From assembly GCA_021297795.1 (NCBI GenBank), contig JAJTGL010000006.1, forward strand, positions 1 through 64,000: 64,000 bases of DNA, read 5' to 3'. The stretch comes from Planctomycetaceae bacterium. GTDB taxonomy: Bacteria > Planctomycetota > Phycisphaerae > Phycisphaerales > SM1A02. Of the stretch, positions 1 to 64,000 are shown piece by piece. How positions within the stretch are numbered: position 1 is the stretch's first letter; the number at the start of each line of letters is the position of its first letter. The notes below the pieces were generated by a model that did no database searches, was not told the origin of the DNA, and saw only the letters and a program-made list of their open reading frames with translations. Both the position numbers and the translations under genes were made by a program.

Positions 1-91
1 AAGCGGCTCGAGGGGTCGGGCGCAAGGCGTCGATCGGGTGCGTTTCATCGGATGCGGGCTGCGATGACGCGAGCACCAGCAGGAGGTCGAT

Positions 92-313
92 ATGGCGAGC
101 GGTCCAGGTCGGGGAAGTGCGGGCAATGTCATCGCGGCAATCTGCAGTCTGCTGATCCCGGGCGTGGGTCAGTTGGTGCAGGGCCGTTTGCTTGCCGCGC
201 TCGTGTGGTTCGTCGCGTCCCTCGTCGTCTGGGCGGTCACGTTCGGCTTCCTCGGGTGGGTGGTGCACATCCTCGCGTGCATCGAGGCTGCCCGTTGGCA
301 GCCCCGTCGATAG
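92..313 (+). CDS. small membrane protein of unknown function (73 aa)
   Basis: The 73-residue product has a short polar N-terminus and then two hydrophobic stretches, roughly residues 12-27 and 33-58, separated by a GQLVQGR turn. That fits a small two-helix inner-membrane protein. The layout (LLIPGVGQ, then a polar turn and a second helix) resembles TM2-like small proteins, but I cannot assign a family. The start is well supported: AGGAGG at 81-86 lies five bases before the ATG. The gene stands alone, with about 475 bp of non-coding sequence after it. Function unknown. Confidence 0.72.
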   Translation: MASGPGRGSAGNVIAAICSLLIPGVGQLVQGRLLAALVWFVASLVVWAVTFGFLGWVVHILACIEAARWQPRR

Positions 314-789
314 GGTGATTTCGTTCACGGAGCCCGGAAGCGTCATGACGCGTCGATGTGGCGGTCGTCGCCCGTTGCCCCCGTCGGGACGAGGCGCTTG
401 GCTCCGGTGCCGGGTGTTCCGGACCGACTTCCGGTCCGCGGACATCGCCCTCCGGACCCGCTCGTTCCCGCGGTCGCGTCGGTGCCGACGGCGGGCGGTA
501 CTGATCGGCAGGGACCGGTAGATTTCCGGCCCCGCCTGTTCAGATGCGTGTTGTGGACGAGGGGGAAGAGCGCGGAGATCTGGGACGGTCTATTACCGTC
601 ATTTTTGCGCAGCTGATTTGCACGTTCTCGATTCGGGGATATGTTCGAGGCGGAGAAGTAAGGGACGCCCGGTTTTTGCTGGGCAGGGACTTCATAAGGC
701 CAGCCATCGGGGACCCCTCTCGGGGTGTGTCGTGCGCTGGCCTGGAAATAGGGAAGGCACGGTTTCCGTGTCTTGGGAGGTTGAGGGAT
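314..789. other. 476-bp intergenic region without a convincing gene
   Basis: No reading frame here has planctomycete-like codon use or a recognisable product. It is less GC-rich than its surroundings around 600-650 and 675-700, which suits promoter DNA for the downstream surface protein. A weak match to a housekeeping promoter is TTGCAC at 618-623 and TATGTT at 640-645 with a 16-bp spacer. GGAGG at 776-780 precedes the ATG at 790. The promoter is a guess; the lack of a gene is what the sequence shows. Confidence 0.45.
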
Positions 790-1587
790 ATGCACAAGAT
801 GCAGATTTCGTCAGGCGCCCATCGGGCGTCGGCGGCGACACGCGTTGCGGCGATCGCTGGTGCGTTTGGCACCGCGGTTGGTGCGGCGCAGGCTTCGTTC
901 GTCGCCACGCTCGGAGCCTATGGTCCCGGTGAGTTCGCTCGCTGCGGCTATCGAGCGTCCCTCACGTGGGACTCGACCACATCCGTCAACCATTACAACA
1001 TTCGCGCCTTCCAGCACGAGTTCCGCTCGGACTCCGGTGGCGACGCGCTTGTGGGCGGATCGAGCGATCCGCTCCGATCATGGTGCGTGGAGGTGTATCA
1101 GTCCGTCGTGGTCGGCCAGACCTACGACTTCGCGGTCGTCCCGGTCGAGACCGTGCCCTCGAACGGCGCGCCAGGCCCGATGGGACTTGTTCGCGCGAAC
1201 GTCGTGCGTGACCTCTTCGCGCGCTGGATCGACGCATCCACCGGGTTTGTCGTCGGCGACGCCGCAGACCGCAACGCGAAGTCGGCGGCGTTCCAGCTGG
1301 TCGTCTGGGAGATCACCCACGAGAACTTCGGCGTGACCGATGAAGCCGGCCTCGTCTCGAGGATGTCGCTCGGTGCGGGTGCCTTCCGCTCAGCTCCGTC
1401 CGATGCAGCGCGCGGGTGGTACGACGTGATTCACCAGTCGCTCGGCGCGAACGGATTCCAGTTCAGCACCGTGATGGGGCTCACGCATCCGACCGCGCAG
1501 GACCAGATCTTCACGCCAGTACCGGGCCCCGCGGCGGTCAGCCTCTTGGCGATCTTCGGCGCGACCGCGCGTCGTCGCCGGCGTTGA
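790..1587 (+). CDS. exported surface protein with PEP-CTERM-like sorting tail and thioester-like Cys/Gln motifs
   Basis: This 265-residue product starts with a signal peptide: basic residues 11-18, a hydrophobic AAIAGAFGTAVGAA core and an AQA/S cleavage site near residue 35. It ends in VPGPAAVSLLAIFGATARRRRR-type sequence (residues about 244-265). This is a short hydrophobic helix and an arginine cluster, as in PEP-CTERM/VPxxGP sorting tails that are cut and anchored at the cell surface. The middle has SWCVEVY (Cys99) and AAFQLVVWEI (Gln169). The order and spacing resemble the Cys and Gln pair of thioester-type adhesion domains and many PEP-CTERM proteins. The ATG at 790 is chosen because GGGAGG precedes it and the signal peptide begins there; the frame is open further upstream. 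The substrate or partner is unknown. Confidence 0.75.
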   Translation: MHKMQISSGAHRASAATRVAAIAGAFGTAVGAAQASFVATLGAYGPGEFARCGYRASLTWDSTTSVNHYNIRAFQHEFRSDSGGDALVGGSSDPLRSWCVEVYQSVVVGQTYDFAVVPVETVPSNGAPGPMGLVRANVVRDLFARWIDASTGFVVGDAADRNAKSAAFQLVVWEITHENFGVTDEAGLVSRMSLGAGAFRSAPSDAARGWYDVIHQSLGANGFQFSTVMGLTHPTAQDQIFTPVPGPAAVSLLAIFGATARRRRR

Positions 1588-1614
1588 GGAACCCGCACGC
1601 GCGACGCGATCTCC

Positions 1615-2820
1615 GTGACATGTTCGGACCGATTCAGCCAGCGGACTTGCGCGGTTTCCTTCGCGAGTCCGTTGTTTCCTTCGCCAGTCGAATCGTCAGC
1701 CTTGCGACAGCGGCCCTGGGTGCCGCCCGATCTGCCCAACTACCCGATCGCCCGCCCGGTCGCGGAGATCGCACGGACCTGGACGATCGATCCGCGCATT
1801 CCGGCCACGGTGCCGGGATTCGACGCGCCGTTCTTCCAGGCGGGTCTCGCTGGCTACTCCGATGGCGCGATGCGTCTGGTGGCGCGTCGGCACGGCGCTC
1901 CGTTCTGCGTGACCGAGGCATTGCTCGACCGGACCCTCATCAATGGAGGAAAGGGGCGCAGGAAGGAGGATCCGGATCTTCTCGCCACCGAGTGTGGGAT
2001 GGGAGAGATCGAGGACAACGTCGCCGCTGGCCTGGACGACCACCCGATCGCCGGTCAGGTGATGGGGACACACCCCGACGAGATGGCGAAGGCGAGCGAG
2101 ATCCTCGTGTCGATGAACTACGACGTCATCGATGTGAATCTCGCATGCCCGGTGAAGAAGATCAAGAAGTCGAACCGCGGTGGGCACTTCCTCGCGTATC
2201 CCGACGACGCGATCGAGATCCTGCGTGCCGTGCGCGCGGTGGTGCCGCCGTCGATCCCGTGCACCGTGAAGCTGCGGCGCGCCTACGACGACACTCCCGC
2301 CATGGCCGAGCGGTTCGAGCAGATCTTCGCCGCCTGCTACGAGATCGGCTACGCGTGGGCCGTGGTCCACTGCCGGACCGTGGAGCAGAAGTACCTCGGG
2401 CCCGGCAAATGGGAGTTCCTGCGGGATCTCGTGTCGCGCTATCCGGATCGGGTGATCTTCGGCTCGGGTGACGTCTGGACGGTCGACGACATCTTCCGCA
2501 TGCACGAGTACACCGGCGTCCATGGAGTGTCGGTGGCGCGGGGTTGCATCGGAAATCCCTGGATCTTCACGCAGGCGCGGGCGCTGATGCGCGGAGAGCC
2601 CGCGCTGGCCCCGACGCTGGCCGAGCAGCGTGCCGCGCTCGAGAGTCACTTCGAGCTCGCGATGCAGCTGCACGGAGAGGCCGCCGGTGGCCGTCGCATG
2701 CGGAAGTTCGGCATCAAGTTCGCCGCCCACCACCCGCGGGGCGACGAGGTCAAGCGCGACTTCATCGACTGCGAGACCGTGGCCGACTGGAAGACCGTGA
2801 TCTCGAAGTGGTACTCCTGA
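1615..2820 (+). CDS. dus: tRNA-dihydrouridine synthase (Dus family)
   Basis: Flavin enzymes of this family reduce uridine to dihydrouridine in the tRNA D-loop using NADPH. The 401-residue frame has a TIM-barrel pattern, with an FMN-binding start (PFFQAGLAGYSDGAMR) and DVNLACPVKKIKK carrying the catalytic Cys178. It also has an HCRTVEQKY segment and the GSGDV...GVSVARGCIGNPWIF phosphate-binding end. Family members usually run 310-390 residues. The GTG at 1615 lacks a good ribosome site, and the first 35 residues look unlike the family, so the true start may be the GTG at 1720 (366 residues). Which Dus subtype it is cannot be told by eye. Confidence 0.9.
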   Translation: MTCSDRFSQRTCAVSFASPLFPSPVESSALRQRPWVPPDLPNYPIARPVAEIARTWTIDPRIPATVPGFDAPFFQAGLAGYSDGAMRLVARRHGAPFCVTEALLDRTLINGGKGRRKEDPDLLATECGMGEIEDNVAAGLDDHPIAGQVMGTHPDEMAKASEILVSMNYDVIDVNLACPVKKIKKSNRGGHFLAYPDDAIEILRAVRAVVPPSIPCTVKLRRAYDDTPAMAERFEQIFAACYEIGYAWAVVHCRTVEQKYLGPGKWEFLRDLVSRYPDRVIFGSGDVWTVDDIFRMHEYTGVHGVSVARGCIGNPWIFTQARALMRGEPALAPTLAEQRAALESHFELAMQLHGEAAGGRRMRKFGIKFAAHHPRGDEVKRDFIDCETVADWKTVISKWYS

Positions 2821-2842
2821 GGAAGGAAACCCGCGTGTCGTG

Positions 2843-4774
2843 TCAGCGCGCGCGGTGGACCGCGACTCCCGGAGAAGGTCCATGCGCCTCCTCCTCGACG
2901 TAGAGATGTCCGTGGATCGCCATCAGCGGGCCACCCGGATGAAGTTCGGCGAAGGCGGCATCGGTCGCGAACAGCGACATCGGAAGCGTGGAGGGCCCCT
3001 CGAGGACCCGTGAGGGTGTGAGCGCGGCTCCCGAGTGCATCGCTCCGCGCCACGGCAGCTCGAACAGTGCGGCGCAGCCCGCATCCTCGATCGTCGTGAC
3101 CGTGCCGTCGGGATCGAAGCGCGCGCCATCGAGTCCAGGTGCCCCCACGACGGCATGTGCCGATGCGAGTGCGACGGACTGTCCGAACCCAGATCCGGCC
3201 TCGATGATGTGTGGCTCGAGCACAAGCGGATCGCCGTCGAAGCCGTCGGCGAGCGACGCGAGGTCGTAGAGGAAGGCGAGTCCGCAGCGGATGCCCTCAT
3301 CTGCGGCTGCCGTGCCGTCCGCGACTTCGGCGCCCGGCGCGCCGACGAGGAGCCGACCGCCATCGATCGCGAGCGCTGCGCCGAACCACATGGAGCGTGA
3401 TGCACCCGGCGCGACGATGCTCGCGATGGGAACGATCGCGTCTGGGTCGATGCGATAAAGGAAGACCGTACCGGCGGAGGAGACGATCGAGCCCCCGATG
3501 TCCGCGTCGGTGCCGGGTGCGCCCACCGCCAGCCAGCGCCCATCGGTGGCGACGGATCGTCCGAACCAACCGCTCGGCTGTGGCTCGGAGCTGCGGATCG
3601 AGGCGACCCGCCGCCATCGCACTTCGGCCGATGCATCGGTGTGTGCTCCGGAGGAGTCGCGTGAACCAGCCGCACCGCTTTGGGCGCGCGCCGCGGCGCC
3701 CGGAGGACGCAACAACGCCGGCTCGAGCGCGGCGGGCGCTTTCCGGATGATGTCTCGACGGAACACGTCGATGCTCCCGGCATCGAAGTGGCCGAGCACA
3801 TCGGCTCGCGGTGCGCCGATGACCGCGATCGAAGGGTCGCCCGTCGCGAGCGAAAGCGAGGCGCCGAACTCGGCTCCAGCCTGCGGTGACGCGGCGTCGA
3901 GCGTTGCTTCGAGAATCCATTCCCGGGATTCCGCCCCGTCACCACGCCATCGCTGTGCGGGTCGATAGACGTCGACCGCGCCCGCCGCAGCGCCATCGGC
4001 CTCCGCTTGATCGCGTCCGACGAGCAGCAGCGGCTCGGGACCGTGCGCCGACCGGACGAGTCCAAGGCCGAGCGCCGATCCGAAGTGGTCGAAGGATGCG
4101 TGCGATCGAAGCCGAGCCGTGGCGTCGAAGGTGACGCAGTGATCGTCGGCGTCGGAGTCGCTTCGCATCGAGGCGGGTGCCGGGCCGGCCGAGGCGTCGT
4201 TTACCGCTCCGGGGATCGTGGAGAATCGTGACGGCGAGGATGGAGGCGATGTTGGCTGAGGTGTCGGTTGTCGCCGTGGCGGTGGGATGCGCTGCGCGTC
4301 GCCGGGCGCCTGAGCGCGGTCGAGTTCCGACAGACGACGCGTATCGACGAGGCGGCCGATCACGACTTCGCCGGGTGAACCCGCGTCGTCACCAGCGGTT
4401 GGCGTCGCGATCGCAAGCCACGAGCCGCTGGCCGCCACGCGTTCCCCGAACCGGAGCGATCCCGAATCCAGGGGCGGCAGCACCGCGCAGGGTTGCTCGC
4501 CCGGCGTTCGCGCCGCCGCGCATGTTGCCGGAGACGCGGACATCGGCCGCCCGGAACCCGAGCGGGTGTGCGGTGAGGACGCCGCGGTCGCCAGCTCCGG
4601 CACGCTTGCGAGGCCCACGGTGAGCGCCATCAGCGCGGCGCATGCGCCGTGAACGCGTGGATGGACGGCCGGCCTCCGGATTCCGACCGGTTTGGCGCAG
4701 GAGCCGCCGCGAAGTGCGGCGGGCTTCGATGCGTGCGGCATGCTGTTCGACTGCGATCTGTTTCCCTTCGGCAT
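2843..4774 (-). CDS. exported FG-GAP (integrin-type beta-propeller) repeat protein
   Basis: The 643-residue product carries a signal peptide around residues 25-65, after a positively charged start. It then has repeats of the form FGxSVAxDGxWLAVGAPGxD...GTVFLYR. Several clear copies can be read, for example FGERVAASGSWLAIATP, FGASLSLATGDPSIAVIGAP, FGRSVATDGRWLAVGAP, FGAALAIDGGRLLVGAP and FGQSVALASAHAVVGAP. This is the FG-GAP pattern of beta-propellers. Proline- and serine-rich stretches interrupt the blades. The ATG at 4774 follows GGGGAGAGG on the minus strand, which decides the start although the frame is open to 4879. It is divergent from the dienelactone hydrolase gene. It is probably a periplasmic or surface protein; the ligand is unknown. 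Confidence 0.78.
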   Translation of the reverse strand: MPKGNRSQSNSMPHASKPAALRGGSCAKPVGIRRPAVHPRVHGACAALMALTVGLASVPELATAASSPHTRSGSGRPMSASPATCAAARTPGEQPCAVLPPLDSGSLRFGERVAASGSWLAIATPTAGDDAGSPGEVVIGRLVDTRRLSELDRAQAPGDAQRIPPPRRQPTPQPTSPPSSPSRFSTIPGAVNDASAGPAPASMRSDSDADDHCVTFDATARLRSHASFDHFGSALGLGLVRSAHGPEPLLLVGRDQAEADGAAAGAVDVYRPAQRWRGDGAESREWILEATLDAASPQAGAEFGASLSLATGDPSIAVIGAPRADVLGHFDAGSIDVFRRDIIRKAPAALEPALLRPPGAAARAQSGAAGSRDSSGAHTDASAEVRWRRVASIRSSEPQPSGWFGRSVATDGRWLAVGAPGTDADIGGSIVSSAGTVFLYRIDPDAIVPIASIVAPGASRSMWFGAALAIDGGRLLVGAPGAEVADGTAAADEGIRCGLAFLYDLASLADGFDGDPLVLEPHIIEAGSGFGQSVALASAHAVVGAPGLDGARFDPDGTVTTIEDAGCAALFELPWRGAMHSGAALTPSRVLEGPSTLPMSLFATDAAFAELHPGGPLMAIHGHLYVEEEAHGPSPGVAVHRAR

Positions 4775-4978
4775 GGTTCCTCTCCCCTTCGTCTGCATTC
4801 GGGCGCCGGCGGTCGTGCCTTCCGGCCTCGGGCGTTGCGAGTCGTGCAGGTGCCGCGTCGGGCACCGGCGTTCGTCCATCGCGGCGCGAGGCTACGACGG
4901 CTCGGAGGGTGCCCCGGGATTGGCGGCGGTTTTTCCGTGCGGGATTTTTTGTCGTATGAATTTGGTAACAATCGCCGC

Positions 4979-5719
4979 ATGTCGACCGGTTCGAACCACC
5001 TCTCGTCGGGGCGTCACGACTACGCCGATGGATCGCAGCACCTGCATGGCTACATCGCCGCGCCGCATGGAGACGCGAAGGCACCGCGCCCTGTCGTGCT
5101 GGTGGCGCACGCGTGGCAGGGGCAGTGCGAGTTTGCGCGCGAGAAGGCGCACATGCTTGCGGATCTCGGCTACGTCGGATTCGCGATCGACGTCTACGGC
5201 GACGGTCGTCGCGGCACGACTCCCGAGGAGAACTCGGCGCTGATGACGCCGTGGGTGCAGGATCGCGCGGCACTTCGACGTCGCCTGCTTGCGGCAGTGT
5301 CGGCTGCGCGCGCACTGCCTGGCGTCGACGCCGATCGCGTCGGCGTGATCGGCTTCTGCTTCGGCGGGCTCTGCGCGTTCGATCTTGCGCGCGCGAATGC
5401 GCCGGGACTTCGGGCGGCGGTCGGATTCCACGGACTGTTCATGCCGCCGAACCTCGGCGCTCAGGAGTCGATCAAGGCCAAGGTGCTCGCGCTGCACGGA
5501 TACGACGACCCGATGGCGAAGCCCGACGCGATGGTCGGATTTGCGGACGAGATGACCCGCGCGCACGCGGATTGGCAGGTCGTTGCGTACGGCGCGACCG
5601 GTCATGCCTTCACCAATCCGCACGCGCACGACCACGCGAACGGCCTGTTCTATCGCGAGGTGATCGCGAACCGCGCGTTTGCCGCGATGCGCGCGCTGCT
5701 TGCCGAAGCCCTCGGGTAG
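4979..5719 (+). CDS. dienelactone hydrolase family alpha/beta hydrolase
   Basis: This 246-residue protein has the dienelactone hydrolase fold. There is an early HAWQGQCEFAREKAHMLADLGY segment, then GFCFGG with the cysteine nucleophile Cys127 in the GxCxGG elbow. HGYDDPMAKPD supplies the acid (Asp176 or Asp177), and GATGHAFTNP gives His209. The triad is therefore Cys-Asp-His, as in the DLH family, which opens lactone rings. Members are often broad hydrolases, so the substrate is unknown. The ATG at 4979 matches the usual N-terminus (short lead, then HGYIAAP). The upstream gap contains a T-rich stretch at 4930-4965 that could hold its promoter. Confidence 0.85.
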   Translation: MSTGSNHLSSGRHDYADGSQHLHGYIAAPHGDAKAPRPVVLVAHAWQGQCEFAREKAHMLADLGYVGFAIDVYGDGRRGTTPEENSALMTPWVQDRAALRRRLLAAVSAARALPGVDADRVGVIGFCFGGLCAFDLARANAPGLRAAVGFHGLFMPPNLGAQESIKAKVLALHGYDDPMAKPDAMVGFADEMTRAHADWQVVAYGATGHAFTNPHAHDHANGLFYREVIANRAFAAMRALLAEALG

Positions 5720-5974
5720 ACGGGCGCGCAGGGCTGATTTCCCGCCGAGTCGGAGCGCGCTGCCGCCCTCCGCAGTGCCTTCGCGACGTCGCTCGACGAG
5801 ATCTCCGATCGCGCACGATCGGAACGTGGTCGGAGGATTGCCGCATCGGCGGGATAATCCGGAACGCCGCGTCGCCCGGCAGTCGGTCCGGATCGCGGTC
5901 GATGGGCGACGCAAACGCGCAAGCCTCCCGTTTCGGGCTTTCTCTGGACTCGCCGATCGGCCATACTGCGGGGG
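5720..5974. other. intergenic gap with a perfect short hairpin
   Basis: No gene is visible in these 255 bases. CCGATCG at 5805-5811 and CGATCGG at 5816-5822 form a perfect 7-bp stem around a CGCA loop. No T-run follows, so it is not a standard intrinsic terminator. It may be part of the control region of the PSD1 gene downstream. Confidence 0.35.
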
Positions 5975-8900
5975 ATGATCCGGCCGGTCCATGTCCGCTC
6001 CGACGCGTCTCGCGAAGGCTCTCCGCGCGGCAGGCGGACCCGGATGCGGTCGGCGGCGATCGGCATGTTCACGGCTGGCCTCGCCGCGGTCGGCCTCGCC
6101 GCGGTCGGCGTCGTCGCGACGGCGTCGGTCGCCGGTGCCGGAGCGCGCGCCGCGGGCATCGCTTCTCCGACCGCGACGCGTGCCGCCGCGCCCGATTTCG
6201 ATCGCGAGATCCGGCCCGTGCTCGCCGCACGCTGCTTCGCCTGCCACGGCCCGGACGCCGAGTCGCGCAAGGCGGGACTGCGGCTCGATACGTTCGAAGG
6301 CGCGACATCGGAACTCCGGGATGGCGGTCGCGCGATCGTGCCGCACGATGCGGCGGGGAGCGTCCTGCTTGCGCGGGTGACCGCGACCGACCTCGACGAC
6401 CGCATGCCGCCGGAGGGTCATGAGCCGCTCTCGCCTGCGGAGGTCGAGGCGTTCAAGCGATGGATCGAGGCCGGCGCGGAGTTCACCGCGCCGTGGGCGT
6501 TCCGACCGCTCTCGCAGCCGGCGGTGCCGGACGTGCTCGACGAGCGCTGGCCGCGCAGCGACATCGACCGCTTCGTGCTGGCGACGCGCGAACGCGCGGG
6601 ACTCCTGGCGCCGACGGCGGATGTCGGTCCGGAAGCGCTCCTTCGCCGCGCGAGCTTCGACCTGACGGGACTGCCGCCGTCCGAGGCGGAGATCCGAGCG
6701 TTTCTCGCCGAAGTGGGCGATTCTCCCGAGGGCGCATCCTTCGATGCGCGCTTCGCGGCCTTCGTCGACGCACGGCTTGCGAGTCCGGCGTTCGGCGAGC
6801 GGTGGGGGCGGCACTGGCTCGATCTCGCGCGCTACGCCGAGACGCTCGCGCACGAGTTCGACTATGAGATCCCGCACGCATGGCGCTATCGCGACTACGT
6901 GATCGAGGCGCTCAACGCCGACGTTCCGCTCGGTCGATTCGTATCGGAACAGATCGCGGGCGATCTTCTCGAGCCGCGCGCGGGGCTCGGTCTCCCGAAT
7001 GTGGCGCCGATCGGCACCGCGTGGTGGCATCTCGGCCCCGCGACGCACGCGCCGGTCGACGTGCGCGTCGACGAGGCCGATCGCATCGCCGGTGCGATCG
7101 ACGTGGCGGGTCGGTCGTTTCTCTCGCTTTCGGTCGCGTGCGCGCGCTGCCATGACCACAAGTTCGATCCGGTGCCCGCGCGCGATTTCTACGCACTTGC
7201 CGGCGTGGCGCGCAACACGCGTCGCGTGGAGGCATTCCTCGAGAGCGATGCGAAGACGCCGCTCCTCGAGGCGCGCGTCCGTGCCGCGCTAGAGGATGCC
7301 GCACGGCTCGCGGGCGTTTCCGCCGCGCCGAGGCGCGCGCTGACTGCGATCGACGGCGTGGAGGTCATCGACGTCGCCGAGCACGCAGGCCCGGTGGATG
7401 ACGGCGGATGGAGCACGTCCGGGAGCGCGTTCCGCACAAGCGGAGCCGCGCTTGCACTCGATGCGAACGACCGGCTTCGCCTCGCCGAACTGGGCACGAT
7501 CGACAGTGCGCGCGTCGATCGGCGGCTCGTCGGTAGCGCGCGCTCGCCCTCCTTCGCGCTCGATCGCAACTTCGTCCACGTGCGGCTCCGCGGCCCTTCG
7601 ACATGGCTCCGGCTGATCATCGGCAACTACTGGCTCGATGATCGCAATGCGCTGCTCTTCGAAGGCATGCGTCGCCGAACCCCCGACCCGGCCGCGGAGG
7701 AGAAGGACCTCGATCCGCGCGAGTGGCCGTGGCGCGTCGAGACCTTCGATGTGTCGCGCTTCCAGGGCGAGCGCGCCTATCTCGAGTTGATCGACGATGG
7801 CGACGGATGGCTCGAGGTCGATGCGATCGCGCTGAGCGCGTCCACGGAGGCTCCGCGTTTCGACGTGCTCGACGGCGATGGGCCCGCCGTCGGAGCCGAT
7901 GCCGCGGCGTTCGCCGACATGCTGGCCGAGGACGGCGTTCGTGCGCGTGCGATCGAGGCGCGGGATGCGCGCGATGCGCTCGTGACGCAGCCGGCGCCCG
8001 TGCGCGCGCTCGTCGCCGAGGATTCGGGCACGCTCGACGAACCCGTGCACGTGCGTGGTTCGCCGCGCGCATATGGCGATCCCGCGCCGCGCGCGCAACT
8101 CTCCTTCCTCTCGCCCTCGACGCCGGTCGAGGGAAGCGGCAGGCTCGCCTTCGCGCAGACGATCACCGATCCCGAGCAGCCGTATCTCTGGCGGACGACC
8201 GCGAACCGCGTCTGGCTCAAGCTCTTCGGTCGCGGCATCGTCGAGACGCCGGACGACTTCGGGCAACTCGGCGCCGCACCATGGTCGGTGGAGCTTCTCG
8301 ATCACCTCGCGCGGAAGCTCGCGCGCGGAGGAAGCCTCAAGCCGCTGATCCGCGAGATCGTGCTCTCGCGCGCGTATCGCGCGGCAGCGAGCGATGAGGA
8401 ACTCCCGTCGGCGGCATGGGCGCCGCTTCCCGTGCGGAGGCTCGACGCGGAGGCCATCCGCGACGCGATGCTCGCGGCTTCAGGCCGGCTCGATACGCAG
8501 ATCGGCGGACCGAGCATCCCGGTGCATCTCACCGAGCACATGCAGGGACGCGGCCGCCCGGGAGCCTCGGGGCCCCTCGATGGAGCCGGGCGGCGCAGCG
8601 TGTACATCGCGGTGAACCGGAACTTCCTCGATCCGTTCCTGCAGGCCTTCGACCAGCCGCCGCCGGCGACGACGTGCGGCAAGCGCCATGTGTCGAACGT
8701 GCCCGCGCAGGCGCTCGCGCTCCTCAACAACGCGATGGTGCGCGAGTTCGCGCGCGTCTGGGGCGAGCGGCTCGCGGGTGCTGCCAGCGACGGGGATGCG
8801 GCGCGCATCGACTCGATGTGGCTTTCGGCGTTCGGCCGACTCCCGCGCGACGATGAGCGCGCCATGGCGGGGGAGTTTCTCGAGGGCGAGCGCCGTGCGG

Positions 8901-8989
8901 TGGCCGATGCCGCGCGGCGCGATGCGGAGGCGTATGCGGCGCTCGCGCACGCGATCTTCTCGGCGAAGGAGTTCGTCTTCCTCCGATGA
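5975..8989 (+). CDS. PSCyt1/PSCyt2/PSD1 domain protein (DUF1549/DUF1553), planctomycete type
   Basis: This is a 1004-residue member of the large planctomycete/verrucomicrobial family built from a cytochrome c-like PSCyt1 domain, PSCyt2 (DUF1549) and PSD1 (DUF1553). A hydrophobic signal or anchor covers residues 28-60. CFACH (Cys87, Cys90, His91) with the KAGLRLDTFEG context is the PSCyt1 heme motif. RWGRHWLDLARYAET and CARCHDHKFDP (residues 389 on) mark PSCyt2. WRTTANRVWLKLFGRGIV and SNVPAQALALLNN mark PSD1. The stop overlaps the ATG of the DUF1501 gene, so the two are translationally coupled. The pair is usually thought to be exported and linked to polysaccharide breakdown or redox chemistry, but no enzyme activity is proven. 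The start could also be the ATG at residue 24. Confidence 0.92.
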   Translation: MIRPVHVRSDASREGSPRGRRTRMRSAAIGMFTAGLAAVGLAAVGVVATASVAGAGARAAGIASPTATRAAAPDFDREIRPVLAARCFACHGPDAESRKAGLRLDTFEGATSELRDGGRAIVPHDAAGSVLLARVTATDLDDRMPPEGHEPLSPAEVEAFKRWIEAGAEFTAPWAFRPLSQPAVPDVLDERWPRSDIDRFVLATRERAGLLAPTADVGPEALLRRASFDLTGLPPSEAEIRAFLAEVGDSPEGASFDARFAAFVDARLASPAFGERWGRHWLDLARYAETLAHEFDYEIPHAWRYRDYVIEALNADVPLGRFVSEQIAGDLLEPRAGLGLPNVAPIGTAWWHLGPATHAPVDVRVDEADRIAGAIDVAGRSFLSLSVACARCHDHKFDPVPARDFYALAGVARNTRRVEAFLESDAKTPLLEARVRAALEDAARLAGVSAAPRRALTAIDGVEVIDVAEHAGPVDDGGWSTSGSAFRTSGAALALDANDRLRLAELGTIDSARVDRRLVGSARSPSFALDRNFVHVRLRGPSTWLRLIIGNYWLDDRNALLFEGMRRRTPDPAAEEKDLDPREWPWRVETFDVSRFQGERAYLELIDDGDGWLEVDAIALSASTEAPRFDVLDGDGPAVGADAAAFADMLAEDGVRARAIEARDARDALVTQPAPVRALVAEDSGTLDEPVHVRGSPRAYGDPAPRAQLSFLSPSTPVEGSGRLAFAQTITDPEQPYLWRTTANRVWLKLFGRGIVETPDDFGQLGAAPWSVELLDHLARKLARGGSLKPLIREIVLSRAYRAAASDEELPSAAWAPLPVRRLDAEAIRDAMLAASGRLDTQIGGPSIPVHLTEHMQGRGRPGASGPLDGAGRRSVYIAVNRNFLDPFLQAFDQPPPATTCGKRHVSNVPAQALALLNNAMVREFARVWGERLAGAASDGDAARIDSMWLSAFGRLPRDDERAMAGEFLEGERRAVADAARRDAEAYAALAHAIFSAKEFVFLR

Positions 8990-10440
8990 CTTCCTCGAAT
9001 GGACAAGGTCCTCGCCATCACTGCGGGCGCTTCCACGCCACGGGGCCCACGCGTCGTGACATGCTGCGCACGCTCGGCGGCGGCTTCGGGATGATGGCCT
9101 TCGCCGGGCTCTTCGGTCGCATCGCGCGCGCGGACGATGCGCAGCGGTTGCTCGACGCGCGCGCGCTCGGTGCGACGCACGTACGGCCGCGTGCGCGCAG
9201 CGTGATCTTCCTCTACATGGACGGCGGACCATCGCAGGTCGACACGTTCGATCCGAAGCCGCGGCTGGATGAACTTCATGGGAAGCCGTTCCCGATGGCC
9301 ACGGCGCCGACCCAGTTCAACAACAAGGGTACGACGCTCGCCTCGCCCTGGAAGTTCAAGCGCTACGGAGAGTCGGGATTGCCGATCTCCGATCTCTTCC
9401 CGAACGTCGCGAAGCTCGCCGATGAACTCTGCGTCGTGCGGTCGATGACGAGCAGCTTCAGCGAGCACACGAACGCGAACTACTTCCTGCACACGGGGCT
9501 CGGGATCCCGGGGCGTCCGTCGATGGGAGCGTGGTCTTCCTACGGACTCGGCAACGAGAACGACGATCTGCCGGGGTTCGTCGTGCTCGAGGGCGGACTG
9601 GTGCCGCCCGGCGGGCTCGACTGCTTCTCCGCGGGATTCCTGCCCGCGCGTCATCAAGGCACCATCATGCGGCCGACGGGGGAGGCGATCGCTGATGCGA
9701 CGCTGCGCGAGCCTGCCGACGCGCAGATGCGCAAGCGGCAGCTTGTGGCGCGGCTTGATTCGGCATTCGCGCACGATGCGCAGTCGGAGGCGATCGAAAG
9801 TGCCATTGCGAATCATGAGCTCGCGTATCGCATGCAGGCTGCGGTGCCGGAACTCGCGTCGCTCGATGGCGAGACCGACGAGACGAAGGCGCTGTACGGG
9901 TTCGACGCTCCCGATGCCGCGACGCGGATCTATGCGCGCGAATGCTGCCTTGCGCGGCGGTTGGTGGAGCGCGGGGTGCGCTTCATCGAGGTGACGTGTC
10001 CGCGCACGAACGCGGACCGCTGGGATCAGCACAGCGATCTGCGTTCGGGGCACGAGGGGAATGCTCGCGCGGTGGACCAGCCGATCTCGGCGTTGCTCAT
10101 CGATCTCAAGCGGCGTGGCCTGCTCGAATCGACGCTCGTGGTCTTCGCGGCGGAGTTCGGACGGACGCCGTTCGCGCAGGGATCCGACGGACGCGACCAC
10201 AATCCGTTCGGGTTTTCGATCTGGATGGCGGGCGGTGGTGTGCGCGGCGGCACGGCGATTGGTGCGACCGACGAGTTCGGCTACCGCGCGGTCGAGAAGC
10301 CGTATCAGATCCACGACTTGCACGCGACGATGCTGCACCTCATGGGCGTCGATCACCGGAGGCTGACGTTCCGCTCGGGTGGGCGGGATCATCGGCTGAC
10401 CGACGTGCACGGCGTGCTGATCGAGGACGCGATCGCCTGA
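8986..10440 (+). CDS. DUF1501 domain protein with twin-arginine-like signal
   Basis: The 484-residue product belongs to DUF1501, a family related to alkaline phosphatase/sulfatase folds and nearly always found beside PSD1 proteins in planctomycetes. TRRDMLRTLGGGFGMMAFAGLFG (residues about 22-44) looks like a Tat signal. Typical DUF1501 sequences follow: VIFLYMDGGPSQVDTFDPKP, then DEL(C)VVRSM, HTGLG, and the C-terminal AEFGRTPFAQGSDGRDHNPFGF and VHGVLIEDAIA-like end. Translation is coupled to the PSD1 gene through an ATGA overlap at 8986-8989. Palindromic elements begin 24 bases after the stop. Its activity is unknown; export through Tat is inferred from the signal. Confidence 0.92.
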   Translation: MTSSNGQGPRHHCGRFHATGPTRRDMLRTLGGGFGMMAFAGLFGRIARADDAQRLLDARALGATHVRPRARSVIFLYMDGGPSQVDTFDPKPRLDELHGKPFPMATAPTQFNNKGTTLASPWKFKRYGESGLPISDLFPNVAKLADELCVVRSMTSSFSEHTNANYFLHTGLGIPGRPSMGAWSSYGLGNENDDLPGFVVLEGGLVPPGGLDCFSAGFLPARHQGTIMRPTGEAIADATLREPADAQMRKRQLVARLDSAFAHDAQSEAIESAIANHELAYRMQAAVPELASLDGETDETKALYGFDAPDAATRIYARECCLARRLVERGVRFIEVTCPRTNADRWDQHSDLRSGHEGNARAVDQPISALLIDLKRRGLLESTLVVFAAEFGRTPFAQGSDGRDHNPFGFSIWMAGGGVRGGTAIGATDEFGYRAVEKPYQIHDLHATMLHLMGVDHRRLTFRSGGRDHRLTDVHGVLIEDAIA

Positions 10441-10464
10441 GCGTTGCAGACGGTGCCAGGCAGT

Positions 10465-10533
10465 GCCAGACGGTGCACGGCACGTGCCATGGGGTGCCTG
10501 GCACCGGCTGGCACGTGCCGTGCACTGTCTGGC
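10465..10533. repeat. palindromic element A (GGCACGTGCC type)
   Basis: This 69-bp near-perfect inverted repeat has arms that carry GTGCACGGCACGTGCC and its complement. The arms flank a central GGTGCCTGGCACC that is itself nearly palindromic. The same layout recurs five more times in the window, always in pairs outside recognisable coding domains. Here it sits just after the DUF1501 stop. It could fold into a long RNA hairpin or a cruciform. No transposase is adjacent. Confidence 0.85.
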
Positions 10534-10624
10534 CCTTCCCGCAAGCCTGGCGAGGAACCTCCGCAACAGGCTTCTCCACCGAGACTTGAATCCTGCCGCT
10601 GCTCCGGTTGATCGTGGTCCGGGT

Positions 10625-10679
10625 GGTGCCAGGCACGTGCCGTGTAGTGCCAGGCACCGGGCGGCACGTGCCGTGCACC
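10625..10679. repeat. palindromic element B, overlapping the 5' end of the dockerin gene
   Basis: This shorter copy of the element keeps GGTGCCAGGCACGTGCC, GTGCCAGGCACC and GGCACGTGCCGTGCACC. It is the partner of element A, with 91 bases between them. Its right end runs into the presumed start of the PepSY/dockerin gene: the GTG at 10673 lies inside the repeat. Confidence 0.8.
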
Positions 10680-11800
10680 GCACCGCGGTTCTCGCCACCG
10701 CCACCGCCGTCTCGGCCGACATCGGCTTCGTGCAGGCGATCTCGCTCTGCCGCGGCGCCGTGCCGCAGGGCACGCTTCTCGGCATCGAGCAGCGCGAGCG
10801 GAACAACATCTGGGTCTACGAGGGCGACATGTACGACGCCGCGTTGACGACGAACTGGGGGCCGCGCTTCAACCGCGACACGGGTGCGGCGCTCGGCGTC
10901 GATGTGGATTCACCCGACGAAACCGAACTCGCCAACCTCTCCGCCATCTTCGCGCGTCTCGGCGAGGCCGTCCTCGACTTCGGCGATGCGCTTCCGATCG
11001 CGAACGAAGCAGCAGGCCGTGACGATGTCATGAAGGTCTCCTTCGATCTCGAGGCGGGAATCCTCGCATTCCAGGTCGAGTACTTCGACGAAGTCACCAA
11101 GGTCTATGTCGACAGCGTGACCGGCGGCGTGATCCCGCATCACGGTGACGGCGACGATGTCGAGGCGACTGTCCCGACGGCGCCGATGCAGGATGCGGTC
11201 ACGCTTGCGGAGGCGGCGCTCGGTGCCGGCTGGAACGCCTACGGCGCAGAGTCCGAGTCGGAGGACGCGGGTCTCGGCGTGACGGTCTCGCTCTTCAACC
11301 TCAAGTCCGGTGAACTCGCCGAGGCCGAGGTGTTCGGTGGTGCGGTGACGTCGGTCGTCGAGTTCGAGCCGATCGGCACGCAGGTGGCGAAGGTCGCCGC
11401 GATGCAGGCGAACTGGAGCCTCGTGGCGACGGACCTCGCCGCAGCGCTCGGCGTCGCCGAGGCCGAGTATCCCGGTTGCGGGGTGAACGAGGTCGAGTTC
11501 GAGATCGAGACGGAGAAGACCGGCACGGATCTCCTCTGGAAGATCGGTCTCGTCACGGTGGACCTGATCGAGGTCGACTTCTTCGTCGATGCGACGGCTC
11601 CGTCGGGCGGCGGCTTCCGCTTCGCGACGGCGCCGGTGAACGGCGTGACGGGTGACATCGACGGCGATGGTCTTGTGACCGCGGCGGATCTTTCCGAGCT
11701 GCTCGGAGCGTGGGGCGCGACCAATCCTCCGATGGATCTCGACGGCGACGACCAGATCGGCGCGGGTGACCTCTCGCTGCTCCTGGCCGCCTGGCGCTGA
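10673..11800 (+). CDS. PepSY-like protein with GC-type dockerin tail; N-terminus compromised by a repeat
   Basis: The certain part begins near base 10690: VSADIGFVQAISLCRGAVPQGTL resembles the start of a PepSY domain. Two such domains seem to follow, the first roughly to residue 165 and the second from MQDAVTLAEAALGAG. The last 50 residues hold GDIDGDGLVTAADLSELL and DLDGDDQIGAGDLSLLLAAW, a pair of calcium-loop repeats like the GC-type dockerin tails of Phycisphaerae secreted proteins. The frame is open back to 10463, but that stretch is translated repeat DNA. From the GTG at 10673 the product has 375 residues and a very short signal-like lead (AVLATATAVSA). Either this is a minimal signal or the original one was lost to the repeat. 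PepSY domains are often protease-inhibitor or redox-linked; the role here is unknown. Confidence 0.65.
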   Translation: MHRTAVLATATAVSADIGFVQAISLCRGAVPQGTLLGIEQRERNNIWVYEGDMYDAALTTNWGPRFNRDTGAALGVDVDSPDETELANLSAIFARLGEAVLDFGDALPIANEAAGRDDVMKVSFDLEAGILAFQVEYFDEVTKVYVDSVTGGVIPHHGDGDDVEATVPTAPMQDAVTLAEAALGAGWNAYGAESESEDAGLGVTVSLFNLKSGELAEAEVFGGAVTSVVEFEPIGTQVAKVAAMQANWSLVATDLAAALGVAEAEYPGCGVNEVEFEIETEKTGTDLLWKIGLVTVDLIEVDFFVDATAPSGGGFRFATAPVNGVTGDIDGDGLVTAADLSELLGAWGATNPPMDLDGDDQIGAGDLSLLLAAWR

Positions 11801-11953
11801 GCGTGGTCCGAATCCGACTCCGAGTCCTTCCGGGGAGGGCGCGTGCGATGAAGTAACGCACGCGCGCGGCGGCAGGACCGACGGCCATCATGACCCCCTG
11901 TCCGTCCGCGGGGCGGCGCACCGTGCGCCGTCCCGCGGCGGTTTTCCCGACGG

Positions 11954-12040
11954 GGTGCCAGGCGTTGCACGCCGCGTGCCAACCGGTGCCTGGCAACGGT
12001 TGGCACATGCCAGGCACCGCCTGGCACTTCATGGCACGTG
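11954..12040. repeat. palindromic element C
   Basis: This diverged copy of the GGCACGTGCC-type element begins GGTGCCAGGC, has a GGTGCCTGGCAAC centre, and continues with TGGCACATGCCAGGCACC to a final ATGGCACGTG. It lies with element D in the gap between the convergent dockerin gene and rnr. A rho-independent terminator is not otherwise visible there, so the element may serve both 3' ends. Confidence 0.75.
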
Positions 12041-12114
12041 AGGAGTCCTGCTCGCGCAACCCGCAGTGGAAGCCGCGTGCGAGAGATGCCCCGCGAAAAT
12101 CCCGATGTCGCCGA

Positions 12115-12177
12115 GGTGCACGGCACGTGCCAGGCGGTGCCTGGCACCGCACGGCACGTGCCGTGCACTGTCTGGCA
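12115..12177. repeat. palindromic element D, at the 3' end of rnr
   Basis: This well-conserved copy reads GGTGCACGGCACGTGCC, a spacer, GGTGCCTGGCACC, a spacer, then GGCACGTGCCGTGCAC followed by TGTCTGGCA. It ends 16 bases from the stop codon of rnr on the minus strand, so an rnr transcript would carry it as a 3' hairpin. Confidence 0.85.
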
Positions 12178-12193
12178 CTGCCGGGCGCGCGCC

Positions 12194-14680
12194 TCAGCCC
12201 TTCCGGCCGCGGCGGCCCTTCTTGAAGCCCGGCTTGTGGCCGAACTTGTCGCGGCCGGTCTTGCCCTTGCGGCCGTCGCGCGGCCGCGGCTCGAAGTGCC
12301 GTCCCTCGTCCTCGTTCACGCGCCGTGCGCCGGCGTCGCCCGAGCGCGCGAGCTCGCCCTCGACCTCGATCGCCGCGCGGCCGAACTTCACGATCTCGAG
12401 GTTGAGCTGCCGTCCGCGCAGGTCGATCGCCGAAATCCGCACGCGGATCCGGTCGCCGAGACCGATCGAAGCGCCGCTGCGGCCCGCGATGAGCCGGCCG
12501 CTGCGCTGGTCGCGCGTCCAGCGGTCGACGCGTCCGTCGCCGCCCTTCATGTCGCGGCTCGGGATCGCGCCGTCGACGAGATAGCGGTCGATCGACACGA
12601 ACACGGTGCCGTTCGGCATGATGCCGGTCACGGTGCCGTCCAGCTCGTCGCCGAGGTGCTTCTCGTGCAGGAGCTGCAGCACGAGGAACGTGCGCAGGTC
12701 CTTCTCGGCCTGCTCCGCAGCGACCTCGCGGTCGCTCGAGTGGCGCCCGACCTCGATGAGCCGTGCCTCGTCGAGGACGCGTGGATCCTCGCCAAGCTGT
12801 CGCGCGAGCGCGCGGCGCTTCTTGCCGCCCACCGAGTCGCGTCCGTTGTCGGTGACGTCGAGGAACGCATGCGTCACGCGGTGCACGGTGAGATCCGGAT
12901 AGCGGCGGATCGGGCTGGTGAAGTGCGCGTAGTGCTCGCTCGCGAGCGCGTAGTGGCCGATCAGCGCCGGCGAATAGACCGCCTTCGCCATGCAGCGGAG
13001 CACCGAGAAGTGGATCGCGCGCGATGCGGGCGAGTCGCGCGTCGCATCGAGGAGCGCCTGGAGGTCCTTGCGCGTCGGCTCGTCGGGAAGCCGCCACTTC
13101 GCGAGTCGCGCGAACTGCCGCACCTCCTCGATGTCGCCGAAGGTCGGGTCGGGATGGATGCGGCGCAGGAGCGGCGTGTCGAGCCCCGCGAAGGTGCGCG
13201 CGACGGCCTCGTTCGCCTCGACCATGAACATCTCGATCAGCGTGTGCGTGAACGAGTCGTCCTCGGGCACCGCGTCGACGACGTGTCCATCCTTGTCGTA
13301 CACGAGCTCGACCACGGGGAGATCGAGGTGGATCATGCCCGAGGTCTGTCGTCGTCGGCGGATCGCCTTCGCGAGCTTGTCGGCGAGCGCGAGCGTCGCG
13401 AGCAGTTCCTCCGAGTACTCGGGCTGCGTCTTCGCGTGCTTGCGCGCCTCGTCGGGCTTGCCCTCGATCAGCCGCTGCGCCTCGATGTACGTCAGTCTCT
13501 TCCGCGAGCGGATCACCGTGCGCGCGAGCCGCTGGCCGACGACCTTCGCGTCGGAATCGAGCATGATGAACGCGCTCAGCGTGTACCGAGCCACGCCTTC
13601 CTGCAGCGAGCAGACGCCGTTCGAGAGCGTCTCGGGCAGCATCGGCACGGTGTAGCGGGGGAGATAGACGCTCGTTCCGCGCGCGCGCGCCTCCTCGTCG
13701 AGCGGCGAGTCCTGCGGCACGAAGTGCGCGACGTCCGCGATGTGGACGCCGAGCTCGTAGTTGCCCGTGACCGGATCCTGCTTGATCGAGATCGCGTCGT
13801 CGAAGTCCTTCGCGTCCGGCGGGTCGATCGTGAAGATGAACTCGGCGGTGAGGTCCTCTCGATCCTCCCATCCGCCCACGGCGCCGCTCGTCCCACGGGC
13901 CTCCGCCTCGCGCGTCGAGAGCGCGAACTGCGCGGCCGCCGCGCGCGCCTGCTCGAGCGCCTCCGGGGGAAAGACCTCGCGGATCAGGTACGTGGCGATC
14001 GTCGCCTGGGTCTCGACGTCGGGGCGTCCGGCCGCGCCGAGCACCTCGACGATCACGCCCTCGGCGAGCGCGCCGCCCTCGGGCCAGAGAATGATGTCGA
14101 CGACGACCTTGTCGCCCGCCTTCGCGTTCTTCGCACCGGGATCGCGCACGACGATCGGATCCCGGATCGCCCGCCCATCGGGCTCCACGATCCACTCGCG
14201 TCCGCGCTGCACGAGCTCGCCCGCGAAGCGCGATCTGCCGCGCGAGAGGACCTCCACGACGCGTCCGAACAGATCGTCGCGCGCGCCCGTCGGCGTCGAT
14301 CCGAAGCCGCGGTTCCAGCGATCGCCGCGTCGCACCACGCGCACGCGCACGCGGTCGCCGCTCACGGCGTCCTTCGTCTCGCCTTCGGGGATGAAGAGGT
14401 CGCCTTCGCGGAAGTCGATCTCGGTCTTGAGGAAACCGATGCCGCGCGGCGTGAGCTTGATGACGCCCTCGACCTCCTCGGGCATGCGCGGGAGACGAAG
14501 CTTCTCGTCCTTGCCGATCTCGATCAGGCCGGCCTCGGCGAGTTCGCGAACGGTCTCCCCGAACTCCGGCTCGTCCTCATCGGCGACGCGCAGCTGCCGC
14601 GCCACCTCGTTCATGTAGATCGGAAGGTAGTTCCGGTGCGCGAGGTGGTCGAGAATGCGGCTCTTGAAGCGAAGGCTCAC
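12194..14680 (-). CDS. rnr: ribonuclease R (RNB-family 3'-5' exoribonuclease)
   Basis: RNase R degrades structured RNA from the 3' end, including mRNA fragments and defective rRNA. The 828-residue product matches the family in length and order. It has an N-terminal helix-turn-helix part, two cold-shock-like RNA-binding domains (RGIGFLKTE around residues 78-86), then the RNB domain. The metal-binding aspartates sit in DPPDAKDFDDAISI (Asp286, Asp292, Asp294, Asp295). RNB signatures YLPRYTVPMLPETLSNGVCSL and HFTSPIRRYPDL are intact. An S1 domain (GTVTGIMPNGTVFVS) and a lysine/arginine/glycine-rich tail follow. It is the last gene of the chaperone block, reading the same way as fmdB, grpE and dnaJ, which fits a stress and quality-control role. 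Confidence 0.95.
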   Translation of the reverse strand: MSLRFKSRILDHLAHRNYLPIYMNEVARQLRVADEDEPEFGETVRELAEAGLIEIGKDEKLRLPRMPEEVEGVIKLTPRGIGFLKTEIDFREGDLFIPEGETKDAVSGDRVRVRVVRRGDRWNRGFGSTPTGARDDLFGRVVEVLSRGRSRFAGELVQRGREWIVEPDGRAIRDPIVVRDPGAKNAKAGDKVVVDIILWPEGGALAEGVIVEVLGAAGRPDVETQATIATYLIREVFPPEALEQARAAAAQFALSTREAEARGTSGAVGGWEDREDLTAEFIFTIDPPDAKDFDDAISIKQDPVTGNYELGVHIADVAHFVPQDSPLDEEARARGTSVYLPRYTVPMLPETLSNGVCSLQEGVARYTLSAFIMLDSDAKVVGQRLARTVIRSRKRLTYIEAQRLIEGKPDEARKHAKTQPEYSEELLATLALADKLAKAIRRRRQTSGMIHLDLPVVELVYDKDGHVVDAVPEDDSFTHTLIEMFMVEANEAVARTFAGLDTPLLRRIHPDPTFGDIEEVRQFARLAKWRLPDEPTRKDLQALLDATRDSPASRAIHFSVLRCMAKAVYSPALIGHYALASEHYAHFTSPIRRYPDLTVHRVTHAFLDVTDNGRDSVGGKKRRALARQLGEDPRVLDEARLIEVGRHSSDREVAAEQAEKDLRTFLVLQLLHEKHLGDELDGTVTGIMPNGTVFVSIDRYLVDGAIPSRDMKGGDGRVDRWTRDQRSGRLIAGRSGASIGLGDRIRVRISAIDLRGRQLNLEIVKFGRAAIEVEGELARSGDAGARRVNEDEGRHFEPRPRDGRKGKTGRDKFGHKPGFKKGRRGRKG

Positions 14681-14745
14681 GGGCGCAGTGTAGAAGAGCC
14701 GCTCGGGCTGCGGAGCGGGGGCCGCGCGAATGTCCGCGGGGAAAC

Positions 14746-15378
14746 CTACTTCCCGCGGCCGCGCTTCTTCGCCGACGCGGGCTGCTTCGTCGAAGCAGGC
14801 TTCTTCGCGCCACCGACGATGTTGCCGATGCCGCGTCCGATGCGCGATTGATGCGTCGCGCGCGACTCGATGCGCTTGTTCTCCGCAGCGGCCGCTGCGT
14901 CAGGCCGAGCGCCGCCATCCGACTTCGATGCGGGCTTCGCATCCGAGGTCGCATCCGACTTCCCATCGGACTTCCCATCGGACTTGGACGGACCCGCGCC
15001 ATCCGACTTCGCCGCGGACCTGTCGGTCCCGCTCGGAGCCGAACCTCCGGCGATCTTGCCGTCCGGCCGGGCGTTGGCATCGGTCGCGCCTGCGGCCCTG
15101 CCGTCGGACTTGCCATCGGACTTGCCATCCGACTTGCCTTCCGCCTTCGCCTCGCTTGCCTTCTTCTCGGCGTCTTCGCCGGATCGGTAGCTGTCGCTGC
15201 GGTAGTCGGTCTCGTAGAAGCCGCCACCCTTGAAGATCACCGCGCCACCGATCCCGATCTTGCGCTCGACCTTCTTCTTCCGGCACTTCGGGCAGACGGC
15301 GATCGGATCAGCCTTGATCGACTGGAACTCCTCGAACTCGTGCCCGCAGGCGCGGCAGACGTACTCGTAGGTCGGCAT
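14746..15378 (-). CDS. FmdB-type zinc ribbon protein with KSDG-repeat tail
   Basis: Residues 1-60 are a typical FmdB/CxxC regulatory zinc ribbon: MPTYEYVCRACGHEFEEFQ, then CPKC, with Cys8, Cys11, Cys29 and Cys32 as the likely zinc ligands. The remaining 150 residues are unusual: about eight KSDG or KSDA units within a region made of K, S, D, G, A, P and T, and then a basic SAKKRGRGK end. Most FmdB proteins are only 60-110 residues long. The repeats come from a 12-base DNA motif, so copy number could change easily. The gene lies between grpE and rnr. The function of the family is poorly known; nucleic acid contact is suggested by the basic tail only. Confidence 0.82.
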   Translation of the reverse strand: MPTYEYVCRACGHEFEEFQSIKADPIAVCPKCRKKKVERKIGIGGAVIFKGGGFYETDYRSDSYRSGEDAEKKASEAKAEGKSDGKSDGKSDGRAAGATDANARPDGKIAGGSAPSGTDRSAAKSDGAGPSKSDGKSDGKSDATSDAKPASKSDGGARPDAAAAAENKRIESRATHQSRIGRGIGNIVGGAKKPASTKQPASAKKRGRGK

Positions 15379-15401
15379 GGATCACGTTTCGCTTGGCGGG
15401 T

Positions 15402-15986
15402 TCACGCGTCAGGCGCGACGGCGACCTTCGCGGGACGCAGCACGCTCTCGCCGAGGCGCCAGCCCGTCTGGAAGCGCATGCTCACGCAGCCGGGGGCGAT
15501 GCCCTCCATCGGCTGGCGCATGACCGCATCGTGCTGCATCGGGTCGAACGGCGTTCCCGGCGCGGGCTCGATGCGCGCGATGCCGTTCTGCTCGAGCGCC
15601 TTCTGGAGCTCGGCGCGCGTCATCTCGATCGACTTCGCGAGCTGCTCGACGGTCAACTTCGACGGATCCTGCGCGAGCGCGAGATCGAAGTGGTCCAGCA
15701 CGGGCATCAGCGCGCGCGTGAGCTGCGCAAGCCCGCCGACGCGGGCGCGAGCCTCGTTCTCGACCGAGCGGCGCTGGAAGTTCGCGAAGTCGGCCTGCGC
15801 GCGCAGCTTCGCCGCGACGGCCTCGTCGCGCTCGGCGATCAGCTTCTCGACGACCTGCGTGTAGTCGTCGGTGCGGGTCTCGGCGTCGCCGGGATTCTCG
15901 GGATCGATGGGGTTCTCGTCGGAAGTCATTGCAGCCATCGTTTCAGCAATCGTTTCAGCAATCGTCTGAGGCACCGCTCGGGCCAT
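15402..15986 (-). CDS. grpE: nucleotide exchange factor GrpE
   Basis: GrpE releases ADP from the Hsp70 chaperone DnaK. The 194-residue product has an acidic disordered start and a long coiled coil from about residue 43 (VVEKLIAERDEAVAAKLRAQADFANFQRR). The beta domain shows the conserved GIARIEPAPGTPFDPMQHDAV and GWRLGESVLRPAKVAVA segments. It begins nine bases after the dnaJ stop. The encoded start contains a small tandem repeat (IAET twice, then a third variant), and a start at Met17 or Met20 is possible. No dnaK is in the window, so the partner must be encoded elsewhere. Confidence 0.93.
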   Translation of the reverse strand: MARAVPQTIAETIAETMAAMTSDENPIDPENPGDAETRTDDYTQVVEKLIAERDEAVAAKLRAQADFANFQRRSVENEARARVGGLAQLTRALMPVLDHFDLALAQDPSKLTVEQLAKSIEMTRAELQKALEQNGIARIEPAPGTPFDPMQHDAVMRQPMEGIAPGCVSMRFQTGWRLGESVLRPAKVAVAPDA

Positions 15987-15995
15987 CCCTCGGCG

Positions 15996-17129
15996 TCAGC
16001 CTCCGAAGGGGTTGATCTTCTTCCAGAAGCTCTGCTCGCCGCCGCGGACCTCGACCCTCTCGGTCTGAGCATACTCCGCGAGGAGCTTGCGCTGCTCGTC
16101 GGTGAGCTTCTTCGGGACGACGAGCTGCAGGACCACGTGGAGATCGCCGCGCTCCTTCGACTGCAGTTCGGTCATGCCCGCACGCTCGACGACGACGACC
16201 TCGCCGTGCTGGCTGCCCGCGGGGATCTCGAACTCGACGGGCTCGCCGTCGATTCCCTCGAAGGAGACCTGCGCGCCAAGCGCGGCCTGCGCGAACGCCA
16301 TCGGCTGCACCGCGACGAGATCGGCGCCCCGGCGCTCGACGAAGCGCTCGTGCTCGGAGACACGCACCACGACGTGGAGGTCGCCGCGCGGACCCTTGCC
16401 CTCGGGGCTCACCTCGGGCGGGGTCGGCTCGCCTTCGCCGGAGAGGCGAATGACCTGTCCGTCGGAGATGCCGTTCGGGATGCGCACGCCGAGCTTGCGC
16501 TTCGTCGACACGCGGCCCTGGCCGCGGCATTTCTCGCACTTGTCCTTCACGACGTTGCGGCGACCTCGGCACTCGGGGCAGGTGGTCACCATGCGGAACA
16601 TGCCGCCGAAACCAGTCTGCGCGACCTGGCCCTGTCCGCCACAGGTCGGGCACTGCGCCGGCTTCGAGCCGGGCTTCGCGCCCGTTCCGCCACACGGCTC
16701 GCACACGTCGAGGCGCTTGAACTCGACCTCGCGCTCGCAGCCCGTGAACGCCTCCTCGAGCTCGATCTCGACCTCGGTCTCGAGGTCGAAGCCGCGCGCG
16801 GCCGCGCGCCGTCCGCCGCCGGCCTGCTGTCCGAAGATGTCGTTGAACATCGAGAAGATGTCGGCGACGTCGCGCGTGCGGAAGTCGTGGACCGGATTCT
16901 GGCGAAGGCCCGCGTGACCGTGACGGTCGTAGAGCTGCCGCCTCTCGGCATCGCTCAGCACCTCGTAGGCCTCGGCGCACGCCTTGAACTCGGCCTCGGC
17001 CTCGGGGTTGCCCGGGTTCCGGTCGGGGTGCCATTTCATCGCCTGACGGCGGTAGGCGCGCTTGATGTCCTCCTGCGAGGCCGTCTTCTCGACGGAGAGG
17101 ATCTCGTAGTAGCAGCGCGTCTGCGGCAT
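15996..17129 (-). CDS. dnaJ: chaperone protein DnaJ
   Basis: DnaJ delivers unfolded clients to DnaK and stimulates its ATPase. The J domain fills residues 1-75 with the essential HPD motif at 34-36. The G/F linker is unusually short and poor in glycine and phenylalanine (around NPVHDF...GQQAGGG). The zinc-binding domain has four CxxC repeats: [24 protein letters not shown] and CEKCRGQG. Two beta-sandwich domains follow, and the end is KKINPFGG. Length 377 is normal. AGGA lies before the ATG. It precedes grpE and follows groEL1 by about 120 bases in the same direction. Confidence 0.95.
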
Positions 17130-17249
17130 GGCGTCCTGCCCTGTGGATCTCGTCTGGCCTCGTGCTGCGCCGGGCGAACCTCCCGCACGGCGCGTGAATC
17201 GCCCGCACGCGGTTTCCCGCGTGCGGGCGTGGATCTCACGGTGATTGCA

Positions 17250-18863
17250 TCAGCTGATCGCGCCCTCGACGGGCGCGGTCTCGTCCTTGAGCTCGGTCAC
17301 GATCACGTCGGTCGTGAGCATGAGGCCCGCGACGCTCGCGGCGTTGATGAGCGCGGTCTTGACGACGAGCGCCGGATCGATGATCCCGCTCTTCACGAGA
17401 TCCTCGTACTCGCCGGTCGCGGCGTTGAAGCCCGCGTTCGTCTTCGCCTCGCGCACCTTCGCGACGACGAGGTCGCCGTCGAAGCCGGCGTTCTCGGCGA
17501 TCTGCGCGCACGGACGCGACATCGCCTCGGCGACGATGTCGAAGCCGAACTTCTCGTCGCCCTTCGCCTTCTTCTTGGCCTCGAGCACGGCGTCCATCGC
17601 GCGGACGAGCGCGACGCCGCCGCCCGGCACGTAGCCTTCCTTCGCCGCGGCGCGGGTGGCGTGGAGCGCGTCGTCGACGCGGTCCTTCGTCTCCTTCATC
17701 GCGAGCTCGGTGGCTCCGCCGACCGAGATGATCGCGACGCCCGAGGTCAGCTTCGCGAGGCGCTCCTGGAGCTTCTCGCGGTCGTAGTCGCTCGTCGTGC
17801 GCTCGATCTGAGCGCGGATCTGGTCGGCGCGCGCCTCGACGTCCTTCGACTTGCCGCCGCCCTGGACGATCGTGGTCTCGTCCTTGGTGACGACGATCTT
17901 CTTCGCGGTGCCGAGCTCCTTGAGCTCGACGTCCTCGAGGCTGCGGCCGATGTCCTCGGCGAAGAACACGCCGCCGGTCTGCACGGCGATGTCGCCGAGC
18001 ATGGCCTTGCGGCGATCGCCGAAGCCCGGCGCCTTCACGGCGCACACCTGGAGCACGCCGCGGAGGCGGTTCACGACGAGCGCGGCCAGCGCCTCGTTCT
18101 CGACCTCCTCGGCGATGATCACGAGCGGCTTGCCCGCGGTCGCCACCTTGTTGAGGAGCGGCAGGAGCTCGGCGAGGTTCGAGATCTTCTTCTCGTTGAT
18201 GAGGATGAGCGCGTTCTCGAGCACGCACTCGGCGCGCTTCGGATCGGTCATGAAGTAGGGGGAGAGGTAGCCCTTGTCGAACGACATGCCCTCGACGTAG
18301 TCGAGCGTCGTCTCCGCGGTCTTGCCTTCCTCGATCTCGCAGACGCCATCGGCGCCGACCTTGTCGATCGCCTCGGCGATGAGCCGGCCGATCGAGACGT
18401 CGTGGTTCGCCGAGACGGTCGCGACCTTCTCGAGGTCGCCCTTGCCCTTGCACTTCTGCGCCATCGTGGTCACCGCGTCGGCGCCGGCGATCGCGGCGGC
18501 GTTGATGCCGCGCTGGATCGCGACGGCGTTCGCGCCGGAGGCGATGTACTTGAGGCCGCCGTTGAAGATGGCGCCGGCGAGGACGGTCGCGCACGTGGTG
18601 CCGTCACCGGCCACGTCCGCGGTCTTCTTCGCGACCTGCTGCACCATCTTGGCGCCCATGTTCTCGAACGGCGCGGGGAGATCGATCTCCTTCGCGACGG
18701 TGACGCCGTCCTTGGTGATCTGCGGGCCGCCGTAGCTCTTCGCGAAGAGCACGTTGTGGCCGACGGGACCCATCGTCACCGCCACCGCCTGCACGAGCTG
18801 GTCGACGCCGCGCTTCAGTTCCGCGCGCGCCGCCGCATCGAACTTCATCTGCTTCTGAGCCAT
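17250..18863 (-). CDS. groEL: chaperonin GroEL, diverged copy without GGM tail
   Basis: This is a 60-kDa chaperonin subunit of 537 residues with the usual domain order. It has ATP-site [18 protein letters not shown] with a cysteine where most copies have threonine ([10 protein letters not shown]), [13 protein letters not shown] in the apical domain and [11 protein letters not shown] near the end. Two changes stand out against the neighbouring copy: the LGPKGRN-type loop reads MGPVGHNV, losing two basic residues near the nucleotide, and the C-terminus stops at TAPVEGAIS with no Gly-Gly-Met tail. AAGGAG lies nine bases before the ATG. It directly follows groES. It may be a specialised paralogue; its partner ring is unknown. 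Confidence 0.95.
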
Positions 18864-18899
18864 GTCTGGTCTCTCCTTCGGGTGCTCGGTGCGTGCGGA

Positions 18900-19193
18900 T
18901 CACTTGGTCATGACGCCGAGCAGTTCGCTCTCGCGCATGATCACGTGCTTGACGTTCTTGATCTCGATCTCGGTGCCGGCGTACTTGCCGTACACCACGG
19001 TGTCGCCCTTCTTGACGGCCACCGGAGCGCGGTCGCCGTTGTCGAGGAGAAGTCCCGGGCCGGTGGAGACGACGGTGCCCTGCATGGGGCGCTCCTTCGC
19101 GGTCTCGGGGAGGAAGAGGCCGCTGGCGGTCTTGGTCTCGGGCTCGATCGGCTTGATGAGGATGCGGTCTTCGAGGGGTCGAACGTTCGACAT
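18900..19193 (-). CDS. groES: co-chaperonin GroES
   Basis: GroES caps the GroEL ring and forms the closed folding chamber. The 97-residue product is full length: VRPLEDRILIKPIEPETKTASGLFLPETAKERPMQGTVV opens the beta-barrel and contains the mobile loop (ETKTASGLFLP). KKGDTVVYGKYAGTEIEI and the VIMRESELLGV end complete it. It lies between the two groEL genes, 36 bases before groEL1, and may serve both rings. Upstream there are only 116 bases to the groEL2 stop. I saw no CIRCE (TTAGCACTC) repeat there. Confidence 0.95.
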   Translation of the reverse strand: MSNVRPLEDRILIKPIEPETKTASGLFLPETAKERPMQGTVVSTGPGLLLDNGDRAPVAVKKGDTVVYGKYAGTEIEIKNVKHVIMRESELLGVMTK

Positions 19194-19309
19194 GTGGTGC
19201 TCGTCTTTCGTGTCTGTCGCGCCCGCGTGCTGCGCGGCGCGTGTGTGCTTGATTGGTTTCGTGTCAGAGGGTTGAAGCGGTGCGGCGCGTGCGGTGGAGG
19301 GACGCGGGC

Positions 19310-21013
<1,704 letters not shown>

Positions 21014-21340
21014 CGTGGTCGTTCTCCAATCTCAGCTGGTGGTGGCGCCGGGAGGGGGTCGGAGTCGACCCGCGTATCTCGGCGTGGCACGGCGTGACAA
21101 CACAACGTCAGGTCCCGCGGCGAACGCCGAGGGGAGGCCGCGCAATACAAAGCCCGTTCCAGCGAGGCCACGCGAGCCACGGGCTCCATCGGTCGGCGGC
21201 ACGTCGCGGAAATCGCACCTAAGTGCATTCGGAGAAGGTGGTTGCGTGCATTCGCCCTGGCGTCGATGCCCGGGGCCCCCGTGACACTTCCGGCGACCCC
21301 GCGATCGGCGCTGCCGGAATGGCAGGCCGACGTGGGCGGG
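21014..21340. other. 327-bp gap upstream of groEL2 with a 5' hairpin
   Basis: The gap separates the groEL2 start from the stop of the zinc-ribbon gene, both on the minus strand. No gene is evident. GGGTCG at 21056-21061 and CGACCC at 21066-21071 form a 6-bp stem with a GAGT loop, about 43 bases upstream of the groEL2 ATG in the likely leader. I searched for the inverted TTAGCACTC operator and did not find it. The region is the obvious place for a heat-shock promoter, but I cannot place the -35 and -10 with confidence. Confidence 0.4.
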
Positions 21341-22168
21341 TCAACCGGGTTTGCTCGAATCCGGTCGTCCGAAGGTCTCCTCGACCGAGAGCAGCGGCTT
21401 CAGGCTGGCGCGGACCAGCCAGGCGGCGTTCAGGACGAGGTATGCGAGTCCGACGATCGTGAGAAGGCCGGCGGCCAGCGCGATCGCGCGCAGCGTCCCG
21501 GTCAACCCGGAGAGATCCGGTGCGTCCGCGAAGAACAGGGCGGTGGCGCTCGCGCCGCCTGCAAGGCCGTTCGAGAGGAGCAGTCCCTCCACCCGTTGGG
21601 CGGTCGCGCGGGCGTTGCGGTAGGCCCGCGATCGCGGTGCGAGCGCGCGGAGGAGCGGCGCGATCGCGAAGAGGACGAGCGTGGCCGGCAGCGCGCAGTA
21701 GGTGGTGGAGACGGTGCTCACGTCGACCAGGGCTGCGGCGCACCACGCGAGGAACCCGACCGTGCCCAGCGCCTTCGCGCGCATGAAACGCTGTTCACGT
21801 CGCCATGGGAGCACCAAGGCGAAGCCGAGGAATCCGATCGCGGTCGTGACGAGCGCCGTGTTGCGCAACGGCGTGACGGCGGTCCGGAGTTCCGTCGTAC
21901 CGGTCGATTCCGCCACCAGATCGATGAGCAGCGCGAGGAGGATGCAGGAGCCGCCGAGTGCTCCGAGGGAACCGAGGAACACCGTGCCGGCGACGCGACG
22001 CGGATTCGGCATGTCCTCGAATCGAGCGGTCGATGCGTCGAGACGCGCGGTGAGCGATTCGACGATCGGCGTGCCGCACTCGGGACAGACGCCGCGCGCT
22101 TCGAGGCCCTCGAGGTCGTAGCCGCACTTCGTGCAGGGGAGCGAGTGACGGATGGTGGTGACGGCCAC
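21341..22168 (-). CDS. zinc-ribbon membrane protein of unknown function
   Basis: Residues 10-33 form a zinc ribbon with CTKCGYDLEGLEARG and CPEC (Cys12, Cys15, Cys28, Cys31). The CxxCGYDLxGL form is common in planctomycete membrane proteins. About six hydrophobic helices follow, at roughly residues 60-87, 103-120, 135-150, 158-172, 195-215 and 228-252. The product is 275 residues and ends in a polar tail. Proteins like this are widespread in the phylum, but none has an assigned role that I can invoke. It is divergent from the MoxR ATPase gene, with a 112-bp shared upstream region. Confidence 0.7.
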   Translation of the reverse strand: MAVTTIRHSLPCTKCGYDLEGLEARGVCPECGTPIVESLTARLDASTARFEDMPNPRRVAGTVFLGSLGALGGSCILLALLIDLVAESTGTTELRTAVTPLRNTALVTTAIGFLGFALVLPWRREQRFMRAKALGTVGFLAWCAAALVDVSTVSTTYCALPATLVLFAIAPLLRALAPRSRAYRNARATAQRVEGLLLSNGLAGGASATALFFADAPDLSGLTGTLRAIALAAGLLTIVGLAYLVLNAAWLVRASLKPLLSVEETFGRPDSSKPG

Positions 22169-22280
22169 GTGGATCGGACCGTCGGAACTCGACGGCGCTG
22201 CAGTTTCGTCCGGGTTCGATGTGCGCGCAAGTCGCGCCGTCCTCCGGCGGGCCGGATTCCGAGCCTGTTACACTCGCGCC

Positions 22281-23210
22281 ATGCAGGACAGGATCGCGGC
22301 GCTCCGGTCGAACATCGTCTCCGTGTACATGGGGAACGTGCAGGCCGTCGACCGTCTGATCGTGTGCCTTCTCGCGCGCGGACACGCCTTGATCGAGGAT
22401 GTGCCGGGCGTGGGAAAGACGGTCCTTGCGAACGCGCTCGCCCGCTCGGTCCGCTGCAGTTTCAGCCGCATCCAGTGCACCCCCGACCTGCTGCCGTCGG
22501 ACGTCACCGGCACGAGCATCTACCGTCAGGACGCGGGCACGTTCGACTTCCGCGAGGGACCGATCTTCGCGAACGTCGTCCTCGCCGACGAGATCAACCG
22601 CACCACGCCGCGCACGCAGGCGGCGATGCTCGAGGCGATGTCGGACGGCACCGTCTCGGCCGAGGGTGGCGTACACCATCTGCCGCAGCCGTTCCTGGTC
22701 GTCGCCACGCAGAACCCCTACGAGTTCGAGGGTACGTACTTTCTCCCGGAGAACCAGCTCGACCGGTTCCTGATGCGGATCTCGCTCGGATATCCGTCGC
22801 CCGACGACGAGGCTCGGATCCTGCTGAAGCAGCCCGCGCGCACGGCGTTGCCCGATCTCCGGCCGGCGATGACGAAGGAAGAGGTGCTCGCGGCGCAAGC
22901 CGAGGTCGACAAGGTGCGCATGGCGCAGGAACTCGTCGACTACATCATCGCGATCGCGACCGCCACGCGGAACACCGAGGACCTGCAGGTGGGTGTGTCG
23001 CCGCGCGGCGCCCTTGCGCTCGCCGCCGCCGCGCGCGCGACCGCATACGTCGCCGGCCGCGATTACTGCGTGCCCGACGACATCGTGTCGAACGTGCTCG
23101 TGGTGTGCTCGCACCGCGTCATCAGTCGAACCTACATGCACCAGGGCGACACGCTGACCACGCGCCGCATCATGCAGCGCGTGCTCGAGAGCGTGCCGAG
23201 CCCGGTGTGA
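22281..23210 (+). CDS. MoxR-family AAA+ ATPase
   Basis: MoxR ATPases act as chaperones that help assemble or activate protein complexes. This 309-residue product has Walker [10 protein letters not shown] (residues about 42-50), Walker [10 protein letters not shown], a sensor-1 region [24 protein letters not shown], and the lid-domain motif [28 protein letters not shown]. Length and motifs are full. These genes normally sit beside DUF58 and von Willebrand-type genes; neither follows here, and queC comes next after 37 bases. The ATG at 22281 starts at the family's usual N-terminal helix. Confidence 0.92.
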
Positions 23211-23247
23211 CGCGTCGAAGGAAGCAGAACGAGCCACGAGGATCCGC

Positions 23248-23922
23248 ATGAAGCGTGCAGTCGTTCTCCTCTCGGGCGGTCTCGACAGCGCGGCGGTACT
23301 CGCGTGGATGCGGCGCGAGGGCTTCGCCTGCCATGCACTCAGCTTTCGTTACGGGCAGCGTCACGGCGTCGAACTCGCACGCGCCGCCGAGATGGCCCGC
23401 GCGCTCGGTGCGGTCGAGCACAAGGTGGCCGAGATCGATCTGCGCGCCTTCGGCGGAAGCGCGCTCACCGCGGACATCGCGGTGCCGAAGGATCGCGCCG
23501 ACGGCGAGATCGCGCACGGGGTTCCGATCACCTACGTGCCCGCGCGCAACACGATCTTCCTCGCCTTCGCGCTCGCCTACGCGGAGACGCTCGGCTCCTC
23601 CGATATCGCGATCGGCGTGAATGCGATCGACTACTCGGGATACCCGGACTGCCGGCCGGAGTTCATCGAGGCGTTCGAGCGACTTGCGAACCTCGCCACG
23701 AAGGCGGGGGCCCAGGATGGCGCGCGGTTCCGTATCCACACGCCGCTGCAGCGGCTGTCGAAGGCGGAGATCGTGCGGCTCGCGGTCGAGCTGGGGGTTC
23801 CGGTCGGACGCACGCTGTCGTGCTACGACCCGTCGGCCGATGGAACGCCGTGCGGTCACTGCGATGCGTGCATCCTGCGGCGGAAGGGCTTCGCCGAGGC
23901 AGGGATGCGCGACGGCGCGTGA
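23248..23922 (+). CDS. queC: 7-cyano-7-deazaguanine synthase QueC
   Basis: QueC converts 7-carboxy-7-deazaguanine to preQ0 with ATP and ammonia, a step towards queuosine in tRNA. The 224-residue product has the PP-loop SGGLDS at residues 9-14 and the [11 protein letters not shown] segment. [17 protein letters not shown] and [17 protein letters not shown] are also present. The zinc site at the end is complete: Cys192, Cys202, Cys205 and Cys208 in [17 protein letters not shown]. No other queuosine gene is in the window. Two palindromic elements follow the stop within 130 bases. Confidence 0.96.
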
Positions 23923-23930
23923 ACCGCGCG

Positions 23931-23994
23931 GTGCCAGACAGTGCACGGCACGTGCCGCCCGGTGCCTGGCACAAGACGGCACGTGCCAGGCACC
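23931..23994. repeat. palindromic element E, just after queC
   Basis: This copy starts GTGCCAGACAGTGCACGG, has a GGTGCCTGGCAC centre, and ends GGCACGTGCCAGGCACC. It begins eight bases after the queC stop, so the queC mRNA would end in this hairpin. Confidence 0.82.
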
Positions 23995-24046
23995 AAGCTC
24001 GCTCGCTCGATCTGTCGGTGCGCGCAAGGGTTCAATCGTCGGCTGC

Positions 24047-24110
24047 CCGTGCACGGCACGTGCCATGCGGTGCCTGGCACCACATGGCATGTGCCGTGCA
24101 CCGTCTGGCA
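24047..24110. repeat. palindromic element F
   Basis: The second element of this pair has GTGCACGGCACGTGCC, the GGTGCCTGGCACC centre, then GGCATGTGCCGTGCACC and GTCTGGCAC. It lies about 50 bases from element E and 55 bases before the lipoprotein gene. One position in the right arm differs from the canonical GGCACGTGCC. Confidence 0.82.
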
Positions 24111-24164
24111 CCGTCTGCCGCGTTTCTCGGGAATGGCCGACGTGTTCGCGGCGTCCGCGGAGCC

Positions 24165-24971
24165 ATGCGCATGCCCACGACGCGAAGTCTTCTCCTCGTA
24201 CTCGTTGCACTCCCGATCCTCCTCGCGATCGGCTGCCAGACGTACTACCGAACCCCCGGTGGCCCCGCGCCGATCGGCGAGATGACCGCGCCGACCATCG
24301 CGGAGAAACTGCGCGTTCAGCCTGAGTCGCCCATGCCCGCCACGCTTGCCCTCGTCCGCGTGCAGGGCGGCAACTACTACTCGAGGTCCGTCGCCGGCGT
24401 CCGGCGCGGCGGCGTATCCATCGTCGCCGCCGACGATCTTGAGGTTCCTGAAGATGTGTGGAGCATCCAGAAATGGCCCATGGTCCGTTTCGCCACGCGA
24501 CTCAGCGCCATCATCATTCCCGACGCGAAGGACAAAGATCCCGACGCGGCCATGCTCGCGCTCCGGGAGGGCGCGGCCACGCTGCACGCCGACATTCTGG
24601 CGCTCTACACGATCGACACCACCTTCCGCGTGGACGATTTCTCGCCCGGGGCGCTCGGTCTCGTGACGCTTGGCCTCGCCCCAACCAAGAACGCCGTTGT
24701 CCACGCCACGGCGAGCATGGCGTTCGTCGATGTCCGCACGGGCTTCGTCTTCGGCACGGCGGAGGCCTCGTCGCGCGATGACCAGATCGCGAATTCCTGG
24801 ACGTCCGAGGACGCGGTCGATCAGTGCCGACGACGCGTCGAGCGTGAGGCGTTGACGGCCATGCTCGCGGAGGCGGAGAAGTGCTGGACCGGGATCGCCA
24901 CAGGCCGCCAAACGCAGGTCGAGGCGACGGATCTGCCCGAAATGGCAGACCCGCCCGGCAAGGCAAAGTGA
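24165..24971 (+). CDS. predicted lipoprotein of unknown function
   Basis: The 268-residue product opens with basic residues and LLLVLVALPILLAIGC, a lipoprotein signal with the acylated cysteine at residue 24. The mature part starts with QTYYRTPGGPAPIGE and holds mixed alpha/beta sequence. It includes ILALYTIDTTFRVDD and NAVVHATASMAFVDVRTGFVFGTAEASS, a pattern seen in outer-membrane lipoproteins of the CsgG-like or GNA1162-like kind. That similarity is only suggestive. The frame is open far upstream, but that part is queC read in the wrong frame plus repeat DNA. The ATG at 24165 is chosen because the signal begins there. Confidence 0.75.
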   Translation: MRMPTTRSLLLVLVALPILLAIGCQTYYRTPGGPAPIGEMTAPTIAEKLRVQPESPMPATLALVRVQGGNYYSRSVAGVRRGGVSIVAADDLEVPEDVWSIQKWPMVRFATRLSAIIIPDAKDKDPDAAMLALREGAATLHADILALYTIDTTFRVDDFSPGALGLVTLGLAPTKNAVVHATASMAFVDVRTGFVFGTAEASSRDDQIANSWTSEDAVDQCRRRVEREALTAMLAEAEKCWTGIATGRQTQVEATDLPEMADPPGKAK

Positions 24972-25139
24972 TCGCTTCAGGCGTTTACCCCGCGATCCCT
25001 CCGGATCGGGCGCGCTACGCTGCGCGTTCATCCCACGGCCTCGCCCGGCCGCATGTGGTCCACATCATTCCAGAGCGCCCCGCCTCAAAGCTACGCCTGA
25101 AAGCAGCGCCTGAAACCGCCTGAAAGCACTGGAGTCGCC

Positions 25140-26438
25140 ATGCTCGCTCTCGCCATCCTGCCGCTCGTGACCTCGCTCGCCCTCATCGATGATCCGAAGG
25201 TGACGCCGCCCGCAGCCGCGGCTCCCGCGCAGGCGGCCGATGCGAAGCCGCAGCCCACCGTCGAGGAGATCCAGTCGGTCGTCGCGACCTTCTACGCAGA
25301 TCTCGAGAAGAAGTACGGCAATCTCGCCAATCCGACGCCCGAGGAGATCGAGCGCATCCAGGAGGAGATCGGCGCTGCCGCCGACAAGGCGATCGCTGAT
25401 CTCGGCATCGACTTCGGCAAGCTCGGCGACGACCAGATGTCGGTGCTCGAGCCGCTCATCGGCATGTCGCGCAAGGCGCGCGAGGCGGTGGTCGCATCGC
25501 TCGAGGAGCGCGCGAAGGATCCTTCGGTGGCCGGTTTCCGCAGCGCCGTGCGCGCGCGGATGCTCTCGATGAACGCCGGAGGCCCCGCCGCCGTCGTCAC
25601 CGTGATCGGTCACCCCGCATTCGCCGACGCGGTCGCGACCGAGGAAGGCGCGATGGTCCTCGATCTCGCCGGCGACGCGCCCGTCGAGTCGATCAAGCCC
25701 TACGCGCCGGTGCTCGAGGCGATCGCCGTGAAGTTCAACCCGGATGCGCCGATGCAGCTGATGGCGGCGTCGGGCGGGTACCTCAAGCTCTGCAACGCGG
25801 TGCTTCCCAAGGACAAGTCCGACGCGATTCGCAAGCAGGTGCTCGCCGCGATCGATGCGAAGGCCGCGAAGGCCGAGGGCCGCGAGAAGAAGATGCTCGA
25901 GCGCGCCGCGAAGACGCTCAACGGCGCCGCGGGGCGTGGTGAACTCATCGGATTCCCATGTCCGCAGCTCACCTGCGACTGGGTCGTGCGCACCGATGGT
26001 TCGACGCCGTGGAAGTCCATCGCCGACCTCAAGGGGAAGGTGGTCGTCCTCGACTTCTGGGCAACCTGGTGCGGCCCGTGCGTCGGCAGCTTCCCGCAGG
26101 TCGCCGAGATGCGGAAGCACTACAAGCCCGAGGAGGTCGAGATCGTGGGCGTCACCAGCGCGCAGGGCATGGTCGCGCACCAGAAGCGCGAACGCGTCGA
26201 GTGCAAGGATGACCTCGCGAAGGAGCGCGCCGAGACGCTCGAGTTCATGAAGGACATGGGCGTCACGTGGACGGTCGCGATGACGGCCGAGGACGTGTTC
26301 AACCCCGACTTCGGCATCCGCGGCATCCCGTTCGTCGCCGTGCTCGACAAGGACGGCAAGGTCTTCAAGGCCGGTCTCCATCCGGGCGACGAGGACGCGA
26401 TCCGCGCGGCGGTCGACGAGTGCCTCGCGAAGAAGTGA
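25140..26438 (+). CDS. exported TlpA-like thioredoxin-fold protein
   Basis: The 432-residue protein has a short signal (MLALAILPLVTSLALI) and an alanine/proline linker. A helical domain of about 240 residues follows. Residues 270-432 form a TlpA/ResA-like thioredoxin domain. VVVLDFWATWCGPCVGSFPQ carries the redox-active Cys311 and Cys314, and GIRGIPFVAVLDKDGKV holds the cis-proline. The fold usually reduces or isomerises disulfides outside the cytoplasm, often for cytochrome maturation; PSCyt1-type heme proteins are encoded in this genome. The helical domain is unassigned. It is convergent with gyrB across a tandem repeat. Confidence 0.85.
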   Translation: MLALAILPLVTSLALIDDPKVTPPAAAAPAQAADAKPQPTVEEIQSVVATFYADLEKKYGNLANPTPEEIERIQEEIGAAADKAIADLGIDFGKLGDDQMSVLEPLIGMSRKAREAVVASLEERAKDPSVAGFRSAVRARMLSMNAGGPAAVVTVIGHPAFADAVATEEGAMVLDLAGDAPVESIKPYAPVLEAIAVKFNPDAPMQLMAASGGYLKLCNAVLPKDKSDAIRKQVLAAIDAKAAKAEGREKKMLERAAKTLNGAAGRGELIGFPCPQLTCDWVVRTDGSTPWKSIADLKGKVVVLDFWATWCGPCVGSFPQVAEMRKHYKPEEVEIVGVTSAQGMVAHQKRERVECKDDLAKERAETLEFMKDMGVTWTVAMTAEDVFNPDFGIRGIPFVAVLDKDGKVFKAGLHPGDEDAIRAAVDECLAKK

Positions 26439-26451
26439 GCGCGCGTGTTTG

Positions 26452-26784
26452 GGCGGTCGCCGCTGCGGCGGCTCCCTCCGGCGCGATCCGCGCCAAAGCG
26501 AGCGAAGACGAGCAGCCTGCGGCGCAGCCGCAGCCGTTCGTCAGTCGCGAGCGCTCGTCATGATGGCGGTCGCCGCTGCGGCGGCTCTCCCCCTGACGCG
26601 ATCCGCGCCAAAGCGAGCGAAGACGAGCGGCCTGCGGCGAAGCCGCAGCCGTTCGTCAGTCGCGAGCGCTCGTCATGATGGCGGTCGCCGCTGCGGCGGC
26701 TCCCCCTGACGCGATCCGCGCCAAAGCGAGCGAAGACGAGCGGCCTGCGGCGAAGCCGCCGCTGCTCGTCAGTCGCGAGCGCTC
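26452..26784. repeat. 113-115 bp tandem repeat, three copies
   Basis: Three head-to-tail copies begin at 26452, 26565 and 26680; the last is cut at about 105 bases. Each copy starts GGCGGTCGCCGCTGCGGCGG, holds GATCCGCGCCAAAGCGAGCG, and ends near GTCAGTCGCGAGCGCTC. Copies 2 and 3 are nearly identical; copy 1 differs at several positions. The third copy runs into the gyrB stop codon (26783-26785). Although all three can be read in an open frame, the translation is a low-complexity alanine/arginine string with no domain. Confidence 0.9.
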
Positions 26785-29416
26785 AGATATCGAGATTCTT
26801 CACTTCGAGCGCATGCTTCTCGATGTACGCGCGGCGTCGCTCGACGTCCTCGCCCATGAGCAGCGTGAACAGCGTGTCGGCCTCGCTCGCGCTCTCGAGC
26901 GTCACGCGCACGAGCGTGCGGCGCGCCTGATCCATCGTGGTCTCCCAGAGCTGCTCGGCCTCCATCTCGCCGAGACCCTTGAAGCGCTTGACCTCGATAC
27001 CGCGCCGGCCGACCTCGAGCAGGGCGCGCACGATGCCGGGCACGCTCGCCGCCTCGACGACGCCCGTCTCGCGAGACGCGGGCTTGTCACCCTCCGCATC
27101 GCCGTCGGTCGGTTCGGGCTTCGACTCGGCCTTCGCCTCGCCTCGTGAGCCCTTCGCGTTCTCGACGAGCCACGCGTAGCGCGTCGGTTCCTTGTCGCCG
27201 GTGACCGTCTCGACCTGCACGCGGTCCCAGTCGGCGATGTCGATGTGCCATTGGGCGAGCTGGCCGATGATGCGCTCGATCTCGCGGTTCTCGTGCAGTT
27301 CGCGCAGGCTCGCGATGCGCCGGCGGTCGACCTTCAGCTCGGTGGTGACGAGGTCGTCGAGCACGAGATCCTTCTGCGCCAGCGCGGCGCGCGCCTCGGC
27401 CTCGCCGAAGAAGAGCAGATCGCCCTCGGGCCACGCGAGGTGCCACATCGGGAGATGCCCCTTGCCGGCCGGATCGTTCGCGCGCATCGCGAGAAGCTTC
27501 GCGAACTGGATGCCGCGGCGCTGCGACACGGTGACCAGCTCGTCGAGCCGGTCGAGCGCGCGCACCATGCGGCGGATCTCGTCGCCCGCCACGCGGTGCA
27601 CGACCGCGCCCGACTGGTCGCGCACGGCGAACACCGCATGCCCGAGCGCGAGGTCGACGAGCGTCTCGTTCATCCGCTTGTCGTTGAGCACGTACGTCGA
27701 CTGCTTGCCGCGGCTGATCTGGTAGAGCGGTGGCTGCGCGATGAAGATCTTGCCCTGACGCACGAGCTCGGGCATCTGCCGGAACAGGAACGTCAGGAGC
27801 AGCGTGCGGATGTGCGAGCCGTCGACATCGGCGTCGGTCATGATGATGATCCGGCCGTAGCGCAGCTTCGAGATGTCGAAGTCCTCGCCGATCCCGCACT
27901 GCAGCGCCTGGATCAGGATGCGGATCTCCTCGAAGCCGAGCACCTTGTCGAGACGCGCCTTCTCGACGTTGAGCAGCTTGCCGCGCAGCGGCAGGATCGC
28001 CTGGTGCACGTGGTCGCGGCCGCCCTTCGCGGAACCGCCTGCCGAATCGCCCTCGACGATGAAGAGTTCGGTCTTCTCCACGTCGTCCGACGAGCAGTCG
28101 GAGAGCTTGTGCGGCATGCCGCCCGAGTCGAGCGCGCCCTTGCGCTTGATGAGCTCGCGCGCCTTGCGCGCGGCCTCGCGCGCCTGCGCCGCGAGCACGG
28201 CGCGCATGCAGATGTCGCGCGCCTCGCGCGGATGCTCCTCGAGCCACGCGCCGAGCTTCTCGCCGATCGCGTTCGAGACGAAGCCCTCGATCTCGGGGTT
28301 GAGCAGCTTCTCCTTCGTCTGGTTGTTGAACTGCGGGTTCGGCAGCTTCACGCTCACGACCGTGACGAGGCCCTCGCGCAGGTCGTCGCCCGACGGCACG
28401 AGATCCTTGAGCAGGTTGTTCTTGCGTGCGTAGCCGTTGACCACGCGGGTGAGCGCCGCCTTGAAGCCCTGCACGTGCGTGCCGCCGTCGCGGTTCGGGA
28501 TGTTGTTGCCGAACGCGAGCGTGAGTTCCTGGCTCGAATCCACGTACTGCATCGCGAAGTCGAGCCGCAGCGACAGCGCGGCGTCCTCCGCGGAGAACGA
28601 GATCACGGGGCTCTGGATCGTCTTCTGCTCGTTGCGCCAGGCGACGTATCCGCCGATTCCGTCGGGACTGTAGAACGACACGTCGCGCCGCTCGCCGCTC
28701 GCATCGACGCGCTCGTCGACGAGGCGGATGCGCACGCCGGGGTTCAGGTACGCGAGCTCGCGCAGGCGGCTCTCGAGCGTGTCGAAGCGGAACTCGGTGT
28801 CCGGGAAGATCTGCGGATCGGGAAGGAACGAGATGCGCGTTCCGGTGCGCTTCTCGGTGGCCGCCGACTTCGCCAGCGTCTCGACGAGCTCGAGCGGCTT
28901 CGTCACCTCGCCGCGCGAGAACCCGATGTGGTAGGTCCTCTCGTTCTTGAAGACCTCGACCTCGGTCCACTCGCTGAGCGCGTTGACGCACTTGACGCCG
29001 ACGCCGTGCAGGCCGCCCGAGACCTTGTACGCGTTGTCGCCGAACTTTCCGCCCGCGTGCACCTCGGTGAGGATGACCTCGACGGCCGGCCGACCGTTGA
29101 TGGTCGGGTTCTCGTGCTTCATCGGATCGACGGGCATGCCGCGGCCGTCGTCGATCACCGTGCAGGAGCCATCGACGCCCACGCGCACGGTGACGGTCGT
29201 CGCGTAGCCGGCCATCACCTCGTCGATCGCATTGTCGACGCACTCGTACACCAGGTGGTGGAGGGCGTTGAGTCCGGTGCCGCCGACGTACATGCCGGGG
29301 CGCTTCCGGATCGCCTCGAGGCCCTCGAGCACCTGGATCGACTCGGAGGTGTAGTTCTCCGCGTCGGCCGGCAGCGACGTTTGCGAGGGGGGCGGGGTCT
29401 GGGTCGTCTCGCTCAT
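26783..29416 (-). CDS. gyrB: DNA gyrase subunit B
   Basis: GyrB is the ATPase part of gyrase, which introduces negative supercoils. The 877-residue product has the GHKL ATPase features YECVDNAIDEVMAGY, DDGRGMPVD and GGLHGVGVKCVNALSE. The transducer domain follows, and then TOPRIM with FIVEGDSAGGSAKGGRD and ITDADVDGSHIRTLLLTF (read as IMTDADVDG). The gyrase end KRFKGLGEMEAEQLWETTMD is present. It is longer than the usual 640-800 residues because of an insert around 620-800 that includes a GEAKAESKPEPTDGDAEGDKP linker. The ATG at 29416 begins the natural N-terminus. gyrA and dnaA are not in the window. Confidence 0.96.
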   Translation of the reverse strand: MSETTQTPPPSQTSLPADAENYTSESIQVLEGLEAIRKRPGMYVGGTGLNALHHLVYECVDNAIDEVMAGYATTVTVRVGVDGSCTVIDDGRGMPVDPMKHENPTINGRPAVEVILTEVHAGGKFGDNAYKVSGGLHGVGVKCVNALSEWTEVEVFKNERTYHIGFSRGEVTKPLELVETLAKSAATEKRTGTRISFLPDPQIFPDTEFRFDTLESRLRELAYLNPGVRIRLVDERVDASGERRDVSFYSPDGIGGYVAWRNEQKTIQSPVISFSAEDAALSLRLDFAMQYVDSSQELTLAFGNNIPNRDGGTHVQGFKAALTRVVNGYARKNNLLKDLVPSGDDLREGLVTVVSVKLPNPQFNNQTKEKLLNPEIEGFVSNAIGEKLGAWLEEHPREARDICMRAVLAAQAREAARKARELIKRKGALDSGGMPHKLSDCSSDDVEKTELFIVEGDSAGGSAKGGRDHVHQAILPLRGKLLNVEKARLDKVLGFEEIRILIQALQCGIGEDFDISKLRYGRIIIMTDADVDGSHIRTLLLTFLFRQMPELVRQGKIFIAQPPLYQISRGKQSTYVLNDKRMNETLVDLALGHAVFAVRDQSGAVVHRVAGDEIRRMVRALDRLDELVTVSQRRGIQFAKLLAMRANDPAGKGHLPMWHLAWPEGDLLFFGEAEARAALAQKDLVLDDLVTTELKVDRRRIASLRELHENREIERIIGQLAQWHIDIADWDRVQVETVTGDKEPTRYAWLVENAKGSRGEAKAESKPEPTDGDAEGDKPASRETGVVEAASVPGIVRALLEVGRRGIEVKRFKGLGEMEAEQLWETTMDQARRTLVRVTLESASEADTLFTLLMGEDVERRRAYIEKHALEVKNLDI

Positions 29417-29892
29417 GCGGGATGGGTCCGGATCGGCCGGAACGGAGGGTTCCGGGGGGCCTTGAATCCTACCAAAAACAGCGGTGTTCCGCCGCGTCGG
29501 ACGCGCGTCGAGCGGGGTGTTCGGAGAGCGAAAAACCCCGGGAAAAACGCTGAAAAACCGTCGGGGTGATCCCGGCGGCCCGGGGGCGGTTCCACAAGGC
29601 GGCGGACGGGTCGCGCGGGGCGGCGGCTGCCGCCGTTCCAGGTGGCGTCGCAGTGCCTGCGTGCCGGCAGCGGCGACCCCCCGGCAGGGAGGTCGTTGGC
29701 GCGGTGGTCCGTGCGATAGGACCACGTTCGCACGAACCCTTCGAACGGCGGGGCGTACCGAGTCGCCGCGGCGGATTCGCGTCCGCGAGCCCCGTGCGAC
29801 GATCTACACTGCGCACCCGAGCACCGCGCGGAACGGATTCCGCCTCCCGGTGCCCGATGCGTGCATGCGGTCGACCGCAGTCGGAGCGAGCG
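29417..29892. other. 476-bp divergent control region of gyrB with phased A-tracts
   Basis: No gene is convincing in this region, which lies between divergent gyrB and an amidase gene. Runs of five adenines lie at 29531-29535, 29543-29547 and 29553-29557, spaced by 12 and 10 bases, close to one helical turn. A fourth lies at 29474-29478. In a region otherwise above 65 percent GC these tracts should bend the DNA. They lie 58-141 bases upstream of the gyrB ATG, where a supercoiling-sensitive promoter would be expected. I did not find DnaA boxes. Confidence 0.55.
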
Positions 29893-30777
29893 ATGGAACC
29901 ACGCGACGCCGTGCCCTTCAATCAGTCGTGCGATGGAAGCGCGCCGGCGCCCGGTGTTGCGCCCGGTGTTGCACCCGAGATCCTGCTCGCGGAGGCGATC
30001 GCACGCGGTGATTTCCGCGATCGGCCCGATCCGCGTGCCGACCTCTCGACCGCGACCCGTCGTGGCTTCCTGCAGGCCGCCTTCATCGGAAGCGCCGCGT
30101 TCGCGCTCGCGGCGTGCTCGGCCACGACCCGCGCGCTCCGCGTTCCTCCGCCCGAGTGGTCCGATGTACCGAGCCGTCCCGCGCCGGCGCCGGCCATCGT
30201 CGCGAAGCCCGCCCCGAAGCCGATCTCCGGACCGATGGGCGAGGCGAATCCGGTCGGCGAGGCCGCGCTTCCGTGGGCAAAGCCGAGGTTCCTCTGGGCG
30301 AAGAGCCCGCCGGACTTCTCGAATCTCAATCCGATGCTGCCGGTCACCGCCATCACCGTCCACCACGACGGGATGGACGACGTGATCTACGCGACCGATA
30401 CGGCGACGATGGCCGCGCGCATCGAGCGCTACCGCATGCTGCACCGCGGCAACGGTTGGGCCGACATCGGCTACCACCTCGTGATCGACCGCGCGGGCAC
30501 GCTCTGGCAGGGCCGCGCGATCCGCTGGCAGGGCGCCCATGTGAAGAACCGGAACGAGGGCAACGTCGGCGTGCTCGTGATGGGCAACTTCGAGCGCCAG
30601 CAGCCGACGGCCGCGCAGATGCGCACGCTCGACCGCGTCCTGCGCGACCTGATGCGCACCTACCGGGTCCCGAAGTCGCGGGTCTACACCCACCGCGAAT
30701 GGCCCGACGCCCAGACCGCCTGCCCGGGCCGGAACCTGCAGCCGAAGGTCGCCTCGCTGCGCACGCGCCTCGCCTGA
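29893..30777 (+). CDS. amidase/PGRP-domain lipoprotein, paralogue 1
   Basis: The C-terminal part of this 294-residue protein (residues about 150-294) is an N-acetylmuramoyl-L-alanine amidase/peptidoglycan-recognition domain. ITVHHDG, IGYHLVIDRAG, NVGVLVMGNFE, YTHREW and ACPG supply the expected His, His and Cys zinc ligands and the tyrosine. It probably cuts or binds peptidoglycan outside the membrane. The N-terminus is odd: about 55 polar residues come before TRRGFLQAAFIGSAAFALAAC, a twin-arginine and lipobox signal with Cys75. Signals usually lie at the very start. A related gene follows after 94 bases with the same arrangement. Confidence 0.85.
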   Translation: MEPRDAVPFNQSCDGSAPAPGVAPGVAPEILLAEAIARGDFRDRPDPRADLSTATRRGFLQAAFIGSAAFALAACSATTRALRVPPPEWSDVPSRPAPAPAIVAKPAPKPISGPMGEANPVGEAALPWAKPRFLWAKSPPDFSNLNPMLPVTAITVHHDGMDDVIYATDTATMAARIERYRMLHRGNGWADIGYHLVIDRAGTLWQGRAIRWQGAHVKNRNEGNVGVLVMGNFERQQPTAAQMRTLDRVLRDLMRTYRVPKSRVYTHREWPDAQTACPGRNLQPKVASLRTRLA

Positions 30778-30871
30778 GCGCGTCGGCCGAACGGCCGTCG
30801 TTTCTGCACGATTCTGCGGTGTTTCGTCGATATGTCCGACGCCGACGACTCCCTTTCGCGGGGGCCGGCCG

Positions 30872-31882
30872 ATGGAGACGACGATGTCGCATGACCCGGC
30901 GCATGATCCGGCGAAGGAGTACGAGATTCCGCATGTCCCCAGCGCTTCGCGCGAGCGGATGCCCATCGTCCGCGCCGGCGATGCGCGGTTGATCGACGGG
31001 TTGGGCGAGCCGCTCGCGGCTTCGATCGCACGCCGTGGCTTCGTGCTCGCGACGGTCGGCGCGGGGCTCGCCTTTCTCGCGGGCTGCGCGTCAACGCAGA
31101 AGTCCGCGGGCTCGCCGGGCGCACTCGGCTCGAACGGCCTGGCGCGCGGTGCTGATCCGGGCGGTGGCGCCTGGGGTGCCGACGGAGATCTACCGCCCAA
31201 GCGCTACGCGCAGCCGGTGAATCCGTCGAGCGGCGGAAACAGTGGCGGGAGCCGGGCAAGCACCACGACGCGTCCGCCGGCCGTCGCGACGAAGCCGTCG
31301 CGCACCGTCGGTCCCGAGGCGAAGCCGGCCCCGAACTCGGGCTACGCCTCCGGCGTGCGCATCCCCGCGACCTACGACGGAAGCGTGATCCCACGTTCGG
31401 CGTGGACGAACTTCCGCCCGCCCGCCGCCGACATGGACCGCATGCCGAAGGTGACGCGCATCACCGTCCATCACGAGGGAAACCGCGCGTTCACCGCGAC
31501 TTCCGTCGCCGACTGCCGCGCACGCCTCGTCAACGTGATGAACGGCGAGATGAACGCACGCGTGCCGCACAAGGACATCGCGTACCACTACGTGATCGAT
31601 CCCGCGGGCCGCGTGTGGGAGGCGCGCGACCTTCGCTATGAAGGCCGCCACACCCGCAACAACCACGACGGCAACCTCGGCGTGATGTGTCTTGGCAACT
31701 TCGAGGAGCAGTCGATCCCGCCCGCGCAGCTCGCGGCGCTCGAGAAGTTCCTCAAGTCGCTGCAGGCGAAGCACAAGGTGTCGAAGAAGCGCGTGTACAC
31801 GCACCAGGAGCTGTCGGCCACGCTGTGCCCGGGCAAGGACCTGCAGCGGCGGATGGGCACGGTGCGCTCGCGGCTCTCGTGA
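30872..31882 (+). CDS. amidase/PGRP-domain lipoprotein, paralogue 2
   Basis: The 336-residue product is a paralogue of the gene before it. Residues 175-336 form the amidase domain with ITVHHEG, IAYHYVIDPAGRVWEARDLRYEG, NLGVMCLGNFE, YTHQEL and LCPG, keeping the His, His and Cys zinc set. About 53 polar residues precede SIARRGFVLATVGAGLAFLAGC, a twin-arginine plus lipobox signal with Cys72. A glycine/serine/threonine/proline linker (residues 75-165) separates signal and domain. Start at Met1 or Met5 cannot be decided. The two genes are probably co-transcribed and act on peptidoglycan. Confidence 0.85.
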   Translation: METTMSHDPAHDPAKEYEIPHVPSASRERMPIVRAGDARLIDGLGEPLAASIARRGFVLATVGAGLAFLAGCASTQKSAGSPGALGSNGLARGADPGGGAWGADGDLPPKRYAQPVNPSSGGNSGGSRASTTTRPPAVATKPSRTVGPEAKPAPNSGYASGVRIPATYDGSVIPRSAWTNFRPPAADMDRMPKVTRITVHHEGNRAFTATSVADCRARLVNVMNGEMNARVPHKDIAYHYVIDPAGRVWEARDLRYEGRHTRNNHDGNLGVMCLGNFEEQSIPPAQLAALEKFLKSLQAKHKVSKKRVYTHQELSATLCPGKDLQRRMGTVRSRLS

Positions 31883-31927
31883 ACGCGGAATGCCCGTGCG
31901 TCACGTGGGCGATCCGTCTCGGCATGC

Positions 31928-32101
31928 TCATTTCGGCGGCGGACCGAAGCGGCCCTTGGCGGCGCGCTCATCGTCGTCGTCGAGCTTCTTCTGGAACGCC
32001 GCGTCCTTCGCTTCCTGCCTGTTGACGACCTTCCACACGACGTACGCCACCGCGGCCATGCCGGCGATCGCAAAGAGGTAGCGGAGGATGGTGGCAAGCA
32101 T
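31928..32101 (-). CDS. 57-residue single-helix membrane protein
   Basis: This small gene encodes a membrane helix (MLATILRYLFAIAGMAAV to about residue 25). A charged cytoplasmic tail follows, with KLDDDDERAAKGRFGPPPK at the end. Hydrophobic-then-polar order, codon use and a clean stop support a real product, similar in plan to small planctomycete proteins of unknown function. It has no Shine-Dalgarno sequence; instead a 13-bp tandem repeat ends five bases before the ATG. It follows xylulokinase on the same strand by about 97 bases. No function can be given. Confidence 0.6.
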   Translation of the reverse strand: MLATILRYLFAIAGMAAVAYVVWKVVNRQEAKDAAFQKKLDDDDERAAKGRFGPPPK

Positions 32102-32105
32102 GTCG

Positions 32106-32183
32106 GGGTCTTCAGGCGGGGTCTTCAGGCGGGGTCTTCAGGCGGGGTCTTCGGGCGGGGTCTTCAGGCGGGGTCTTCAGGTT
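32106..32183. repeat. 13-bp tandem repeat, six copies
   Basis: GGGTCTTCAGGCG is repeated head to tail from 32106. The fourth copy has a TCTTCGGGCG variant and the sixth is incomplete at its end (GGGTCTTCAGGTT). The array fills nearly the whole gap between the xylulokinase stop (32199) and the ATG of the 57-residue gene (32101). Thirteen bases per copy means copy changes shift spacing but not a reading frame here, because no gene crosses it. Confidence 0.9.
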
Positions 32184-32198
32184 GGAAGACGACGCAGA

Positions 32199-33716
32199 CT
32201 ATCCGACGCGCAGCGCGCGGCGCGCCGCCTCTCCGGCTCGCGCCTTGACGAGGCGATACGCGGCCACGCGCGTCGCATCGGGCTCGATCGCTTCGCGCGT
32301 CCGGACGGCCGCCGCGCACGCCGCATCGACCGATGGCTGCGCACCCGCGCCAACGGCGGCGAGGAGGGCAACGCCAAGCGCACCGCTCGCATCGGAAGCG
32401 AGGAGCGATACGCGCGCCTCGAACATGTCGGCACACATCGTGCGCCAGAACGGGCTGCGCGCGCCGCCGCCCGAAAGACGCACGTCGCGCACGTCGATCC
32501 CGAGCGCGCGAAGGAGATCGACGTTGCCGGCGAGGCCGGCGGTGATCCCCTCGAACGCCGAACGCGCCAGGTGATCGCGTCCGTGCGCCACGTCGAGCCC
32601 GGCAAAGCCGCCGCGGATCATCGGATCGGGGATCGGGCAGCGTTCGCCTGAGAGATAGGGAAGGAACACGAGGCCGTCGCAACCGATCGCAACGCGCGAG
32701 GCACGCTCGGCGAGCACGTCGTAGGCGTCGATCCCGCGGGATTTCGCCTCGTGCACGGCATCGGGAGCCAGCGTGTCGCGGAACCACCGGAGGCTGCCTC
32801 CGGCGGAGAGCATCACGCCCATCAGATGCCAGCGATCGGGGACCGCGTGGCAGAAGGCGTGGAGCTCACCGTTCGGCGTGGCGCGCCATGCGTTGCTCGC
32901 GGCGAAGACGACACCCGACGTGCCGATCGTGCACGAGACCGTGCCCTCGGCGACGATGCCGCTGCCGACCGCCGCCGCCGCCTGATCGCCCGCGCCACCT
33001 GCGATGCCGATGCCCGCGCGCAGGCCGAGCTCGCGCGCGGCCGTCTGCGAGAGGCACGACGAGTGCACGGGGCTCTCGGCGACGTCGGGAAAGAGCGCGC
33101 GGGGTAGACCGACCGCGGCCAGCATCGCGTCGCTCCACGTCCGTCGCGCGCAGTCGAAGACCGCGGTGCCGGAGGCGTCGCTCGGCTCCGCCATCATCGC
33201 GCCCGAGAGTCGGTATCGCAGCCAGTCCTTCGGGAGGAGCGCCTTCGCCGTGCGCGCGAACGCCGCCGGCTCGTGCTCGCGCATCCAGAGGAGTTTCGGC
33301 GCCTGGAAGCCGGGGAACACGCGGTTCCCCGTCATCGCCAGCACCTGCGCAAGGCCCGGCTCGCGGTCGTGGAGCCGCTCGCAGATCGCGGCGCTGCGCG
33401 AGTCGTTCCAGAGGATCGCCGGGCGCACCACGGCGCCGCCGGCATCGAGCGCGACAAGTCCGTGCATCTGCCCCGAAAGACCAATCGCCTCGACGCGTTC
33501 GGCCGAACCCGCGACCTGCGCCGTCGCCGCGCGCACCGACGCCACGCTCGAACGCCACCAGTCTTCGGGGTCCTGCTCGGCCCAGCCGGGCTTCGGATAC
33601 GAGACCGGGTGCTCGATGGTCGCCTCGGCGACCACCGCGCCATCGGCGGTGGCGATCACGCACTTCGTGCCGGTTGTTCCGATGTCGAGTCCGAGGAAGA
33701 GCGCGTCGTTCCGCAT
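32199..33716 (-). CDS. xylB: xylulokinase (FGGY carbohydrate kinase)
   Basis: Xylulokinase phosphorylates D-xylulose for entry into the pentose phosphate pathway. The 505-residue product matches the family. It has LGLDIGTTGTKCVIA, a GLSGQMHGLVALD substrate region, AILWNDSRS, GGAGDQAAAAVGSGI, and the C-terminal ATP region LSGGGARSPFWRTMCADMF. The ATG at 33716 begins the usual N-terminal strand. Xylose isomerase and a xylose transporter are not nearby, so related FGGY substrates cannot be excluded. It is followed by a 13-bp repeat and a small membrane-protein gene. Confidence 0.92.
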   Translation of the reverse strand: MRNDALFLGLDIGTTGTKCVIATADGAVVAEATIEHPVSYPKPGWAEQDPEDWWRSSVASVRAATAQVAGSAERVEAIGLSGQMHGLVALDAGGAVVRPAILWNDSRSAAICERLHDREPGLAQVLAMTGNRVFPGFQAPKLLWMREHEPAAFARTAKALLPKDWLRYRLSGAMMAEPSDASGTAVFDCARRTWSDAMLAAVGLPRALFPDVAESPVHSSCLSQTAARELGLRAGIGIAGGAGDQAAAAVGSGIVAEGTVSCTIGTSGVVFAASNAWRATPNGELHAFCHAVPDRWHLMGVMLSAGGSLRWFRDTLAPDAVHEAKSRGIDAYDVLAERASRVAIGCDGLVFLPYLSGERCPIPDPMIRGGFAGLDVAHGRDHLARSAFEGITAGLAGNVDLLRALGIDVRDVRLSGGGARSPFWRTMCADMFEARVSLLASDASGALGVALLAAVGAGAQPSVDAACAAAVRTREAIEPDATRVAAYRLVKARAGEAARRALRVG

Positions 33717-33738
33717 GGCCGCACTGTACACCGCTGCT

Positions 33739-34338
33739 TCACTCCTTCGGTGCTTCCTTCGGTGCATCCTTCGGCGGGTCCTTCCCGTCGACCTTCGGCT
33801 TGTCGTTCGGCGAGGCGCCTTCGTCTTCCGCAGGCTTCTCGACGTAGACGCGCTTCGCCCGCACCACGAAGGTGCCCTTGTCGTCCTTCTCGGTGACGAC
33901 GCCCTCGATCACGACGAGGGCGAGCGGCTCGAGCCCATGCACGCCCTGCGCGCCGGTCTTGAGCACCTTGCCGTCCTCGCCCGTGAACTGCAGCGTCATC
34001 GTGTTCGCCTTGAGCGATTCGGGCGGCTCGCAGCAGTAGTCCCAAGGCTTGGCGCACGTGTCGCCCGGGATCTGGTCGCAGCTCTTCATGCAGCGATCGG
34101 CGACGATCACGATCGCGCGGTTCTTGACGAACGGCTCGGCGCGTCCGCCGATCTTCGCCTGGATCACCACGGTGTCGCCCTTCTTCGCGTCCTTCTTGAC
34201 GACCGAGACGCACTTGGCGTCGGCGGGCTCGGCATCGACGAACACGCTGTCCGGGATGCGCGGAGCATCGGTCGGCGGCTTCGGCGGCGTCGTCTGGAGG
34301 ATCGGAAGGAGCAGTGCGACGAGAGCGAATCGGATCAT
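33739..34338 (-). CDS. secreted protein of unknown function (199 aa)
   Basis: A signal peptide (MIRFALVALLLPILQ) leads a 199-residue product with a proline-rich start (TTPPKPPTDAPRIPD). The middle holds DTVVIQAKIGGRAEPFV and a cysteine cluster (CMKSCDQIPGDTCAKPWDYCCEPP), then a beta-rich section resembling an OB-like fold. It ends in a KDPPKDAPKEAPKE tail. The cysteine cluster could hold disulfides or metal. AAGGAACC precedes the ATG. It sits 20 bases after the second permease of the export operon and reads the same way, so it may work with the pump. No family recognised. Confidence 0.7.
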   Translation of the reverse strand: MIRFALVALLLPILQTTPPKPPTDAPRIPDSVFVDAEPADAKCVSVVKKDAKKGDTVVIQAKIGGRAEPFVKNRAIVIVADRCMKSCDQIPGDTCAKPWDYCCEPPESLKANTMTLQFTGEDGKVLKTGAQGVHGLEPLALVVIEGVVTEKDDKGTFVVRAKRVYVEKPAEDEGASPNDKPKVDGKDPPKDAPKEAPKE

Positions 34339-34357
34339 GGGTGGTTCCTTCGTGCTT

Positions 34358-35545
34358 TCACGCGCGCAGCGCGATGGGAATGGGGAGCGAGAGGCATCGG
34401 ATGATCGGTGCGATCGCGCCGACGACTCCGAGGACGATTCCGGAGAGGAGGCCTGCGGCGATGGCCGTCGCATCGACCGAGAGCGCGAACGACCCCATCG
34501 AGAAGCGCACCGCGGCGCCGTCGAGGAAGAGGACCGCGATGAGCGACGCGAGGAGCGCCCCGGCGGAGCACGCGACGAGCGACTCGATCGCGAGCGACAC
34601 CGCGATCGCGGTGCGGCCGAATCCGAGCGCCTGCAGCGTCCCGACCTCGCGGACACGCGAGGCGAAGGCCGCGTACATCGCGTTGAGTCCACCGAGCGCG
34701 GCGCCGCACGAGACGAGGATCGCGGTCGCGAGGACGAGCGCGCGGATCGGCGCGAAGAACTCGGCGAGCCGTGCGTAGTAGTCGCTTTCGGTCATCGCCA
34801 CCGACTCGAGGTCGAGCCGCGTGGCGACCAACGCGTCGACGTCGTCGAACTCGGCGTCGCCGAGTGCGACCACGACGCACGACCGCGTGGTGCGCTGCGT
34901 CAGCTGCGCGAGTCGGTCGAGCCGCATCCAGAACTCGCCGTGCATCGCGGTTCCGGGCGCATGCAGCGTGCCGACCACGGTGAAGGGCTGGCCCGCGATC
35001 AGGAGCGTCGCGCCCTCGCGCGCACCTGCGGCGGCTCCACCGACGCGGGCGAGTGCCTCCGGCCCCGCGGCCACCTCGTCGGCGCCCGGTCGCGGCCAGC
35101 GCCCCGATGCGAGGCGTACCTGCGGATGGACGGCGAACGCCGCGGGTTCGAACCCGCGGACGAGGACGGGCGGCGCCTCGGGGGCCTCGCCTTCCGAACC
35201 GACGGCTTCTCCGCTGAGCGAGACCGGCAGCGCGGCGTGGATCTCGGGCGAGACGAGCGGCTGGCCGGCGAGGACCGCGATGCCGTCGACGCCGGTCGCA
35301 AGCGCATCGGTGACGCCGGGGGCGATCTCGCTTCGCTCGACGCTCTCCTCGCTTCCGGCGGCGAGCACGAGCGCGTTGGTCGCAAGACCGCTGGCGCCGA
35401 GCGAGGTCTCGAGACCTCGCGAGAACGCCACGGCGCCGAGAACGAGCAGCGACACAAGCGCGCTGCCGCCGACGAGCAGTGCCAGTCGGCGCGGGGAGCG
35501 CCCGAGGTTGCGGATCGCATGGTCGAAGGGCAGCAGCCGCATCAT
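34358..35545 (-). CDS. FtsX-type ABC transporter permease (second)
   Basis: The 395-residue product has the MacB/FtsX permease plan: one N-terminal helix (residues about 22-42), a large extracytoplasmic domain to about residue 265, then three helices near the end. Signature sequence GGLNAMYAAFASRVREVGTLQALGFGRTAIAVSLAIESLVA is the conserved FtsX cytoplasmic loop. The ATG overlaps the previous permease's stop (ATGA at 35542-35545), so the two are translationally coupled and probably form a heterodimer. Substrates of such pumps are unknown from sequence; the adaptor upstream suggests export from the periplasm. Confidence 0.88.
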   Translation of the reverse strand: MMRLLPFDHAIRNLGRSPRRLALLVGGSALVSLLVLGAVAFSRGLETSLGASGLATNALVLAAGSEESVERSEIAPGVTDALATGVDGIAVLAGQPLVSPEIHAALPVSLSGEAVGSEGEAPEAPPVLVRGFEPAAFAVHPQVRLASGRWPRPGADEVAAGPEALARVGGAAAGAREGATLLIAGQPFTVVGTLHAPGTAMHGEFWMRLDRLAQLTQRTTRSCVVVALGDAEFDDVDALVATRLDLESVAMTESDYYARLAEFFAPIRALVLATAILVSCGAALGGLNAMYAAFASRVREVGTLQALGFGRTAIAVSLAIESLVACSAGALLASLIAVLFLDGAAVRFSMGSFALSVDATAIAAGLLSGIVLGVVGAIAPIIRCLSLPIPIALRA

Positions 35546-36711
35546 GCCGCACGCATCCCTTCGGCGACCGATCTCCGTGCGGCGATGATCGCGGGCACGC
35601 TGCCTGCGCAGAGGCCGACGAGCGCGGCCGCGAGCGTCGCGCCGATGGCGCTTGCGATCGAGGGACGGAACTCGACGAGGATGCCCTCGGCACCGAGCGA
35701 GAGATCGCCGAACGCGAGCGCGAGCTGCGCGCATCCTGCGCCGATCGCCGCACCGACCGCGGCAAGCGCCGCCGCCTCGACGATGATCGTCCATGCGATC
35801 GCGCGGCCGCCGAAGCCGACCGCCTGCAGCACCGCGAGATCACGCGAGCGACCCTCGAGCGACAGGATGAGCGCGTTCGCGACGAGCGCGAAGATCGCGG
35901 CGAGGGCGCCTGCCCCGAGCAGCCGTGCGAACCCGGCGATCGCGACGAGATCCTCGGCCGCACGCGCGGCAAACGACTTCTCGCTGCGCGTCGAGGTCGG
36001 CGCGGCGTCGCCCGCGAATCGCGCGTCGATCTCCGCCGCGATCCGCTCGAGCGTTCCCGGCTCGGCGATCTCGACCTCGACCTGCGTCACGATGCCGCCC
36101 TGGACGCCGCCCATCGAGGATTGCAGGAACGGCAGCGGCACGAAGCAGGCGTTCCGATCCTGCGGCCCGTCCGCCTCGACGATGCCGGCCACGGTGACCG
36201 TGACACCGGCCGATCCGAAGCGGTCGCCGACCTTGAGGCGCCGTCGCTCGGCGAGCGCGCTACCGACGAGCGCGCCGTCGCCGCGCGCGAGAAAGTCGCT
36301 CATCGAACCATCGATGAACCGGAGCCGCGGCGCCAGCGTGCGCTCGGCGTCCTCGGCGCGCACGCCGCGGAAGACGACGACATCGAGGCTTGCGCGGCAG
36401 TTCGAGACGACGATCTGCATCGGAACCGCGCTCGCGACGCCGGGCATCGCCGCGATCTCGTCGGCGTAGCGCTCCGGGATGCGACTCGTGAACGGGCAGA
36501 ACCGGTTCGCGCGGTAGACGATGAGCCGCGTGTCGCGCGCGCTCGCCTCGGTCGCCTCGCGCACGCCGTCCTGCACCGCGCGCTCGGCGCAGAGCAGGAA
36601 CGTGGCGACCGCGATCCCGAGCACCGACAGCGTCGCGCGCACCCTCGTGCGGACGAGCATCCGCAGCGAAAGCGCCGCGGTTCTCGCGAGATTGCCCGTG
36701 AATCCGCTCAT
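35542..36711 (-). CDS. FtsX-type ABC transporter permease (first)
   Basis: This 389-residue permease has an N-terminal helix (VRATLSVLGIAVATFLLC) and an extracytoplasmic domain. Three C-terminal helices around residues 260-380 carry the FtsX loop NALILSLEGRSRDLAVLQAVGFGGRAIAW. Its start overlaps the ATPase stop and its own stop overlaps the next permease's start, both by four bases. The frame is open further upstream into the ATPase gene, but the ATG at 36711 gives the expected N-terminus. Confidence 0.88.
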   Translation of the reverse strand: MSGFTGNLARTAALSLRMLVRTRVRATLSVLGIAVATFLLCAERAVQDGVREATEASARDTRLIVYRANRFCPFTSRIPERYADEIAAMPGVASAVPMQIVVSNCRASLDVVVFRGVRAEDAERTLAPRLRFIDGSMSDFLARGDGALVGSALAERRRLKVGDRFGSAGVTVTVAGIVEADGPQDRNACFVPLPFLQSSMGGVQGGIVTQVEVEIAEPGTLERIAAEIDARFAGDAAPTSTRSEKSFAARAAEDLVAIAGFARLLGAGALAAIFALVANALILSLEGRSRDLAVLQAVGFGGRAIAWTIIVEAAALAAVGAAIGAGCAQLALAFGDLSLGAEGILVEFRPSIASAIGATLAAALVGLCAGSVPAIIAARRSVAEGMRAA

Positions 36712-37415
36712 CGCGCGGCCTCCGCGCCGCGAGACTCCCGCGCGGCGAGCCGGCCCTTGTCGAGGTGAAGCAGCGTGTCGGCCCGCGCGGCCGCCTCGGG
36801 ATCGTGCGTCACCATCACGATCGTGGTGCCGCGGTCGCGATGGAGCGACGCGAGCAGCGCGAGCACGAGGTCCGCGCTCTCGCGGTCGAGGTCGCCCGTC
36901 GGTTCGTCGGCGAGAAGGAGCGGCGGGCGTGCGACGATCGCGCGCGCGATCGCCACGCGCTGCTCCTGACCGCCCGAGAGTTGCGACGGGAAGTGCGACG
37001 CACGGTCGCCGAGGCCGACGGTGTCGAGCGCCTCCATCGCGCGTCGCGCGCGTTCGGCGCGCGAGAGCGGCTGCAGCAGCAGCGGAAGCTCGACGTTCTC
37101 GAACGCCGTCAGCACGGGGACGAGGTTGTACGACTGGAAGACGATGCCGACCTCGCGCGAACGCCACGCGGCCAGTGCGCCGCGCGAGAGCCGGGCGAGG
37201 TCGTTGCTGCCGATGTGCAGTGCGCCCCGCGTGGGCGAGTCGATGCCCGCGAGGAGATTGAGGAGCGTGGTCTTGCCCGAGCCGGAGGGGCCCATGAGCG
37301 ACACGAACGCGCCGCGCGCGATCTCGAGATCGAGGTCGCGAATCGGAACGATCTCCTGGTCGCCCTTGCGATACACCTTGGTCAGCTTCTCGCAGCGGAT
37401 GAAGGCTTCGCTCAC
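36708..37415 (-). CDS. MacB/LolD-type ABC transporter ATP-binding protein
   Basis: The 235-residue product has all ATPase motifs: Walker A GPSGSGKT (42-49), the Q-loop [22 protein letters not shown], the signature LSGGQEQR, and Walker [13 protein letters not shown] with a switch histidine in VTHDP. The FQSYNLVP and ENVELPLL features match the MacB/LolD group, which powers export with FtsX-type permeases and does not import. Its ATG overlaps the adaptor stop by four bases. Confidence 0.94.
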
Positions 37416-39082
37416 GACGCGCGCTCCTCTCCATCGCCTGCACCGTCGCCTCTACCGTCGACGTCGCTTCCATCGCCCGCGTCTTCCACCGTCGATTCGT
37501 AGGGATCGCCGAGATGCACCTCGCGTGGCGTGGCGCGTGCGCCATCGAGCGTGGTCGCGAGGGTCGCGATCGAGGTGGACGGCGTTCCGTCGACGGCCTC
37601 GTCCGGCAGCACCACGCGGTCGCCGCCGACAAGGCCCTCGTCGATCTCGATCCAGCCGTTCGCGCGCAACGACCCGACGACGACGGCGCGGCGCGCGATG
37701 CGCACGGCGCCCGGCTCGGGAATCACGACCAGGACCTCGCCACTCGAGCCGCGCGTCGGCGCGGACTCGTCGGCGAGGAGGGCCCGAACGGGAATCGCGA
37801 CAGTCTCGCGCTGCGCCGATCCGCCCGTACCGCGCGCGCGGATCTTCACACGGACGAGCATGTCGGCGCGCAGTTCCGCCGGCGGGTCGACGATGCGCAC
37901 CTTGCACTGCACGGTGTTCTTCTGGAGATCGCCGAGCGGAACCAGTCGCTCGACGACGCCTTCGAGCACGCGGTCGGGAAGCGCATCCGCGCGGATCTCG
38001 GCGGCGAGGCCGATGGCGAGGAACGCGGCGTCCTTCGCGGGCACGTCGCATCGCACCTGAAGGCTCGTCGGGTCGTAGAGCAGCGCGATCGGCTCGCCCT
38101 CGAGACCTGCGCGCGCGCCGACGACGGCGCTGCGCGAGAGGATCGTTCCCGCGTGCGGGGCGCGGATCTCGCTGCGCCGAAGGGCGAGCGCCGCGCGATC
38201 GCGCGCGGCGAGCGCCTCGGCCAGTTCGGCGGCGACCTTCGCCTCCATGCGCCGTGCCTCGCCCAGCGCGGTGCGCTCGGCGATGAGCGACTCGCGGGCA
38301 CGTCGCGCGATCTCGACCGAGCTCGCGAGCGCCTCCGCGCGCGCGCGTCGCGATGGCATCTCGACGCGCAGCGCCTCGACGCGCGCCGCGAGCGACGCGA
38401 CGCGCAGTCCGAGCCGGCGAACCTCTCCCTCGGTCGCGCCTCCCGGCGCGATCAGCGCCTTGCGCGTGTCGAGGAGATCCCTGGCTTCCGCAAGTTCGGC
38501 CTCCGCGGCGGCGAGGTCGGCGGGCAGCCGATCGGCGAGCATCCGCGCCTCTGCGGCCGCCGCCTCCGCGGCATGCAATCGGTCGCCCGAGTCGGCGGCG
38601 ATCTCGACCGATCGCGCGGCGAGATCGGCGAGTCCCGCGGAGGCGCTTGCCTCGCGCTGGCGCGCGGAGAGGGTGGCTTCGGCCTCGGCGAGCGCGATTT
38701 CCTCCGCCGCATGCTCGAGCAGGGCGATCACGTCGCCACGGGCAACCGACGCGCCCTCGAGGACCCGCACCTCGGCGATCGTCCCGTCGCGCAAGGCGCG
38801 GAGTTCGGTCGCGAACGGAGCAGGTTCGATCCAGCCCGGCGCCTGCACGGTGCCGGCGTCATCGGCCGTCGAGGTGCCCCCCGTTGCGCGCCCCTGGGAT
38901 GGAATGAGCGCGACGGGCGTCACGCGCACCTCGGGCAGCCGCTCGAACGCGCGTGCGCCGGTGATCGCGAGCAGCGCGATCGCCGTCCCGAGGATCGCGA
39001 GCGGCACGAGGACGCGCGCGACGGTGCGCGAGGCTGGTGGCGGCGGGGCTTGGCCGCCGGCGCTTCGGGTAGGACTCGACAT
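37412..39082 (-). CDS. HlyD/MacA-type periplasmic adaptor protein
   Basis: This 556-residue adaptor has an N-terminal membrane helix (residues about 20-45) and a biotinyl-lipoyl-like half motif GTIAEVRVLEGASVARGDVIALLEH. A long alanine/glutamate/arginine coiled coil follows (residues about 130-310), then the second half motif IRAPHAGTILSRSAVVGARAGLEGEPIALLYD. Beta-barrel and membrane-proximal domains end it. An aspartate/glycine-rich tail is unusual. The coiled coil is long, with a break near DTRKALIAPGGATEGEVRRLG. It is the first gene of the coupled export operon. Confidence 0.88.
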   Translation of the reverse strand: MSSPTRSAGGQAPPPPASRTVARVLVPLAILGTAIALLAITGARAFERLPEVRVTPVALIPSQGRATGGTSTADDAGTVQAPGWIEPAPFATELRALRDGTIAEVRVLEGASVARGDVIALLEHAAEEIALAEAEATLSARQREASASAGLADLAARSVEIAADSGDRLHAAEAAAAEARMLADRLPADLAAAEAELAEARDLLDTRKALIAPGGATEGEVRRLGLRVASLAARVEALRVEMPSRRARAEALASSVEIARRARESLIAERTALGEARRMEAKVAAELAEALAARDRAALALRRSEIRAPHAGTILSRSAVVGARAGLEGEPIALLYDPTSLQVRCDVPAKDAAFLAIGLAAEIRADALPDRVLEGVVERLVPLGDLQKNTVQCKVRIVDPPAELRADMLVRVKIRARGTGGSAQRETVAIPVRALLADESAPTRGSSGEVLVVIPEPGAVRIARRAVVVGSLRANGWIEIDEGLVGGDRVVLPDEAVDGTPSTSIATLATTLDGARATPREVHLGDPYESTVEDAGDGSDVDGRGDGAGDGEERAS

Positions 39083-39262
39083 GGGTTGTCCCTGCTGGTG
39101 GTGCGGACGAGACGGAATGCCGCGCCTGCGTGCGGCGCGTGGATCCGCGTTGGTCGTCGTGTGTGCTCGTTCGGTGCGTTGGACGGAGGATCATCGGATG
39201 CGACGCGCGGAGCCCCGCATCGAATCTCGCGGTGAGATTCGGGAGAAACTCCGGGCGAGCGC

Positions 39263-39790
39263 TCAGATCCGCAGGCGCGCCATGGTCACGAGCTGGAGGC
39301 GGGGTGTCCGCCAGCGGGGCGGCGGCCTGCCGTCGGAACGGGCGAACGCGGCTGATACGACGCGGGTTTCCTCGGAGAGAGGCAAACCCGCGAGGAGCCA
39401 CGGCATTTCACTGCCGACATCGTCCCGATCGAGGGTCAACGAGGTGAGGGGCGCTGGCGCCTTCGTGCAGCAGCCGTCGCAGCAGCGACCGGGAGGGGCG
39501 TGTTCGCTCGCGGGTTCGGGGTTTCCGTCGGCATCCCCGCCAACGGGAGCCGATTCCTCGTCCTCGCACGAACGGGGCGTCGTGCTGCAGGCGCGGCAAC
39601 AGGGGGGTAGGGCGTCCTCGGCCACCGCGTCCGTCGCGCAACCGGCGCGATCGTCGGGGCAGCAAGCGAATCCCGACACCGCGTCCGGGAAGAGCAGGGA
39701 AGCGAACAGCCGCTTCTCACAGCAGCAGAACAGCATCCAGGCCGCGAACGCGGTCACGAGCGCACGATGGATGGCATTGGAACGCGGCAC
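39263..39790 (-). CDS. cysteine-rich secreted protein (14 cysteines)
   Basis: The 175-residue product has a signal peptide (ALVTAFAAWMLFCC) and 14 cysteines, most in CC pairs: CCC, GFACCPDD, CCRAC, CCDGCC and singles. Between them it is acidic and proline-rich, and the last 60 residues lack cysteine. Double cysteines suggest soft-metal binding or disulfides. It lies 180 bases upstream of the export operon, same strand, so it may belong to the same regulon. I do not recognise the family. Codon use is normal for the region. The start could be a few residues later. Confidence 0.6.
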   Translation of the reverse strand: MPRSNAIHRALVTAFAAWMLFCCCEKRLFASLLFPDAVSGFACCPDDRAGCATDAVAEDALPPCCRACSTTPRSCEDEESAPVGGDADGNPEPASEHAPPGRCCDGCCTKAPAPLTSLTLDRDDVGSEMPWLLAGLPLSEETRVVSAAFARSDGRPPPRWRTPRLQLVTMARLRI

Positions 39791-39944
39791 GGACGGAAAC
39801 TCGGACGACGTGAGGCGGCTGGGAGCCCCGACGGGGTGGACCCCGGTTCATGAAGAGTAACTTCCGACCCGGCGCAAGGTCGGCTCCAATCGTCGGGTTT
39901 CGTCGAATCCCGGCAGGGGTGGCGTCGAACCCCGCCGCGAACCC

Positions 39945-42473
39945 ATGCCTCCAGCGGATCCACCCTCGATCGGCGCGGTCGTCGCGTCGCTTCCGGAGCA
40001 CCTCCGGGAGCGGGTGGCCCTGGTTGCACCGGGGGCGCCGGCGGCAGGGGCTTCGTACGTCCTCTACTGGGCGCATCACGCGCTGCGTGTGGACGAGAAC
40101 CCCGCGCTCGATACCGCGGCCGCGGTCGCGACCGCCCTCGATCTCCCATTGCTCGTCTTCTGCGCGGTGTCGGGATCGCACCCGCACCTCTCGGACCGCC
40201 ACGTCTCGTTCTTCCTCGAGGGCGTGCGCGACTTCGCCGCGGGCCTCGCGGGTCTCGGCGTGCCGTTCGCGGCGTCGATCGAGGCGATGCCTCGCCCCGA
40301 TGTCCCGATGGATCGGCTCGCATCGCGCGCAGCGGTCATCGTCACGGAGGACTTCCCGGCGCAGCCCTTCCCCGATTGGATCGCGTCGATCGGACGGCGC
40401 AGCGGACGCCCGGTGCTCGCTGTCGACACCGCCTGCGTGGTGCCGATGAACGCCGTCGATGGCGTGTTCGACCGAGCCTTCGCGTTCCGCGACGCCACGG
40501 CGCGCGAGCGCGGCCGCCGCACGGGCGCGATGTGGCCCGAGTTCGACTGGACGCGTCGCCGCTGGCCGCTCGCCGATCACACGCTGCCCGAGATCGATTG
40601 GGCGCACCTCGACATCGCGTCGTTCGTTCCGTCGCTCGACATCGACCATACGATCGGCCCGGTGGTCGATACGCCTGGTGGCGCGCGCGCGGCCGAGCGA
40701 CGCTGGCGGGATTTCCTCGATCACCGCCTCGCCGACTACGCGCGCGACCGCAACGACGCAGCGCTCGTTGCCACGTCGCGCATGTCGGCCTATCTCCACT
40801 ACGGCATGATCTCGCCGTTCCGTGTCGCGCGCGACGCGCAGCAGGCGGGTGGGGAGGGCGGCGAGAAGTTCCTCGACGAACTGCTCGTCTGGCGCGAGCT
40901 CTCGTACCACTGGTGCCGGCACGAACCATCGCATGCGTCGATCGAGGCGCTGCCCTCGTGGGCGCGGCGGACGCTGGAGGCGCACCGCGCCGACCCACGC
41001 GACGCGCGGCCGCACGAAACGCTCGAGCGCGGCATCACCGGCGACCGCCTCTGGGATCTCGCGCAGCGCTCGCTCGTCGTGCATGGCGAACTGCACAACA
41101 ACGTGCGCATGACCTGGGGCAAGGCGATCCCGTTCTGGACGAGATCGCCGGAGCAGGCGGTCGCGACGCTTGTCGATCTCAACAACCGCTACGCATTGGA
41201 TGGCGCCGACCCCGCGAGCTACGCGGGGCTCCTCTGGTGCCTCGGGTTGTTCGATCGCGCGTTCGCGCCGGAAGGCCCGGTACTTGGCACGGTGCGCGCG
41301 CGTCCGACGGCAGAGCATGCGGCGCGGCTCGATCTTCAGGCCTTCGAACGGATCGTGACGCGGCCTGCCCACGCGATGCGCGTGGCGGTGGTCGGCGCGG
41401 GTCTTTCCGGCGTCGCGTGCGCCCGCACGCTCGCCGACCATGGCGTCGAGGTCACGATCCTCGAGAAATCGCGTGGCCCTGGCGGCCGCATGAGCACGCG
41501 CCGGGGCGACTTCGGTGCGTTCGATCACGGAGCACAGTACTTCACCGCGCGCGATCCCCGGTTCCGCGCACGGATCGCCGATTGGCTTGAGTCCGGCGTC
41601 GTCGCGCGGTGGGACGCGCGCTTCGCCGAGTTCGGCGCCGATGGCGCGCGCCTCATCCAGACGCCGCCGCGCTTCGTCGGCACGCCGTCGATGAGCGCGC
41701 TGTGCGGGCATCTTGCCGCGGGCATCGCGATCGAAGCCGAGATGCGCGTCGTCGGCCTCGAGCGCGACGGCGATCGTTGGCTCGTCCGCTGCAGCGATCG
41801 CGCGGGCGCCGAGCGGGTGTTCGGGCCGTTCGATGCCGTGCTCTCGACCGCACCGGCTCCGCAGGCCGCGGCGATTCTTGGTGCGCATGCGCCTGCGTTG
41901 GCCGCGATCGCTTCACGCATCGCGATGCGCGCAACCTGGTCGCTGATGCTCTCGTTCCCGCGTCGCATCGAACTCGGTTTCGACCACGCCGAAGTGCTCG
42001 CCGGCGCCGACGATGTGGGAGCGTCGCTCGCGTGGATCTCGCGCGTCGGTTCGAAGCCAGGCCGCGTCGCGGACGGCACCGACCGCTGGGTGGTGCTTGC
42101 CCGGCCGGAGTGGTCGGAGGAGCGCCTCGAGCGGCGGCCCGATGAGATCGCCCCCGAACTGACGCGAGCCTTCGCCGCGCTTTGCGTGAAATCACGCGTC
42201 GAGATGCCCGTTCCCGCGCATGAACTCGCGCATCGTTGGCGCTTCGCGCTTGCTTCGCGCGAGGGTGGCCTCGGCAGCGCGCTCGACCCGCGGCTCGGAC
42301 TCGGCATGGCCGGCGACTGGATGTGCGGCACTCGCGTCGAGGACGCGTATCTCTCGGGCGTGTCGCTTGCGGGCCGCGTGCTCGGCGTGTCGACGACGCG
42401 GGCCCGGCTGCGCGCGGGACTCGCGCGCGATCAGGCCGAGCTTTCGCCCGCGCTCTCCGCGACGCGCGGCTGA
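39945..42473 (+). CDS. fusion of class II photolyase-like and renalase-like FAD oxidoreductase
   Basis: Residues 1-475 resemble class II cyclobutane-pyrimidine-dimer photolyases. There is an N-terminal Rossmann-like part (ALRVDENPALDTAAAVA), and YLHYGMISPFRVARDA. WRELSYHWCRHEPSHASIEALPSWARRTLEAHRADPR (about 312-345) follows. GELHNNVRMTWGKAIPFW and NNRYALDGADPASYAGLLW match the FAD-binding core. From Met478 a second flavoprotein begins: VAVVGAGLSGVACARTLADHGVEVTILEKSRGPGGRMSTRR is the dinucleotide fold of the renalase-like amine-oxidase family, ending with GMAGDWMCGTRVEDAYLSG. No stop or frameshift lies between, and the join is smooth. The photolyase part would repair UV dimers if active; the second part could supply reduced flavin. 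The stop overlaps the convergent membrane gene by 43 bases. Confidence 0.9.
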   Translation: MPPADPPSIGAVVASLPEHLRERVALVAPGAPAAGASYVLYWAHHALRVDENPALDTAAAVATALDLPLLVFCAVSGSHPHLSDRHVSFFLEGVRDFAAGLAGLGVPFAASIEAMPRPDVPMDRLASRAAVIVTEDFPAQPFPDWIASIGRRSGRPVLAVDTACVVPMNAVDGVFDRAFAFRDATARERGRRTGAMWPEFDWTRRRWPLADHTLPEIDWAHLDIASFVPSLDIDHTIGPVVDTPGGARAAERRWRDFLDHRLADYARDRNDAALVATSRMSAYLHYGMISPFRVARDAQQAGGEGGEKFLDELLVWRELSYHWCRHEPSHASIEALPSWARRTLEAHRADPRDARPHETLERGITGDRLWDLAQRSLVVHGELHNNVRMTWGKAIPFWTRSPEQAVATLVDLNNRYALDGADPASYAGLLWCLGLFDRAFAPEGPVLGTVRARPTAEHAARLDLQAFERIVTRPAHAMRVAVVGAGLSGVACARTLADHGVEVTILEKSRGPGGRMSTRRGDFGAFDHGAQYFTARDPRFRARIADWLESGVVARWDARFAEFGADGARLIQTPPRFVGTPSMSALCGHLAAGIAIEAEMRVVGLERDGDRWLVRCSDRAGAERVFGPFDAVLSTAPAPQAAAILGAHAPALAAIASRIAMRATWSLMLSFPRRIELGFDHAEVLAGADDVGASLAWISRVGSKPGRVADGTDRWVVLARPEWSEERLERRPDEIAPELTRAFAALCVKSRVEMPVPAHELAHRWRFALASREGGLGSALDPRLGLGMAGDWMCGTRVEDAYLSGVSLAGRVLGVSTTRARLRAGLARDQAELSPALSATRG

Positions 42474-43342
42474 GCGACCGCCCTCCGGCGTGCGCGCAGG
42501 AAGAGATATGCGGGGACGCTGACGCACGCGACGGATGCGATCCAGCAGAGCGCGGCCGCGAGCGCGACCGGCATCACGGGAAAGAGCACGGTCGCGAGCA
42601 GCGCGTATGTGCTCACGCTGAGCGTTCCGAGCGCCATCGGGCCGACGGCGCCGGTCGGAACGTGCGCTCCCTGCGCAAGCCACGTCGCGACCATGATCGT
42701 CGTGAAGATCACGGGGAAGACCGACGCGATGCCACTGGCGACCGGAAGCCCAGCGCGGTTGAGGAAGATCGCGATCGCGATGACGACCGCGGCCGCGAGG
42801 CCACGGACGAGGAGGATGTGCGCACCCACGCGATGGGTGCCCTTCGGCGCGGGATGCGGTCGGAGATTCGCGGCGATGCCGAGCGCGATCCCGGTCGCGA
42901 AGGCGATCGAGCCCATCACGAGCGACTGCGCGACCGTCGGCTGCACGAGATCGTTCATCCACATGATGCCTGCAGCGATCCAGAACCACGCGCCGAGCGA
43001 GAGCGTGAGCGTCCACGCGAGGAGATGCGTGCGCGTGTGGCGACCGACGAAGGCCGGGATCACGCGCCAGAGGACGAGATAGCCCGCGTTGAGCAGGATG
43101 CCGATCGGGACGAACGCCATCGCGCGTCGGAAGCCTTCGATGTCGTCGCCGGCGCCCCAGATGCCAATCGCGGCCGGGACGATCGTGGTCGGAATGCTCG
43201 AGACGATGCCTCCGCGCGCGCCTCCGAGCCGCTCGACCGCCACGGTCGAGAGGACGGCGACGAGCCCCGCGAATACCGCGGGCAGCGCGAGTTGCGCCAG
43301 CACCGCTGGATCAACGAGTTGTTCGGCCACGGACGCTTCCAT
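42431..43342 (-). CDS. polytopic membrane protein with internal duplication, unknown function
   Basis: The 303-residue product has about eight hydrophobic helices. The two halves look related: GGIVSSIPTTIVPAAIG...FVPIGILLNAGYLVLW in the first and SGIASVFPVIFTTIMV...VPTGAVGPMALGTLSVSTYALLA in the second. Such half repeats are typical of small transporters. The start is the ATG at 43342; a GTG six bases earlier is also possible. It follows DUF2256 by about ten bases and the earlier membrane gene on the same strand, and it is convergent with, and overlaps by 43 bases, the photolyase fusion. Role unknown. Confidence 0.7.
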   Translation of the reverse strand: MEASVAEQLVDPAVLAQLALPAVFAGLVAVLSTVAVERLGGARGGIVSSIPTTIVPAAIGIWGAGDDIEGFRRAMAFVPIGILLNAGYLVLWRVIPAFVGRHTRTHLLAWTLTLSLGAWFWIAAGIMWMNDLVQPTVAQSLVMGSIAFATGIALGIAANLRPHPAPKGTHRVGAHILLVRGLAAAVVIAIAIFLNRAGLPVASGIASVFPVIFTTIMVATWLAQGAHVPTGAVGPMALGTLSVSTYALLATVLFPVMPVALAAALCWIASVACVSVPAYLFLRARRRAVAQPRVAESAGESSA

Positions 43343-43351
43343 CGGCACACT

Positions 43352-43552
43352 CTACCGGGTGCGGCGTACGCCACGCGTCGCGCCGGAAGCGTCGTCTCCG
43401 ACGCGATCCTGCGGACCTCGTCGACGGCAGGCGTCCGAGCAGTACTTCACGTGCTCCCAGTCGCGCTCCCACTTCTTGCGCCACGTGAACGGACGCGCGC
43501 ACGCGATGCACGTCTTCGGTGGGGGGACTGCGGGACGCTCGATCTTCGGCAC
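43352..43552 (-). CDS. DUF2256 zinc-binding protein
   Basis: The 66-residue product shows the DUF2256 pattern: [21 protein letters not shown], then [13 protein letters not shown], with four cysteines in C-x2-C and C-x3-C pairs, a likely zinc site. The GTG at 43552 gives the natural N-terminus ([12 protein letters not shown]). Genes of this family are commonly found next to photolyase or cryptochrome genes, and here one lies about 900 bases away, so a link to DNA repair or light response is reasonable but unproven. The last 20 residues are a disordered tail. Confidence 0.8.
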
Positions 43553-43565
43553 CGGGGCCGCTTCG

Positions 43566-44864
43566 TCACGCCTGCGCCGCGGATTCGCCGGAGAGGCTCG
43601 AGGCGAGCGCCGCGAACGCCTCGCGGACCCGACGCAGTCCGCTGCGGATGCGACCCTCGCGTACGCGCGCCCCGAAACGCGCCGCGAGCCGCTCCGAGTC
43701 GCGTCGATAGCGCGGCGGGAACGACACCACGCCGCGAGCGATGCGCGCATCGGAAAGGGTCGGCCAGACGACGCCCTGCACGACCTCGGGGCTGTCGACG
43801 GGGACCTCGAGCGTGCGCTTCGGGAGCACGAAGAACGGCCGGTACGAGAAGCGGATGCCGCCCGGGACCGGCTCCGCGTGACCCATCGTGCGGATCGGGG
43901 CGCCGAGTCCACCGCGGGCGAGGAACGCGCGCGGTCGCTCGCTGTCGTCGCGTCGGCCGAAGATGACGTCGATCGCGACCGAAAGCGCGAAGAGGTCGAG
44001 ACGGATGCACCAGCCCGCGAAGAGGAACGAGAGCACGATGAGCGGAAGCGCGAGCAGGAGCGCGAGGAACGGATGCACGAGCAGCGCGATGCCGAGGACG
44101 CCGAGGATCGATGCGCGCAGCGCGACGAGCGCCGCATCGACGATCGCGAACGGACTGAGCACGATGAGCGCGTCGATGACGTGGAAGGTGATCCACACCG
44201 AGATGTACATCGCGAACGCGGCGACGAAGACGAGTGCCGCGACAAGTCCACCCGAGAGGAACCCGGCGGCCTGCACGTTCGGATCAGGCGCGACCGCCGA
44301 GCCGGCGGCGGCGGCCATCGTCGATGCGATCGTCGGCAGGAGCACGCCCGCCGCCACGAGCGCCGCGAGCTTCGCCTCGAGATAGGCGCCCGCGTCGATC
44401 GCCTTCCGGATCGGAAGCGGCATGCCGGGTGACGTGCAGCGCTGCAGGACGGCCGCCGCGAGCGTGATGGTGCACGGGATCAGGAACCACGGGTTCGCAT
44501 GGATCGGGAGCGACGTGGCGGTTGAACCGCCGAGTTCGACGAAGTCTCGCCAGCCGATCACGACCAGGACGAGGAGCGGCGAGATCGCGAGGCCCGTGAG
44601 CTGCGCGATGCCGGTCGCGACCGTCACGGCGCGGGACTCGGGCGCTCCGGCGGAGGCGGGGGTGGTCGCGGATGCGGAAGCGGGCATCGCGTCCACTGCC
44701 GGGACGACGGCCGTCTGCGCCGCGGTCGCCGACATCTCAGACGCGAGGTCCGATGCGACCGCGAGCTCCGACGTCGCCGCGAGCAGTCCGACGACAAGCG
44801 TCAGTCCGAGGAGGCAGGCCGTTCCCGCGCGACGAAGTGGATGGAGCCGATGCATGGCCGTCAT
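43566..44864 (-). CDS. polytopic membrane protein of unknown function
   Basis: The 432-residue protein (start at the ATG 44864; 44855 is an alternative) has a signal-like first helix and an alanine/serine/proline linker. About six transmembrane helices follow between residues 85 and 300. A soluble end carries [41 protein letters not shown]. The C-terminal part is arginine-rich. It overlaps no neighbour and lies 13 bases before DUF2256 on the same strand. I do not recognise a family with confidence. Confidence 0.7.
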
Positions 44865-44928
44865 TGTCGCGTTCCAACCCGCGGCATTCCGCCCGCGCGC
44901 CGAAAAACCGTCCCGATAGGATGCGCCC

Positions 44929-47900
44929 GTGCTCCCCAACCTCCAATACGCGGCCATTCGTTACGAGAACTTCCACGGCGAGGTTCTGCTCCCCCGGGTC
45001 TTTCCGATGCGGGTTCCGCTCGAGGTCGGCATGTGGCAGCCGTCGGGCAGCGGCCTCGAGGGCGGCCATCCGCCGCTCGCCGCGGCGCGACGCGCGAAGT
45101 ATCGGCCCGTGAAGGTCGGCCTCCGCTGGGGACCGGTCTGGTCGACCGCGTGGTTCCGGCTCGCGGGCCGCGTGCCGGGCGAGATGCGCGGACACACGGT
45201 GGCGCTGCGGTTCTCCTGCGGCACCGAAGGCACGCTCTGGCGCGACGGCGTGCCGTTCCAGGGCTTCGACCCGTATCGCGACCTTGCGTTCCTCTGGCCG
45301 AAGGCGAAGGGCGGCGAGAAGGTCGATCTCCTCGTCGAGGGTGCGTGCAATCTGCCGCTCGGGATCTCGACCTTCTGGTGGGATCACCCCGAGCTGCAGA
45401 CGCGCTGGCGCGAGCCGCAGCCGGGTCGCCTCGAGAGCGCGGAACTGGTCGTCGTCGACGAGGCCGCGTGGCGCTACGCGCAGGCGTGGGATTTCCTGCG
45501 GCGGCTCATGCTCGCACTGCCCGAGGATTCGCCGCGCGCGACCGAGATCGCGAACGGCCTGCGCGACATCCACGCGTCGATCGATGCGAGCGACCCGGTG
45601 CCCGGCATGGAGGACACGGCCTCCGCGCTCGATGAACTCGTGCAGGGTGGGCCGCACGCGCCGGCGACCGCGTGCGTCGCGGTCGGCCACGCGCACATCG
45701 ACACCGCGTGGCTCTGGCCGCTGCGCGAGACGCGCCGCAAGTGCGTGCGCAGCTTCGCGAACGTGCTGCGGCTCCAGGAGCGCTTCGGCGACTTCCACTT
45801 CCTCTGCTCGCAGGCGCAGCAGTATGCATACGTGAAGGAGGATGCCCCCGAGGTCTACGCGCAGATCGCGCGGCGCGTGAAGGAGGGTCGATGGGAGCCG
45901 GGCGGCGCGATGTGGATCGAGCCCGACTGCACGTGCCCCTCGGGCGAGAGTTTCGTCCGCCAGATCGTGCACGGCACGGGCTTCTGGGAGAAGGAGTTCG
46001 GCGCCGCCGGGAAGCAGCGCTTTCTCTACCTCCCCGACACCTTCGGTTTCCCGCCGTGCCTGCCGCAGATCTCGCGGCTCGGTGGCCTCGACACGTTCAT
46101 CACCAACAAGATGAGCTGGTGCGAGACGAACCGCTTCCCGCACGTCACCTTCCTGTGGCGCGGGCTCGACGGAACCGAGATCCTCACGCACCTGACTCCC
46201 GGTCACAACTACAACTCGTCGATCGAGCCGAAGGACATGCTGTACGGCGAGAAGAACCTCGTCGTGCAGGATGGGCAGAGCTTCTTCTCGAGCGCGATCC
46301 CGATGTGGCTGCAGCCGTTCGGCTACGGCGACGGCGGCGGTGGTCCGACCGACTGGCAGATCGCACGTGCCGAGCTCGCGTCCGACTGCGCGGGGCTTCC
46401 GCGCTTCGAGCAGCACCGCGTCGACGTCTTCTGCGGGAGGCTGCACGCGGGCCGCGAGGCGCTCGAGGCCGCGGGCCGTCCGCTCGCGTCGTGGGATGGC
46501 GAGCTCTATCTCGAGCTCCATCGCGGCACCTACACGAGCCAGGCGTGGCTGAAGCGGCAGAATCGCCTGGCGGAGAGTGCGCTTCGCGACATCGAGGCGC
46601 TCGCGTGCTCGCACCCCGGCGTCACGGCGAAGGAGCGCGAGGCCTTCCGTGGCCGCATCGACGGCGCGTGGAAGGACCTCCTGCTCAACCAGTTCCACGA
46701 CATCCTGCCCGGCTCGTCGATCGAGGTCGTCTACAAGGACGCGCGCGCCGATCACGCGCGCATCATGGAGGCCGCGGAGGACGAGCGCGAGCTGCTCGAG
46801 GGCGCGTTCGCGTCGATCGCGGACACGCGGGGGATGCGGCGTCCGGTGCTCGTGCGGAACACGGCGTCGACCGCGCGCTGCGGTGTCGTCGATCTCGGCG
46901 ACGGCGCGTTGGTCGAGGCGAAGTCGATCCCCGCGCTGGGCGTGCGCGTGATCGACGCGGCCGAGATCGGTGCGCTCCCGGAGGCGGTCGAGGTGAAGGC
47001 GACGAAGCGCGGCGTCACGCTCTCGAACGGCGTGATCCGAGCGCACATCGACCTTGCGGGCCGCGTGTCCGAGCTCGAGCACCTCGCCACGCGCCGCGTC
47101 GCGAACATGCGCGATGCGCGCGGACGCGTGTTGCCGCTGAACCAGCTCGCGCTCTACGAGGACCGCCCGCGACGGTGGGAGGCGTGGGACACCGACCGCG
47201 ACTACATGGACAAGTGCGAGCTGGTCGACGGCGACTGCGAGATCGCGGTGGTCGAGGCGCATCCGCTGCGCGGCGCGGTGAAGGTCGAGCGCGCGATCGG
47301 CGCGAAGAGCCGCATCTGGCAGACCTACCGGCTCGATGCCTCGAGCGGACGGCTCGAGGTCTTCACCGAGGTCGAGTGGCACGAGACGCAGCGGCTCCTG
47401 CGTGCGTTGTTCCCGTGCGCCGTGCGCGCGCGGCACGCTTGGTTCGGCACGCAGTACGGCGCGCTCGAGCGGCCGATTCACCGCAACACCAGCTGGGAGG
47501 AAGCACGCTTCGAGGTGCCTGGCCACGCGTGGATGGACGCGTCGGAGCCGGGTTTCGGCGTCGCGATCCTCGACGATGGCCGCTACGGCCGCAGCGCGAT
47601 CTCGTCGGCCGAGGGCGCCACGTTCGGCCTCTCGCTTCTCAAGAGCCCGCTCTTCCCCGATCCGAACTGCGATCGCGGCGCGCACGCCTTCACCTACGCG
47701 ATCATGCCGCACGCCGGCGACTGGCGCGCGGCAGGGGTCGATCATGCAGCCGACTGCCTGCGCGAGCCGCTGCGCGCGATCCCGCTGAAGTCAGGGAAGA
47801 AGGGGGCCTTGCGCGGAGCATGGGCTCCGTTCGACGTGCTCGCGGCGCAGCCGATGCGCGTCGAGATCAGCGCGTGGAAGCCGGCCGAGGACGGCCGCGG

Positions 47901-48096
47901 CCGCATCCTGCGGCTTGTCGAGACGCGCGGCGCGCGGGGCGACGTGCAGGTGTTCTGGAATGTCGATGCGAGGCGCGTGACCCCGGTCGATCTCCTCGAA
48001 CGGCCGCTTTCGCGCGAGGGGCTCGTGCATTCGGCCGGCGCGGCGACGCTCCTCCGCATGAATCCCTTCGAGATCGTCACGCTGCGGGTCGAGTAG
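44929..48096 (+). CDS. GH38 alpha-mannosidase
   Basis: The 1055-residue product has the GH38 plan: an N-terminal sandwich domain, then the catalytic domain with VGHAHIDTAWLWPLRETRRK carrying zinc ligands His256 and Asp258. QQYAYVKEDAPEVYAQI and LYLPDTFGFPPCLPQI follow, with the nucleophile Asp370. WRGLDGTEILTHLTPG and NQFHDILPGSSIEVVYKDA also match. C-terminal beta domains include the VERAIGAKSRIWQTYRLDASSGRLEVFTEVEWHE section. It hydrolyses alpha-mannosides. It starts with GTG at 44929. No signal peptide is visible, so it should act in the cytoplasm on imported oligosaccharides, which fits the symporter next to it. Confidence 0.94.
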   Translation: MLPNLQYAAIRYENFHGEVLLPRVFPMRVPLEVGMWQPSGSGLEGGHPPLAAARRAKYRPVKVGLRWGPVWSTAWFRLAGRVPGEMRGHTVALRFSCGTEGTLWRDGVPFQGFDPYRDLAFLWPKAKGGEKVDLLVEGACNLPLGISTFWWDHPELQTRWREPQPGRLESAELVVVDEAAWRYAQAWDFLRRLMLALPEDSPRATEIANGLRDIHASIDASDPVPGMEDTASALDELVQGGPHAPATACVAVGHAHIDTAWLWPLRETRRKCVRSFANVLRLQERFGDFHFLCSQAQQYAYVKEDAPEVYAQIARRVKEGRWEPGGAMWIEPDCTCPSGESFVRQIVHGTGFWEKEFGAAGKQRFLYLPDTFGFPPCLPQISRLGGLDTFITNKMSWCETNRFPHVTFLWRGLDGTEILTHLTPGHNYNSSIEPKDMLYGEKNLVVQDGQSFFSSAIPMWLQPFGYGDGGGGPTDWQIARAELASDCAGLPRFEQHRVDVFCGRLHAGREALEAAGRPLASWDGELYLELHRGTYTSQAWLKRQNRLAESALRDIEALACSHPGVTAKEREAFRGRIDGAWKDLLLNQFHDILPGSSIEVVYKDARADHARIMEAAEDERELLEGAFASIADTRGMRRPVLVRNTASTARCGVVDLGDGALVEAKSIPALGVRVIDAAEIGALPEAVEVKATKRGVTLSNGVIRAHIDLAGRVSELEHLATRRVANMRDARGRVLPLNQLALYEDRPRRWEAWDTDRDYMDKCELVDGDCEIAVVEAHPLRGAVKVERAIGAKSRIWQTYRLDASSGRLEVFTEVEWHETQRLLRALFPCAVRARHAWFGTQYGALERPIHRNTSWEEARFEVPGHAWMDASEPGFGVAILDDGRYGRSAISSAEGATFGLSLLKSPLFPDPNCDRGAHAFTYAIMPHAGDWRAAGVDHAADCLREPLRAIPLKSGKKGALRGAWAPFDVLAAQPMRVEISAWKPAEDGRGRILRLVETRGARGDVQVFWNVDARRVTPVDLLERPLSREGLVHSAGAATLLRMNPFEIVTLRVE

Positions 48097-48154
48097 CGGT
48101 GCTTCGCGGGCCCCACGTCATGCGACCGCGGCAGGGCGGCTGTATCCTGCGGCG

Positions 48155-50209
48155 ATGCGCATGACGTTCATCGACTGGCTGATCCCGGCAGCGCTCTTCG
48201 TGACGCTGGTGCTCGCCGCGCTGCGCACTCGCAAGTACTCGAACTCGGTGTCGGGCTTCCTCGCGGCCAACCGCTGCGCGGGCCGCTACCTCGTCTGCGT
48301 CGCGTACAACATGGCGCAGGTCGGCATCATCACGCTGGTGTGGTATTTCCAGCAGTACTACGACACCGGGTTCACGTCGATCTGGTGGGGCCTCGTCGAG
48401 AACCCGCTGATGATCGTGATCGCGCTGACCGGTTGGGTCGCCTACCGCTTCCGCGAGACGCGCGCGCTCACGCTCGCCCAGTTCCTCGAGATCCGCTACT
48501 CCAAGAGTTTCCGTGTCTTCTGCGGCTTCGTCGCGTTCGTCGCGGGTGTCCTCAACTACGCGATCTTTCCGGCCGTGAGCGCGCGGTTCTTCATCTGGAT
48601 CTGCGGTCTTCCCGAGTCGTTCCCGCTGTTCGGCCACGAGGTCGAGACCTTCGGATTCCTGATGGCGCTCCTCCTCTCGACCGCGATCTTCTTCGTCTTC
48701 CTCGGCGGACAGATCGCGGTGATGGTGACCGACTTCCTGCAGGGAGTCTTCTGCAACATCACCTTCCTCGTGATCATCCTGTACCTCCTGATGAAGTTCA
48801 GCTGGGGCGACATCGGCGAGACGATGCTGGCGCAGCCCGCCGGCAAGTCGATGGTCGATCCGCTCGGGATCGGGGCGGAGTCGCAGTTCAACGCGTTCTA
48901 CTGGCTCATCAGCGCGTTCATCCTCTTCTACACCATGCGCGCATGGCAGGGCGACCAGGGCTACAACGCCGCGGCGATCACGCCGCACGAGGCGAAGATG
49001 GCGACGGTGCTCTCGGGCTGGCGCTGGCGCGTCCTCATGCTGGTGGCGCTCGTGATCCCCGTCTGCGTGAAGGTGTTCCTCACGCACCCCGAGTACGCGG
49101 CGCAGGCGGCGCCCGTCCACGACGCGATCGCGGCGATGTCGACCGACGCCACGAAGGCCGAGGCGCGCGTACCGCTCGCGCTCGGGCTGATTCTTCCCGC
49201 CGGAATCCTCGGCATGTTCGTCGCCGCGATGTACGGCGCGTATCTCTCGACCGACGACACGTACCTGCACTCGTGGGCGACGATCTTCGTGCAGGACGTC
49301 GTGCTTCCGATCCGCCAGGCGCTCGGTTTCGCGCCGGTCGGAACGCGCACGCACATCTGGCTCGTCAAGATCGCGGTGCTTGCGATCGCGCTGTTCGCGT
49401 TCTGGTTCGGCCTGAACTACAAGCCGAACCAGTACGTCGCGATGTGGAGCGCGCTGACCGCCGCCGTCTTCGTCGCGGGCGCCGGCAGCGTGATCATCGG
49501 CGGTCTCTACTGGTCGCGTGGGACGACGCAAGGCGCGTGGACCGCGATGGGCGTCGGCATCGCGGTGAGCACCTTCGGCATTCTCGCGAAGGACAGCTAC
49601 TGGGTCTTCGAGGAGGCGTTCGGCAAGGACGCGGTACCCGCGTGGATCGCGACGATTCATGAAAGCAAGTGGATCTCCGGCCAGGTGCTCACGTTCATCG
49701 CGATGGCGAGTTCGATCGTGGCGTACGTCGGGGTGTCGCTCCTGACATCCTCCCGGCCGTTCGACCTCGACCGCATGCTCTATCGCGGGAAGCACCGCGG
49801 GGAGCTTCCCGAGAGCGAACGCGACTTCCGCAGCGAGTACCAGTCCGATCTGCCGGTGTGGATGCAGAAGATCGGCTTCAGCCGCGAGTACTCGCGCGCC
49901 GACACGTGGATCACCTCGATCACCGTTCTCTGGCCGCTCGCCTTCACGGTGCTGTTCGTGATCGGAACGCTCTACGCAGTCTTCTTCGGGATTCCCGAAG
50001 GGGTGTGGGTGGAGTTCTGGCGCTGGTGGACGTGGCTCATCTTCGGCACCGGCTGCGTGATCGTGGTCTGGTTCACGATCGGCGGGTTCCGAGACCTGCG
50101 TCGGATGTACGCGCATCTCGAGCGCTATCACGCGGACGAGAGCGACGACGGAACCGTGCGGCGCGATGGCCCGGAGGCGTCGCGCGCGGAGAAGTCCGGC
50201 GATGCGTGA
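48155..50209 (+). CDS. sodium:solute symporter family transporter
   Basis: This 684-residue protein has about 13 hydrophobic helices and SSS-family features: YNMAQVGIITLVWYFQQYYDTG, ALTLAQFLEIRYSKSFRVFCG, YNAAAITPHEAKMATVLSGWRWR and GMFVAAMYGAYLSTDDTYLHSW. A cytoplasmic tail follows the last helix. Family members take up sugars, amino acids or other solutes with sodium. Placement between an alpha- and a beta-mannosidase suggests mannose or manno-oligosaccharide. The stop overlaps the beta-mannosidase start by eight bases, so expression is coupled. Confidence 0.92.
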   Translation: MRMTFIDWLIPAALFVTLVLAALRTRKYSNSVSGFLAANRCAGRYLVCVAYNMAQVGIITLVWYFQQYYDTGFTSIWWGLVENPLMIVIALTGWVAYRFRETRALTLAQFLEIRYSKSFRVFCGFVAFVAGVLNYAIFPAVSARFFIWICGLPESFPLFGHEVETFGFLMALLLSTAIFFVFLGGQIAVMVTDFLQGVFCNITFLVIILYLLMKFSWGDIGETMLAQPAGKSMVDPLGIGAESQFNAFYWLISAFILFYTMRAWQGDQGYNAAAITPHEAKMATVLSGWRWRVLMLVALVIPVCVKVFLTHPEYAAQAAPVHDAIAAMSTDATKAEARVPLALGLILPAGILGMFVAAMYGAYLSTDDTYLHSWATIFVQDVVLPIRQALGFAPVGTRTHIWLVKIAVLAIALFAFWFGLNYKPNQYVAMWSALTAAVFVAGAGSVIIGGLYWSRGTTQGAWTAMGVGIAVSTFGILAKDSYWVFEEAFGKDAVPAWIATIHESKWISGQVLTFIAMASSIVAYVGVSLLTSSRPFDLDRMLYRGKHRGELPESERDFRSEYQSDLPVWMQKIGFSREYSRADTWITSITVLWPLAFTVLFVIGTLYAVFFGIPEGVWVEFWRWWTWLIFGTGCVIVVWFTIGGFRDLRRMYAHLERYHADESDDGTVRRDGPEASRAEKSGDA

Positions 50210-52853
50210 TCTCCGCAGGCTGCCGCTTCCTTCGGACGGTTGGATGGTGCGTGCGTCGGGGGGCGTCGGATCGCCGCTCGTGAGCGACGAACCGGTCGAT
50301 GTGCCGCCGCATGCGGCCGCGTCGATTCATGCCGTGCTCCTACACGCGGGGATCCAGCCACCCTGGAATGGCGAGCGCGCGGAGCTCGACAGCGAATGGG
50401 TCGGCCGCACCGCCTGGACCTTTGCGCGCGAGATCGATGTCCCGTCGCATGGCGACGGCCGTCATTGTGCGTTGATCATCGAGACGGTGGACGGGCCGTG
50501 CGAGATCGTGCTCGGCGGCGTCGTGCTCGGCGAGCACGCGAGCGAGCATGTGCCGTTCGAGGCGCGCATTCCCGAGTCGCTGCGCGGCACGCGCGCCGTG
50601 CTCGAGCTCCGTTTCCGCGCACCGGTCGACGAGGTGCTCGCATGGCAGGAGAGGCTTGGCGCACGACCGGTGAACGGCGATTGGACGCCTTTCTCCTTCG
50701 CACGCACGGCGGCGTGCGGCTTCGGCTGGGACTGGGGGCCGCGCGTCGCGGGCGTCGGCTTCTACGGCGCGCGCTTCGACTGCTGGAACGAGACGCGCAT
50801 CACGGGCGTCTCCGTCGCGCAGCGATGGAACGCCGATGGAACGGTCACCGTTCGCGTGATGCCCGAGGGCGATTTCGACCCGCGCGCGCTCGTGTGCATC
50901 GTGCGCGAGCGCGAGGGCGCGGCTGGTGCGCCGGCCGCGCGGCATGCATGCGACGCGCGGGGCGAGGCGACGTTCGCGCCGTCGCGCCTGTGGACGACCT
51001 GGGACAGGGGCGTGCGCGAGGGCTGCTGGTGGAACGCGATGGTCGGCATGCATGACGAGCGCGGCGCATTCAAGCCCCTTGCGACCACGCGATTCGCCCT
51101 GCGTCGCATCGAGCTCGACACGGCGTCCGACGACGTCGGTCGTCGTTTCCGGTTCGTCCTGAACGGAGAGCCGATCTTTGTGCGTGGCGCGAATCTCATT
51201 CCACCGCTCCTCGGTGCGCGACACGAGCGCGACTGGCTTGGCGAGATGCGCCGCTACCGCGACACGGGCTTCAACATGGTGCGCGTCTGGGGTGGCGGCA
51301 ACTACCTGCCCGACGCGTTCCACGAGGCGTGCGACGAGCTCGGCATCCTCGTCTGGCAGGACTTCATGTTCGCCTGCGCGACGTATCCCGAGGACGAGCC
51401 GTTTGCCACGCTCGTCGCGCACGAGGCGGCGCATCAGGTCGCGCGGCTCTCGCGGCATTCGTCGCTCGCGCTCTGGTGCGGCGGCAACGAGGACATCCTC
51501 GCGTGGTGGAGCTGGGGCTGGAAGGAGAGGCTTTCGCCCGGGCAGTCGTGGGGTCTTCGCTACTGGACCGAGATCCTCCCGGCGGCGGTTGCGGCGGGGG
51601 ATCCCGGCACTCCGTACTGGGTCGAGAGTCCGTACTCCGGGTCGATGGAGCTTCATCCGAACGATCCCGACCACGGCGATCGCCACACGTGGGACGCCGA
51701 GGCGAAGATCGAGGGCTACCGCACGATCCTGCCGCGGTTCTCGAGCGAGTTCGGGCACCAGTCGCCGCCGTGCTGGCAGACGATCGTCGAACAGTGTCTC
51801 GCCCCGAAGCGCGAGCCCGACACGATGTCGCCCGAGGATGTCGTCGACGCACTCAAGCTTCGGCAGAAGGCGTGGGGCGGCGACGAATTCCAGTACAAGC
51901 CGTTCCTCTCGGCGCGCTTCCGCGACGCGCGCGATGCGCGCGAGTACGTCGCGCAGGCGCAGCACCTGCAGGCGCGCGCGATGGATGTCGCGATGCGCTG
52001 GTTGCGATCCGGAGCGCCGCGCTCGATGGGTGCGCTCATCTGGCAGTGGAACGACGTCTGGGCCGGTCACTCCTGGTCGCTCGTCGACGTGGCCGGACGT
52101 CCGAAGCCGTCATGGCACGCCGTGCGCCGCGCGTGTGCGCCGAGGATCCTCTCGATCGAGCCGACCGGCGGCTTCGCGCAACATCGTCCCGGTGCGCTCG
52201 AGGTCGTCCTCTCCGACGACCGAGCCTTCGTCGAGCCCGGTTGGTTCGCCGCGCAGCGTGCGACGGCGCTCGTCGAGCGCATGGACTTCCATGGCGCCGT
52301 CAAGGCGCGCGTACGCATCGACCTCGCCCCCTTCGTGGAATGCGGCCTCCCCGCCGCGACGCTCCGCGGGCGGATTCCCGAGGAGTTCCTCGCGGGCTGC
52401 GCGCGCGGACGCGAGTGCATCGTCGCTCGGATCGAGGGAGATCCCACGATCGAGCGCGCGGTCGACTTCCTCGTGGACGATGCCGAACTTGAACTGCCCG
52501 GTGCGAAGCTCGAGTTGACCGCCGACGGCAGCGCTTCGGGCGCGTTGCGACAGATCCGCGCGCGGGCGACCGTCGTCGTCCGCGAGTTCTGGATCGAGCA
52601 GCACTGGAACGCGCCTGCGGCGGAAGGCGACCAACGCACGGCCGCGGCGTCGATCGGGATGGCTGCGGGCGGGTCGCAGCCCACGACGATTCCGTCGGGC
52701 AGGCCCTCGGGCTCCGACGCGGTGACAGGGGAGCTCGACGTGCATGCTCGGAATGCGAACTGGCGCACGCTGCTCCCGGGCGACGAGGTGATCCTGCCCG
52801 ACGGCGTGGAGCTCCTGTGCTGGTCGGCCAACGTCTTCGCGCGACGCTCTTGA
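50202..52853 (+). CDS. GH2 beta-mannosidase
   Basis: The 883-residue product has the beta-mannosidase form of GH2: sugar-binding, immunoglobulin-like and TIM-barrel domains. FSFARTAACGFGWDWGPRV is near residue 170. The acid/base lies in LWCGGNEDI (Glu430) and the nucleophile in RFSSEFGHQSPP (Glu516). FVRGANLIPP and RVWGGGNYLPDAFHEACDELGILVWQDFMFACATYPED are typical of beta-mannosidases. The ATG at 50202 lies in the end of the symporter gene. With GH38 and the symporter it forms a mannoside-use unit. No signal peptide, so probably intracellular. Confidence 0.94.
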   Translation: MRDLRRLPLPSDGWMVRASGGVGSPLVSDEPVDVPPHAAASIHAVLLHAGIQPPWNGERAELDSEWVGRTAWTFAREIDVPSHGDGRHCALIIETVDGPCEIVLGGVVLGEHASEHVPFEARIPESLRGTRAVLELRFRAPVDEVLAWQERLGARPVNGDWTPFSFARTAACGFGWDWGPRVAGVGFYGARFDCWNETRITGVSVAQRWNADGTVTVRVMPEGDFDPRALVCIVREREGAAGAPAARHACDARGEATFAPSRLWTTWDRGVREGCWWNAMVGMHDERGAFKPLATTRFALRRIELDTASDDVGRRFRFVLNGEPIFVRGANLIPPLLGARHERDWLGEMRRYRDTGFNMVRVWGGGNYLPDAFHEACDELGILVWQDFMFACATYPEDEPFATLVAHEAAHQVARLSRHSSLALWCGGNEDILAWWSWGWKERLSPGQSWGLRYWTEILPAAVAAGDPGTPYWVESPYSGSMELHPNDPDHGDRHTWDAEAKIEGYRTILPRFSSEFGHQSPPCWQTIVEQCLAPKREPDTMSPEDVVDALKLRQKAWGGDEFQYKPFLSARFRDARDAREYVAQAQHLQARAMDVAMRWLRSGAPRSMGALIWQWNDVWAGHSWSLVDVAGRPKPSWHAVRRACAPRILSIEPTGGFAQHRPGALEVVLSDDRAFVEPGWFAAQRATALVERMDFHGAVKARVRIDLAPFVECGLPAATLRGRIPEEFLAGCARGRECIVARIEGDPTIERAVDFLVDDAELELPGAKLELTADGSASGALRQIRARATVVVREFWIEQHWNAPAAEGDQRTAAASIGMAAGGSQPTTIPSGRPSGSDAVTGELDVHARNANWRTLLPGDEVILPDGVELLCWSANVFARRS

Positions 52854-53095
52854 TCCCGCACCATGCTTCGCGGCGCGTCACGCGCCCGCGAGTGCAAACC
52901 GTCGCGGACGGCGTCGATCCGCGCACGCCGCCCGACCTTCCGACGGACGTCGTTTGACGTCGATCTTTCGGCTCGGAATTTCTGCCGCACTTTCCGGCCG
53001 GCGATCCGTTCGACCGTAGTCTCGCCCCGCTTGCCCGGCACGCATGTCGCCGGGAATCGACATCACGCACCGCAAGAGGGGAGAGGTTGAGGAAC

Positions 53096-54223
53096 ATGGC
53101 ACTGGATACGTCACTCGACATGGCATGCGATATCGCACGCGACGTTGCGCAGGACATCGCTGCAGAAAGCGTCTGGGGTAGGTCGGACGGAGTCGCTGGA
53201 TCGGGCGAGCCGGAGGGATCGGCAGCATTCGGGAGGCCCGAGGTTCCGTTCGGACCTTGCCACGTTCCCGGAGCCTCCGATCTCGACGACGCGTCGGATG
53301 ACGTGGGTGGGTCGCATGAGCCGGAGGGGTCGGACTCGGATTCCACGACCCCGGATTCCACGACCCCGGATTCGGCGAGCCCAGGTTCGGAGAGCCCAGG
53401 TTCCTCGAATCGACTTCCAGCCGACGATCTGGATGGCGTCGTGTGGCGCCAGGCCGGTGCGACCATCTTCGTTCCACGTGGCGCGCCTGATCCGCGGCTG
53501 TTCCGGCCGCGTCTCGATGAGGATGCGATCGAGCGGCTCTTCGTCGCGAAGCGCGAGGCCCGCGAACGGGGCATCGACGGGCTCGTGCGCGAGGCCGAGC
53601 GCACGAAGCCCGCTGGCGCACCCGAGCGCGATCGATTCGTCGCGAGGATCCGCTGGGACACCGAGTTCGCGCCGAAGACCACCAATCGGCGTCAGCTTGC
53701 GGAGATCGGCGTGGACGTCCCGACCCGCGAGCAACTCCCTGCGAGCGAGGTCGAGACGCACCGCGAGCTGTGGAGGGTGATCTACGGTCTCGCGCGGCTC
53801 GGCATCTTCTTCACCGAGACGGATGGGATCGGCGATCGTGCGATGCTCGAGATGCTCGCCGCCCGTGTGCTCGAGGATTCCGTCAGCGACATTCCGCCGA
53901 ACGGCGACATGAGCGAGTTCATCGCGCTGTGCCCGCCCGCCGAGGAGGAGTCTGACGAGTCGGCATCGCCGCCGCCGGATGGTCTCCGAGGACCGTTCGA
54001 GACCGATGAGGACGACGACGGGTCGTGGGATGCATGGGATGCGATGGATCCCGGTGACGCTCCCGGTGCGGAGGATCCTGAGCGGCCAAAGGAGGACCGA
54101 TGTGGCTTGGCGCGCGATCCCTTGCTCGGTCCTGAGGGTGATCCCGACCTTCCGGAGGTCCCGCGCACGATTCCGCCGGAACTCCGACGCGATCACCTCC
54201 TGCCGCAGCCCTGGCGGGTGTGA
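53096..54223 (+). CDS. planctomycete protein of unknown function (375 aa)
   Basis: The first 110 residues are disordered, with Ser/Thr/Pro/Asp repeats (DSTTPDSTTPDSASPGSESPGS). The middle, residues about 112-290, is a compact domain: NRRQLAEIGVDVPTREQL, THRELWRVIYGLARLGIFFTETDGIGDRAMLEMLAARVL and a GDMSEF end. Similar sequences are common in planctomycetes and are unnamed. An acidic stretch (TDEDDDGSWDAWDAMDPGD) and a proline-rich end follow. TGAGGA lies four bases before the ATG. It has no signal peptide. Function unknown. Confidence 0.72.
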   Translation: MALDTSLDMACDIARDVAQDIAAESVWGRSDGVAGSGEPEGSAAFGRPEVPFGPCHVPGASDLDDASDDVGGSHEPEGSDSDSTTPDSTTPDSASPGSESPGSSNRLPADDLDGVVWRQAGATIFVPRGAPDPRLFRPRLDEDAIERLFVAKREARERGIDGLVREAERTKPAGAPERDRFVARIRWDTEFAPKTTNRRQLAEIGVDVPTREQLPASEVETHRELWRVIYGLARLGIFFTETDGIGDRAMLEMLAARVLEDSVSDIPPNGDMSEFIALCPPAEEESDESASPPPDGLRGPFETDEDDDGSWDAWDAMDPGDAPGAEDPERPKEDRCGLARDPLLGPEGDPDLPEVPRTIPPELRRDHLLPQPWRV

Positions 54224-54270
54224 GTGCGATGCTGCATTGGATCTGCGAACGCCTCACGGCGCTCGGCGAT

Positions 54271-55038
54271 TCAGCCGCGCGCGGCGGAAGCCTTCGAGTG
54301 GGGGCGCCCGAACGTGCGCAGCCATGCCACCGGCGAACGGGGTCGCGGGCCCTTGCGCGCCTTGGCCTGCTTGACCCAGCGGTACACGACGATGCCGGCG
54401 ACGGTGACCGCGATGCCTGCAAGGCCGAACGTGAGCATGCTGCCAGCGTTCTTCGCCTGCGCGTAGCCCGCGGCGCCGATCCAGCCGATCGCGATCTGCA
54501 CGGGTGCGGTGATCGCGACGGTGGTCAGTTCGACGGCGAGAAACTTCCACCACGGCATGTGCAGGATGCCGGTCATGGTGAGGACGGGCGTCCGCGTTCC
54601 CGGAATGAACCGGGCGAGGATGAGCACGATCACGCCGCGCTCCTCCATCGCGTACTTCGCCTCGAGCAGCCTCCGTGGGCCCATCATCCGCAGGAATCGC
54701 TTGCTGTGGACGAGCCGTGTGCCGTAGTTGCGGCACACCCAGATCCAACCCGTGTCGCCGAGGATGAGTCCGAAGTACGCCGCGGCGATGGTCGACGTCC
54801 AGTCCATGCTGCCGTGGTAGATCGCCACGCCGGCCGGAATGAGAAGGAAGTCCTCGGAGATGTGGAGGCCGATGCCACAGACGATGAAGGCGACGAAGAT
54901 GAACCACGCCCCGTACTGCTCGATCCAGGCAAGCCAGGGGCTCGGCTCGACCGCAGGCGCCATCGTCGCGGGCGCCGACGCGATCACGTCGTTCGCCTGG
55001 GCGAGGAGCTGGGTGATCGGGTCGAGCAGCGAGTCCAT
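54271..55038 (-). CDS. DedA family membrane protein
   Basis: The 255-residue product has the DedA/SNARE-associated fold: a helix at about 40-65, a re-entrant loop (LLIPAGVAIYHGSMDWTST), and ARFIPGTRTPVLTMTG with the conserved R-x3-G-x-R residues needed in DedA proteins. Two C-terminal helices and a basic tail follow. The family is thought to flip phospholipids or undecaprenyl phosphate using the proton gradient. The ATG at 55038 begins MDSLLDPITQLLAQ. It is convergent with the hypothetical protein before it. Confidence 0.9.
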   Translation of the reverse strand: MDSLLDPITQLLAQANDVIASAPATMAPAVEPSPWLAWIEQYGAWFIFVAFIVCGIGLHISEDFLLIPAGVAIYHGSMDWTSTIAAAYFGLILGDTGWIWVCRNYGTRLVHSKRFLRMMGPRRLLEAKYAMEERGVIVLILARFIPGTRTPVLTMTGILHMPWWKFLAVELTTVAITAPVQIAIGWIGAAGYAQAKNAGSMLTFGLAGIAVTVAGIVVYRWVKQAKARKGPRPRSPVAWLRTFGRPHSKASAARG

Positions 55039-55098
55039 CCGAGGTCGCAGTCTAGCACCGGGTGGTTGCCACGGCGCGCGTCCACGATCCACGCCGGT

Positions 55099-55776
55099 TC
55101 AGATCAGTGCGTCGAGCGACCGGAGTCCCGGCAGTTCCCGGCACCAGAATGGTTCCGCAGCGTCGGTCCCGATGAGGGATCCCATGTGGCGATCGCGGAG
55201 ATCGACCCGCTCGGGCAGCAGACGGTTCGGCTCGTGCTCCACCACCTGCGATCGGTAGGCGAGGATCGCCTCGCGCTTGCGATCGCGATGCGCCGAGATG
55301 TCGAGCACGAACGTCGGTGCAGGCACGGCCTTGAGGTGGGTGCAGTAGTAGTGGATCAGCCGCCGTGGGTGCACGGGTTCGCCGGGGATCGCGGAGCGGG
55401 TGAGCTTCGCGTCGAATCGCGCGTCGCTCGCGATGCGCGTGGCGGCCAGGTGGTCGGGATGCACGTCGTCGGGATGCGGGACGAACAGGATCTCGCATCG
55501 TGTGTCGCGCAGGACGGCGGCCAGGCGATGCCGCGCCTCGATGGTGTGCTCGAGCTCGCGGTTTCGAAGTCCGAGGTTGATGCGCGAGCAGCCGAGGATG
55601 CGGTCGGCCTCCGCCGCCTCCGCGCGCCTTCGCTCAGGGGTTCCGCGCGGGGTGGGTTCGCCGTCGGTGAGGTCCACCACCAGCACGGAGTGTCCCTCGT
55701 CGACCAGCCGCGCGATCGTGCCGCCCATCCCCAGTTCGGCATCATCGGGGTGCGGCGCCACGACCACGATGCTCAT
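55099..55776 (-). CDS. bshB1: LmbE/BshB1-type N-deacetylase
   Basis: The 225-residue product belongs to the LmbE/PIG-L deacetylases. Zinc and active-site motifs are VVVAPHPDDAELGMGGTIARLVDEGH near the start and FVPHPDDVHPDHLAATRI in the middle. Further features LGLRNRELEH and AILAYRSQVVEHEPN match BshB1, which removes acetate from GlcNAc-malate in bacillithiol synthesis. The other bacillithiol genes (bshA, bshC) are not in the window, so a related sugar deacetylation cannot be excluded. An upstream ATG at 55827 would add 17 residues. Confidence 0.85.
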   Translation of the reverse strand: MSIVVVAPHPDDAELGMGGTIARLVDEGHSVLVVDLTDGEPTPRGTPERRRAEAAEADRILGCSRINLGLRNRELEHTIEARHRLAAVLRDTRCEILFVPHPDDVHPDHLAATRIASDARFDAKLTRSAIPGEPVHPRRLIHYYCTHLKAVPAPTFVLDISAHRDRKREAILAYRSQVVEHEPNRLLPERVDLRDRHMGSLIGTDAAEPFWCRELPGLRSLDALI

Positions 55777-55884
55777 CGGTCGCGGTGCTTGTCCGCCGTG
55801 GGGATCGATCTCGGAGCGAACCTGCATGGGGCCATGCTACACGCGGCGCTGAGATGCGACCGCGTGCGGCGCGTTGTCCCTCGA

Positions 55885-58362
55885 TCAGGGCCGCGGATTC
55901 TGCGGCGTGTTCGCGGTCCCGGGGGCGGTTGCCGCGCCTGCAGGCTTCGCGTTCGGCGCGACGGGCTTGTCCATGCTCCCGCCTCTCACCGGTCCTTGCG
56001 CGCCGAGCGCCATCGGCGTGCCGAATGCCCGGGTCGAGATCTCGTTGCAGACGCTCGCGAGGTACGCCGCCAGGGCGTCGCGGGTGCGGTTCTCGCCTTT
56101 CCGACGCGCGAACTCCGACTCGAAGAGCGCGCGATCGACCACGTTGAGCGCGCTCCACTCGTCCGCGAGGAACGAATCGGGCGCCGGCGACTGGATCAGC
56201 GGCGCGAGCATCGCCGCGACGTCGTTGTCCTGCTCGATCATCGCAGGCACGACGACACGCTCGAGGCGTGCCGTGAGCGTCACGAGCGGGATCGCCCGTT
56301 CGAGCGCCGCGACATCGCGCTCGAGTTGCGCGTCGCCGTCGGCCGAGTTGGCGGCGAGCATCGACTGGCAGGCGAGCACCGAGCGTGCGACGAGGTCCTG
56401 CGCCGCGGGCGAGAGCGCTGCGCGCCGCGAGGCCCAGCCGCCCCACAGCGCGAGGCGATCGCCCTTCTCGCGCGTGACGGGTTCCTCGATCTGATCGAGA
56501 TCGCGTAGGCAGGAGAGAAGCCTTGCCACCCGCAGCATGCGTTCGGTATCGACGCCCGCATGGCTTCCGGCGCCGAGCGCCTCGGCCCAGCGCTTGCGGA
56601 AGACTCCGGCGGCCTCGACGACCTCGGCCGCACGGCCGCCGGTCAGCACGAGCGCCCGATCGGTCCGTCGCTTCAGTTCGTCCTCGTAGGCGAACGGAAG
56701 CGCTGCCACCGACTGTGCATCGAGCGTGGCGAGGATGTTGCGCGCCTCGTCTCGCTTCAGCGGGTCGAGGAGCAGCTTTGCGGTTCTCTTCAGTTGCGCG
56801 GCGAACGCGCGTCCGGACTTCGCATCCAACGCCCCGACCCGGTCGATCAGGGACTGCATGCGTGCGACGCGGGTCCGATCGAGATCGAGAGCGTTCACGC
56901 GTTCGAGCGCGCTGAGATGCTCCGGTTCGACCGCGCGCGAGGGATCCGCGGCGAGACCCGCGAACGCGGTGGGCAGAGCCTTCACGGCGATGCGTCCATC
57001 GCGATCGAGCGCACGCGCGATCTCCTTGAGGTCGCGCGGCGCCTCCTCCCGCTCCCGCGCGAGGAGACGTTCGGCAGCTGCGCAGGCCACCAGGATGCGC
57101 TCGGCAACCCGAACCCGAGCGCGCTCGTCGCCTGCAAGCTCCGCGCCGAGCAGCGACGCCGAAGCGTCGGCCAGCGCCTGACGCGAGGCCTGCGGCATGT
57201 CCGCGTCGTCCCGAAGAAGGAGCATCGTCTGGGACGCCTCCGCGATCGACTCGATCGCCGCGAGCCGCTCCCGCCCGCGGTCTGCGGCCGTCTGTGTCGT
57301 CGCGGTCGCATCGCGAACCGCAAGATCCTCGAGCGCGAGCGAGACGCGCGACATCGCCCGCGCGATCGCCGCGTCCGGAAGCGGTCTCGGCGGCTTCTGA
57401 TTGCGCATGGCATCGAGCCACGCGAGGGTTTCGACGGCTGCATCGATCATGCGCAGATCCGAGATCGCGGTCGGCGAGGTTCCGCGTGCGATGCATGCAT
57501 CCAGTGCGGCGCGCACCGCGGCGCCACCCGCAGCGTCGGGCAGCTTCGCGGCGGCGTTGCGCAGCGACTCGATGTCGGCACGGGTGGCCGCGCGAACCGC
57601 CTCCACGTCCCGTCCGTCGTCGACGAGCGGCCACGCATCCTCGAGCACGCGCCCGTCGACCACCGAGCAGAGGCCGACGAGCGGCGCGAGGGTCGCCGAG
57701 AGCGCGTCCGCGAGCTGCGTCGGAAGCGCCGGCCCCGAGCCGGCGCAGGCCGCGCGCACCCGATCGAGCTGCATGTTCGCGAGTTGCTCGAGGAGCTCCA
57801 CCGCGCGGCGCGCCTCCTCCTGCGGAAGCGGCGCGCCATCCTTCGAACGCCTGCCTGCCGCGGCGCTCGCGATCAGTGCGTCGGTCCGGTTGAGCATGCC
57901 GACCACGCGGCTTCCCGACACGACGGGAGCGCTCTCGTTCCACGGGCGTGTCGCGCCGAGCTCGAGGAGCAGTGCGGCAAGCCTTCGCAGCCGGGCGCGC
58001 GACTTCGCCGCGGCGAGCGCCTCGCCGGTGAGGCCCGCGGCATCGCGCTCGAGCCGCGTCGCCTCGTCCGACATCTCCTTCGCAAGCTCGGCCGCGGCCG
58101 TCGCGTCCGGCAGCTTCGGTCCTGCGCTCGGCCCACCGAGATCGAGCACCTGTGCCCCTGCGGACTCGATGCCTGCGCCGCCGGTTGCCAGGCCCCGATC
58201 TGGCACGACGAGCGGGGGCGCGACGAGCGGCCACACCCCGAGTCCGGCGCCAAGCAGGAACGCCCGGAGCGACCTCGCGTGCACGCCTCCGCGTCGCGCC
58301 CCGTCCACGGGATCCGTCGTCGAGGAGGTCGCTGTGTCCGGCGTCGTCTGCTGCGTCATCAT
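55885..58362 (-). CDS. large membrane-anchored helical protein of unknown function
   Basis: This 825-residue product has a polar start, one hydrophobic segment (SLRAFLLGAGLGVWPLVAPPLVV), and then about 750 residues of almost pure alpha-helix rich in alanine, leucine, arginine and glutamate. It ends in a proline/alanine-rich tail (APNAKPAGAATAPGTANTPQNP). No catalytic motif is visible. It starts with ATG at 58362 (a second ATG is next to it), and it follows truA by 28 bases in the same direction. It may be an exported scaffold or coiled protein. Not recognised. Confidence 0.65.
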   Translation of the reverse strand: MMTQQTTPDTATSSTTDPVDGARRGGVHARSLRAFLLGAGLGVWPLVAPPLVVPDRGLATGGAGIESAGAQVLDLGGPSAGPKLPDATAAAELAKEMSDEATRLERDAAGLTGEALAAAKSRARLRRLAALLLELGATRPWNESAPVVSGSRVVGMLNRTDALIASAAAGRRSKDGAPLPQEEARRAVELLEQLANMQLDRVRAACAGSGPALPTQLADALSATLAPLVGLCSVVDGRVLEDAWPLVDDGRDVEAVRAATRADIESLRNAAAKLPDAAGGAAVRAALDACIARGTSPTAISDLRMIDAAVETLAWLDAMRNQKPPRPLPDAAIARAMSRVSLALEDLAVRDATATTQTAADRGRERLAAIESIAEASQTMLLLRDDADMPQASRQALADASASLLGAELAGDERARVRVAERILVACAAAERLLAREREEAPRDLKEIARALDRDGRIAVKALPTAFAGLAADPSRAVEPEHLSALERVNALDLDRTRVARMQSLIDRVGALDAKSGRAFAAQLKRTAKLLLDPLKRDEARNILATLDAQSVAALPFAYEDELKRRTDRALVLTGGRAAEVVEAAGVFRKRWAEALGAGSHAGVDTERMLRVARLLSCLRDLDQIEEPVTREKGDRLALWGGWASRRAALSPAAQDLVARSVLACQSMLAANSADGDAQLERDVAALERAIPLVTLTARLERVVVPAMIEQDNDVAAMLAPLIQSPAPDSFLADEWSALNVVDRALFESEFARRKGENRTRDALAAYLASVCNEISTRAFGTPMALGAQGPVRGGSMDKPVAPNAKPAGAATAPGTANTPQNPRP

Positions 58363-58390
58363 CGGGTGTCTCTGGCCAGGCCGGTTCGAT

Positions 58391-59335
58391 TCACGCATCC
58401 GACGGAACGCTGCCGGGGCGCGCGTCGGGTGTCGCTCCACCGCGCGGGAGAGGCGATTCCTCGGGCGCGGGCAATCCGCCCCGTTCGGTCGCCGAGAGCT
58501 CCTGACGGCGCTCAGGAAGGTCCGCTCGAGGCTCCATCGTCGCGTCGGTCCGCGGTTCCATACGCACGCCGCCGTACCAGATCCATCGAAGGCACAGACC
58601 CTGCGGAGGAAGCGTCGGTCCCGCCCGGGTGCGGTCGCGCGCATCGCGGATCGCCGCCACCGCTCCGGGCTCGATCCGTCCCCGGCCTGCCTCGAACAGG
58701 GTGCCGGCCACGATCCGCACCATGTTGTAGAGGAATCCGCTTGCCGCGATCTCGATCTCGACCCTGCGCGGCGCGGGGCTGCGCACGATGCAGTCGTACA
58801 CGCTGCGCACGGTCGTGGTGCGGCCATGGTCGATCTGCGTGAAGCTCGCGCAGTCGTACGTGCCCACGAGGGCGGCCGCCGCGCGCTGCATCCGGTCGAG
58901 GTCGAGCGTGTGCGGGGTGGCGAACACGAGATTCCGATCGAAGAGCGGCCACGGGTTGTGCGGATGGCTCGTGTGCTCGATCGTGTAGCGATAGCACTTG
59001 CTGCGCGCGTCGCCGATCGGGTTGAAGCCGTCGTGCGTCCGCTCGGCCTCGACCACCTGGACGTCGCGCGGCAATCGCGCCGAGATCGCGTTCGCAAGCC
59101 GCTCGACAGGCACGCGCACGTCGGCGGTGAACGCCGCGACCTGTCCGATCGCGTGCACTCCCGTGTCGGTGCGGCTTGCGCCGACCACGTCCACGCGCTG
59201 TCCGATCAGTTCGGCCACGGCCTGCTCGACCACGCCCTGCACGGTCCGAAGCGGCGCGGCGTCCTTCGGCTCCTGCCGCTGCCAACCGTGGAAGTCCGTG
59301 CCGTCGTAGGCGATCTTGAGCCGGAATCGCGGCAT
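58391..59335 (-). CDS. truA: tRNA pseudouridine synthase A
   Basis: TruA makes pseudouridine at positions 38-40 of the tRNA anticodon arm. The product has the family N-terminus FRLKIAYDGTDFHGWQRQ and GASRTDTGVHAIGQVAAF with catalytic Asp57. RSKCYRYTI and FLYNMVRIVAGTLFEAGRG are also conserved. Residues 250-314 form an extra proline/arginine/glutamate-rich tail beyond the usual 240-270 residues. It lies downstream of the two-domain nucleotide protein by 21 bases, same strand. Confidence 0.94.
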   Translation of the reverse strand: MPRFRLKIAYDGTDFHGWQRQEPKDAAPLRTVQGVVEQAVAELIGQRVDVVGASRTDTGVHAIGQVAAFTADVRVPVERLANAISARLPRDVQVVEAERTHDGFNPIGDARSKCYRYTIEHTSHPHNPWPLFDRNLVFATPHTLDLDRMQRAAAALVGTYDCASFTQIDHGRTTTVRSVYDCIVRSPAPRRVEIEIAASGFLYNMVRIVAGTLFEAGRGRIEPGAVAAIRDARDRTRAGPTLPPQGLCLRWIWYGGVRMEPRTDATMEPRADLPERRQELSATERGGLPAPEESPLPRGGATPDARPGSVPSDA

Positions 59336-59356
59336 GGCGGAAGGGGACGCGGCGCG

Positions 59357-60487
59357 TCAGTGGCTGAAGAGGTTGCCCGGGTGGAACATGCCCTTCGCCT
59401 CGAAGTACGCAAGCGCCTCGTCGACCGACTTGAAGATCCTGGTCGCGGTCTCGGTGATGAAGGGGCTCGGCGCCTTGCGCGGCTTCCACACGACGTACAC
59501 CTCCTTCGTGTGCTCCCATGCGTGCTGAAGCTCGCGCTCGACGCCGCTCGAGAGGCCGGGGCTTCCGTTCGGGAGCTCGGGCACGAGCGACACGATCATG
59601 TCGCTCTGATCGATGAGCTTGAAGTCGCGCATGTAGATCTGGCCGTCGATGTCGCCCGCGATGTCGAGCACCTCGCGCACGGACACGCGAAGGCTGCGTC
59701 CGGCACGGCCGCCGAAGCTGTGCGCCTCGGTCTCGATCCAGTCCTTGCCCTCGCGCGCAGCCGCGAGCGCGCGGTCGAGGAGCAGCTTCTCGTCGACGTC
59801 GCCCGGATCGAAGGTGATGAAGTGCTTGGCGAGCTCCGCGCGGAAGTGGTCGATCTCGGCGAGCACGTCGGGCATGTCGACCACGTGGCTCATCGGGAAG
59901 CTCGGGTAGACCTTGCGCATCTCGGGCCGGGTCACCAGGCGCGTGGCGGTCTCGACGGTGTCCTGCATGCGGCCGCGCGAAAGGATGTAGAAGTTGTTCT
60001 GGCAGCCCATCGCCTGCGCGAGGAGCTCGGTCGCGAGGATCTCCTCCTCGCGCCACACCATGCAGTCCTTGAGCGTCGCGTCGATGTCGTGCTCGGCGTG
60101 CAGGCGCTGGTGCACCACCTCGACGTTGTCGACGAGGCAGATGAACATGTTCGGCTCGAACTTGGCGATCTGGTCGAAGTCGAATGCGGCGAAGAGCCCG
60201 TGGCGCCAGCGGAAGGTGGCGTGCGTGTTCACGACCACGTTCGGGTACTCGCGCGCCGGCAGCGTGGCCGCGATGACGTCCTTGAAGGCTGCGCGCCGAA
60301 GGGTTGCGAGCCTTGAGATCGGGAGGTCGAGGATCCGGCCCGGGCGGACGTCCGGAGCCTCGGTGTACATCATGTCGCCGAGGTGGAACAGCTTGATCGG
60401 GTCGCCGCGCAGCTCGGACGCATCGCGAACCGCCTTCAGGTAGGGCTTCTTGTCCACGCCGATCTGGCCAGTCACGATTGCGCGCAT
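59357..60487 (-). CDS. two-domain protein: degenerate P-loop domain plus nucleoside-deoxyribosyltransferase-like domain
   Basis: The first 200 residues look like a P-loop nucleotide kinase of the adenylate-kinase type. The opening MRAIVTGQIGVDKKPYL has a degenerate Walker A, and FHLGDMMYTEAPDVRPGRILDLPISRL and VVVNTHATFRWRHG follow. CMVWREEEILATE may be a lid. The second half, from YPSFPMSHVVDMPDVLAEIDHFR, resembles the nucleoside 2-deoxyribosyltransferase fold: ITFDPGDVDE, IDQSDMIVSLVPELP and SSGVERELQHAWEHTKEVYVVW. The combination is not a named enzyme that I know. Length 376. It could process or sense a nucleotide. Both assignments are by eye. Confidence 0.6.
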   Translation of the reverse strand: MRAIVTGQIGVDKKPYLKAVRDASELRGDPIKLFHLGDMMYTEAPDVRPGRILDLPISRLATLRRAAFKDVIAATLPAREYPNVVVNTHATFRWRHGLFAAFDFDQIAKFEPNMFICLVDNVEVVHQRLHAEHDIDATLKDCMVWREEEILATELLAQAMGCQNNFYILSRGRMQDTVETATRLVTRPEMRKVYPSFPMSHVVDMPDVLAEIDHFRAELAKHFITFDPGDVDEKLLLDRALAAAREGKDWIETEAHSFGGRAGRSLRVSVREVLDIAGDIDGQIYMRDFKLIDQSDMIVSLVPELPNGSPGLSSGVERELQHAWEHTKEVYVVWKPRKAPSPFITETATRIFKSVDEALAYFEAKGMFHPGNLFSH

Positions 60488-60583
60488 GCGGGTCTCCGGG
60501 TTCCGGGCTCCCCCGGTTGTGCCGGGGGGCGGGGGGTGCAGGGGGAGGACAAGCGTAACACGCCGCCCTCGGTTTCCGCGCGC

Positions 60584-61108
60584 TCAGGTCGCCCTTGCGA
60601 GCAGCGCCACCACGTGCACCTCGACCGCGCGGCCTTCACCCACGGCGTCCACCTTCTCGTGGGTCTTGCCCTTGAGGTTGACCTGCGTCCGAGCCACACC
60701 GAGGAGCCGCGCGATGTTGGCGATCATGGCGTCCTTCACGGGCGAGAGCTTCGGACGCTCGCAGATCACCGTCACATCGAGATTCACAAGCGCGTATCCG
60801 TGGTTCGCCATCGCCTCGCGCGCCTTCTCCACGAAGTGAGCAGAATCCTGCCCGTCCCACGCGGGGTCGGTGTCCGGAAAGGCTTGTCCGATATCCGGGA
60901 GCCCGATCGCTCCGAGCAGGGCATCCACCACGGCGTGGTAGACCGCGTCGCCATCCGAATGGCCCACCGGGCCCACGGGGTGGTCGAATGGGACTCCTGC
61001 GAGGATGAACGGTCTTCCCTTCCCGGCGGGCGGGGCAGGCTCGAGGCGATGGAGGTCGTAGCCGTGGCCGATCCGGAGCCGGGGAAGGTGTTCGGTGGCG
61101 TCAGGCAT
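60584..61108 (-). CDS. ispF: 2-C-methyl-D-erythritol 2,4-cyclodiphosphate synthase
   Basis: IspF catalyses the fifth step of the MEP isoprenoid pathway. The 174-residue product has RIGHGYDLHRL with metal ligands Asp18 and His20, GPVGHSDGDAVYHAVVDALLGAIGLPDIGQAFPDTDP with His50, and NHGYALVNLDVTVICERPKLSP. It ends in VNLKGKTHEKVDAVGEGRAVEVHVVALL. The length matches. The ATG at 61108 is preferred over the one at 61159, since residues 1-20 then fit the family. Confidence 0.95.
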   Translation of the reverse strand: MPDATEHLPRLRIGHGYDLHRLEPAPPAGKGRPFILAGVPFDHPVGPVGHSDGDAVYHAVVDALLGAIGLPDIGQAFPDTDPAWDGQDSAHFVEKAREAMANHGYALVNLDVTVICERPKLSPVKDAMIANIARLLGVARTQVNLKGKTHEKVDAVGEGRAVEVHVVALLARAT

Positions 61109-61239
61109 CTCGGAGGTCCGTCGCGGAGGCATTCTCGCGAAATCCGCGGGGGCGTCCAATCGAATTCCCGAAGCAAGGGGGAGCCGTCGGCCGATATCCC
61201 GAACCCAGACCCTTCGGGTCCCGATCGGAGACGCTCCGC

Positions 61240-61743
61240 ATGACGCGTATGCCCCTGACGACTGCCCTCTGCGCCGCTGCCTCGCTGGCCGCGACCCTCG
61301 CCCTCGCCGGCTGCTACACCCCCGCGGGTGGCTACTACCCGCGCACGGGCGGCGGCTACACCTACATCTCGACCGAATCGCGTCCGGTGACGATCACCGT
61401 CTACGACACGCGGACCGCCGAGCCCTTCTTCAAGATGGAGATCCCGGTCGGCAAGCAGCTGACGATGAACTTCCTCGAGGGCAAGGGCGACGACCCGGTG
61501 CTTCGCCCCGATCGCATGGTCTGGTCCCTCTGGGAGGCCGACACCATGAATGGTCGACTCACCAACCAGTTGACCTGTCCACCCGCAGCGGCCCGTCGCA
61601 TCGCCTACGACATCCGCCCGACTCCCGAATACCGCGAGGAGCCGCCGGAGTTCGAGAACCGCATCGATGCGGTGCGCGACAACCCGCCGTGGTGGACTCC
61701 CGCCGGTGGACCGCTTCCGCCGAAGGTCAAGTGGTACAACTGA
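61240..61743 (+). CDS. small lipoprotein of unknown function
   Basis: The 167-residue product starts MTRMPLTTALCAAASLAATLALAGC, a lipoprotein signal with acylated Cys25. It then has tyrosine/glycine-rich sequence (YYPRTGGGYTYIST) and a beta-rich domain with TVYDTRTAEPFFKMEIPVGKQ and EGKGDDPVLRPDRMVWSLWEAD. The last 40 residues are proline/tryptophan-rich. It resembles small planctomycete outer-membrane lipoproteins, but I cannot name a role. It is followed by a clear intrinsic terminator. Confidence 0.78.
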   Translation: MTRMPLTTALCAAASLAATLALAGCYTPAGGYYPRTGGGYTYISTESRPVTITVYDTRTAEPFFKMEIPVGKQLTMNFLEGKGDDPVLRPDRMVWSLWEADTMNGRLTNQLTCPPAAARRIAYDIRPTPEYREEPPEFENRIDAVRDNPPWWTPAGGPLPPKVKWYN

Positions 61744-61811
61744 GGCCGTGCCCCGGTCCGCGGTCGTCGTGGACCGATCGGGGAACATCCGTCATCGCAT
61801 CATGATCCGAA

Positions 61812-61843
61812 GACGCCCGCGCCCCGCGCGGGCGTCGTTCTTT
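61812..61843 (+). terminator. rho-independent terminator
   Basis: A perfect 10-bp GC-rich stem (GACGCCCGCG at 61812-61821 with CGCGGGCGTC at 61827-61836) around a CCCCG loop is followed by GTTCTTT. It sits 68 bases after the lipoprotein stop and reads on the plus strand. Confidence 0.8.
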
Positions 61844-61919
61844 CCGTTGCGCGGCGCGCGTCACCTGCGGCTTCACGTCCGCCGCTCGGTCCGCCGCTCC
61901 GACCGCCGCTCCGGCACGG

Positions 61920-63326
61920 TCACACGGCGCCTACGACCTGCGCACCCTCGCGCGCCAGTCGACCAAACAGTTCGCCGCGCTCCTCGTAGTTGGTGAACTG
62001 ATCCCAGCTCGCGCAACCGGGGGAAAGCAGGACGACATCGCCCGGTCGCGTGCATCCGCGCACCCTCCGCATCGCCTCCGCGAGCGTGCCGCAGGCGTGG
62101 GCCCGCGCTTCGCCGAGCAGCGTCGGACCAGTGGCGCCGATCGCGTAGAGGCCGGCGAGTTTCCCGCCGAGCGCCCGAATCGGCGCGAGATCGGCGCCCT
62201 TGTCGTACCCGCCTGCGACGAGGTGGATCCTCGAGGCGTCGTCGAAACTTCCGACCGCAAGCAGCGTCGCCTCGACCGTCGTCGACTTCGAGTCGTCGTA
62301 GTAGCGCACGCCGTCCGTCTCGCAGACGAATGCGAGGCGGTGCTTCAGGCCTGGGAACGCCTCGATCCGCGCGCGAAGGGCCGGGAGCGCCGCGGCCGCG
62401 TCGATGCCCGCGTGGGCGTACGCGGCCAGAGCCGCCTCGAGCGCGAGGCGTGCGTTCGCGCGATTGTGCGCGCCGGGTACCGCTGGGCGCATCGACTCGA
62501 CCGGTGGGAGCGCGCAGGGCGCCATCGACGGTCGCCCCCACCACGGCTCGGCGCCGAGTTCGATCGCGCGCGCCGCGGCCGGCGTGCCCGCGAAGGCCGT
62601 GACGAACCGCGCGCCCGCGGGCGCGAACGCGCGCAGCATCGACTTCGAGCGCGCGTAGTGGGCGAAGGAGCCGTGCCAGTCGATGTGGTTCTCGAGCAGA
62701 TTGGTGAAGACCGCGACCGGCGGCGACCAGCGCAGCGTCTCGCCGAGCCACCAGAGCATCGCGCTCGAGAGCTCGAGCACGATGAAGTCGTCGCGCGCGA
62801 TCCGGTCGAGGATGCCGAGGAGCGAACCTCCGATGTTCCCGCCGAAGTGCGCGCGCCGTCGGTCTCCGTTTCCGTCTCCATCGAGCGCGGCGCGCAGCAT
62901 GGCGCTCGTCGTGCTCTTGCCGGCGCTCCCGGTCACGCCCACGATGTTCGCAATGCCGCGCGCGGCAAGCGCCTCGACGGTGAGGCCGATCTCGGTGTGC
63001 ACGGGCACTCCGGCGCCGCGCGCGGCCGCAAGCAGCGGGTTGTCCCACGGGTGCGGGACCGCGGGGTTCGCGACCACGAGGTCCGCGCCGGTGAAGTCCT
63101 CCACGCGGTGCTCGCCGAGCACGCAGCGCACGCGTCCGGCGCCGATCTCCGCGCACAATTCGGCCAGCGGCTTCGCGAGCCTCTCCGCGGGTTCGCGATC
63201 GGTGAGGGTCACGACCGCGCCTTGCGCGACGAGGTGCTTCGTCACGCCGACACCGCCACCGAACTGCCCGAGGCCCATCACGGTCACGCGCGCGCCGGGC
63301 AGTGCATCGATCGGAAACGGCGTCAT
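61920..63326 (-). CDS. murD: UDP-N-acetylmuramoylalanine-D-glutamate ligase
   Basis: MurD adds D-glutamate to UDP-MurNAc-L-alanine in peptidoglycan synthesis. The 468-residue product has an N-terminal UDP-binding start ([19 protein letters not shown]) and the ATP site [30 protein letters not shown] and [23 protein letters not shown] follow. [27 protein letters not shown] is followed by the [23 protein letters not shown] signature near the end. All are diagnostic. Its start overlaps the next gene's stop by four bases, so the two are coupled. Confidence 0.95.
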
Positions 63327-64000
63327 GGTCGAACCTCGCTCGCCTCATCCGCCGCGTTCGATGCTGGAACGGACGACGTTGCCGTCTCCGCACCGGACGC
63401 CTCGTCGGTCTTCTTCGTCGTTCCCGCTGGGATCAAGAGGTTGCCACGCTCCGCATCGAGGATCGAGATCGAGTCGATGCGCAGTTCGGGGAGCAGGCTG
63501 CTCGTACCGGTGATGAAGCAGAACCCCATCGAACCGAGGCGCTCGCCGCGTTCGAACTCGAAGTTCGCCGTCACGATCATGCGCTGCACCGACCGGAACC
63601 CGCCCGCGCGCTCCTCGGAGAGCTCCTTGAACCCGATGAACTTTCCGTAGCGCGACTCCGCCTCCCTGGCGAAGGCGGCGATCTCGGCGGCGGTGATCGT
63701 CGTGCCTTCCCGGCCTGTCCAGCCGCTGAAGGCCTCGGTGGCGCCCGCGTCGTCCCGGGCGGCGAAGGTCCGTTGCAGGGACCGCTCGAGATCGCCGTGC
63801 CACTCCTGCTGCAGCGTCGCGAAGCCCCACGCAACGAGCAAGGAGAGGACGAACGCGCTGAGTCCAAGCCCGATGCCCGCCCACGCGAGACCACGTCCGC
63901 GCAGCATCGGTTCCTCGCGCCGGATGCGGTCGAGTGCGACCATGCCGAGGAAGGCCGCGAGGATCCCCGAGATGCCGAGGCCCGCGCACGAGGTGAGCAG
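63323..64000 (-). CDS. DUF4190-type membrane protein, 5' end beyond the window
   Basis: The visible 225 residues are the C-terminal part. The frame is open to the window edge, and the sequence before Met at 63943 ([25 protein letters not shown]) already belongs to the domain, so the gene continues past base 64000. The pattern GxxALxRIRR...[25 protein letters not shown] is that of DUF4190: two membrane helices around a conserved loop. A soluble domain of about 100 residues ([22 protein letters not shown]) and a serine/threonine-rich tail follow. It is translationally coupled to murD. Function unknown. Confidence 0.72.

Follow-up and report, generated by a model that had tools for sequence, protein, structure and literature searches.

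In class II photolyases, roles have been described for a Trp triad and for an auxiliary Tyr345 (PMC5885780), and residues that contact the CPD and the DNA bubble have been defined (PMC6126647). PhrSph98-type bifunctional CPD/(6-4) photolyases, from proteobacteria, a planctomycete and other sources, are sister to class II (PMC9649867). Characterised renalases oxidise 1,2- and 1,6-NAD(P)H and are inactive on 1,4-NAD(P)H, a specificity based on the human and Pseudomonas enzymes, and nonspecific reduction, whether chemical or photochemical, gives rise to the two substrate isomers (PMC7660482). Photolyases and renalases are both known families; in the literature searched, we found no paper on their permanent fusion or on the wider renalase-photolyase association reported here, and none on DUF2256 and photolyases. 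As far as we know, no biological role for bacterial renalase is yet settled.

A photolyase and a renalase-like flavoprotein in one chain

We analysed a 64,000-nucleotide stretch of planctomycete DNA (the window), in which an ORF with an ATG start and no internal stops encodes both enzymes as a single protein. The features of the locus are as follows.

39945..42473, + strand: fused class II photolyase / renalase-like flavoprotein, 842 aa (ORF, TIGR00591, PDB matches, relatives, model)
40053..41351, + strand: class II photolyase region, aa 37-469, comprising an alpha/beta and a helical FAD domain; CPD-site and Trp-triad residues present (TIGR00591, residue mapping)
41352..41375, + strand: short interdomain linker, ~aa 470-477 (gap between domain matches)
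41376..42386, + strand: renalase-like flavoprotein domain, aa 478-814, GAGLSG dinucleotide fold (PDB 4zcc/3kkj, conserved columns, Foldseek)
42431..43348, - strand: convergent 305-aa ORF, hydrophobic by sequence (no Pfam match)
about 43352..43552, - strand: DUF2256 small Cys protein, GTG start inferred (PF10013, 5.1e-18; neighbour in several fusion loci)

The N-terminal half matches the class II photolyase profile TIGR00591 (E=2.6e-83, 280.8 bits), and because this score lies under the curated cut-off of 550 bits we regard it as a divergent class II member. It also matches the M. mazei class II structure (PDB 2xry, E=9.6e-51 on aa 34-452) and carries the motifs WRELSYHW, MTWGKAIPFW and NNRYALDGADP, starting at aa 316, 389 and 413. 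The C-terminal half, which begins at Met478, matches Pseudomonas renalase (PDB 4zcc, E=1.5e-54 on aa 479-813; PDB 3kkj also matched). The original prediction of a photolyase joined in one chain to a complete second flavoprotein with its own dinucleotide fold is borne out: the frame is unbroken, all of the named motifs are present, and the second half combines the GAGLSG motif and the 4zcc match with intact conserved columns. An assembly or frame error, or a hidden stop near 41370, can be rejected because the frame is intact at that point and relatives at ~60-71% identity carry the same fusion. Nothing notable was found among repeats around the fusion gene.

AlphaFold2 models were confident for the window protein (pLDDT 94.6, pTM 0.94) and for a relative from Planctomycetes bacterium K23_9 (pLDDT 93.1, pTM 0.93), the two fusions being 43% identical to each other. 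These models suggest that the two halves are held in a fixed arrangement. Foldseek searches with the AlphaFold2 model placed MmCPDII (2xry/7yc7) and renalase structures on separate halves, and among the matches listed none spanned both.

The fusion gene shares its final 43 nt with the convergent 305-aa ORF. A DUF2256 gene had been described as adjacent to the fusion and as indicating a light or DNA-repair context. That context is supported and PF10013 is indeed present nearby, but it lies on the opposite strand, separated from the fusion by another gene, and so counts as a neighbour without operon linkage. Elsewhere in the window, a 1055-aa glycosyl hydrolase family 38 alpha-mannosidase is encoded at 44929-48096 (+), and at 34358-39082 (-) an HlyD-type membrane-fusion protein gene lies with ABC-transporter-like ATPase and permease-like ORFs, a group that probably forms an export system.

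Conservation of both active sites

We mapped M. mazei class II residues onto the fusions, with a constant numbering offset of 18 across ten marker residues. At least 85 of 88 fusions keep E301, W305, W360, R378, M379, W381, W388, N403, D409 and W421 (M. mazei numbering), most exceptions coming from a single degenerate locus, and R256, D428, R429 and R441 are likewise kept. The FAD-site residues N403, R378 and D409, which correspond to N413, R388 and D419 in the window protein, are retained in 86-88 of the 88, so the photolyase half has not lost its FAD-binding residues. CPD-binding E301, W305, M379, W421 and R256 correspond to E312, W316, M389, W431 and R269, and the Trp triad W381-W360-W388 is complete as W391, W370 and W398. 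Many fusions lack the auxiliary donor Tyr345, which is replaced by R355 in the window protein. Residues P53, P141 and C164 in the N-terminal domain are specific to the fusions.

In the renalase half, G484, G486, G514, R515, D527, G529, G790 and D791 (window numbering) are near-invariant, and the conserved and invariant columns do not differ between fused and stand-alone renalases. Judged from sequence, both flavoprotein active sites look intact.

The degenerate locus (L197/L207, 4142-6559, - strand, genome G667; one locus seen twice) has a photolyase half that lost key residues, with equivalents of E301Y, W305Q, R378F, M379K, W381Y, N403Y and W421C, in a frame still fused to the renalase half. 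This fusion may be decaying or repurposed.

Distribution and evolution of the fusion

Besides the source genome, the same fusion was present in 9 of 60 relatives searched, including 8 from its own genus. Surveys found it in 14 of 292 Planctomycetota and ~20 of 193 Myxococcota genomes, and more than 50 loci from genome collections fell in Planctomycetota, Myxococcota, Pseudomonadota, Acidobacteriota, Gemmatimonadota and Thermodesulfobacteriota. Overall, ~80 distinct loci across Planctomycetota, Myxococcota, Pseudomonadota and others encode the joined protein, which is carried by dozens of bacterial species from several phyla, and the gap between domain matches is 8-19 aa among the fusions listed. 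The two families thus do co-occur in related genomes, and the photolyase-renalase fusion is a real, conserved protein and no artefact.

The two halves have different histories. Photolyase halves formed a single clade in every bootstrap tree (100/100 support), and neither MmCPDII nor any sampled canonical class II protein fell inside it. Among the matches listed from 485 genomes (292 Planctomycetota, 193 Myxococcota), no member of this clade was unfused, in a sampling that was partly driven by renalase motifs and from which rare unfused members could have escaped. Renalase halves formed a clade in 0 of 200 bootstrap trees; strongly supported branches force at least 8 changes, with stand-alone genes sister to fused ones. 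The simplest reading of these trees would be that the photolyase was fused once, after which either its half was lost or the renalase half was exchanged. At six other loci (L208-L213), class II photolyases seemed to be extended at the N terminus; the extra sequence yielded no domain and most likely reflects shadow reading frames of GC-rich DNA.

Genomic association of renalases with photolyases

Of 78 fusions, 14 have a second photolyase gene within 8 kb (a DPRP in 10 of these 14), and 10 of 67 stand-alone renalases have a photolyase gene at that range, compared to none of 30 canonical class II loci (Fisher p = 0.0098 and 0.029, for loci that are not fully independent). If a genome is taken to hold two or three photolyase genes, roughly 0.35-0.56 neighbours would be expected by chance. 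The photolyases near renalase genes include class I-like, class II and DPRP types, and because stand-alone renalase genes also adjoin photolyases of other classes (10/67, with <0.6 expected), we conclude that the photolyase-renalase functional link is real. A universally conserved fusion neighbourhood is rejected, given the 14 of 78 and the lack of a second photolyase near any of 15 Myxococcota fusions; 57 of the 67 stand-alone renalases examined likewise had no photolyase nearby. DUF2256 was near 9 of 78 fusions and 4 of 67 stand-alone renalases.

A canonical class II photolyase is also encoded in many fusion genomes, and on contig C57 of the source genome DPRP, DUF1731-epimerase and class I photolyase genes form a cluster of their own (L247, 5597-10492), so the fusion is an additional photolyase. 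Another close renalase was found in only one of 42 fusion genomes (G173), a suggestive scarcity.

Several individual arrangements were seen. At L099 (4631-8735) a stand-alone renalase gene has a class I-like photolyase gene on each side, all on the same strand, and at L138 (4625-8773) SDR, DPRP photolyase and renalase genes form a tight co-directional run. At L134 (7258-14715) a renalase and a photolyase gene overlap, and within 7 kb lie a further photolyase-like gene, a DUF2256 gene and a DPRP gene. At L079 (5866-9754) a canonical class II photolyase gene is followed directly by the fusion gene.

A candidate light-damage repair enzyme with two activities

The two halves of the fusion probably repair two kinds of sunlight-related damage. 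On balance, and with modest confidence, we favour an enzyme with two activities, in which the photolyase half would act on DNA dimers and the renalase half on damaged NAD(P)H isomers. The N-terminal class II CPD photolyase is predicted to bind cyclobutane dimers and split them with light, its own FAD being photoreduced through the conserved Trp triad. By analogy with characterised enzymes, the C-terminal renalase-type oxidase would most likely convert damaged 1,2-/1,6-dihydro NAD(P)H to NAD(P)+, and the linkage may mainly ensure joint production under sunlight stress. We infer the activities of both halves from what was observed: the fusion and its spread, residue conservation, two confident models, a single fused-photolyase origin and the renalase-photolyase genomic association. 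That every sampled member of the fused-photolyase clade carries renalase counts against this reading, as it suggests a dependence beyond co-expression, and the frequent loss of Tyr345 and the missing neighbourhood link in the 15 Myxococcota fusions also speak against it.

The original prediction instead proposed a self-charging photolyase supplied by an NAD(P)H-using flavoprotein. In a revised form of this scheme the renalase half would hand electrons on to the photolyase, either to its FAD or to the oxidised Trp/Tyr chain, so that the cofactor stays as FADH-, and stand-alone renalases would serve neighbouring photolyases in the same way. A photolyase clade seen only together with renalase, the confident two-domain models, the loss of Tyr345 and the proximity of renalase genes to several photolyase classes are all consistent with it, but the nearly invariant triad suggests that photoreduction is intact (PMC5885780) and needs no partner, 1,4-NAD(P)H is not a renalase substrate (PMC7660482), stand-alone renalases are nested among fused ones, and most of those examined lack a nearby photolyase. 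Electron supply is therefore weakened and, in our view, unlikely, the inactivity on 1,4-NAD(P)H and the intact triad being our reasons for preferring two activities. Quite improbable is a version in which hydride taken from the damaged isomers is passed to the photolyase FAD/Trp chain and not all to oxygen; if true, detoxification of NAD(P)H photodamage would charge DNA photorepair.

Two unrelated light-stress activities may also have been joined by chance and retained through their membership of one regulon, with no exchange between their sites. Identical conserved columns in fused and stand-alone renalases, repeated separation in the renalase tree and second photolyases near both kinds of gene fit such an origin, yet the consistently short linker, the high-pTM models and a photolyase clade found only fused suggest a fixed interface, and we consider it distinctly unlikely. 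A renalase half whose substrate is a photolyase chromophore or another small molecule (e.g. a deazaflavin or pterin antenna) instead of NAD(P)H isomers is highly improbable: the fusion-specific P53, P141 and C164 could be read this way, but the renalase columns are unchanged from stand-alone relatives and we found no direct support.

A photolyase clade seen only in fusion with renalase, together with renalases beside several other photolyase classes, points to a light-damage role for bacterial renalase that is directly testable, and the fusion offers a natural system for asking whether a partner flavoprotein can reduce photolyases.

Comparison with known enzymes

The fusions share with MmCPDII (PDB 2xry; TIGR00591) a fold of ~450 aa (TM-score 0.87-0.89 by target length) and its lesion, FAD and Trp-triad residues. 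They differ in forming a separate clade that scores below the TIGR00591 cut-off, in their extra C-terminal flavoprotein and, in MmCPDII numbering, in the loss of Y345 in many members and in K384 to A, Y380 to T and W431 to F changes. A PhrSph98-type CPD/(6-4) photolyase is rejected on diagnostic residues: in PhrSph98 the W421 position is occupied by Ala430 and the proposed chain includes Tyr389 (PMC9649867), whereas the window fusion has W431 and T390, and the fused consensus is W (85/86) and T (85/86) at the W421 and Y380 positions. Compared to Pseudomonas renalase (PDB 4zcc/3kkj), the C-terminal half is ~35% identical over 336 aa, with a TM-score of 0.92-0.94 by target length and the same conserved columns. 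It carries H528, the family majority, where the Pseudomonas enzyme has Met, and is fused behind a photolyase whereas the Pseudomonas structures are stand-alone.
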